A stretch of 34,737 nucleotides of DNA from assembly GCA_003599795.1 (NCBI GenBank), contig QZJQ01000042.1, positions 1 to 34,737 of the forward strand. Reading direction: 5' to 3'. The translations under genes and the position numbers were made by a program. Of the stretch, positions 1 through 34,737 are shown piece by piece. The DNA comes from Nitrospiraceae bacterium. GTDB taxonomy: Bacteria; Nitrospirota; Thermodesulfovibrionia; Thermodesulfovibrionales; UBA1546. Under the pieces are notes generated by a model. That model was not told the origin of the DNA, made no database searches, and saw only the letters and a list, made by a program, of their open reading frames with translations. Every line of letters begins with the position of its first letter. The stretch's first letter is position 1.

Positions 1-750
1 ACTTATGATATTGAAGGGATTGACTCGGCCCATAAACTTGCGATACTTGCATCGCTGGCATATGACATACCTCTTTCATTTAATGATGTTTATAAAGAGG
101 GCATAACCAGAATAACCTCTCAGGACATCGGCTTTGCAGGAGATCTGGGTTATAAGATAAAACTTCTTGCTATTGCAAAGGCTTCTGACAACAGAGTGGA
201 ACTCAGGGTTCATCCGACAATGGTTCCAAAGGATTATCTTATATCAAAGGTTGACGGTGTTTTCAATGCAATTTATGTGCAGGGAGACGCTGTAGGCGAC
301 ACCCTCTACTATGGAAGAGGCGCAGGCGATATGCCGACAGGAAGCGCGGTTGTAAGTGATGTTGTAGATATAGGGAAAAGAATCATGATACATGATACAG
401 GATACAAGATTCAGGATAAAAAATATCATGCATCGTGCATCGTGCATCGTGCATCATCAGCGCTTAAAATCAAAAAGATAGAAGACATTGAGGCTATGTA
501 TTATTTTAGGTTTACGGCATTTGACAAGCCGGGCGTTCTCTCAAACATCTCAGGTGTTCTCGGAAAGTTTAATATAAGCATAACATCTGTTATTCAGAAG
601 GGCAGGCGTCTCGGAGAGGCTGTTCCTCTGATTGTTCTTACCCATACGGCAAAAGAAAAAGATGTTGTTAGCGCTGTTGCGGAGATTGACAGGCTTTCCG
701 TTGTCGCTGACAAAACGCTCTATATAAGAGTTGAAGGAAAAGAAGAATAG
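1..750 (+). CDS. hom: Homoserine dehydrogenase, C-terminal part with ACT domain (5' end outside window)
   Basis: Frame 1 is open from base 1 (TYDIEGIDSAHKLAILASLAYDIPL...ITSQDIGFAGDLGYKIKLLAIAK...GDAVGDTLYYGRGAGDMPTGSAVVSDVVDI), the typical homoserine dehydrogenase C-terminal catalytic region, followed by an ACT domain (FTAFDKPGVLSNISGVLGKFNISI). Confidence 0.93.
   Translation, partial: TYDIEGIDSAHKLAILASLAYDIPLSFNDVYKEGITRITSQDIGFAGDLGYKIKLLAIAKASDNRVELRVHPTMVPKDYLISKVDGVFNAIYVQGDAVGDTLYYGRGAGDMPTGSAVVSDVVDIGKRIMIHDTGYKIQDKKYHASCIVHRASSALKIKKIEDIEAMYYFRFTAFDKPGVLSNISGVLGKFNISITSVIQKGRRLGEAVPLIVLTHTAKEKDVVSAVAEIDRLSVVADKTLYIRVEGKEE
384..460 (+). repeat. Bipartite heptanucleotide-period repeat element, copy A, in frame inside hom
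   Basis: CATGATAC ATGATAC AGGATAC AAGATTC AGGATAA AAAATATC ATGCATC GTGCATC GTGCATC GTGCATC ATC. Two arms of 7-nt units, roughly inverted relative to each other. A homologous copy is at 11131-11202 on the minus strand. Confidence 0.85.
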
Positions 751-813
751 CACCCCCTCAAGAAGAGGCGTTGCCTTACCTGTAAAGTGAAAGTTTAGGC
801 CTTAAAAAAAACC

Positions 814-842
814 TTGACAAATCATCTTAACTTCAATATCAT
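814..842 (+). promoter_or_regulatory. Candidate sigma70-type promoter of the hydrogenase operon
   Basis: TTGACA (814-819), 17 nt spacer, TATCAT (837-842), about 90 nt upstream of the small-subunit start. Confidence 0.5.
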
Positions 843-932
843 TTGCAATAGGTTCATAAATATTTTAAATAATTAACGACAGGGTTGCTGTTTTTATTTC
901 CTAAAAAATCAGCCAAAGGGAGGGGAAGATTT

Positions 933-2021
933 ATGGGAGAGAAAGAAGTAAGCAAGCAGTTTCTTGAAGCATTTGAATTTCAGGGTATCAAGAGAAGGGA
1001 GTTTCTGAAGTTTTGCGGCGCTACTGCAGCCCTTCTTGGATTGTCAGAGTTATACATTCCTAAAATTGCCGCAGCCATTGAAAAGGCAGCTAAACGGCCG
1101 CCTGTTGTATGGCTTAATTTTGCATCGGATTCCGGCTGCACAGAGGCTCTCATCAAGGCAACATATCCGAATGCCGCTGACCTTGTTCTGGATATTCTGA
1201 GCATTGATTACAATGAGACAATCATGGCTGCCGCAGGAAAACAGAGCGAGGAAATAAGAGAGAAATCAAGAAAGGCCGGAGGGTATATCCTCATAGTAGA
1301 AGGCGGAGTTCCTACAAAAAAAGGACACGGCATGATCGCAGGCAAAGAGATGCTTGATATCCTTAAGGAGATGGCAGCGCCTGCCGTTGCAATTATAGCC
1401 GTCGGAAGCTGCGCCACATTTGGGGGCGTGCCTGCGGCAAAACCCAATCCGTCTCAGATTATAGGCGTTACAGAGGCTCTTAAGAAGGCCGGAGTAAAAA
1501 AAGCAGTTGTCAACCTGGACCTCTGCCCTGTTAATGTGGAATATCTTGTAGGGGTGGTTGTCAATTATCTGCTCCTCGGCAAACTCCCTGAGCTTGACAG
1601 CTTCGGGCGTCCCAAGATGTTCTACGGTCAGACAATACACGACAATTGTGAGCGCAGGGCGCATTTTGATGCAGGCAGATTCGTAGAGAGATTCGGTTCT
1701 AACGAAGAGGCTCTGGGATATTGCTTATATAAAATGGGGTGCAAGGGTCCTATGACTTATTCTGCATGCCCTAAGGTTCAGTATAACGACAGGGTTAGCT
1801 GGTGCATAAAGGCCGGCGCTCCGTGTATCGGCTGTGCTGAACATGATTGGCCTGATAAGTTTGCAGGATTTTATAACAGGCTGCCTGACGTAAAACTGCC
1901 CGGCATACAGGCAACGGCAGATAAGATTGGAGCAGTAGCCGGTGTTGCAACTGCAGTAGGCATTGCGGCTCATGCCATTGCATCGTCTGGCAGGGCAAAA
2001 AAAGCGGGAGGTGAAAAATAA
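933..2021 (+). CDS. [NiFe] hydrogenase small subunit, Tat-exported, with C-terminal membrane anchor
   Basis: Twin-arginine motif KRREFLKFCG; IHDNCERRAHFDAGRFVERFG, GYCLYKMGCKGPMTYSACP and WCIKAGAPCIGC Fe-S motifs; hydrophobic C-terminal helix. Start placed at ATG 933 (GGGAGGGG upstream) rather than the ORF-track start at 885. Confidence 0.93.
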   Translation: MGEKEVSKQFLEAFEFQGIKRREFLKFCGATAALLGLSELYIPKIAAAIEKAAKRPPVVWLNFASDSGCTEALIKATYPNAADLVLDILSIDYNETIMAAAGKQSEEIREKSRKAGGYILIVEGGVPTKKGHGMIAGKEMLDILKEMAAPAVAIIAVGSCATFGGVPAAKPNPSQIIGVTEALKKAGVKKAVVNLDLCPVNVEYLVGVVVNYLLLGKLPELDSFGRPKMFYGQTIHDNCERRAHFDAGRFVERFGSNEEALGYCLYKMGCKGPMTYSACPKVQYNDRVSWCIKAGAPCIGCAEHDWPDKFAGFYNRLPDVKLPGIQATADKIGAVAGVATAVGIAAHAIASSGRAKKAGGEK

Positions 2022-3613
2022 TGGCAAAGATAACAATAGACCCTTTTACAAGGATAGAGGGACATTTAAAAATTGATGTTGAGATTGAGGGCGGGAAAGT
2101 TAAAGACGCATGGACCAGCGGCACGCTGTTCAGGGGATTTGAGATAATCCTGAAAGGCAGGGACCCGAGAGACGCCTGGCATCTTACCCAGAGAATCTGC
2201 GGGGTATGCCCGACATCGCACGGACATACATCTTCAATGAGCATGGATGACGCGTTTAAGGTTAAGCCTCCTGACAATGGAAGAATAATCAGGAATATAA
2301 TTGAAGGCTGCCAGTTTGTTCACTCTCACATACTCTGGTTTTATCATCTTGCCGCTCTTGATTATGTTGATGTTGTTGCTGCGCTTAAAGCCCAGCCCAA
2401 AGAAGCATCGCTTAAAAAAGTTCAGGCAAAACTAAAATCCTTTGTTGAATCAGGACAGCTCGGCCCCTTTGCAAACGGATACTGGGGACATCCCGCGTAC
2501 AAGCTTCCTCCTGATTTAAATTTGCTTGCTGTTGCTCATTACCTTGAGGCTCTGGATATGCAGGCAAAGGCGTCGCACCTCAGTGCGCTCTTCGGCGGAA
2601 GGATGCCTATGACAATGACAAGCCCTCCCGGAGGCACAACCAAGGTTCCTACTGTTGATGATATTGCCAATTATCTTTTCAGAGTAAAAGAATTGCAGGA
2701 CTGGATAGACAATGTCTATGTTCCTGATGTGCTTGCAGTGGCCCCTTATTATCTTGACTATGCAGGGGTGGGCAAGGGACATGCGAATTTCCTGTCATGG
2801 GGAGTTTTTGAGGATGCATCCTTTGATCCTAAGAAGAGGCTTTTGCCGAGAGGAGCCATATTTGCCGACAGCTTCCCGAAGGTGCATGACGCAAAACCGG
2901 AAGATGTGGCAGAACATACATCACACAGCTGGTATAAAGGCGCTAAGCCCCTGAATCCGAGCAATGGCGAGACAGACCCGGAATATACGGGCTATGACCC
3001 TAATAAAAAATATACATGGGCCAAGGCGCCAAGATTGAAAGATAAGCCAATGGAGGTCGGCGCCCTTGCAAGAATGCTCGTGGCATATGCGTCAGGCCAG
3101 CCGACAGCAAAAAAATTAATTGACAGCACATTGGCTGCAATCGGTCATGCAGGAAAGCCGCAGGTTCTCCTTGGAGTGGTAGGCAGGATTGCCGCCCGCG
3201 TGCTTGAATGCAAGATGGTTGCTGATTCGATGTATCAGTGGGGAGTTGATATTGTAGAGAATATCAAAAAAGGCAAGGCAGAGGTTTATACGCCGTACGA
3301 AATACCTGACAAGGCAAAAGGCATCGGGCTATGGGAAGCCCCCAGAGGCGCGCTCGGGCATTGGATAGATGTTGACGGGAAAAAGATTAAAAACTATCAG
3401 TGCGTTGTGCCTACGACATGGAACGTCTGCCCGAGGGATGACAAAGGCGTAAGGGGACCGATTGAGGAGGCTCTTGTTGGAACATCAGTAGTCAATCCTG
3501 AGAAACCTCTTGAGGTATTAAGGGTTGTGCATTCATTTGATCCGTGTCTTGCATGCACAGTCCACGTGATACATCCCGAATCCAACAGGATAATGGAATT
3601 TAAAGTATCATAG
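2021..3613 (+). CDS. [NiFe] hydrogenase large (catalytic) subunit
   Basis: L1 motif RICGVCPTSHG and L2 motif DPCLACTVHV with a short C-terminal extension; start overlaps the small-subunit stop (TAATG). Confidence 0.96.
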   Translation: MAKITIDPFTRIEGHLKIDVEIEGGKVKDAWTSGTLFRGFEIILKGRDPRDAWHLTQRICGVCPTSHGHTSSMSMDDAFKVKPPDNGRIIRNIIEGCQFVHSHILWFYHLAALDYVDVVAALKAQPKEASLKKVQAKLKSFVESGQLGPFANGYWGHPAYKLPPDLNLLAVAHYLEALDMQAKASHLSALFGGRMPMTMTSPPGGTTKVPTVDDIANYLFRVKELQDWIDNVYVPDVLAVAPYYLDYAGVGKGHANFLSWGVFEDASFDPKKRLLPRGAIFADSFPKVHDAKPEDVAEHTSHSWYKGAKPLNPSNGETDPEYTGYDPNKKYTWAKAPRLKDKPMEVGALARMLVAYASGQPTAKKLIDSTLAAIGHAGKPQVLLGVVGRIAARVLECKMVADSMYQWGVDIVENIKKGKAEVYTPYEIPDKAKGIGLWEAPRGALGHWIDVDGKKIKNYQCVVPTTWNVCPRDDKGVRGPIEEALVGTSVVNPEKPLEVLRVVHSFDPCLACTVHVIHPESNRIMEFKVS

Positions 3614-3622
3614 GGAGGCGAT

Positions 3623-4267
3623 ATGGCAAATGAACTAAAATATGAATGGAGTTTAGCGTATAGGGTTGAACATTGGGTCAGAGTTATCGCCATAGCTGTG
3701 CTTGTATTCACAGGTTTCTACATCCACTGGCCGTTTATCACCGGAGGCGCTGAAGGCGCGGTGATGTCATGGATGAGGTTTTTCCACTCTGTTGCCGCGT
3801 ATGCCCTTGTTCTGGGCCTTATCGTAAGGGTGTACATGGCGCTTAACTCCACATTTGACAGAGACTGGAAAGATTTCAGCATAACCAAAAACCTGAAAGA
3901 CCTTCCTGATATGCTCGCTTACTATCTCTTTGTAAATGATACACATAAAGATTACAGGAAGTATAATCCGCTTCAGGCATTAGCCTATCTCTTTATTGCA
4001 GCGCTGATTATCTTCACAACACTCACAGGCGCGGCTCTTTATAAGGGCAATGCATTCGGGTTTATTAACGCAGCGGAGAGCTTCAGATGGGTTAATACAA
4101 TGCTCGGCGGCGAATCCTACACGAGGATATGGCACTTCCTGTCAATGTGGGTTTTCCTTATCTTTGTTGGCGTGCATGTTTATATGAGCCTGCTTCAGGC
4201 AGCAGTCAATAAGGATAAGACCTTCATGTCAATATTCACAGGATATAAACTCAAAAAGACTTCCTGA
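3623..4267 (+). CDS. Ni/Fe-hydrogenase b-type cytochrome subunit
   Basis: Operonic position and four predicted TM segments with His-containing helices (YRVEHWVRVIAIAVLVFTGFYIHWPF; WHFLSMWVFLIFVGVHVYMS). Confidence 0.9.
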   Translation: MANELKYEWSLAYRVEHWVRVIAIAVLVFTGFYIHWPFITGGAEGAVMSWMRFFHSVAAYALVLGLIVRVYMALNSTFDRDWKDFSITKNLKDLPDMLAYYLFVNDTHKDYRKYNPLQALAYLFIAALIIFTTLTGAALYKGNAFGFINAAESFRWVNTMLGGESYTRIWHFLSMWVFLIFVGVHVYMSLLQAAVNKDKTFMSIFTGYKLKKTS

Positions 4268-4770
4268 TGACTGAAAAAGAAAGCGGGGGAGGCAATGTTC
4301 CTCCCCCAAAAGTCTTAATACTCGGCGTCGGCAATCTTTTGCTTAAAGACGACGGCTTCGGAGTGCATTTAATTAAAGACTTTGAAGGCGCCCGCTTTCC
4401 TGAAAATATCCGGATACTGGAAGCCGGCACTGTAAGCCATCAGCTGATTCCGCTGTTTCACGAAATTGATTATCTGATTGTGATAGATGCGGTAGAGGCA
4501 GGCGACGTTCCCGGGTCCATATTCCGGTTTTCCCCTGATGATATTAATTTTAAATCAGAACAAAAATTATCACTTCACCAGATAAGCCTCACAGACGTAC
4601 TTCAGATGGCTGCGCTTACAGGCGCAAAGCCCAAAACAGTGATTATAGCCGTGCAGCCCAAAGACATTTCAGAATGGGGGATTGAATTATCCGATGAAGT
4701 CAGAAGGGCAATGCCTAAGGTCAAAGAACTTGTTTTTGAAGAGCTTGAGAAAATAAATGCTATTAACTGA
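4267..4770 (+). CDS. Hydrogenase maturation endopeptidase (HyaD/HybD/HupD family)
   Basis: LILGVGNLLLKDDGFGVHLI...ILEAGTVSHQLIPLFHEIDYLIVIDAVEAGDVPGSIFRF; family-typical N-terminal GVGN(x)LxxDDGxG motif. Confidence 0.92.
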   Translation: MTEKESGGGNVPPPKVLILGVGNLLLKDDGFGVHLIKDFEGARFPENIRILEAGTVSHQLIPLFHEIDYLIVIDAVEAGDVPGSIFRFSPDDINFKSEQKLSLHQISLTDVLQMAALTGAKPKTVIIAVQPKDISEWGIELSDEVRRAMPKVKELVFEELEKINAIN

Positions 4771-4790
4771 AAAATGGTATAATTATAAAA

Positions 4791-5024
4791 ATGTGTCTTG
4801 CTGTTCCATCTAAAATAATTAATATTCAGGATTTAAACGCCACTGTTGAGGTTTATGGCGCCCGGCGCAGTGTAAGCCTTCTGCTGATGCCTGACGATGC
4901 ACAGATTGGAGACTTTGTGCTCGTGCATGCAGGGTTTGCCATACAGAAAGTGGATGAGGATGCCGCTGAAGAGGCGCTGAAATACATAAAACAAATTATG
5001 GATGAAACAGGCGAACGTTTATGA
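4791..5024 (+). CDS. hypC: HypC/HybG/HupF family hydrogenase assembly chaperone
   Basis: MCLAVPSKI start with conserved Cys2, small size and DFVLVHAGFAIQKVDEDAAEE. Confidence 0.93.
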   Translation: MCLAVPSKIINIQDLNATVEVYGARRSVSLLLMPDDAQIGDFVLVHAGFAIQKVDEDAAEEALKYIKQIMDETGERL

Positions 5025-5203
5025 CCCTAAAATTTTAATTTGACATTGACAAAGCTGCGCTAATAGGTGGATACTATATGAGAATAATCCTATGGATGCC
5101 CATCAAGTCCAACAAGGAGGTGACGGATCAAGATAGTGAAAATATTCGGCAGTTTTACTTATCCGGCTTATCAAGACAAAAAATAAAAAACGGGGAGGAA
5201 ATA

Positions 5204-6307
5204 ATGAAAAGAGTTTTAGTTTTGGCAGTAGCAGTAGCTCTTGTATTTGCAGGCTATCTGGCCTTTACCACAGTTGATTCCAAGACACCCTCGCTTGTCG
5301 CAGCAGCAAAGACTTATTCAGGCACCCTTTATGTTGCAGGAATGGGCGGACATTTTGCAAAGGCAGATATAACCATTGACCCTAATGACAGTAACAATCC
5401 GATAAAGATGAATAACCTTGACAGAATTGTTATCGGAGACAAAGTTACTCACGCCACACATGATGCAAGGGTTGACTCAAACGACAAGAATATAATGTTC
5501 TGGTCAACGTTTAAGGCCGACAAAAGCGGCATGCTTCATGTCGGAAAAACCGATTTGAAAACAGGCGAAAAAATCACTGATGTAACAATTGGAATTGACA
5601 AGAGGGCAAAGGGCCCGGCTCCTATGTATTGCGCATCAGGACAGTCCAAGACATCTTTCATGCCTATGACAATGGCAGGAGAAGCCTATATTGATGTATT
5701 TGACAAGGCAACAATGAAGCACAAGCACCGCGTATTCCTTGACGGCATAGGATACAAGAAGGGCACATACCAGTTCTTCCACGGAATTAATTCACCTGAT
5801 ATGAAGCATTTTCTCGTTGCCATTAATATGCTTGGCGCAGACGGCAAGCCATCAGGCAAGGTAGAGCTTGTAGTCCTGGATCTTGCAGAGCTTGAAAAAG
5901 GCAAGGCAAAAATGATAACAGGCAAGACCCTCACCGGCGAGCCCGGAAAGACCATTTCATTCAGGCAGTTCTACACCAATGACGGCAAGTATATTCTCCA
6001 GTCAGGCAGAGACAGAATGTTCCTTCTGGACGCAAAGACACTGGAGCTTCTTGACGAAGAAATGGTAAAAGGCGAAAACCACGATGTAATGCCGACTCCT
6101 GACGGCAAATATGCAGTTCTTACATTAAGAGAGACCTTTGCAGACAATAAAGAAGGCCCTGGCATTCAGGACGGCACTGTCCAGCTCTATGACGTTACAG
6201 CAAAAAAACTCGTAGGGAAATCCGTTTCAGTATGCGCAGCCTGCCACAACAATATTGGAATTAAAGGCAATGCAGTACTCTGCGGCTTAGACGGTAACTG
6301 GAAATAA
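5204..6307 (+). CDS. Predicted exported beta-propeller-like protein with a C-terminal CXXCH heme c motif
   Basis: Signal peptide MKRVLVLAVAVALVFAGYLAF after GGGGAGG; repeated propeller-like blades (GKYILQSGRDRMFLLDAKTLELLDEE; PDGKYAVLTLRE; GTVQLYDVTAKKLVG); VCAACHN near the C-terminus. ORF-track start at 5078 is probably too early. Confidence 0.7.
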   Translation: MKRVLVLAVAVALVFAGYLAFTTVDSKTPSLVAAAKTYSGTLYVAGMGGHFAKADITIDPNDSNNPIKMNNLDRIVIGDKVTHATHDARVDSNDKNIMFWSTFKADKSGMLHVGKTDLKTGEKITDVTIGIDKRAKGPAPMYCASGQSKTSFMPMTMAGEAYIDVFDKATMKHKHRVFLDGIGYKKGTYQFFHGINSPDMKHFLVAINMLGADGKPSGKVELVVLDLAELEKGKAKMITGKTLTGEPGKTISFRQFYTNDGKYILQSGRDRMFLLDAKTLELLDEEMVKGENHDVMPTPDGKYAVLTLRETFADNKEGPGIQDGTVQLYDVTAKKLVGKSVSVCAACHNNIGIKGNAVLCGLDGNWK

Positions 6308-6355
6308 GCAAAAAACAAACAGACTTTAAAATATAAGTCAAAAAGTGTTAATATA

Positions 6356-6389
6356 GAGCGGGCATTGAGAGATGCCCGCTCTTTTTTTT
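6356..6389 (+). terminator. Rho-independent terminator
   Basis: Perfect 10-bp stem GAGCGGGCAT / ATGCCCGCTC with 6-nt loop TGAGAG followed by T8. Confidence 0.93.
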
Positions 6390-6407
6390 GTGATTGGCAA
6401 GGTATTA

Positions 6408-7601
6408 ATGACTAAATTTAACTTTACAGTTGTTGCATTAAAAAATCTTAAAAGGAAGCCTTTCAGAACAGGGGTTCTGGTCTTTGCTATTTCACTGCTC
6501 GTTTCCCTCATAATATTCTCTCTTTCTTTTATTGCAAGCGTGAGCTCAAGCATCAAAAAAGCGTCTGACAGGCTTGGAGCGGATTTAATAGTTGTCCCCA
6601 TTGGCGCCAGGGGCTATGCAGAGGCATTTTTGCTTGAATCAAAGAAGGCGGAATTTTACATGAATAAAAACCTCATAGACCGGGTCAAAAAGATAGAGGG
6701 CATAGAAGCGCTTACATACCAGATATATCTCTCAACAATCGGCGGCGTATGCTGTGACGTGGAGGCCACGAGAATCATAGCATTTGACCAGGAGTCAGAT
6801 TTTATAGTGAAACCATGGCTCAAAAAGGCAATTGGCCGCGGCCTCAACAAGGGCGAGGCAATCGCGGGATATGAGACAAATTTCAATCTCGGAGTTGAAC
6901 TGCTTGACCTTGAAACAACTATATTTCATAACAAGTTTAAAGTTGTCGGCGTGCTTGAAAAAACAGGTACAGCGCTTGATAATGCCTTGGTAATGACCGA
7001 GGAAAATATTAAAGATATTGTCGGAAGCGGCAAGTCTCCGATTAACGAAGGACAAATCTCACTCATATTTACTAAAGTTAAAAAAGGCTTTGACCCGTAT
7101 GAGGTTGGGAGAACCGTTGAAGGCAATATCGTTGAAGTTGATGTTGTTGCAAGAAGCGATATGGGGAAAGAGATTTTAGGCACGCTCAAGGACATAAATA
7201 AAATATTTCTGCTGTCAATTGTACTGTCTTCCATCCTTGCCGTGTTCCTTGTCTGGGCGATATTTTCTGCTATTGCAAATGAGCGCTCAAGGGAAGTCGG
7301 CATCATGAGGGCAGTGGGAGCAAATGAATCTCATATAGTAAAGCTTTTTATAATTGAAGTATTTTTTATAGGGCTGGCAGGCAGTCTTATCGGCCTTGCG
7401 GTCGGTACATCAGTTTCCTTATCGCTTGCAAGAGGTTTTAAGCTCCTTAAAAATATTTCTGCCAGCCTTACTGTATTGCAGCAGGCGGAAATAGCAGTGG
7501 CAGGCCTGCTTATCGGAATCATCATCTGTATAGCCGGAGCTTTAATGCCCATAAACCGCATAAAAAAATTGGAACCCCTGCTTGCAATAAAAGAGGAGTG
7601 A
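6408..7601 (+). CDS. ABC transporter permease, MacB/FtsX (LolC/E-like) family
   Basis: N-terminal TM segment, large extracytoplasmic domain, then three C-terminal TM segments with SREVGIMRAVGANESHIVKLFIIEV. The ORF-track start 6372 lies in the terminator stem; ATG 6408 (MTKFNFTVVALKNLKRKPFRT) is preferred. Confidence 0.9.
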   Translation: MTKFNFTVVALKNLKRKPFRTGVLVFAISLLVSLIIFSLSFIASVSSSIKKASDRLGADLIVVPIGARGYAEAFLLESKKAEFYMNKNLIDRVKKIEGIEALTYQIYLSTIGGVCCDVEATRIIAFDQESDFIVKPWLKKAIGRGLNKGEAIAGYETNFNLGVELLDLETTIFHNKFKVVGVLEKTGTALDNALVMTEENIKDIVGSGKSPINEGQISLIFTKVKKGFDPYEVGRTVEGNIVEVDVVARSDMGKEILGTLKDINKIFLLSIVLSSILAVFLVWAIFSAIANERSREVGIMRAVGANESHIVKLFIIEVFFIGLAGSLIGLAVGTSVSLSLARGFKLLKNISASLTVLQQAEIAVAGLLIGIIICIAGALMPINRIKKLEPLLAIKEE

Positions 7602-7602
7602 T

Positions 7603-8307
7603 ATGCCGCAGATAGAGATTGCAGAGCTTACAAAAATTTATTCTGTTGACAGGTCGGTAATAACGGCTGCGGATAATATCTCGCTGAAGATAGAGAAGGG
7701 CGAATTTATATCCATTGTCGGGCATTCAGGTTCAGGCAAAACAACCCTGCTTTCCTTGATAGGCGGCATAATACGTCCTACATCCGGAAGAGTCCTGTAC
7801 GAGGGCACGGATATATGCTCGCTTGGCGACGAGAAATTATCAGAGTACAGGAATGAAAAAATAGGATTTATGTTTCAGTTCGCAAGCCTGCTGCCTATTC
7901 TGACTGCGAAGGAGAATGTTCTTCTTCCCGGGCTTTTTGGCTCTCAAAAGAATATGACGAATGAAAGAAAGGCAATGGAATTTCTTGAGATGGTGGGAAT
8001 CGGAGACAGGGCCAATGCATATCCTTCGCAGCTTTCAGGGGGACAGCAGAGGAGGGTGGCTATTGCGCGCGCCCTTATGAATGAGCCCGATGTAATACTT
8101 GCCGATGAGCCTACAGGAGATCTTGACGAAGAGACAGAGGCAGAAATAATGGAATTATTCAAGGAACTCAACAGAGAAAAGAAAGTCACCTTTGTCTTCA
8201 TAACACACAGCCTTGATCTTGCAAAACAAGCGGGAAAACAGTTAAGGATGAGCCGCGGCAAGCTTGCAGTTTCAGAGGCAGAGCCGCTGTGCGCCCCTGC
8301 CTTATAA
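7603..8307 (+). CDS. ABC transporter ATP-binding protein, LolD/MacB-type
   Basis: Intact Walker A GHSGSGKTTL, signature LSGGQQRRVAIARAL, Walker B VILADEPTGDLD, H-loop ITHSLD. Confidence 0.95.
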   Translation: MPQIEIAELTKIYSVDRSVITAADNISLKIEKGEFISIVGHSGSGKTTLLSLIGGIIRPTSGRVLYEGTDICSLGDEKLSEYRNEKIGFMFQFASLLPILTAKENVLLPGLFGSQKNMTNERKAMEFLEMVGIGDRANAYPSQLSGGQQRRVAIARALMNEPDVILADEPTGDLDEETEAEIMELFKELNREKKVTFVFITHSLDLAKQAGKQLRMSRGKLAVSEAEPLCAPAL

Positions 8308-8318
8308 GCTATTCTTTC

Positions 8319-8807
8319 TTAGTGTTTGTGCATGGGCATATCCGGCATAGGTTCGGTTAATTTTACCTTCAATATTTTTTCGCCCGTTCTTTCAAGCCTC
8401 AGTTTTAAGGTAAATTCAGTGCCGGCCTTTGTGCCCTTGGGCATTTTGAATATCATTATATGCAGGCTTTTCGGCTTTAATTCAACTATTTCATCGGCAG
8501 GTATTGATATCTTTTCTATGGCCGCCATCTTGCCGTCTTTGACGTCATGGAGTTCTACAACAGCAGAAGGCATATCAACGGACGCGCCAATAAGATTGTC
8601 TGCTCCCTTGCCGCTATTTGTTATTTTCATGAATACCGACGCAGTATTGGACATCATCGGATGAAGATAAGCCTTTACGTCATCAATACGGATATCCGGC
8701 ATCTTTGCTGATGCTCCCATAGCCACTGCAAGGCCCGCTGAAACTGCAACTGTAAGGATTACCATAACGGCAGTTGACAGGTGTCTTTTCATTAGTCCCC
8801 CTTTCAA
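8319..8807 (-). CDS. PCu(A)C-type periplasmic copper chaperone
   Basis: Signal peptide (MKRHLSTAVMVILTVAVSAGLAVAMG), SNTASVFMKITNSG, VELHDVKDGKM...LHIMIFKM (H...M...HxM) and a Met/His-rich tail PMPDMPMHKH. Start probably at 8792. Confidence 0.85.
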   Translation of the reverse strand: MKGGLMKRHLSTAVMVILTVAVSAGLAVAMGASAKMPDIRIDDVKAYLHPMMSNTASVFMKITNSGKGADNLIGASVDMPSAVVELHDVKDGKMAAIEKISIPADEIVELKPKSLHIMIFKMPKGTKAGTEFTLKLRLERTGEKILKVKLTEPMPDMPMHKH

Positions 8808-8810
8808 TGA

Positions 8811-11213
8811 TTAAATGTTTTCAGTCATTTCCCATACGCCGCAGGGGCATATTCCAGCACAGAAGCCGCATCCTATGCAAAGGTTGTCATCAACAACATA
8901 TTCATAAGAGCCGTCTTTATGTTCAACTCTGCTTATCGCTCCCCAGTAGCATGTTGCCTCACACATGCGGCAATCTCGGCATGTGGCGCAGGACATGCAC
9001 CTCTCTGCCTCTTTCTCAATGGAAAAATCACTGCGGCAGGCATCGTAGTATTCTGATTTAATTCTCTCATAGGCTATGGGCTGCTTTATCTCAGGCCATC
9101 TCGGGGCATGCATAATCTGATAGTTAATGAAGTCTGCCGCAAGCCGTCCCTGTCCTATTGCATGGGTTACAAGCCCAAGGCCTGTAGCATCTCCTATTGC
9201 ATAAACTTTCACGTCAGAGGTCTGGTAATTTTCATTGACGGTTATCCAGCCTTTTTCCGCATGAACCGAAGGAGGAAGAAAATCAAGCTGCGGCATGTCG
9301 CCGATTGCCATTACAACAAAATCTGCATCAACTGATGAACCGTCTTTGAAAAAAAGTCTGCCGGCCTTTTTGTCATATCTGTCTGTAAGCTTGGGCCAGA
9401 GCACCTGAGTACCTTTTGCCATTGCTATTCTCATCTCTTCACCGAATGCGGCAGGCTTTTGTATATCAACAGCAGTGACAGATTCTGCGCCATTATTATA
9501 TGCCTCTGAAGCAGAGTCCATTCCCACATTCCCCGCGCCAATTACAACAACTTTTTTGCCTTTGAGGTCAGGATGTTTGCCGAGATTTATATCCTTAAGA
9601 AAATCATAGGCAGACACCGTATCCTCAGAGCCTGAGAATGAAATTTTTCTCGGCTGGTGCGCTCCGCAGGCAAGGACCACAACTTCATGTCCTTTATAAA
9701 TTTCATTGAATTTGTTTTTGTCCACTTTTGTATTAAGATGCAGATTTACTCCCAGCTCCGCGAACCTCGATATTTCCTTTTCAAGTATCTCATGGGGTAA
9801 GCGCTCTCTCGGAATGCAGAGCTCAATCTTTCCTCCAAGCTTGCCTGTGGATTCATAAAGGTCAACAGCATGCCCTTTTAATGCAAGCTGCCAAGCAGCG
9901 CTCATACCTGCAGGGCCTGCGCCTATCACAGCTATCTTATGGCCCGTAGGCTTGTCTTTTTCAGGGGCAGGAAGATTAAGAGAAAGCTCTCCGAGCCTGT
10001 CTATTGCCAGCGGTTTGTCAAGCCTGGCCCTTGTGCATGCCTGCATGCAGAGGTTAGGGCATATCTCGCCGCAAACAGTTGCAGGAAGAGGGCTGTATCT
10101 TAATACAAGCTCAAGCGCCTCGTTCAGTTTTCCCTGCCGCATTAATGAGGCCCTTTTATGCGACGGGATATGTGTCGGGCATGCATATGCGCAAGGAGGC
10201 GCGTATTTTTCGTTCGCCCATAAAGGCTTGTTCCTTCTGTCAGCGCCGGTTGTGATGTATGGAAGCAATGTAAGCTCATGGTCCAGATATTCCGCAAATA
10301 AGCCTCCCTGTCCAACCTCTTTATCCCACATATTTTTTCTGAAATCGGAAGTGGACATGCCGAGCCATTTTCTACCGCGTTTTTCCTGAGGCGTATAAGC
10401 AATGAGTTTTTTCCAGTCATCAGGAGATTTTGTAAGCTCAGTTAGATAAGCTGTTCTATCAATGGCCTCAAGAAAAGGCCTCATGTTTGTCCTAAGCCAT
10501 TCCCAGTCCTGAGGCGTCAGATTCACGAGCTTTACATCTTTTTCACTGTAGCCCTGAATGGGGCCTCTGAAATATATTGTCCCGCCGACCATTCCCACGC
10601 AGGGGCGGTAGCCGAGTATGTTTTCAGGATTTCGCGGATCTACTCCGCAGACAACAGCAATGCCTCCTGCTTTGAATTCGGCAAATGAGTCTCCTACATT
10701 TCTGAAATACCATGACTGAGGAGGATTGAATCTCGGGTTATGTTTTGTCATGGTGTCGCATCTTGCACCGCCGCTTCCCTGAACGTATAAAACCCCCTGA
10801 GCGGCAGCATTGAATGCGCCGTTTGTCGCATCGCCGAGCACAGTTATCTTTGCGCCGCAGTTAATCCATCCCACATCATCAGAAACGCTTCCTTTAACGA
10901 GTATTTCAGTTCCCGGCATTCCCATGCTTCCAAGCCTCTGCCCGACAGGCCCTTCTACGGTTATGCCTACAGTCTCTCCTCTGGGCCAGATTCTTCCCCC
11001 GATGCCGTGCTGGCCGTCGGCTACTATGTGAAGCTCTCTTGCGCCTTCCTGAACTGCATGCTGTATCTGTTCCTCAAGAATACGTGAAGGAATGCGCCTG
11101 CCTTTGACAGCGCCGTGTATGGGGATAGCAGATGATGCATGATGCATGATGCATGATTCACGATTTTTTTTATCCTGCATCCTGTATCTTGTATCCTTCT
11201 TTTTAGCACGCAT
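8811..11213 (-). CDS. Fusion of glutamate synthase GXGXG domain with GltD-like FAD/NAD(P) oxidoreductase and 4Fe-4S clusters
   Basis: N-terminal GltB C-terminal-type domain (GQHGIGGRIWPRGETVGITVEGPVGQRLGSMGMPGTEILVKG), then PTHIPSHKRASLMRQGKLNEA, GAGPAGMSAAWQLA, GAGNVGMDSA and a C-terminal CIGCGFCAGICPCGV. Confidence 0.9.
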   Translation of the reverse strand: MRAKKKDTRYRMQDKKNRESCIMHHASSAIPIHGAVKGRRIPSRILEEQIQHAVQEGARELHIVADGQHGIGGRIWPRGETVGITVEGPVGQRLGSMGMPGTEILVKGSVSDDVGWINCGAKITVLGDATNGAFNAAAQGVLYVQGSGGARCDTMTKHNPRFNPPQSWYFRNVGDSFAEFKAGGIAVVCGVDPRNPENILGYRPCVGMVGGTIYFRGPIQGYSEKDVKLVNLTPQDWEWLRTNMRPFLEAIDRTAYLTELTKSPDDWKKLIAYTPQEKRGRKWLGMSTSDFRKNMWDKEVGQGGLFAEYLDHELTLLPYITTGADRRNKPLWANEKYAPPCAYACPTHIPSHKRASLMRQGKLNEALELVLRYSPLPATVCGEICPNLCMQACTRARLDKPLAIDRLGELSLNLPAPEKDKPTGHKIAVIGAGPAGMSAAWQLALKGHAVDLYESTGKLGGKIELCIPRERLPHEILEKEISRFAELGVNLHLNTKVDKNKFNEIYKGHEVVVLACGAHQPRKISFSGSEDTVSAYDFLKDINLGKHPDLKGKKVVVIGAGNVGMDSASEAYNNGAESVTAVDIQKPAAFGEEMRIAMAKGTQVLWPKLTDRYDKKAGRLFFKDGSSVDADFVVMAIGDMPQLDFLPPSVHAEKGWITVNENYQTSDVKVYAIGDATGLGLVTHAIGQGRLAADFINYQIMHAPRWPEIKQPIAYERIKSEYYDACRSDFSIEKEAERCMSCATCRDCRMCEATCYWGAISRVEHKDGSYEYVVDDNLCIGCGFCAGICPCGVWEMTENI
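11131..11202 (-). repeat. Bipartite heptanucleotide-period repeat element, copy B, in the N-terminal coding region of the glutamate synthase fusion gene
   Basis: Minus-strand reading AAGAAGGATACAAGATACAGGATGCAGGATAAAAAAAATCGTGAATCATGCATCATGCATCATGCATCATC; same architecture and strong similarity to 384-460. Peptide KDTRYRMQDKKNRESCIMHHASSA versus HDTGYKIQDKKYHASCIVHRASSA. Confidence 0.85.
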
Positions 11214-12870
11214 AGCTTATTCCTAACCTCTCTGCCATAGCTTTATCATCTGTGCTTAGTCCGTCCGACATGCCTATCGGAAGCTCTGTGCTTCTTCCCA
11301 TGGGCGCAAATATTTTTTTCAGTTCAACATCAGCAGCCTTGAAGACCTCTACAACGCGCTCTGCAACCTTATCTGCATCAAGCCTTCTGTAGAGTTTCGG
11401 ATCCTGTGTTGTAATGCCCCTCGGGCATTTGCCTGTATTGCAAAGGTTGCAACGGTTATGCTCATCTCCGAAACAATCCGCAGCCGTCTGCATTATGTAT
11501 TTGCCTATAGAAACAGCAGAAGCGCCGAGCATTATCAAGGCAGCTGCATTTGCCGCAAGATTTCCTTTCTTGCCTATGCCGCCGGCAGCTATCAGAGGAA
11601 GCTCATTTTGTTTGCCCTGCTTAACAAGGTCCAGATAACACTCTCTCAGATTTGATGCAATCGGATGCCCCATCTTATCCATTGATACATTGTACGCCGC
11701 GCCTGTTCCTCCGTCCTCGCCGTCTATGGACAAAGCTGCCGCATAAGGATTCCTCGCAAGGTTATTTAATACAGCCTTTGCAGTCCTTGTTCCTGATATC
11801 TTCGGATAAACAGGCACCCTGAAACCCCATGCCATTGACATGGACTGTATCATCTTTGCAACTGCTTCTTCTATTGAATACTTAGTCTGGTGAGTCGGAG
11901 GCGATGCGAGGTCCACAAACTGCGGGACTCCTCTTATGCCAGCAATGAGCCTGAGAACCTTTTGAGCCATCAAGAGTCCGCCGTCGCCCGGTTTTGCGCC
12001 CTGGCCGTATTTAATTTCTATTGCAGCAGGGTCTTCAACCATGTGGGGAAGGGCGTGTATAATCTCATCCCATCCAAAATAACCTGATGCTATTTGTATA
12101 ATGAAATATTTAAGATATTTTGATCTCAGGAGCCTCGGCGGCATGCCTCCCTCTCCGGAGCACATGACCACAGGCATTCCTTCAACCTCATTAAGATATG
12201 CCACTCCCATTGCAAGGCCTTCCCACATAGGAGGAGACAAGGCCCCGATTGACATGCTGCCGATCATTATCGGATAAATCTCACGAACCGGCGGGATAAA
12301 CCTGCCGTTTTCCTTGTCAGCGACGAGCTTGTTGTTTACAAGCTTAAGAGGCAGTTCCTCCGGAGGCAGTATTCTTCCGAGCAAAGTTCTCACCCTGAAT
12401 TCATGCCTTCCGGCATCAAGCGCAGGGTCCGTAAGCATTGAGATTCTTGTGAATTTAAGCCGGTCCAGAGTTGAGATGGAAGGATCATTCCTCCTTCCGC
12501 CTCTCTTATATCCCTCTCCGCCTTTATTTTTATAGTGCAGTAGTTTATTCTGAGGATTGAATTCAGGCTCTATGGCTTCATTAGGGCACACAAGTGTGCA
12601 AGAACCGCATCCGACGCAGTAGCGCTCCATGTCAGTTACCTGCTCAACAATCTGTATAACCTGTCTTTCTGCCTTTGGAGCAGGCGCTGCGCCTTCGGAA
12701 ACAACGTAACGCTGGACTTTCACGGTGGCCTCAATTGCTTTAACAGGGCATACCGCTGTGCATTTACCGCATCTTTTGCACCTGTCATCGCGCCACCTGA
12801 CAATATACGGGAATTCTCTAAGAGAAAGTTTATGATTGTGATCCAGTCTTAACCCTGAAGCTGGTTCCAT
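11203..12870 (-). CDS. Glutamate synthase FMN-binding (GltB2-like) subunit with N-terminal ferredoxin domain
   Basis: CKRCGKCTAVCP and CVGCGSCTLVCP; SIGALSPPMWEGLAMG, EIKYGQGAKPGDGGLL, SIDGEDGGTGAAYN, CNLCNTGKCPRGITTQDP. Confidence 0.95.
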   Translation of the reverse strand: MEPASGLRLDHNHKLSLREFPYIVRWRDDRCKRCGKCTAVCPVKAIEATVKVQRYVVSEGAAPAPKAERQVIQIVEQVTDMERYCVGCGSCTLVCPNEAIEPEFNPQNKLLHYKNKGGEGYKRGGRRNDPSISTLDRLKFTRISMLTDPALDAGRHEFRVRTLLGRILPPEELPLKLVNNKLVADKENGRFIPPVREIYPIMIGSMSIGALSPPMWEGLAMGVAYLNEVEGMPVVMCSGEGGMPPRLLRSKYLKYFIIQIASGYFGWDEIIHALPHMVEDPAAIEIKYGQGAKPGDGGLLMAQKVLRLIAGIRGVPQFVDLASPPTHQTKYSIEEAVAKMIQSMSMAWGFRVPVYPKISGTRTAKAVLNNLARNPYAAALSIDGEDGGTGAAYNVSMDKMGHPIASNLRECYLDLVKQGKQNELPLIAAGGIGKKGNLAANAAALIMLGASAVSIGKYIMQTAADCFGDEHNRCNLCNTGKCPRGITTQDPKLYRRLDADKVAERVVEVFKAADVELKKIFAPMGRSTELPIGMSDGLSTDDKAMAERLGISYAC

Positions 12871-13958
12871 ACCTTTACCTCCTCGGCCCCGGGCGAAACA
12901 ATGACCATATCATATTTCATCGGGAAGATGTCCTTAGACTTTTCCCTCTTTGGAACAGCCTTGTCAACTCCGCATTCCTCTGACATAAGCGCATATTTTC
13001 CCTTAACGCCTGCAACCACGCCGGGCCTGAGTTTCTTTGAATCCTGAACCATAAAGCATGTACCGTCAGGCGTAAATCCGATAACCATATTAGGGCCGTC
13101 TATGCAAAGCGGCCGCAGTGATTGTTTTATCAGTTTCAGCGCCTCAGCGTCTTTTCTTGTCTCAATTTCTGTTGGTTTGAGCGGCGTTATGACATCCTTA
13201 TAGTAATTCAGTGGGTATCCAAGCTGTCTTGCGGTGTAATGAAGTATGTGGGTGAAGACCTCGCTGTCGCTGTTATAGCCGGTATATCCCGTAAATCCCC
13301 TGCTCATCAGAAACTCTCTGATTGGGACAAATGCGGTATTCTCACCGTTTGTCATGGAACAATATCCCTGAATAAAAAACGGGTGGCACGCGTAAAGATA
13401 TATCTGGTAATTTGTGTTCTGCCTGCCTTGCGCAAATATAACCTTTGCCTGTAACCCATCCCTGTCAAGCCCGAAGAACTCCCCAAGCTCAAGGGGGTCG
13501 CCGACTTCTTTTAAAGTAATAACATCAGGGTAAAAAGAAAACACAAAGATTGATTCGTCAGGCTCGCCAATGCATCTTAAGGCAAGCCGCGTGTTCATCA
13601 GAAGGTCTTCTTTTTCAGAAAAGGCTTTGTCTTTATACGAAGACGGATAGTCATAAGCCCGTGCAAAATAATAATCGCGAGGAACAATGCCTTTCAGTGG
13701 TTTTATTTTAGGGGTCCAAGTATGTTTAACCCTGAACCCGTTTTTCTTCATATAATCGTCAAGAACCTTAACTCCTTTTTTAGAGCAGATGCCTGACATT
13801 ACCGGATATTTCTTGAGGTCTTTGAATTCTCCACCGAGGTCTTTTAGCGTGAGCCCCAATCCTGAACCGTCATGCCCTTCTTTCATCGTCTCAAGGGCGA
13901 GGATATTCTCCATCGGAGAGAAGTATTTATTTGATGTTATCGCTGCAAGCCTGCACAT
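12849..13958 (-). CDS. Class II glutamine amidotransferase subunit of split glutamate synthase
   Basis: MCRLAAIT with nucleophile Cys2; HDGSGLGLTLKDLGG; NGENTAF; TGYNSDSEVF. Confidence 0.88.
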   Translation of the reverse strand: MCRLAAITSNKYFSPMENILALETMKEGHDGSGLGLTLKDLGGEFKDLKKYPVMSGICSKKGVKVLDDYMKKNGFRVKHTWTPKIKPLKGIVPRDYYFARAYDYPSSYKDKAFSEKEDLLMNTRLALRCIGEPDESIFVFSFYPDVITLKEVGDPLELGEFFGLDRDGLQAKVIFAQGRQNTNYQIYLYACHPFFIQGYCSMTNGENTAFVPIREFLMSRGFTGYTGYNSDSEVFTHILHYTARQLGYPLNYYKDVITPLKPTEIETRKDAEALKLIKQSLRPLCIDGPNMVIGFTPDGTCFMVQDSKKLRPGVVAGVKGKYALMSEECGVDKAVPKREKSKDIFPMKYDMVIVSPGAEEVKVWNQLQG

Positions 13959-13992
13959 TCCGCATTACCTCAACGTTTTGTTATTATCCGGC

Positions 13993-14038
13993 AAAAAAGC
14001 GTCTATACCATCTCATATCTCTCATGGTATTAGACGCT
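13993..14038 (-). terminator. Intrinsic terminator hairpin in the 5' leader of the glutamate synthase operon (candidate attenuator)
   Basis: Minus strand AGCGTCTAATACCAT-gagagatatgag-ATGGTATAGACGCT followed by TTTTT; 14-bp stem with one bulged A, ending about 35 nt before the start codon at 13958. Confidence 0.7.
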
Positions 14039-14066
14039 GTTGATGGCAATTAACTGCCGTATATGT

Positions 14067-14096
14067 ATAATAAAAAGTAAAGACATTTGTTGTCAA
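14067..14096 (-). promoter_or_regulatory. Candidate sigma70-type promoter for the glutamate synthase operon
   Basis: Minus strand TTGACA (14096-14091), 18 nt spacer, TATTAT (14072-14067), immediately upstream of the leader hairpin. Confidence 0.5.
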
Positions 14097-14175
14097 ACAG
14101 TATAACAAATTAACGGCAGAAAATGAAAAGGATTTATCATGCTGCCCGAGAGCTAAAACCGGAGGGTCGGTATTC

Positions 14176-15048
14176 GTGGAGATATTAGAAGGGTTCCGTA
14201 TCTATCTGTCGGTGGAAAGAGGGCTGTCTAAAAACACTGTTGAAGCGTATGCGAGGGACATCGGGCTCTTTCAAAAAATGCTGGCGTCAACAAACAAAGG
14301 GCTTGATTCTTTTTCAAAAACCGATATCTTAGATTTCCTTGGAGAGATGAAAGACAATGCCTATTCAACTCCGAGTATTTGCAGGTTTATATCTTCCATA
14401 CGCGGCATTTGCAGATATATGATTGTAGAGAAAATCATCAAAGACGACCCTTCGGAAAATCTCCAGACTCCCAAGAAATGGGAAAGGCTTCCAAAAGCTA
14501 TAAGCCTTGAAGATGTCATATCCCTTCTGGACAGCAGGACAGACAGCGCTACATTTTTAAGGGACACGGCAATGCTGGAGATCCTTTATTCTTCGGGACT
14601 GCGTGTGAGCGAACTGGTTTCTCTTAAGCACGGCAATGTAAACCTTGAAGCCGGCTTTCTGAGAATTATGGGCAAGGGCTCAAAGGAAAGGCTTGTTCCT
14701 ATAAACTCAAGGGCTTTAGATAAAATTAAAAGATATACAAAAGAACTCAGGCCGGCCATCTTAAAGAAAAAGCAGTCTGACTATCTCTTTGTAACAAACA
14801 GAGGCCGTGCCATGACAAGGCAGCGTTTCTGGCAGACGATTAAGAAATACGGAAAACAGATAGGCATCAACCTCTCGCCTCACACCCTGCGGCATTCCTT
14901 TGCAACACACCTGCTTGAAGGCGGAGCAGATTTGCGCTCTGTTCAGAAGATGCTCGGCCATTCAGACATATCCACAACGCAGATATACACTAAGGTCTCA
15001 AGCGACAGAATCAAGAAGGTGTACACCCAGCATCATCCGCGGGCGTAA
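14176..15048 (+). CDS. Site-specific tyrosine recombinase XerC/XerD family
   Basis: RGLSKNTVEAYARDI; SGLRVSELVSLKHGNV; HTLRHSFATHLLEGGADLRSVQKMLGHSDISTTQIYTKV; GTG start. Confidence 0.93.
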   Translation: MEILEGFRIYLSVERGLSKNTVEAYARDIGLFQKMLASTNKGLDSFSKTDILDFLGEMKDNAYSTPSICRFISSIRGICRYMIVEKIIKDDPSENLQTPKKWERLPKAISLEDVISLLDSRTDSATFLRDTAMLEILYSSGLRVSELVSLKHGNVNLEAGFLRIMGKGSKERLVPINSRALDKIKRYTKELRPAILKKKQSDYLFVTNRGRAMTRQRFWQTIKKYGKQIGINLSPHTLRHSFATHLLEGGADLRSVQKMLGHSDISTTQIYTKVSSDRIKKVYTQHHPRA

Positions 15049-15133
15049 TCTCTTTATTAAAACTTTTTTTTGTGGTAAATTGTTCTTAGCAATAAATTAC
15101 ATGCTATAAACTGAAATTACCATGGAGGTAAAA

Positions 15134-17569
15134 ATGCCTGAGAAATTGAGTGTTGATGAACTTTATAAATGCTGCAATCATGACTTGTTCAAGTTCAAAA
15201 CTACAGATGATCTGCCGCTTTTTACGGAAACCATAGGGCAGGAAAGGGCCTTGCGGGCGCTTGATTTCGGTATAGGCTTCAGCAACAAGGGATTTAACAT
15301 ATTTATCCTCGGAGAAAGCGGAACAGGCAAGATGACCACTATCAGGTCCATACTGTCCAAGCAGGCAATAAATGAACCGGTTCCGTCTGACTGGTGCTAT
15401 GTCTATAACTTCAAGGACGCCGATGCTCCGATAGCCGTGTCTCTTGAGCCGGGCAAGGCTGTTATCTTCCAGAAAGACATGGATGAACTTATCAATGTGC
15501 TCAAGGCTGAGATACCAAAGGTATTTGAATCTAAGGAATATGAAAAGCAGAAAAACCTTATTCTTGAGGAATTTCAAAAGAAGCAGAAAGACCTTTTCTC
15601 TCAGCTTGAGGATGAGGCGCGCGCAAAAGGATTTTCCATAAGAAAAACAGTTAGCGGCTTGCTGATAGTGCCCATCAAAAAAACCGGAGAGCCTCTTAAT
15701 GAAGAAGAGTTTGAAGCCCTTGAAGAGAAGACCAGGAAAAAAATTGAGGAATTGGGCAAACAGCTTCAGGACAAACTTGACGACGTTGTAAGGTCCTTGA
15801 GGGATGGAGAAAAACTTGTCAAAGAACTCCTCTCCAGGCTTGAGAGAGAGGCTGCGCTTTCTGCAGTCGGGCATCTGATAGACGAGCTTAAAAACAAATA
15901 CAGCAATCATGAAAGGATAATTGCATATCTTGAGGGCGTAAAGGAAGACATACTGGCTCACCTTGAGGATTTTAAAACACAGGAGGAGCAAACTCCGGCG
16001 CTGCCGTTTATGAAAATGCCTAAAACCGAGCCCACCTTCACAAGATACATGGTCAATGTCCTAGTGAACAATAAAGAAACTAAAGGCGCGCCGTGCGTAT
16101 TTGAAAGCAATCCCACATACTTTGACCTCTTTGGAAGGATAGAGCATAAGATTCAGTACGGCATCGCGCTGACTGATTTTTCAATGATAAAGGCCGGCTC
16201 TTTGCACAGGGCCAACGGCGGCTACATAGTCATTAACGTCCTGGACCTTCTGAGAAATATATTTGCTTATGATGCATTGAAGCGCGCCTTAAGGAATAAG
16301 GAAGTAAAAATAGAAGACGTGTGGGAGCAATACAGACTGGTGTCAACAACGACCCTCAAACCTGAGGCTATTCCCATTAACGTCAAGGTCATACTTGTCG
16401 GCAATCCTCATCTTTATTATCTGCTTTACAGCCTTGATGAGGAATACAGGGAGCTTTTCAAGGTCAAGGCTGATTTTGACAGCAGGATGGAAAGGACTGA
16501 TGAAAACATACAAAAATACGCATCCTTTGTTGCCGCAAAATGCAAGGATGAAAAACTGCTGCCGTTTGACAGGACAGGCATTGCAAAGGTTGTGGAATAC
16601 GGCTCAAGGCTTGCGGAGCATCAGGAAAAACTTTCGTCAAAGTTCAGCGAAATAAATGACATTATCGTGGAGTCCAACTATTGGGCGTTAAAGGCAAAAA
16701 ACAACATAGTTACAAATGAGCATGTTGAGAAAGCCATTAACGAAAAAGTATACAGGAGCAGCAGGATAGAAGAGCGGCTGCGTGAAATGATTGCAGAGGG
16801 AACACTGATAGTTGACACTTCAGGAGAAAAGGCCGGACAGGTCAACGGCCTTGCCGTTCTGGACCTCGGCGATTACAGCTTTGGCAAGGCCTCAAGGATA
16901 ACTGCCGCAACCTATATAGGAAAAGCAGGAGTTGTGAATATAGAAAGAGAAACCAAGATGAGCGGGAAAATTCATGAAAAAGCGATACTCATAATTACAA
17001 ACTATCTTGGCAGCAGATACGCAACTAAAAAGCCCATAAGCCTTTCAGCCTCAATAACATTTGAACAGCTCTATGATATGGTGGAGGGCGACAGCGCTTC
17101 ATGCGCGGAGCTGTATGTTCTTTTAAGCAGCATTGCAAATGTGCCACTTAAACAGAGCATTGCCGTCACAGGCTCCATGGATCAAAACGGAGATGTCCAG
17201 CCTATCGGCGGCGTCAATGAAAAGGTGGAAGGATTCTTTGACCTATGCAGATTAAGGGGGCTTGACGGAAACCACGGCGTCATAATACCGAGGCGGAATG
17301 TTAAACACCTGATGTTAAGAAAAGATGTGGTTGACGCCGTTAAAGCTGGTAAATTTACTATATACCCGATAAACAGGGCTGATGAAGGGCTTGAAATACT
17401 CACAGGCCTGCCTGCAGGCGAGTTAAGGGAAGACGGAACCTATCCTGAAGGCACAGTCAATTACCTTGTTGCAAAACGCTTTGAGGAAATAAGGGAGGCC
17501 TTGAAGGGAAAGAAGGAAAAAGATGATGACGAAGATAAAGATAAAGGCAAAAAAGAAAATAACGCATGA
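15134..17569 (+). CDS. Lon-like (LonB/LonC-type, COG1067) ATP-dependent protease
   Basis: Walker A GESGTGKMTT; S16 protease motifs MVEGDSASCAELYVLLSSI and IGGVNEKVEGFFDLCR; start after GGAGG at 15124-15128. Confidence 0.92.
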   Translation: MPEKLSVDELYKCCNHDLFKFKTTDDLPLFTETIGQERALRALDFGIGFSNKGFNIFILGESGTGKMTTIRSILSKQAINEPVPSDWCYVYNFKDADAPIAVSLEPGKAVIFQKDMDELINVLKAEIPKVFESKEYEKQKNLILEEFQKKQKDLFSQLEDEARAKGFSIRKTVSGLLIVPIKKTGEPLNEEEFEALEEKTRKKIEELGKQLQDKLDDVVRSLRDGEKLVKELLSRLEREAALSAVGHLIDELKNKYSNHERIIAYLEGVKEDILAHLEDFKTQEEQTPALPFMKMPKTEPTFTRYMVNVLVNNKETKGAPCVFESNPTYFDLFGRIEHKIQYGIALTDFSMIKAGSLHRANGGYIVINVLDLLRNIFAYDALKRALRNKEVKIEDVWEQYRLVSTTTLKPEAIPINVKVILVGNPHLYYLLYSLDEEYRELFKVKADFDSRMERTDENIQKYASFVAAKCKDEKLLPFDRTGIAKVVEYGSRLAEHQEKLSSKFSEINDIIVESNYWALKAKNNIVTNEHVEKAINEKVYRSSRIEERLREMIAEGTLIVDTSGEKAGQVNGLAVLDLGDYSFGKASRITAATYIGKAGVVNIERETKMSGKIHEKAILIITNYLGSRYATKKPISLSASITFEQLYDMVEGDSASCAELYVLLSSIANVPLKQSIAVTGSMDQNGDVQPIGGVNEKVEGFFDLCRLRGLDGNHGVIIPRRNVKHLMLRKDVVDAVKAGKFTIYPINRADEGLEILTGLPAGELREDGTYPEGTVNYLVAKRFEEIREALKGKKEKDDDEDKDKGKKENNA

Positions 17570-18444
17570 AACAACTGGCGTGGTTTCTTGAGGCTTGTCT
17601 TTATACATTGCTTTCCATACCATTAGCATTATTCCCCCTTAAGTTCGGCGAATCCCTCGGCGTTCTGTTTTTTTATCTCTGGAGAAGCAGAAGGAACATC
17701 GCAATAGAAAATCTCCGTAAATCAATAGCATCTCATGCAATCAGCATCTCAGAAACACCTGAAAAAATAATCAGAAATAATTTTAGAAATTTAGGGCGTT
17801 CTCTAAGCGAGATAATCAAAATATATTACGGTGCAGGCAGAAAGATAATAGATTCTGTTGAGTTTGAGGGAGCGGAAAATGCCCATAAGGCCAAATCAAA
17901 GGGCAGGGGGATATTGTTTATAACAGGGCATTGCGGAAACTGGGAGCTGATGGCCACTGCATCTGCTAAGCTTTTGCCTGCTTACGGCATAGTAAGGCAG
18001 ATAAACAACCCTTATATAAACAAATTTATAGAAGGCGTAAGGCAGAGATACGGCACCAAAGTTATCTACAAAAAAGGGGCTCTTAAGGCCGTGATGAAAG
18101 TATTAAAGAATAATGGCTCTGTCGCCATTCTCATGGATCAGGCTGTGCTTTCAGACGAGGGGTATGTCATAGATTTTCTTGGAAGAGGGGCGTGGACCAC
18201 AAAGATGCCTGCGCTCATAGCAAGAAAAACAGGGGCCGTGGTTTTGCCTGTATTTATGCACAGGACAGATAAAGGCCACAAGATAAAGATATATCCGGAA
18301 GTAGCATTATCCGATATTGCAGATAAAGAGAATGCAATTATTGAAGATACCAAAAGGTTTTCAGGTTTTATTGAGGAATATATTAAAGAGCATCCGTCTG
18401 AATGGCTGTGGATACACAAAAGATGGAAGAGGGTTAAATCCTAA
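17566..18444 (+). CDS. Lysophospholipid / lipid A biosynthesis acyltransferase (LpxL/HtrB family)
   Basis: GRGILFITGHCGNWELMA (H-x4-E-like motif), AILMDQAVLSDEG, PSEWLWIHKRWK. Confidence 0.9.
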   Translation: MKQLAWFLEACLYTLLSIPLALFPLKFGESLGVLFFYLWRSRRNIAIENLRKSIASHAISISETPEKIIRNNFRNLGRSLSEIIKIYYGAGRKIIDSVEFEGAENAHKAKSKGRGILFITGHCGNWELMATASAKLLPAYGIVRQINNPYINKFIEGVRQRYGTKVIYKKGALKAVMKVLKNNGSVAILMDQAVLSDEGYVIDFLGRGAWTTKMPALIARKTGAVVLPVFMHRTDKGHKIKIYPEVALSDIADKENAIIEDTKRFSGFIEEYIKEHPSEWLWIHKRWKRVKS

Positions 18445-19006
18445 CCAGTTCTTTTCCGGCCGCATACGCATCTTTAATAGCGGTAGGATGATTAAGGATT
18501 GCGCCTTTTGAATCAACGCCGAGAAAACTCAACGTCTTATGTTCAGGCACGCTGATGGTTCTGAAAAATGCCTTTGCAGTTGCCTCAGAACACTTAATCC
18601 CGTCCTCTTTTTCCATGCCTCCTACGAGCAATAAAAGTCCCTTCCTTCCGAATTCGCCTTCAGAAATAGGTTTTTTTAGCAGGTATTTTTCGCACCAGAA
18701 TGCCTGACACCTGTCAATCATTATCTTTGCCTGCGCAGTGAGCCCGAAGAAAAAAACGGGCGACGCGAGTATGATTCTGTCCGCAGTTCTTATTGCATTG
18801 TAAATCAAGGACATTTCGTCCTCAACAATGCATTTACCTGCCTCATCGCACCCTCCGCAATCCTGACACGGAGAAATCCTCATGAGATTGAGGTTAAAGA
18901 CTTGCACAGCAGAGCCCGAAGCCTCTATGCCCCTTACTGCTTCTTTAAGCAGAAGCTCTGTATTGCCGTCTTTTCTCGGGCTTCCTAAAAATGCAATAAC
19001 CTTCAT
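18434..19006 (-). CDS. NAD(P)H-dependent FMN reductase / iron-sulfur flavoprotein family
   Basis: MKVIAFLGSPRKDGNTELLLKEAVRGIEASG; CQDCGGCDEAGKC; ASPVFFFGLTAQAKIMIDR. Confidence 0.9.
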   Translation of the reverse strand: MKVIAFLGSPRKDGNTELLLKEAVRGIEASGSAVQVFNLNLMRISPCQDCGGCDEAGKCIVEDEMSLIYNAIRTADRIILASPVFFFGLTAQAKIMIDRCQAFWCEKYLLKKPISEGEFGRKGLLLLVGGMEKEDGIKCSEATAKAFFRTISVPEHKTLSFLGVDSKGAILNHPTAIKDAYAAGKELVRI

Positions 19007-19013
19007 GGCTTTA

Positions 19014-19202
19014 TTATCCCTCAGTAACGGTTATTGCCTGAACCGGGCAGATGTCAGCAGCCTCCTGACAATTGCAGGTATTGCACTTTTCCAGTCCGAC
19101 AACCCATGCCTTATCATCCTTAAGCTGAAAGACTTCGGGACAAACCTCTGCGCATGCGCCGCAGCCCACACATGTATCCCAGTCAACAACAGGTTTTAAC
19201 AT
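19014..19202 (-). CDS. Ferredoxin
   Basis: CVGCGACAEVCPEVFQL and CNTCNCQEAADICPVQAI in 62 aa. Confidence 0.92.
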   Translation of the reverse strand: MLKPVVDWDTCVGCGACAEVCPEVFQLKDDKAWVVGLEKCNTCNCQEAADICPVQAITVTEG

Positions 19203-19291
19203 AAGAGCACCTCCTTTGTGAGAATAAATTTTTGTTTATTTTAATTATAGACAGGATTTGCAGGCAATCCACAGATGGAAGAATTTATCCG

Positions 19292-20533
19292 TTAAAGCCA
19301 TTCAACCCTGTCTCTTCCGCTGTTTTTTGCCTTATACAGCCCGTCGTCAGCTCTCTTTATAATATCGTCTATAGTGCTGTCTCCATCTGTCATGCGCGCA
19401 ATGCCTAAGCTGATGGTAATATGAATCTGAAGAGGCATATCTGTCGCTAAAACCATACTTGCCTTAACATTTTCTCTTATTCTCTCGGCAAGGCTCCTCG
19501 TATTCTCAAAATCTGTGTCAGGCAATACAACCAAAAACTCTTCCCCGCCGTAACGTCCCAATATATCATAAATCCTGATGGAATTCTTTATGCGAACCGA
19601 AACTTCCCTTAATGCCTCATCTCCGGTAACATGCCCGAACTCATCATTTATGGATTTGAACCTGTCTATATCAATCATTATGCATCCCAGATTTTTCTTA
19701 AGCCTTTTGGCCCTTTCAAATTCCTCGTCGAACCGCGACATTATGTGCCGCCTGTTAAATATTCCTGTCAGGCCGTCTGTAATAGCCAGATGCTCAAAAC
19801 GCCGCTGGATTTCCGAGGTCTTTCTTATTAACCTCACTGTAAAGAAAAAAATAAGCCCTAAAAGGAGCGCTGTGGACAACACGCCGAAAATAATTGCATA
19901 GAGAGTGTTGGTTTCCAGTTTATTGCGGATATTCTCAATATCAAAGGTTATGCTGATGCCGCCTCTCACTTCGCCTGTTTTATAGCCCTGGTCTGAATGA
20001 CACTTAAGGCACTCTTGCTCAACATAAAGCGGCGCCATATATCTGAAGTACGCCTTTTTATTTTTCTTTTCAATGCCAAAAAACTCATTGGTGCCGCGTT
20101 CAAACAAAGACAAGGCCCTTGTCTCAAAATCATCAGGCTTATTTGCCGGGTTAAGGAGATTGAGGCTTGTTAAATGGAAGTTAAATAAGCCTTCTTTTTC
20201 AGCATATTCAGAAATTTCGCGTGTCATCTGAGCAGGGTTTCTTCTGATAAATACCTTGCCGTCAATAGTTTTGATTTCTGCCTTATCAAGATAGGGATTC
20301 GGCTTGTCTCCTTTTTTCTTCTCAATATATACCCCGTCATGGCCGGCATTCCACTTTCTTGCCAGGATTATGCTATTAAACAAGGTCCTCGCCCGTATCG
20401 CATTTTCCTCATCAATTAATTGCCTTGTTCTTATGGTTGTAATGAAAAAAATCCCTGACAGGACTGCGACAATCGTCAGGCTTATGGAGATCATAAATGT
20501 CTTATAGATTTTAGTTTCTCTGGCTAAAGGCAT
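19292..20533 (-). CDS. Diguanylate cyclase with N-terminal periplasmic DUF3365/Tll0287-like domain carrying CXXCH
   Basis: TM segments flank an extracytoplasmic domain with CLKCHSDQGYKTGEVRGGISI; GGDEF domain with active-site YGGEEF and RIYD I-site five residues upstream. Confidence 0.9.
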   Translation of the reverse strand: MPLARETKIYKTFMISISLTIVAVLSGIFFITTIRTRQLIDEENAIRARTLFNSIILARKWNAGHDGVYIEKKKGDKPNPYLDKAEIKTIDGKVFIRRNPAQMTREISEYAEKEGLFNFHLTSLNLLNPANKPDDFETRALSLFERGTNEFFGIEKKNKKAYFRYMAPLYVEQECLKCHSDQGYKTGEVRGGISITFDIENIRNKLETNTLYAIIFGVLSTALLLGLIFFFTVRLIRKTSEIQRRFEHLAITDGLTGIFNRRHIMSRFDEEFERAKRLKKNLGCIMIDIDRFKSINDEFGHVTGDEALREVSVRIKNSIRIYDILGRYGGEEFLVVLPDTDFENTRSLAERIRENVKASMVLATDMPLQIHITISLGIARMTDGDSTIDDIIKRADDGLYKAKNSGRDRVEWL

Positions 20534-20567
20534 CTTACTTCTATTTTACATGATATACAAGCCGGAG

Positions 20568-21521
20568 TCACATAAAAAACTGCAGAATGTATCTGATTGA
20601 CAGGGAAACAATGATTAGGCCCAGTATTATCTTGATAAACTGCTGCGGGACAAACTTCTGAAGCCTTGCTCCGATATACATGCCTGCAAAACCGCCGACT
20701 CCGAATAGAATGCCCAACGGCCAGTCGGGCATTGAAGATGTGTTATCCACTATCAGCGGAATACTGTAAAACAATGCGCCTGCAATTGATGTCATAAATG
20801 TCCCCATCAAAGTAGCGCCTGCAATCGTGTAGGCAGGCAGATGCAGAAATGAAATGCAGAAGGGAGCGATAATTGCGCCACCGCCAATGCCGTAAGCGCC
20901 GCCTATAATTCCCACAATAAATGACAGAATGAACATAATCACGGGATTGAATGAAAATGTCTCACCCCAAAACTCATATTCAACCCTTTTTAATGATACA
21001 TGGCTTGTCTTTACTACTGCATGGGAAGGGATGCCGGCAGTTAATCTTGAGCATTGATGATTTTTAAATTTTTCTTCAAGCGCCCTTGCAGCGGAAGGTT
21101 TCGTCTTTCCTTTGCGTATAAGCTCTTTAAGCAGCCGGACTCCGATATAAAGCAATACGCATCCTACAAAGAATTTAAAAACCTTTGGATCAGGGAGATA
21201 TAAAACCCTTACATGAAAACCAAAGAATACTCCTGGCAGAGTGCCGGCAATTATTACCCACGTCAACGGCCATGCCATTCTGCCTTCTTTTATGTAGCGG
21301 TAAACTCCGCTCGGAATTGCAAAGATGTTGAAGACATGGTTTGTCCCGCTTACCGAAGGCGCTGTGTAATTAAGTACGCTCATCTGGAACGGAAGAAGGA
21401 GGAATGCGCCTGATATGCCGCCCATTGAGGTAAAAAAAGAGATTACCATTGCAACCAAGGGCGGCAACAGGATATTAGTCTTAACACCGGAAACAGGAAA
21501 CAGTATGTCCAGAAAATCCAT
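20568..21521 (-). CDS. TauE/SafE-family sulfite exporter / TSUP membrane protein
   Basis: Multi-TM protein with two similar halves (MGGISGAFLLLPFQMSVLNYTAPSVSGTNHVFN; IGGAYGIGGGAIIAPFCISFLHLPAYTIAGATLMGTF). Confidence 0.9.
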   Translation of the reverse strand: MDFLDILFPVSGVKTNILLPPLVAMVISFFTSMGGISGAFLLLPFQMSVLNYTAPSVSGTNHVFNIFAIPSGVYRYIKEGRMAWPLTWVIIAGTLPGVFFGFHVRVLYLPDPKVFKFFVGCVLLYIGVRLLKELIRKGKTKPSAARALEEKFKNHQCSRLTAGIPSHAVVKTSHVSLKRVEYEFWGETFSFNPVIMFILSFIVGIIGGAYGIGGGAIIAPFCISFLHLPAYTIAGATLMGTFMTSIAGALFYSIPLIVDNTSSMPDWPLGILFGVGGFAGMYIGARLQKFVPQQFIKIILGLIIVSLSIRYILQFFM

Positions 21522-21539
21522 GGGATATTATACAAAAGC

Positions 21540-21575
21540 AAGTTAAAAGTTAAAAGTTAAGAGTTAAGAGTTTAA
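21540..21575. repeat. Short heptanucleotide tandem repeat (AAGTTAA-like), about 4-5 units
   Basis: AAGTTAA AAGTTAA AAGTTAA GAGTTAA GAGTTT in the divergent intergenic region between the TauE-like gene and nadE. Confidence 0.85.
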
Positions 21576-21594
21576 AAAAATAAAGATAGCCTTA

Positions 21595-21627
21595 CCCTGT
21601 TAGGAAAACAATTCTTTTCTAACGGGG
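21595..21627. other. Imperfect hairpin upstream of nadE
   Basis: CCCTGTTAGGAAAA-caattc-TTTTCTAACGGGG, stem with one bulge and one mismatch; lies 36 nt before the nadE start. Confidence 0.6.
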
Positions 21628-21662
21628 TTTACAAAAGGAAGCGCTTAAATTATCATTTACCT

Positions 21663-23297
21663 ATGAAGACAATCAGGATTGCCCTGGCCCAGATTAACCT
21701 TGCTGTTGGTGACATTGACGGCAATACCCTCAAGATTTGTGATTATATACAGAGGGCAGAGGAACAAAATTCTAACATAGTCGTATTCCCCGAACTCGCA
21801 ATAACGGGTTATCCGCCCGAAGACCTCCTTCTGAAGCATCATTTCGTGGATGACAATCTTGACGCTTTAAGCAGGATTATTGAAAGAACAAAGGATATAA
21901 CTGCCATTGTCGGATTTGTTGACAGAAAAAACAGTGTTCTTTATAACGCTGCTGCGATAATTCAGAACTGCAGAATAATCGGCGTATACCACAAGGTATT
22001 TCTTCCAAACTACGGGGTATTTGATGAATACAGATACTTCAGGGCAGGGGCTGAAACCCCTGTCTATAAAATTAATAAGATGAATGTCGGAGTAAATATC
22101 TGCGAGGATATCTGGTATCCCGAAGGCCCGGCAAAATATCAGGCTCTTGCAGGCGCCGAGATTATCTTAAACATAAATGCCTCTCCCTATCATATGGCAA
22201 AGGCGCATCTGAGGGAAAAGATGGTATCTGAGAGGGCGTCTGACAATAAAGTGGCAATAGCATATCTAAACACAGTCGGAGGACAGGACGAGCTTGTTTT
22301 TGACGGAGGCAGCTTTATAGTTGATAAGACAGGCGCGATTATAGCCAGGGGAAAGCAGTTTGAAGAAGAGATGATTATTTACGAAATAGCTCTTGACAGC
22401 CCGGGACAGCCAAACAGAAGGAATATCTCCCCCCTTGCTGCATCACTTGAAGAAGAGGTTTACAAAGCGCTTGTGCTCGGCACAAGGGATTATGTGATTA
22501 AGAATGATTTTAAGAAAGCTGTCATAGGTTTAAGCGGCGGTATTGATTCTTCGCTTGTAGCCACAGTTGCGGTTGATGCCATCGGCAGGGAAAATGTCAC
22601 AGGCATCTTTATGCCTTCTCCGTATACATCCAGGGAAAGCTGTGATGACGCCTATGCACTCTCTAAAAACCTCGGCATTAAAATAATTGAGGCGCCTATC
22701 AGCAAGATACTTGAAATTTACAGGGAAAGCTTTAAAATGGAATTTAAGGGCCTTCCTGAAGATAGTACGGAAGAGAATCTTCAGGCAAGGATACGTGGGA
22801 ACATACTTATGGCGTTCTCCAATAAATTCGGGTGGCTTGTGCTTACAACAGGTAACAAATCCGAGATGAGTGTGGGTTATGCCACGCTTTACGGAGATAT
22901 GGCAGGAGGTTTCGCCGTTATAAAAGACGTGCCCAAGACCCTTATATATGAACTCTGCAAATGGAAGAACTCCAAAGAGGGCAGGGCGCTGATTCCCGAA
23001 AGAGTGCTCTGGAAAGAACCCTCTGCTGAGCTTAAACCTGATCAGAGGGATACGGATTCTCTGCCTCCGTATCCTGCCCTTGATCCGATACTCAAGGCAT
23101 ATATTGAGGAGGACAAGAGTTTTGAGGACATACCGCTGCCTTCCGGGTGCGATATTGAGTGCGCACAGAAGATTATAAAAATGATAGACAGAAGTGAATA
23201 TAAAAGAAGGCAGTCTCCCCCGGGAATAAAAATAACGCCCCGGGCCTTCGGCAAAGACAGGCGGTTTCCTATAACAAATAAGTACCGCAGTTATTAG
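21663..23297 (+). CDS. nadE: Glutamine-dependent NAD+ synthetase
   Basis: N-terminal nitrilase-type amidase (VVFPELAITGYPPEDLL; VGVNICEDIWYPEGP) and C-terminal NAD synthase (GLSGGIDSSLVATVAVDAIG; TTGNKSEMSVGYATLYGDMAGGFAVIKDVPKT). Confidence 0.96.
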   Translation: MKTIRIALAQINLAVGDIDGNTLKICDYIQRAEEQNSNIVVFPELAITGYPPEDLLLKHHFVDDNLDALSRIIERTKDITAIVGFVDRKNSVLYNAAAIIQNCRIIGVYHKVFLPNYGVFDEYRYFRAGAETPVYKINKMNVGVNICEDIWYPEGPAKYQALAGAEIILNINASPYHMAKAHLREKMVSERASDNKVAIAYLNTVGGQDELVFDGGSFIVDKTGAIIARGKQFEEEMIIYEIALDSPGQPNRRNISPLAASLEEEVYKALVLGTRDYVIKNDFKKAVIGLSGGIDSSLVATVAVDAIGRENVTGIFMPSPYTSRESCDDAYALSKNLGIKIIEAPISKILEIYRESFKMEFKGLPEDSTEENLQARIRGNILMAFSNKFGWLVLTTGNKSEMSVGYATLYGDMAGGFAVIKDVPKTLIYELCKWKNSKEGRALIPERVLWKEPSAELKPDQRDTDSLPPYPALDPILKAYIEEDKSFEDIPLPSGCDIECAQKIIKMIDRSEYKRRQSPPGIKITPRAFGKDRRFPITNKYRSY

Positions 23298-23323
23298 AGC
23301 AACTCATATCGGGGGTGAACATT

Positions 23324-23506
23324 ATGGAAAAATTCAGAAAATGTTTAAGCTGCGACTATGAGCGGGGATTTCATGTATATATCAAAGAGATAGAAGGAAA
23401 GAGGGTAATCGGCCTTATATGCCCTAAATGCGGCCAGTCTTATGACATAGGATGGCATACAGCGAGCGCAGAGGGCGTTAAGCCTGAAAAAGGGCCGGCG
23501 TATTAA
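23324..23506 (+). CDS. Small hypothetical protein with CxxC / CPKCG zinc-ribbon-like motifs
   Basis: FRKCLSCDYERGFHVYI...LICPKCGQSYDIGW; RBS-like GGGGG upstream. Confidence 0.6.
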   Translation: MEKFRKCLSCDYERGFHVYIKEIEGKRVIGLICPKCGQSYDIGWHTASAEGVKPEKGPAY

Positions 23507-23518
23507 GGTGCTGCAATC

Positions 23519-23767
23519 ATGAAATTAAGACCGGTTCCGCTCGGAATTGCGCTTGGAGCAGTGTGGGGAGGCTCTTTGTTTATTACAACATGGCTTTCTT
23601 ACTACACAGGCTACGGCAGGCTTTTCCTTGAAGTTCTGGCGCAATCCATATATCCGGGATACACCATAACTCCGCAAGGAAGTTTTCTGGGGCTGCTCTA
23701 TGGATTTGCAGACGGCTTTATAAGCGCAGCGCTTATTGGCTATATTTATAATAAATTTGTGAAGTGA
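23519..23767 (+). CDS. Small membrane protein (type often annotated 'bacteriophage holin')
   Basis: 82 aa, two TM segments: PLGIALGAVWGGSLFITTWLSYY...YPGYTITPQGSFLGLLYGFADGFISAALIGYIYNKFV. No neighbouring phage genes. Confidence 0.65.
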   Translation: MKLRPVPLGIALGAVWGGSLFITTWLSYYTGYGRLFLEVLAQSIYPGYTITPQGSFLGLLYGFADGFISAALIGYIYNKFVK

Positions 23768-23774
23768 GGCTGAT

Positions 23775-24899
23775 ATGTCAAAGGTATATTTTGCATCTGC
23801 AAGAATAAAAAAATGGAAATACAGCGAAAGCATGCCCGGCAAACTTGAGCATCTGCTTGAGGAAATTAATCTTTCCGGTTATTTTGAGAAGGATGAGTGG
23901 ACAGCAGTGAAAACTCATTTTGGCTCTGAAGGCGCACACAGAGTTGTAAGGCCTGTATTCTTAAGGAAGGTAGTGGATGCCTTGAGGGCAGTGAGTGCAA
24001 AGCCTTTTGTGACAGATACTGTACGGATAAAGGGATTGGATTACCTTGAAGTAGCAAATCAGAACGGAATAAACCATCTATCTGTAAATGCGCCTGTTGT
24101 GCTTGCTGACGGGCTGTACGGCAATGACAACATAATGGTGAAGGCAGGCGAAATCCTTGGTGAAATTGCAGTTGCAAGCCTGATTCATGACGTTCCGGCA
24201 ATGGTGGTTTGTTCGCATATTAAGGGACATATTCAGGCCGGCTATGCAGGAGCAATTAAAAACCTTGCCATGGGCGGTGTAAGCTCAAGTCACAGGCACT
24301 GCGGATGGAAATGCGGAAGGGGCGCGATGCATACGATAGGTGAGGGCAAGCTTTTATGGGATGAGGAGAAATGCGCGCTCTGCCTTCAATGCGAAGAGAT
24401 ATGCCCTCTTGAGGTCATAAAATTTGAAAATGAGCTATTGAGGTACAACGAAGATGACTGCTGGAGATGCGGCAGGTGTACAAGGGTTTGTCCTGAAGGC
24501 GCTCTCACACTGCCTGGGGACGATAAAAGATTTATGAAATCGCTTGCCGAAGCAGCAAAAGCTGTTTTAAGCACTTTTAAGCCTAATAAAGTGCTTTATA
24601 TAAATTTTTTGACGGAAATTCAGCCGGAGTGTGATTGCATGCCTGCTGCTGATGTTCCGATCCTTCAGGACCAGGGGATTCTTATCTCTGATGATATCGT
24701 GGCAGTTGAACAGGCAGCAATGGATATTCTCTTAAAGTCAAAACCGTTACCTCAATCAGCGACTCTCTCTTCTTTAAAGAAGGGAAGGCAATCCAAAGAT
24801 GTTCTTTTTGGGCTTTCAAAGAAACCTTACCGCTTGCAGATAGAGGAGGCGGTAAGACTCGGACTCGGAAGCAAAGAGTATCAACTCATTGAAATTTAG
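23775..24899 (+). CDS. DUF362 domain protein with two 4Fe-4S ferredoxin motifs
   Basis: KVYFASARIKK...WTAVKTHFGSEGAHRVVRPVFLRKVVDAL; CALCLQCEEICPLEVI; CWRCGRCTRVCPEGAL. Confidence 0.9.
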   Translation: MSKVYFASARIKKWKYSESMPGKLEHLLEEINLSGYFEKDEWTAVKTHFGSEGAHRVVRPVFLRKVVDALRAVSAKPFVTDTVRIKGLDYLEVANQNGINHLSVNAPVVLADGLYGNDNIMVKAGEILGEIAVASLIHDVPAMVVCSHIKGHIQAGYAGAIKNLAMGGVSSSHRHCGWKCGRGAMHTIGEGKLLWDEEKCALCLQCEEICPLEVIKFENELLRYNEDDCWRCGRCTRVCPEGALTLPGDDKRFMKSLAEAAKAVLSTFKPNKVLYINFLTEIQPECDCMPAADVPILQDQGILISDDIVAVEQAAMDILLKSKPLPQSATLSSLKKGRQSKDVLFGLSKKPYRLQIEEAVRLGLGSKEYQLIEI

Positions 24900-25149
24900 A
24901 CAAATTCGCTCACCCCTTAGGAGATAGGGGAGCGCCCGCTAAACCTCATGCCCAATTGCACCACTGAAGACACAGAGTCTTGTATATTTGCTAACTTAAC
25001 ATAATATATCTTATCAGACATAGGCTATAAACAAAGATTGTTGATAAATTGTTATTAAGGCCTTATCCTAAGCTCGCGAGGCTAATGCGGATATGGGTTT
25101 CTACGGATTTGAATGACATTTAGGCAGGCTGAAATATCTTATAAACCAA

Positions 25150-26397
25150 TCAGTTGTGCTGTAATATTGGGGAACCGATTAGCCTGCCCTCTTGAATGCC
25201 CTTAATCCTGACGGGAATAAGGGAGCCACGGGGGTGTTTATTGATTGGTATAATAACCTTCAGGTAATTACCTGATGTACCTAAACTCGCACCAGCAATA
25301 TTAATGTCCTCAATCAGGACATCGTGGGTATTCCCTACCTGTTCCAGCATATAAATGGCCTTTTTCCGGGCATTAAGCAAGGATAAGCTCTGTACGCGCG
25401 AGTTCTTGACCTCAGGCGGCGTATTGTCAGTCATTTCAGCGGCATCAGTCCCGGGCCTTGATGAAAAAGGAAAAACATGCATATATGAAATTGCAAGGCC
25501 CTCAAGCAATGAATAAGTACTTTGAAATTCAGCATCTCCCTCGCCGGGAAACCCCACAATTACATCAGTTCCAATTGATATTCCCTGTATTTTCTTTGAA
25601 ATCTGAGTGATTTTAAAAGAAAATTGCTCCGAATTATATGTCCTGTTCATCAATTGCAGTATTCTGTCGTTTCCGCTCTGGAGAGGTATGTGCAAATGAT
25701 TGCAAATCCTCCTGTCTGTGAGAAGATCAAGCAATCTATCGTCTATCTCTCGCACCTCTATTGAGCTAATGCGCAGTCTTGAAATTGTTGTTTGTTTTAA
25801 GATAGTTTCAACGAGTTCTGAAAGTGTTACTTTATGTTTTAAGTCAAGCCCGTATGCACCCAAATGAATGCCTGTAAGGACAATTTCATTGAATCCTGCT
25901 GATACTGCTTCAGCAGCCTGACGAACAACTGTATCTGGGCTTACACTTTTTGAAGCCCCTCTTGCTTTAGGGATAGTGCAATAACTGCACGAATAATCAC
26001 ACCCATCCTGTATTTTAAGAAAAAACCTGCTTTTTGAAGCCCCAGAAAGAGCTGAAGAAACATCTGTTGTTTTATCTGATAACTTATTGATAATGCTGAG
26101 TTTATTGGCATTATTGATTATCTCTTCAACGCCTTGCATGGACTGAACAGACTCCTTATTGAGTTCAGAGTAACAACCCGTAACTAATACCCGTGCCCCT
26201 GCCCTATGAGCCCTTCTTATTAACTGCCTTGACTGACAATCGCTCTTAGCAGTCACAGTGCATGTGTTCACGATACAGACATCAGGCTTTTCAGACATAT
26301 CAACGACTTGATGCCCGCAACTTTTAAGGGCGCCTTCAATTGAGGAGCTTTCAGCCTGATTTACCTTGCATCCAAGTGTTAATATGGAGATTTTCAC
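25150..26397 (-). CDS. mtaB: tRNA (N6-L-threonylcarbamoyladenosine(37)-C2)-methylthiotransferase MtaB
   Basis: MKISILTLGCKVNQAESSSIEGAL; radical SAM CDYSCSYCTIPKARG; VGFPGEGDAEF; C-terminal TRAM-like region. Confidence 0.93.
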   Translation of the reverse strand: MKISILTLGCKVNQAESSSIEGALKSCGHQVVDMSEKPDVCIVNTCTVTAKSDCQSRQLIRRAHRAGARVLVTGCYSELNKESVQSMQGVEEIINNANKLSIINKLSDKTTDVSSALSGASKSRFFLKIQDGCDYSCSYCTIPKARGASKSVSPDTVVRQAAEAVSAGFNEIVLTGIHLGAYGLDLKHKVTLSELVETILKQTTISRLRISSIEVREIDDRLLDLLTDRRICNHLHIPLQSGNDRILQLMNRTYNSEQFSFKITQISKKIQGISIGTDVIVGFPGEGDAEFQSTYSLLEGLAISYMHVFPFSSRPGTDAAEMTDNTPPEVKNSRVQSLSLLNARKKAIYMLEQVGNTHDVLIEDINIAGASLGTSGNYLKVIIPINKHPRGSLIPVRIKGIQEGRLIGSPILQHN

Positions 26398-26411
26398 ATG
26401 CTCCTTTGGGG

Positions 26412-27764
26412 CTATGACTTGCCTTGACTTACGAGCCTGCCCTCAAGCGAGTGCCTCATAGCTGTTTTAATCTCAATATTGACTAATCCGCCTATCAGTG
26501 ACTCATCCCCTTCAAAACTGACTATCTTGTTTGACCTCGTCCTGCCAGTAATTCTCCCCTTACCTGATTTGACGTTAGCCTCAACAAGCACCTCCTGAAC
26601 CGAACCTTCAAGACCTTTATTGCATTTTAATGTAATCTCATCCTGAAGTTTCAGAATTTCATCAAGACGCTGAGCCTTAATGCCCTCAGGAATGTGGTTT
26701 TCCATGCCGGCAGCACCAGTTCCTGCCCTCGGCGAGTATTTAAAGGCATAAATGCCGTCAAATTCAATAGTTTTGAGCGCTGTCATTGTTTCAGCGTGGT
26801 CTTTATCTGTTTCAGAGGGGAAACCGGCGATAATGTCTGTTGTTATTGCGATCTGCGGAATGCTTTTCCTGAGCTTTCCGACCTTTTCAATATAGTCCTC
26901 AAAGGTATAACCTCTGTTCATAAGTTTAAGGATACTGCTTGAACCTGATTGAAGAGGAAGATGAATATGCTCACAGACTTTAGGCAGCTCTTTTATGCAC
27001 CTGGTAAGGCTTTCCGAGAGGTCTCTTGGGTGTGATGTGACAAATCTGATTCTTTCCATGCCATTTATGGTACTTATTTTTCTCAAAAGGCCTGGAAAAT
27101 CAGTGTCACTGTTGTACGAGTTAACATTCTGCCCGAGCAGGGTTATTTCTTTAAAACCTTTTTCAGCCAGGGCATGTATCTCTTCATAGATATTCAGGCT
27201 GGGCCTGCTCCTTTCCCTGCCCCGAGTATAAGGCACTACGCAATAACTGCAAAAATTATTACACCCGTACATTATGGATACCCATGCCTTAATATTCTCC
27301 TTTCTCTCTGAAGGAAGGTCTGAATATTGAATATCGGGGTTATCCTCAATGCAAACCATACCGCTTGTTGTTAACATGGCACCTAATTTGTAAATATTCT
27401 GAGGGCCGAAAACATAATCCACATGGGGGCTCCTCTTAAGTATATCCCTGCCCTTCTGCTGTGCAATGCAGCCGGCAACAGCTATCTTAAGCAGCGGGTT
27501 CTTGCTTTTTAGCGACTTTATTTTCCCAAGTTCGCTTCTGAATTTTTGCTCTGCCTTCTGCCTTATGCTGCAGGTATTAAAGATTATCAGGTCCGCATCC
27601 TCTGCATTGGCAGTTTCGGCATAGCCTTCCGCCTTCAGGATTCCCGCCATTTTCTCGGAATCATGGACATTCATCTGGCATCCGAATGTATGAATATGAA
27701 CTTTTCGCTGCATCTTAAAATTTAACACGTGGAATGAACCTGTAGCAAGGCAGGCATGAATCAA
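26412..27764 (-). CDS. miaB: tRNA-2-methylthio-N6-dimethylallyladenosine synthase MiaB
   Basis: KVHIHTFGCQMNVHDSEKMAGIL; radical SAM CNNFCSYCVVPYTRGRERSR; TDIIAGFPSETDKDH; TRAM domain GRTRSNKIVSF. Start may be the internal Met at 27713. Confidence 0.95.
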   Translation of the reverse strand: MIHACLATGSFHVLNFKMQRKVHIHTFGCQMNVHDSEKMAGILKAEGYAETANAEDADLIIFNTCSIRQKAEQKFRSELGKIKSLKSKNPLLKIAVAGCIAQQKGRDILKRSPHVDYVFGPQNIYKLGAMLTTSGMVCIEDNPDIQYSDLPSERKENIKAWVSIMYGCNNFCSYCVVPYTRGRERSRPSLNIYEEIHALAEKGFKEITLLGQNVNSYNSDTDFPGLLRKISTINGMERIRFVTSHPRDLSESLTRCIKELPKVCEHIHLPLQSGSSSILKLMNRGYTFEDYIEKVGKLRKSIPQIAITTDIIAGFPSETDKDHAETMTALKTIEFDGIYAFKYSPRAGTGAAGMENHIPEGIKAQRLDEILKLQDEITLKCNKGLEGSVQEVLVEANVKSGKGRITGRTRSNKIVSFEGDESLIGGLVNIEIKTAMRHSLEGRLVSQGKS

Positions 27765-28426
27765 GCGGCTTTTTTAACGTATATCTCTTTTGCGATGTCC
27801 GGGTCTATTGCGATTGCCGTTTCTTCAATCTGAATAACAAGGGAAGGTTTTTTTTGCAGTAACTTTATTACGCTTCCGGCAGTTATGCCCATAGAGCTGA
27901 GCCTGTTAAGCCTTGATGTTTCGGCTGATACTATGAAAACTATTCTTCCTCTCAGCCCTACTTCAAAGTCAGTCAGCCTGACAACAAGCGGTTCTATTTC
28001 TATTTTATATTTTTTGCAGCATTCGCCTCTTGGTATCGGCTTTCCGTGAGGGCATTTTGGAGGATGCCCGAGAAAAGTGCAGACGCTCTCCGTCAATTCC
28101 TCGCTGAGGATGTGTTCCATCTTGCATGCGTCAGCATCAACAGCGGTTTCAGGAAGCTCAAAAACATCAGTAAAGAGCTGTTCTGCAAGGCGATGCCTGC
28201 GGATGAGCCCTTTTGCGAGCACGCGGCCTTTTTCAGTGAATCCAACCTTGTCTTCCTTAAGAAGGATAAGGTTGTTTTTTATCATCACATTGATCAGCTC
28301 ATCAAAATTAACATCATCAGAGTTTAATTTAAACCTGTTGAACTCCGTGCGGCCCTCTTCTTCAAGCAGCCATATAAGCTCTAACGCTTCGTCTATTCTT
28401 TCCTGTTCCATCATTGCTCCTGTCAA
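27761..28426 (-). CDS. DtxR/MntR-family metal-dependent regulator with FeoA-like C-terminal domain
   Basis: Winged-helix N-terminus (VGFTEKGRVLAKGLIRRHRLAEQLFTDVFEL), CKMEHILSEELTESVCTFLGHPPKCPHGKPIPRGECC, then FeoA-like LSSMGITAGSVIKLLQKKP. Confidence 0.88.
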   Translation of the reverse strand: MTGAMMEQERIDEALELIWLLEEEGRTEFNRFKLNSDDVNFDELINVMIKNNLILLKEDKVGFTEKGRVLAKGLIRRHRLAEQLFTDVFELPETAVDADACKMEHILSEELTESVCTFLGHPPKCPHGKPIPRGECCKKYKIEIEPLVVRLTDFEVGLRGRIVFIVSAETSRLNRLSSMGITAGSVIKLLQKKPSLVIQIEETAIAIDPDIAKEIYVKKAA

Positions 28427-29034
28427 AATGGCAGCGCTAAATCCATTACCTTATCAAAACTTTTTCTGTGAATAGGGCAAGGCCCGTAACTTAGTAATTT
28501 TTCCACATGTTCTTTTGTGCCGTATCCTTTATGTTTTTCAAAACCGTATTCAGGATACATTTCGTGATATTGCTGCATCAGCCTGTCTCTTGTGACTTTT
28601 GCGACGATAGATGCCGCTGCAATAGAGGCGCTGACAGATTCCCCTTTTATCGGACAAATTTGCTTAATATGCACGCGGGGCAGCTTCAAGGCGTCAATAA
28701 GTAAGAGGTCAGGTTCTGCTGAGAGGGCTCTTATTGCCTTTTCCATCGCATGCTTTGTCGCCCTGAGAATGTTAATCCTGTCTATCTCTCCGGCATCTGC
28801 CATTCCTATACCGATGTCAATGACGCAGCCCATTATGACGTCAAACAGGCTTTCTCTTTCGGCCTCAGGCACTTTCTTTGAATCCCGCAAACCTTTTATT
28901 GTTTTACCGTCAGGCAGGACCACAGCAGAAGCCACAACAGGGCCTGCCAGCGGCCCCCTTCCCGCTTCATCTATCCCGGCAATCCTGCAAAACCCCTCTT
29001 GCCTCAGGGATTCATCATACCGGAATATATCCAT
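28423..29034 (-). CDS. rnhB: Ribonuclease HII
   Basis: IAGIDEAGRGPLAGPVVASAVVL; GLRDSKKVPEAERE; AAASIVAKVTRDRLM; YGFEKHKGYGTKEH. Confidence 0.96.
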   Translation of the reverse strand: MDIFRYDESLRQEGFCRIAGIDEAGRGPLAGPVVASAVVLPDGKTIKGLRDSKKVPEAERESLFDVIMGCVIDIGIGMADAGEIDRINILRATKHAMEKAIRALSAEPDLLLIDALKLPRVHIKQICPIKGESVSASIAAASIVAKVTRDRLMQQYHEMYPEYGFEKHKGYGTKEHVEKLLSYGPCPIHRKSFDKVMDLALPF

Positions 29035-29396
29035 TAAGCCTCTTGTTTTACAAAGTCTCTTTCTTTCTCTTTTATGCGTGTGCCCTTGCCTTTTTTGCCT
29101 CGCAGATAGTAAAGCTTAGCCCTTCTTACCGAACCCTGTTTAATTACTTCAATCTTATCTATGTTTGGAGAATACAGCGGAAATATCCTCTCAACTCCGA
29201 TGCCAAAAGATATCTTTCTGACCATAAAAGACTCTTTTGTTCCGCCGCCGCGTCTGGATATAACAACGCCTTCAAAAGGCTGGAGCCTTTCTTTGTCTCC
29301 TTCAACAACCTTTACGGATACCCTGACAGTGTCGCCGACATTAAATGCGGGAACTTCTTTCATGTATCCTCTTTCAATTGAATCAATCATATTCAT
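29034..29396 (-). CDS. rplS: 50S ribosomal protein L19
   Basis: [94 protein letters not shown]. Confidence 0.97.
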
Positions 29397-30138
29397 GTTT
29401 GTTCTCCTCCTCCTTTATTTCCGAAACCAATTTATAATCCTCGTCTTTCAGTCCCGGTGCATATCGGGACATAAGATCAGGCCTTCTGAGAATAGTTAAT
29501 CTTAAAGCCTCTTTTCTTCTCCACTGAGATATTGCCTTATGATTTCCTGACAGCAAAATCTCAGGCACCTTAAGCCCTCTGAAATCAGGAGGCCTTGTGT
29601 AATGCGGATATTCAAGTATCCCGCAGGCAAATGATTCTTCATCAGCAGAGCGCTCATCTCCAAGCACGCCGGGGATCAGCCTCGCAATGCTGTCTATTAT
29701 AACCAAAGCTGGCAGTTCTCCGCCAGTCAATACATAATCGCCTATAGAAATTTCCTCATCAACAAGACTTCTTACCCTTTCATCTATAGCTTCATACCTG
29801 CCGCATATTAGAATCATATCTTGATTTTGTCCTGCCATGGAAAGCGCCATATCCTGATTGAATGTCTTACCCTGCGGAGCCAGCATAACAACTTGCCTCC
29901 GAACCCCGTCGGATTTAATATGTTCTACAGCATTGAAGAACGGCTCAGGCTTCATTACCATGCCCGGCCCGCCGCCATAAGGATAATCATCCACAGTCCT
30001 GTGCCTGTCGGTTGTAAAATCCCTGAGATTATGGATTTTAACCTCAATCAGATTTTTTTCAGCTGCTCTCTTAAGAATGCTTTCATTGAGGTAGGCATTA
30101 AATATCTCGGGGAAAATTGTAATTACATCAAATTTCAT
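29383..30138 (-). CDS. trmD: tRNA (guanine-N1-)-methyltransferase
   Basis: [70 protein letters not shown]. Confidence 0.97.
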
Positions 30139-30161
30139 CTCTACGGGTATCCGGCCGGCAT

Positions 30162-31133
30162 CTATTTCTTTTTTTCTTTTTCTATGACGGCTTTTTTCTT
30201 CAGCATTTCATCCGATTTTTTTTCATCGCCGGATTTACGGTAAGCATCCGACAGGGAATCAAGCGCCTCTAAAACCCCTTCTGTATCTCCTGCGCTGCTG
30301 CTTACGTCATAAGCCCTCATGTAAAACATCACGCTGTCTGGGAAATCCCCTTGTTTTAAAGAGAGCATTCCCAATCCCCGCAAGCTCATGGCGATCTTTT
30401 TGCTATTTCCAAGCTCTTTGTCTATTTCAAGGGCTTTCATATAATAAGCCTTTGATTCCGGATAATTGCCCTTCTTCGCGTTTATCTCCGCGATAAGCGC
30501 CAGGGAGTTAGCCTCCTCGCCTCTTTGTTTATTTTCAATATTCAGCTTCAGCGCGGCATTTGCCGTTTTCAGCGCTTCATCGTATTTGCCTTCCGCAATG
30601 TTAATCCTTCCCATTAGATTCCATCTGCTTCCCTCAAACATTCCCTTATTCAAAGATAATGACTTGCTCACCCAATCTTTGGCTTTCGTGATATTTTTCT
30701 CCTTTAAATAAATTCTTGCCTTCTCATACGCCGCGTCTGATCTGACGTCGTTGTTTATATCAGGCATGGAAAAGGCTATGTCTATGAATTCACGGGCATT
30801 CGGGAGATTACCTTTTTTCTGGTGGATAACGGAAATATTTATAAGATTAACGGCAATTCCCTGCGTATTTTCAATTGAACGGTTTATCTTAAGAGCCTCC
30901 ATGTAATGAGCCAATGCCCTGTCATAACTGCCCTCTTCAACGGCTTTGGCAGCCTTCTGGTTATGTTCAATTGCCTTTTCATGAATTGCAGAAAGAGTCG
31001 GAGCAGACGGGCCGCCGCAGCCGATAAACATAAAGAATAGCGCAATAGCGCAATAGCGCAGTCGCACAGTAGTGACTTTTACTCTGCTGCTCTGTTGCTC
31101 TACTGCTCCATCTTTATTCATAGCTGTCTCCAT
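30162..31133 (-). CDS. TPR-repeat lipoprotein
   Basis: Lipobox-like FMFIGCGG after a hydrophobic stretch, followed by about six TPR units ([38 protein letters not shown]). Confidence 0.85.
31036..31109 (-). repeat. Bipartite octanucleotide-period repeat inside the 5' coding region (signal peptide) of the TPR lipoprotein
   Basis: Plus strand AATAGCGC AATAGCGC AATAGCGC AGTCGCAC AGTAGTGA CTTTTA CTCTGCTG CTCTGTTG CTCTACTG CTCC; two arms of 8-nt units around an AT-rich centre. Confidence 0.8.
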
Positions 31134-32028
31134 GGATAAGGCTGTCCTTCGGTCTTTCTATAAATAGGCGTATGGGCCACGTTTGCTTCAGGGACTTCAT
31201 AACTTCATTCGTGTCACTCAGCGTATCCTCGCCTTTGTTTAGAAGCGGCGGAATCTTCGGAGCGGCTTTTTCCACGGCATCCTTGAGATTCGCAGTTGTT
31301 TTCTCTGCATTGTCCATGGTCCTGTTGAGCTTATCAATCACAGGATTTATTTTCTCGTTCATGGACGAAACGGTTTTATCAATATTTTTAAGGGTCTTTG
31401 AAGCATCAGAAGAAACACCTGAAATATTACTGTCGGCGTTCTTTAAGAGCTTGTCAACACTCTCCTTTGTTGCATTAAGTCCGGCAGACAGTGTTTTAAG
31501 GTTTGCAAGGGTCTGTTTTATGTCGCCTTTCGGGTCATTGACGTAGCCTATTATATCTCGTATCTCGTTCAGCACAGGCTTAACTTCTTCAGCGATGTCT
31601 TCCAACCCCCGGGTTTTTTCAAACTTTATCGCAGAGTCATCCTTTAAAACAGGCTTGCTCTGATTTCCCACAGTAACATCTATAACTGTCTCCCCTACAA
31701 AGCCTTCTTTAGTGAGTATTGCCCTGGAATCCTCTCTTATCCATTTACCGTATTTCCTGCTGATTAAAAGCGTAACCTTTACCTTTGCATGTTCATCAAG
31801 CGACAGCGAGTCTATCTTTCCAATTTTAAAACCTGAGAGTTTGACAGGCATCCCTTCAAAAAATCCCGTGCCTTTATCAACCGTAAAATAAATTTTATAC
31901 TTAGCCGTAAACAGGCCGCGTTCAATCCCGATAAAAACTACTGTAGCTATTATCCCTATAACTGCGGCAATAAAAAATAATCCGACTTTTCCTGTCAGGC
32001 TCGCGAACCTCGGGTCAGTTTCTTTCAT
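31114..32028 (-). CDS. MlaD/MCE-family lipid transport protein
   Basis: Single N-terminal TM then MCE domain (YKIYFTVDKGTGFFEGMPVKLSGFKIGKIDSLSLDEHAKVKVTLLISRKYGKWIREDSRAILTKEGFVGETVIDV). Confidence 0.92.
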   Translation of the reverse strand: MKETDPRFASLTGKVGLFFIAAVIGIIATVVFIGIERGLFTAKYKIYFTVDKGTGFFEGMPVKLSGFKIGKIDSLSLDEHAKVKVTLLISRKYGKWIREDSRAILTKEGFVGETVIDVTVGNQSKPVLKDDSAIKFEKTRGLEDIAEEVKPVLNEIRDIIGYVNDPKGDIKQTLANLKTLSAGLNATKESVDKLLKNADSNISGVSSDASKTLKNIDKTVSSMNEKINPVIDKLNRTMDNAEKTTANLKDAVEKAAPKIPPLLNKGEDTLSDTNEVMKSLKQTWPIRLFIERPKDSLIHGDSYE

Positions 32029-32668
32029 AAAATTTCCCCTTCTTCAGAGTGTAAATATTATTCGCCTTGATATAATTCAACGCCGATTCGTCCGTGTCAA
32101 GAAACAACGAGGCCCTGCCCTCTTTTTCCTGCTGGAATGCAGTAATGGTTTCAAGCGCCTTGCCTCTTATATCAGAACTTAAGCCGTCAAAAACCGAATC
32201 ATATATCATCATATCAGGCTCCATAAGCATGGCCCTTGCGAGCCCTGCAAGCCTTTTTTTATACGCCGGCAAAGGGCCGGGAAGCGCTGAGACGCTATCA
32301 TCATAGCCTATTTTACCCAAAATGGTCATCATTTTTTCATCCATATCATGATGTGATGATGAATGATAAGACAGGGGCAGCATTATGTTTTCCCAGACCT
32401 TAAGATTGCTCACAAGCCCTCCGTTATTCGGAACAATGCCAATCCTTTTCCTTGCGTTGTTGAGTTCGGTATATGAAAAAGATGACACCTCTTGTCCAAA
32501 AATAAAAATCTTGCCTGAATCCAGTCTTGTCAGCCCTGTGAATATTCTCAGCAGGAGGTTTTTTTCAAACTCGGTTTCCGTCAAAACAGCACAAACACTT
32601 CCTTTTGAGACAGCCAGCGAAGCGCAATCTAAAAATCCCCTAAGGTTTGCACATTCAAGCGTAATCAT
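32015..32668 (-). CDS. Degenerate (probably ATPase-inactive) MlaF-like ABC ATPase homologue
   Basis: ABC-ATPase length and fold-like spacing, between MlaE and MlaD genes. Motifs are altered: Walker A VLTETEFEKNLLL, signature LPAYKKRLAGLARAM, Walker B MMIYDSVFDGLS, H-loop LDTDESAL. Confidence 0.8.
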   Translation of the reverse strand: MITLECANLRGFLDCASLAVSKGSVCAVLTETEFEKNLLLRIFTGLTRLDSGKIFIFGQEVSSFSYTELNNARKRIGIVPNNGGLVSNLKVWENIMLPLSYHSSSHHDMDEKMMTILGKIGYDDSVSALPGPLPAYKKRLAGLARAMLMEPDMMIYDSVFDGLSSDIRGKALETITAFQQEKEGRASLFLDTDESALNYIKANNIYTLKKGKFYERN

Positions 32669-33435
32669 ATGAAAAATATTAAGGTTATTATACCATCAAA
32701 GATGAACACAAAAAACAGGCTCTGCATGGTCGCCTTTGTTGTTGCCTGAGGTATTCTGGTTATGCTTCCGCTGACCTTAAGCCCCTGCGAACAGCTCACT
32801 GCTGATATTACCAGCCCGAACAAAAGGCTTTTCACGAGAGATGCGGATAACTCAGAGATGGTCAGAGAAGTCAGTATCCCTGTCGTGTGCTGCTCAAATG
32901 GGATGCCCCAGAACACCGATGTGACTGTTATGCCTCCGAGTATGGCTGCAAGCTCAAAATAAAAAGTCAGCATGACCGCTGACAATGTAAGCGCAATAAT
33001 CCTTGGCATTATCAGGTATCGTTGAGGGTCTATGCCCAGCATTTCAATGCCCGCAATCTCGCCCTGCGCATTCATAGAGCCGAGTTCTGCGGATATTGCG
33101 GTAACGCTTCTTGCAATCACTACTATTGCGGCAAATAACGGGCCTAACTCCCTTATAACAACCCAAACAAGTATTTTGCCTATAAGCGCTCCGCTTCCGA
33201 CGCCTACAAGGCTTGTAATCTGGCTTATGATGACTATTCCGATTAACAGCCCTATAATCACCATCTTCCCTAAAGTCTCAATTCCGGCAAAGTATATCTG
33301 CCTGAAGAAAACAGTGCGCACAGGGCCGATTCTAAGAGAAGGAAGGTTTTTAAATGCACTAATGATTAAATTGAAAAGTTCAGAAAGGTAGAGTATTGTG
33401 TCAAGAATGCTCTCAATTATCCTTTTTATTTTCAT
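32665..33435 (-). CDS. MlaE-family ABC transporter permease
   Basis: VWVVIRELGPLFAAIVVIARSVTAISAELGSMNAQGEIAGIEMLGIDPQRYLIMPRIIAL, the hallmark MlaE region. Confidence 0.94.
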   Translation of the reverse strand: MKIKRIIESILDTILYLSELFNLIISAFKNLPSLRIGPVRTVFFRQIYFAGIETLGKMVIIGLLIGIVIISQITSLVGVGSGALIGKILVWVVIRELGPLFAAIVVIARSVTAISAELGSMNAQGEIAGIEMLGIDPQRYLIMPRIIALTLSAVMLTFYFELAAILGGITVTSVFWGIPFEQHTTGILTSLTISELSASLVKSLLFGLVISAVSCSQGLKVSGSITRIPQATTKATMQSLFFVFIFDGIITLIFFI

Positions 33436-33439
33436 TCTT

Positions 33440-34291
33440 TCACTTCCCTGTTTTTACTGTCACTTCCCCCTCGGAATAATCCGATGCCTGTTGAGGCTTT
33501 CCCTCCGTAACTTCCTTTACTTTAATGCTTCTTGTTTTTATGCCTATATCCTTTGGGTTAGTTCTTACCTGATATACGCCGCCCTCTTTTTTAAGGCTCA
33601 GGTCTCCAAGCTGGGAAACGCTTGCATATACCATAATACTCTCCTCTCCAAGGGGAGGATTTACCTCAAGTTCAAATTTGTCGCTGCCTGACGGAATTTC
33701 ATAAATAACGCCGCCATGAAAATAATTATCCTTTCTGTGAGGGTTCGGCAAAATCTGTATCAGGTTGCCTGCAGTATCCTTATAGATGACTCGCACATAA
33801 AACGGTTTATTGCCTTTTAAATATATCTTTATCTTCTCGCCTTCCTTATATTCTTTCTTGTCAGTCCATACTTTGACGGTTAAAGGCGCGGAAGGATTAT
33901 CAATGGTTTCCTGAGAGATTCTTTTCATTGAATTTTCATCAGGCATGACATTTGCCTTTATCTTTACCTTGTAACATTTGCCCAATGACGGGTCAGTGTA
34001 CCAGCCCTTTTCAATTTCCTTATCAACCGCAACTGTAGCATTGTTATAAGCCTCAATGATGTCTTTAACCAACTGCGAGTCTTTTACTTTTGTCTCAGAC
34101 TTGATATAAGTGGCTGCATTCTTTGCCGCTTTATCCTTTGCATCTGTCATTGCAGCGCGCTCTGTCTGCTTCATTGATTTATCCTCGCCCATGCACGCAT
34201 AGCCTTCAGATTCAATAATTGTGGACTGTGCAGCGTAAAGGTTAGAGAATAGAAATAAACCCAAAATCACTGAAATAAATATTTTTCGCAT
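33440..34291 (-). CDS. DUF4384 domain-containing exported protein
   Basis: Signal peptide MRKIFISVILGLFLFSNLYAA; KEYKEGEKIKIYLKGNKPFYVRVIYKDTAGNLIQILPNPHRKDNYFHGGVIYEIP typical of DUF4384. Confidence 0.85.
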   Translation of the reverse strand: MRKIFISVILGLFLFSNLYAAQSTIIESEGYACMGEDKSMKQTERAAMTDAKDKAAKNAATYIKSETKVKDSQLVKDIIEAYNNATVAVDKEIEKGWYTDPSLGKCYKVKIKANVMPDENSMKRISQETIDNPSAPLTVKVWTDKKEYKEGEKIKIYLKGNKPFYVRVIYKDTAGNLIQILPNPHRKDNYFHGGVIYEIPSGSDKFELEVNPPLGEESIMVYASVSQLGDLSLKKEGGVYQVRTNPKDIGIKTRSIKVKEVTEGKPQQASDYSEGEVTVKTGK

Positions 34292-34387
34292 AACCCCTCC
34301 ATTTTTAACCCTCCTCGTCTTCCCCTTAATTTAGGAAGAATCAGCAGGGTTATCAAAATCTTAAAGAATACATGCCTATAGAGTCAA

Positions 34388-34415
34388 GGTAAAATTACCC
34401 ACATGCAAAATTACC
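34388..34415. repeat. Short direct/inverted repeat cluster GGTAAAATTACC...AAAATTACC, possible IS21-like end remnant
   Basis: AAAATTACC occurs at 34391-34399 and 34407-34415 (16-nt spacing); the first copy lies in a near-palindrome GGTAAAATTACC. Confidence 0.4.
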
Positions 34416-34472
34416 TCAAAAGTCAGGGGTATTATATTAATCCCTATGTCCATTTACGCTATATGCCGCCTA

Positions 34473-34737
34473 CTAAATGCCATTTGGGCAGAAAGGCTTC
34501 AAAAAGCCTGATTGAATCTTGGATGTCAATATGCGACATCTCAATCCATAACTGTCCGCATGTTTTGCGTGTCCGAGCCAGCTTTGAACAGATGCGTTTA
34601 ATTTTTCGAATGTAATAAGGCTCTTTTTGTAAAGCAGTCTCATATGTTTTAGCTTTCTGATAAATAACATGCTGTTGTCTTTTCTGAGAAGTCTGTATTC
34701 GGGGAAAACCCTATAGCCGAGATGGTCAATGCCGATA
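34473..34737 (-). CDS. Reverse transcriptase (RNA-directed DNA polymerase), C-terminal part; 5' end outside window
   Basis: Frame open to the window edge: IGIDHLGYRVFPEYRLLRKDNSMLFIRKLKHMRLLYKKSLITFEKLNASVQSWLGHAKHADSYGLRCRIL, resembling the thumb/C-terminal 'SWLGHAKHANTYxLR' region of DGR/group II-like RTs. Confidence 0.75.
   Translation of the reverse strand, partial: IGIDHLGYRVFPEYRLLRKDNSMLFIRKLKHMRLLYKKSLITFEKLNASVQSWLGHAKHADSYGLRCRILTSKIQSGFLKPFCPNGI

Follow-up and report, generated by a model that had tools for sequence, protein, structure and literature searches.

Short hairpin elements built of tandem heptamers, one of which lies in the homoserine dehydrogenase (Hom) gene of a Nitrospiraceae bacterium, are dispersed through the genome of this bacterium, sit in frame in enzymes and also in intercistronic gaps, nearly always in sense orientation, are replaced by elements of other classes at orthologous sites, and change slowly at their pairing positions. 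We favour, with somewhat better than even confidence, the explanation that they are non-autonomous hairpin elements that insert by way of a putative mobiliser, belong to several classes of one family and re-invade fixed permissive sites in transcribed DNA. The window, that is, the whole stretch of 34,737 nucleotides analysed, comes from a genome of 1.4 Mb that is 75% complete (G000); G001 denotes Nitrospirae bacterium GWF2_44_13 (MHEE01), which is 100% complete. Every genome used is a metagenome-assembled genome (MAG), one per species. Gene calls (simple codon log-odds caller) and class labels come from our own scripts, and host proteins are named from reading of their sequences, except for three window proteins scanned with Pfam.

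Hairpin element in the homoserine dehydrogenase gene

The first-pass annotation had described a heptanucleotide repeat element at 384-460, inserted in frame in Hom. The observation is confirmed, the heptamer units being present as described and the bounds being 385-455 (Table 1). The Hom reading frame stays open across the element, and the insert, at residues ~129-152, does lie between the catalytic and ACT domains (Homoserine_dh, PF00742, residues 1-122; ACT, PF01842, residues 168-232; Pfam). The earlier picture of two heptamer series was correct as to the heptamers but overlooked that the two tracts, scored independently by TRF at 387-418 and 425-455, form an inverted repeat with systematic mismatches. 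The proposal that the sequence is a dispersed element rather than native protein was borne out by a genome search with the window element, which gave 47 BLAST matches in G000, ~31 of them spanning the greater part of the query at E < 1e-8, and the homologue said to lie in an unrelated gene was found in a glutamate-synthase-like (GltB-like) ORF. The window also holds an 8-mer-class hairpin, whose ortholog is kept in G001 (G1_C15:37705), and an AGTTAAR-class tract, which lies 18 bp from a permease-like ORF (20568-21521).

Table 1. Repeat elements and host genes located in the window
Feature	Position	Strand	Remarks
GATNCAR-class hairpin element	385..455	+	In frame, Hom linker; sequence, TRF, genome copies, nhmmer 73 bits
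5' arm, five heptamers	385..419	+	385-391 ATGATAC, 392-398 ATGATAC, 399-405 AGGATAC, 406-412 AAGATTC, 413-419 AGGATAA (GATNCAR, shifted register)
Loop	420..427	+	A-rich, 8 nt, AAAATATC
3' arm	428..455	+	ATGCATC (428-434) and three GTGCATC (435-455); unit RTGNATC, reverse complement of GATNCAY
Homoserine dehydrogenase (host)	ORF 1..750, partial	+	5' end beyond the window; Pfam
Second GATNCAR-class element	11128..11197	-	In frame, few codons past the start of the GltB-like ORF
Glutamate-synthase-like protein (host of second element)	ORF 8811..11213	-	GXGXG, Pyr_redox_2, Fer4; Pfam
8-mer-class hairpin	31036..31108	-	(GAGCAGYA)n - loop - (GCGCTATT)n; TRF; same architecture; in frame, near N-terminus of TPR protein (ORF 30162-31133)
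AGTTAAR-class heptamer tract (AAGTTAA)	21540..21576	.	Single arm visible; TRF; divergent gap

Elements of the GATNCAR class consist of (GATNCAR)3-5, an A-rich loop and (RTGNATC)3-5, with a modal length of 69 bp (range 53-98), and the loop consensus of the 69-nt copies is GATAAAAAAAATC. The two arms are distinct, the R closing the unit of the 5' arm (position 7) and opening that of the 3' arm (position 1). In 30 distinct 69-nt copies, Watson-Crick pairing of the arms reached 94-100% at unit positions 1, 2, 3, 5 and 6, compared with 17% at position 4 and 1% at position 7. Because positions 4 and 7 both pair less than shuffled partners, an RNA structure maintained by compensatory change was ruled out. 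Adjacent units were less alike than random and units two apart slightly more alike (0.231 versus 0.183), and a variance test on the variable positions indicated slight genealogical structure; mean pairwise identity at these positions against column shuffles is uninformative by construction.

A perfect heptamer repeat gives the same seven residues from all three frames, and stops are rare in the sense reading of these repeats: at least one open frame was found in 33 of 33 in-gene copies read in sense and in 20 of 33 read in antisense. Predicted stability was higher for the antisense RNA in 67 of 99 copies, with means of -23.1 kcal/mol for antisense and -19.7 kcal/mol for sense.

Spread, host genes and orientation

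G000 has ~40 copies. A profile search of 1.56 Mb from G001 found 85 copies (66 strong); the 0.38 Mb of G000 searched in this way, picked because of its matches, contained 43 copies, 33 of them strong. A two-arm pattern run over 296 genomes of the phylum matched mainly in the bacterium's own family, and its reversed control gave zero matches in the same genomes. Among the relatives, G008 is element-rich, as are G000 and G001, and G009 and G012 are element-free. Since the window element has 47 matches in its genome and the reversed control none, the GATNCAR repeats are not a product of chance. Among 85,462 GTDB genomes, the pattern was found in 102 stretches, some of them from MAGs that bear the label Dadabacteria or Deltaproteobacteria, and whole-genome searches of two Dadabacteria, one Deltaproteobacteria and one 'Nitrospira sp.' MAG gave 27 to 39 matches each. 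In the few proteins compared, the MAGs of Dadabacteria and Deltaproteobacteria share no more than 29-41% identity with G001; with their labels taken on trust, they are therefore probably distant hosts.

A 'Nitrospinota' MAG, KR13, was discounted as an extra phylum because its proteins are 88% identical to those of G001 and its match coordinates coincide with those of G004, of the same genus. The name of this MAG, KR13_N2.mb.31 (JAHILQ; L126, L133, L136, L143), looks wrong. The exact pattern had no match in IMG/VR, and none was found in plasmids or phages, which argues against carriage by either. Zero matches in the window to Rfam 15 at gathering score ruled out a known RNA family, and the open-licence papers searched held no description of a GATNCAR hairpin element.

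About 44% of the copies are inside genes, and about half are at junctions between genes of one operon. The hosts include CarB (carbamoyl-phosphate synthase large chain), with two copies, a RimO-like methylthiotransferase, with two in G000 and three in G001, and MurD, HypF, a cation P-type ATPase, a CobB-like synthase and a sensor kinase; no functional grouping was seen among the host genes. Twenty-five copies overlap no called gene; in most of these the distance from the preceding stop is 0-34 bp and that to the following start 0-31 bp.

In G000 and G001 together, all 43 strong in-gene copies with coding sequence on both sides were in sense orientation. Co-directional gene junctions carried 50 sense and 4 antisense copies, two copies were at convergent junctions, and divergent gaps had no strong GATNCAR copy, though they make up 18% of intergenic bases. 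The other genomes gave 30 of 30 in sense inside genes and a sense-to-antisense ratio of 33:6 at junctions. Counted against the inferred leading strand, the copies split 32:21, and 12 of 39 neighbours within 20 kb were in opposite orientation. These two counts ruled out replication as the determinant; orientation tracks transcription, not replication. Stop codons alone can explain the sense bias inside coding sequence, but they cannot do so in intergenic gaps, where the cause may be harm done in the mRNA by antisense copies, whose RNA folds more tightly, or else insertion steered by transcription. An orientation that follows transcription makes the choice between RNA-level function and orientation-selective insertion directly testable.

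Class replacement and change at orthologous sites

TRF detected a strong excess of repeats of period 7, then 8, in G000 and G001, heptamers being the commonest period. At least eight other classes share the hairpin architecture in these two genomes, with 7- or 8-mer units: AGTTAAR/YTYAACT, AAATTCA/AATTTTG, AAGGGGTC/TCGAACCC, GAGCAGYA/GCTACTGC, GGTGAATC/ATTCACCC, GTCAGCT/GCTGAAC, AGGGATT/AATCCCC and GACAGTGA/CACTGACA. Their distributions differ, AGTCAGR occurring in 27 of 148 genomes of the phylum and the AGTTAAR hairpin in only two. Heptamer arrays of AGTCAGR are abundant and widespread in the phylum (e.g. G091, G046, G082 and G133), with up to 52 pattern matches, in G091.

Sites orthologous between G000 and G001, with flanks ~90% identical, carried the same class, no element or another class. 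Another class stood in the sister genome at 4 coding sites against ~0.2 expected (P ~7e-5; ~4/16 versus 1.4%) and at 5 junction sites against ~1.3 expected (P ~0.006), the distinct sites being counted by eye and the background rates computed separately. A single codon position just past the start region of the GltB-like gene held six classes among nine related species. There, after ATGCGTGCTAAGAAG, GATNCAR was found in G000 and G004, the 8-mer GGGTCAAA/CTCTGACA in G001, G003 and G008, AGTTAAA in G005, GAGCAGTA in G007, GGGGTCA in G002 and GCAGAAGC in G010; the site was empty in G009 and in members of four other families. The expectation that other homoserine dehydrogenases have no such insert held for G009, G011, G012, G013, G015, G025 and G059, which have a plain linker, but not for all: AGTCAGG lies in the Hom linker of G005 and G007, an 8-mer in that of G003, AGTTACA in that of G010, and GTCAGAA in those of G037 and G046. 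The linker is therefore a recurrent target. Nested and chimeric elements, at G0_C33:5728-5893, where a GAGCAGTA hairpin stands between AGTTAAR arms, and at G1_C15:374398-374501, suggest that newer elements insert into older ones. The exchange of classes at fixed sites provides a natural experiment on the spread and tolerance of short repeats in proteins and operons.

Among orthologous copies, nine near-identical pairs had changed by 10.4% at positions 4 and 7, by 10.8% in the flanks and by 0.9% at the other five positions, in a count that labels units by one genome's consensus and thus favours conservation. A symmetric count over 28 pairs, some of them counted from both genomes, pointed in the same direction, with 24.4% at variable, 11.5% at flanking and 4.6% at constant positions, a pattern that gain or loss of units can mimic. 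Orthologous copies also differ by 7- and 21-nt indels. The much slower change of the pairing positions than of the flanks at shared sites suggests selection at each locus rather than a decaying parasite, and does not readily fit the conventional decay of a selfish element. No near-identical paralogue of the species-specific copies was found, the best being 79-93%; this may reflect copying long ago, loss from the sister genome or a donor beyond the available sequence, and is not proof of non-templated writing. Empty sites showed no clear target-site duplication, their boundaries being blurred by indels and remnants.

Origin of the elements and comparison with known repeats

If the elements are non-autonomous insertions, as we favour, the copies would be placed by a putative trans-acting enzyme, and newcomers would land in or replace older elements because hairpin loops and permissive linkers would be the preferred or the sole tolerated targets. 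The arms pair at unit positions 1, 2, 3, 5 and 6, with positions 4 and 7 kept unpaired. Sense copies would persist because their frame stays open and their mRNA hairpin is the weaker one, and the ~24-residue peptide would be a translated, tolerated by-product. At the sensitivity used, neither Y1_Tnp (PF01797, IS200/RAYT) nor RVT_1 (PF00078, reverse transcriptase) was found in G000 or G001; Y1_Tnp is present in several relatives. We also entertain, far more tentatively, an exchange of hairpin cassettes, in which a system would write many interchangeable classes of tandem 7- or 8-nt hairpin in sense at fixed transcribed sites, overwriting the previous class, after which the paired positions would be selected and positions 4 and 7 would vary freely; such an exchange would have an RNA-level function and would not be ordinary transposition.

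A functional mRNA element, in which selection keeps the hairpin as a site where polycistronic mRNA is bound or processed and a change of class is a functional swap, is conceivable, although we regard it as doubtful. It accords with the sense orientation of intergenic copies, including the 25 purely intercistronic ones, where stop codons are irrelevant, and with both counts of change, in which the constant positions lag behind the flanks and, in the nine pairs, positions 4 and 7 keep the flank rate; the same proposal has been made for TAACTGA repeats (MacGregor, 2015; PMC4679880). It fits less well with the ~44% of copies that lie in conserved enzymes unrelated to one another, of which CarB and RimO hold several each, with presence that is not conserved between sister species, with arms that show no pairing covariation and pair below chance at positions 4 and 7, and with hosts that form no visible functional group. 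Growth of the 7- and 8-mer tracts in place by local replication slippage and hairpin template switching, with no mobile element, which is the view taken of long simple sequence repeats, is unlikely. The same consensus and the same loop recur at at least 80 loci and in other phyla, the total length has a mode of 69, the two arms are distinct, neighbouring units resemble each other less than random ones do, and the sense orientation would be left without a reason; these observations stand against the prevalence of heptamers among repeat periods in G000 and G001, the 7- and 21-nt indels and the slight likeness of units two apart, which speak for slippage.

Insertion through RNA into transcribed DNA would directly yield sense orientation and would suit the bias that follows transcription and the lack of copies in divergent gaps, but with PF00078 absent from G000 and G001 it appears very improbable. 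Still harder to credit is a REP/REPIN-type element with a RAYT (IS200-like TnpA) as its transposase: abundant palindromes, small and imperfect, on both chromosome strands, together with Y1_Tnp in several relatives, recall such a system, yet Y1_Tnp is absent from G000 and also from G001, the 100%-complete genome that is richest in copies, and neither unit nor flank composition showed GTAG or CGTC, the tag at one end by which REPs are defined. The chance of an assembly or binning artefact is negligible; all genomes are indeed MAGs, but the same elements recur at orthologous sites in independently sequenced MAGs, in frame, with diverged flanks and lineage-specific substitutions. Among the known systems that come close is the bacterial MITE, which is likewise small, has terminal inverted repeats (here, arms complementary at 5/7 positions) and has no enzyme of its own. 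For the GATNCAR element, the searches for Y1_Tnp and RVT_1 revealed no parent transposon and no target-site duplication is clear, so that it may differ from MITEs in both respects; unlike them, it consists of tandem units throughout. With REP/REPIN elements and their RAYT it shares short imperfect palindromes and high copy number, and it departs from them in its tandem units, its in-frame position inside genes and the lack of a RAYT in G000 and G001.

The resemblance to Rickettsia palindromic elements that had been pointed out holds for behaviour, with in-frame copies in unrelated conserved enzymes, but not for membership. Rickettsia palindromic elements fall into ten families and are not known to be built of tandem units. 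Both kinds are small dispersed palindromes in frame in unrelated metabolic genes, with several families per genome (PMC10969869). Compared by length and habit, the Rickettsia elements measure ~150 bp, whereas those described here have a modal length of 69 bp, 7- or 8-mer units and conserved mismatches, are as frequent between operon genes as in genes, undergo class replacement and occur in other phyla. They offer a clear case outside Rickettsia, of different design, of mobile-like DNA translated inside bacterial core enzymes.

The TAACTGA repeats of marine Beggiatoaceae are direct repeats without predicted structure and are nearly all intergenic (MacGregor, 2015; PMC4679880). Like the present elements, they are dispersed tandem heptamers close to where many unrelated genes begin, most of them forward in orientation, and are patchy across phyla (PMC4679880). 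Here, in contrast, the unit is GATNCAR, there are two complementary arms, ~44% of copies are in frame in genes and many unit classes coexist; the TAACTGA location just upstream of starts is matched only by the junction half of the GATNCAR copies, in which the paired arms are additional. By definition, the GATNCAR element is neither a Rickettsia palindromic element nor a TAACTGA heptamer. As far as the cited accounts describe them, long simple sequence repeats whose units are heptamers (Mrazek, 2007, via PMC4679880; also PMC4692102) share the excess of 7-nt units and are simple arrays ascribed to slippage, as opposed to the paired, dispersed and polar elements found here. The heptamer repeats of many bacteria may be halves of hairpins, not simple products of slippage.

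A second kind of dispersed palindrome, ~CTCGCCTCAGGCGAGTCGCCGAGGAGAC, was observed beside or inside heptamer tracts at ~7750-7890 of L266 (G000:C33) near 16700 of L262 (G000:C15) and near 442981-443080 of C15 in G001. At the GltB-like N-terminal site in another family of the order, a CCCCCCTAATCCCCCCCTTGGTAAGGGGGGG palindrome is present (L299; G018:C31), so this site attracts a different repeat type as well.

Follow-up and report, generated by a model that had tools for sequence, protein, structure and literature searches.

The Rickettsia palindromic elements (RPE) are sequence families of 105-150 bp with terminal inverted repeats, and the Nitrospirota elements described here resemble them in being short and palindromic, dispersed between genes as well as in frame in conserved protein genes, with the ORF kept open (PMC2229807, PMC10969869). 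In-frame insertion into conserved protein genes, a feature of RPE, was indeed found here. Unlike RPE, with which they were compared by architecture, the Nitrospirota elements are paired tandem arrays of 7- or 8-mers from many unit families, their sites are refilled by different families and their N-terminal copies form predicted signal peptides. The enterobacterial case of RU-2/YPAL fused in YPO1552 concerns a single element at a single locus, which Y. pestis shares with Y. pseudotuberculosis (Delihas 2007, PMC2759123), whereas the Nitrospirota pattern involves different repeats in many genes and species, including core envelope proteins such as TolB. The open-access papers that we searched contained no report of recurrent signal-peptide replacement by tandem-repeat elements, RU-2/YPO1552 being the only precedent among them. 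Dispersed degenerate heptamer arrays, often two convergent ones forming an inverted repeat, are shared with the GGGAATC heptamers of Xanthomonas and Nostoc (PMC4692102) and with the cyanobacterial STRR. Dispersed, degenerate head-to-tail heptamers of the STRR type are present, with octamers and paired arms in addition, but the Nitrospirota elements have many unit families of 7 and 8 bases and are often intragenic. The TAACTGA repeats of Beggiatoaceae are likewise dispersed heptamer direct repeats, some within ORFs at protein edges; they have a single unit, hardly ever have an inverted partner (a single indirect repeat was reported) and were interpreted as regulatory (PMC4679880). Finally, phase-variable simple sequence repeats are also tandem, close to the 5' end of ORFs and made of units not divisible by three, whereas the Nitrospirota units are degenerate, set in paired inverted arms and replaced by other families.

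The window, that is, the whole stretch of DNA analysed here, comprises 34,737 nucleotides from a Nitrospiraceae bacterium (genome G000 below). It carries the gene of a TPR lipoprotein, with mlaE, an ABC ATPase gene and mlaD upstream and trmD downstream (Pfam). A two-arm octamer element codes for most of the predicted signal peptide of this lipoprotein, and the features of the locus are as follows.

30162..31121, minus strand: TPR lipoprotein gene (Pfam TPR_12, E 6.5e-28)
31114..32028, minus strand: mlaD, upstream of and overlapping the TPR lipoprotein gene (Pfam MlaD, E 8e-13)
31020..31121, minus strand: predicted signal peptide of 34 residues (orthologue comparison)
31017..31019, minus strand: lipobox Cys codon, FIG/C (Cys invariant in 16 orthologues)
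31035..31109, minus strand: whole two-arm octamer element (TRF arrays, six other copies in its own genome, homologues in G001 and G003)
31078..31109, minus strand: purine-rich left arm, GGAGCAGT AGAGCAAC AGAGCAGC AGAGTAAA, coding for the polar n-region (sequence, TRF 31082-31108)
31071..31077, minus strand: centre AGTCACT, which forms with AGAGTAAA the tip of a predicted, weak DNA hairpin (z = -2.0)
31035..31070, minus strand: right arm, ACTGTGCG ACTGCGCT ATTGCGCT ATTGCGCT ATTC (sequence, TRF 31036-31060)

The minus-strand octamer sequence quoted in an earlier note on this DNA proved exact at 31035-31109, and TRF called both arrays, one at 31036-31060 (period 8, 100% matches, score 50) and one at 31082-31108 (period 8, 84% matches, score 40). 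The 25-residue reading given there ahead of the lipobox was also right, and the anatomy of the element is slightly larger than first described. In register, left units AGAGCARY (31109-31086) and a right arm resembling their reverse complement (31070-31035) enclose AGAGTAAAAGTCACT; the split is GGAGCAGT AGAGCAAC AGAGCAGC / AGAGTAAA AGTCACT / ACTGTGCG ACTGCGCT ATTGCGCT ATTGCGCT ATTC, the right units being similar, not identical, to the reverse complement. The right arm codes for approximately 11 residues, which complete the n-region and make up the initial half of the h-region. By simple home-made rules, the leader has the attributes of a lipoprotein (SPII) signal peptide, namely a positively charged n-region, a hydrophobic h-region and a lipobox Cys near the N-terminus. 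Translation probably starts at the ATG at 31121-31119, within the last codons of mlaD, with a GGAG six bases upstream (31131-31128). The earlier note had considered that the actual start might lie downstream of the repeat; the upstream ATG is backed by the conserved overlap with mlaD, by the GGAG (in the window's genome and close relatives) and by five orthologues without an alternative start before the Cys. In the window's genome, a GTG at codon 19 may serve as a minor start. Annotators should bear in mind that N-termini derived from such repeats can be real.

A repeat-encoded leader of 31-53 residues was found at the TPR lipoprotein in 14 of the 16 family genomes, and the two others (G009, G010) have ordinary leaders of 21-23 residues. 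At least seven kinds of leader elements occur at this gene among the family genomes. G001 and G003 have homologues of the octamer element at this site, with 91-93% identity over the leader, and the octamers are common to G000, G003 and G001. Beyond the family, a GCAATAG-type element occupies the TPR site in two genomes from another family of the same order (G026, G037), and six other order-level orthologues have ordinary leaders. That the repeat supplies residues of the n- and h-regions in an export signal, as proposed before, is therefore supported at the level of sequence, since element-free relatives have ordinary leaders and 14/16 family genomes repeat-encoded ones. Nor do the orthologues share the same N-terminus without a nucleotide repeat; most of them differ there, the N-terminus being built from another nucleotide repeat. 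These leaders are probably functional, judging from the conserved downstream genes, the open frames in every orthologue and the five cases that lack an alternative start. Because 7- and 8-base units are not multiples of three and sit at the 5' end of the ORF, the locus might instead be a phase-variable contingency locus in which the gain or loss of units shifts the frame and toggles export, and near-N-terminal repeats have been discussed as phase-variation candidates (PMC4692102). We consider this highly improbable, as the reading frame is open through the array in every surveyed TPR and TolB orthologue, degenerate units should lower slippage, and the affected genes include some, TolB among them, whose products are presumably always required.

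Far from being unique, the octamer element belongs to a family with many copies across the genome. Using it as a blastn query, we found six other copies, dispersed in its own assembly and laid out alike. Two copies (L004, L006) sit between the arms of a heptamer element; a third (L005) encodes the leader of what we take to be another lipoprotein, and a fourth (L003) is in frame in the linker of a presumably CobB/CbiA-like protein (names by sequence recognition). The genome-wide search for octamer tandems proposed in the earlier note had a mixed outcome, the exact GCGCTATTGCGC pattern occurring only at the TPR locus and the AGAGCAGY/ACTGCGCT family being dispersed. In approximately 410 kb of the window's genome, TRF called 84 period-7 and 30 period-8 arrays, compared with 0 and 1 after one first-order Markov shuffle, hence the octamer arrays are far beyond chance. 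The total of period-7/8 arrays was 114 in G000 (410 kb), 64 in G001 (400 kb) and 5 in G009 (360 kb), against 1, 1 and 2 after shuffling, in samples that represent approximately 16-29% of each genome and with array calls that depend on TRF thresholds. Merged array clusters numbered 88 in G000, 48 in G001 and 7 poor ones in the array-poor G009, or 21.5, 12.0 and 1.9 clusters per 100 kb, with 16.5 in G005; gene calls followed simple home-made rules, and the metagenome-assembled genomes (MAGs) are incomplete, that of the window being 75% complete. A single-assembly artefact is unlikely because the named relatives are Nitrospirota/Thermodesulfovibrionales MAGs from different studies. Many unit families are involved (GATACAG/GATGCAC, GTTAAAA, AGAGCAGY, GGGATTG, AGGGTTCG, GTCAAAG, GGTGAAT and others), and the same unit families were found at many unrelated loci of one genome. 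The window also holds one array of a different layout.

21540..21576, strand unspecified: single-arm AAGTTAA array, intergenic (TRF)

This array has no obvious partner arm and lies upstream of an ORF at 21663, apparently an NAD synthetase. The window's assembly also contains two RecA genes of full length (G000:C32:12031 and G000:C61:436), which may mean a contaminating contig.

The arms of the elements are related and polar. Across 58 adjacent array pairs, the similarity of the left unit to the reverse complement of its partner was 0.71, compared with 0.53 for random partners (p 2e-9), and in none of the 58 were the two identical. Perfect hairpins were ruled out, as the units of the two arms always differ and single strands fold weakly, very much so in some elements (z 0.34 for GTGTCAG/GTTCACT). 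By a simple majority rule, the purine-rich arm came first in 53 pairs and last in 1, with a ratio of 22:0 for intergenic pairs. Both strands of an inverted repeat show the purine-then-pyrimidine order, so this polarity is independent of orientation. When the real elements were translated in six frames, 21% of the open readings were signal-like (polar and basic in the first half, hydrophobic and uncharged after it), compared with 0% after swapping the arms and 2.7% after shuffling. Shuffling within each arm left the proportion at 21%, so polarity and not repetition carries the effect, and the key property is the order of purine arm, then pyrimidine arm. The octamer design put forward earlier therefore stands as a two-arm repeat; unit length does not stand as its key property, internally shuffled arms being equally signal-like. 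Among intergenic elements alone, hydropathy followed the polar-then-hydrophobic order in 88% of readings, and 3 of 21 open readings passed the signal-like test. The second half of element-made leaders had a mean hydropathy of +1.7 (TPR) and +1.5 (TolB) versus -0.6 for hand-picked internal elements (p 2e-9, with rows that are not independent). Each element comprises a purine-rich 7- or 8-base array, a centre rich in A/T and a pyrimidine-rich array whose complementary units are similar, never identical; in either orientation, a stop-free reading tends to give a polar and often basic segment and then a more hydrophobic one. Such polar-then-hydrophobic coding, arising from purine-to-pyrimidine repeat polarity in either orientation, would offer a concrete route for the rise and fast turnover of export signals, and the origin and rapid divergence of signal peptides become testable questions.

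Same-site turnover was seen inside genes as well as at leaders. Two heptamer sister elements of the window occupy such sites.

387..455, plus strand: heptamer sister element GATACAG/GATGCAC, in frame in the homoserine dehydrogenase-ACT linker (TRF, Pfam)
11132..11197, minus strand: heptamer sister element at the N-terminus of a GXGXG-motif/pyridine nucleotide-disulphide oxidoreductase ORF (8811-11213; TRF, Pfam)

The homoserine dehydrogenase slot contains GATACAG in G000, GATGCAG in G001 and GTCAGGA in G005, the first two being related, and the N-terminal slot at 11132-11197 contains GATACAG, GTCAAAG and AAGTTAA in the same three genomes. An internal slot of GuaA holds CCCAACG or AAAATTC (comparison of G000, G001 and G005). 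In-frame insertions were recognized in homoserine dehydrogenase by Pfam and in proteins that we take, by sequence recognition, to be GuaA, CobB-like and CbiB-like. Among orthologous sites of these three genomes, some were filled in one and empty in another, some had the same array, and many had unrelated families; the filled/empty sites were found by flank matching, a BLAST gap scan having mostly missed long insertions. The dispersed copies and the filled/empty orthologous sites are shared with MITEs. As for MITE-type terminal repeats, the element arms are inverted but imperfect (0/58 identical), and no target-site duplication was evident at the filled/empty pairs on inspection by eye. A search for the Y1 transposase of REPIN/RAYT systems (PF01797), the one family searched, gave no match in the array-rich, element-bearing genomes G000, G001 (100% complete) and G003; a Y1/RAYT link was ruled out, as Y1 presence does not track the arrays. 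The filled/empty pairs suggest that the elements move as DNA. In an observation of a different kind, genomes of different families have an in-frame GTTCACT array at one shared position of a CbiB/CobD-like protein (L166, L267, L270 and G005:C29:72014), the content of this slot being conserved.

Arrays might also stay in place at each locus and change their units by slippage and concerted evolution, no insertion being involved. At some sites the array is indeed retained with minor changes (G000_C1 24545 and G000_C5 25553, each compared with G005), and the TPR octamers are common to G000, G003 and G001. Such drift is nonetheless improbable, given the filled/empty sites, the occurrence of the same unit families at many unrelated loci of one genome, and the unrelated unit families at one site in species with 93% identical flanks. 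Indeed, the TPR-leader elements of G001 and G005 are unrelated between flanks that are 93 and 92% identical, as are those of G013 and G011 (flanks 89 and 90% identical). On the flank tree, at least 12 changes of element type were counted at the TPR lipoprotein, with types labelled by eye and several branches poorly supported. The reverse situation also exists, as the GTGTCAG/GTTCACT element is 89-91% identical between G002 or G004 and G014, which belongs to another genus, with flanks only 75-77% identical (G004 vs G014: element 91%, flanks 77 and 75%). This would be expected if whole signal-peptide cassettes were exchanged between species horizontally or by gene conversion rather than newly inserted. 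We find such exchange unlikely, since the tract would be some 110-130 bp long with divergent flanks, and since GTTCACT remnants beside other elements at the TPR leader of G006 and G007 suggest that this element is ancestral and was partly overwritten.

We read the repeats as in-frame insertion elements that have repeatedly been overwritten at fixed slots and some of which were apparently exapted as signal peptides. Taken as a whole, the explanation by a dispersed, insertion-like repeat family, of which copies serve as signal peptides and whose slots are refilled by other unit families, is probably correct. Copies within genes would persist where they are in frame and tolerated, as in interdomain linkers and at protein ends, and a copy at the N-terminus of an exported protein could itself act as a signal peptide, the TPR lipoprotein being a likely case. 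An occupied site behaves as a slot that other unit families fill in relatives, with little change in the flanking gene. Composite sites, in which octamer elements lie between heptamer arms, AGGGTTCG arms surround a GTCAAAGT pair or unrelated palindromes occupy the centre of TolB leaders (G002, G007; all read by eye), together with the GTTCACT remnants at the TPR leader of G006 and G007, suggest how replacement may proceed, possibly through insertion into or beside the old element, at its centre, followed by loss of the old arms. An automated search for concentric nests of four arrays gave no clean case, the nesting being drawn from the examples read by eye. Together, the findings point to a mechanism by which 7/8-mer inverted arrays are produced and replaced at fixed Nitrospirota sites. 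Separately, palindromes were noted in or near several elements. A palindrome of type AAGGGGGGATTAAAGGGGGA is central in the repeat-encoded leaders of the G008 TPR lipoprotein (L105) and the G002 TolB (L199), two unrelated loci, as if the centre were an insertion target. Another, around TCGCCTGAGGCGA, recurs next to or inside elements at L209 (G007 TolB), L006, G000:C1:4753 and G000:C2:22597.

Repeat-encoded leaders are not restricted to the TPR lipoprotein. TolB, fetched through its Pfam domain and picked after it had appeared among the matches rather than at random, has leader arrays in 15 of 16 genomes, in many unit combinations, with none in G009; in G154, from another family of the order, the TolB leader is again repeat-encoded. 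A DNA search with one element, in which genes were not chosen, matched leaders of proteins that we assign by sequence to TolB, SurA-like, LolA, DacC-like, LptE, ApbE, BtuF-like and two pilin-type proteins, as well as in-frame sites in presumably CobU-, CbiB-, AspS- and MurG-like proteins. No arrays were found in BamD, which has an ordinary lipoprotein signal peptide (0/13 genomes), or in RecA (0/14 genomes). For CpoB/YbgF, the Pfam match begins far downstream of the signal peptide and is uninformative for leader arrays.

Three measures of the link between arrays and export disagree in size. Lipoprotein candidates carried arrays in 6 of 15 cases in G000 and 4 of 11 in G001, versus 3.0 and 1.9% of random windows, a count biased by the fact that a hydrophobic-coding repeat helps a gene to qualify, with a few candidates probably not lipoproteins. 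By manual reading, approximately 17 of 21 in-frame N-terminal arrays were on exported proteins. When exported genes were defined from the array-poor G009, N-terminal arrays were present in 4/29 orthologues compared with 5/110 non-exported ones (odds ratio 3.4, one-sided p 0.09), the TPR lipoprotein being counted three times. The view that all signal peptides are affected was ruled out by BamD and by the G009-defined test. A minority of exported genes is affected, and the TPR lipoprotein and TolB, which were examined family-wide, are affected in nearly every species.

This modest enrichment among independently defined exported genes, together with the arrays that lie in linkers and at the ends of cytosolic enzymes, would also fit passive tolerance, in which weakly constrained signal peptides accept any hydrophobic repeat, there is no special slot and recurrence reflects only permissive sites. 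Such tolerance is a plausible reading that falls short of probable, as the ordinary lipoprotein signal peptide of BamD is free of arrays in 13 genomes, compared with 15/16 for TolB and 14/16 for the TPR lipoprotein, and as the content of a given internal site varies in both GuaA and homoserine dehydrogenase. The same contrast between BamD, TolB and the TPR lipoprotein indicates that slots are gene-specific. The further proposal that a process writes 7- and 8-base arrays, purine arm first, into fixed slots and repeatedly replaces their content, such that some envelope-protein signal peptides would be exchangeable modules and not inherited, is a tentative one that we regard as rather doubtful. 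As a last observation, three neighbouring pilin-like genes of G001 with GFTLIE-type leaders (G001:C15:352730, 353415 and 353992, the last being L073) were noted; in each of them, a GATACAG-type element immediately precedes the likely site of prepilin cleavage.
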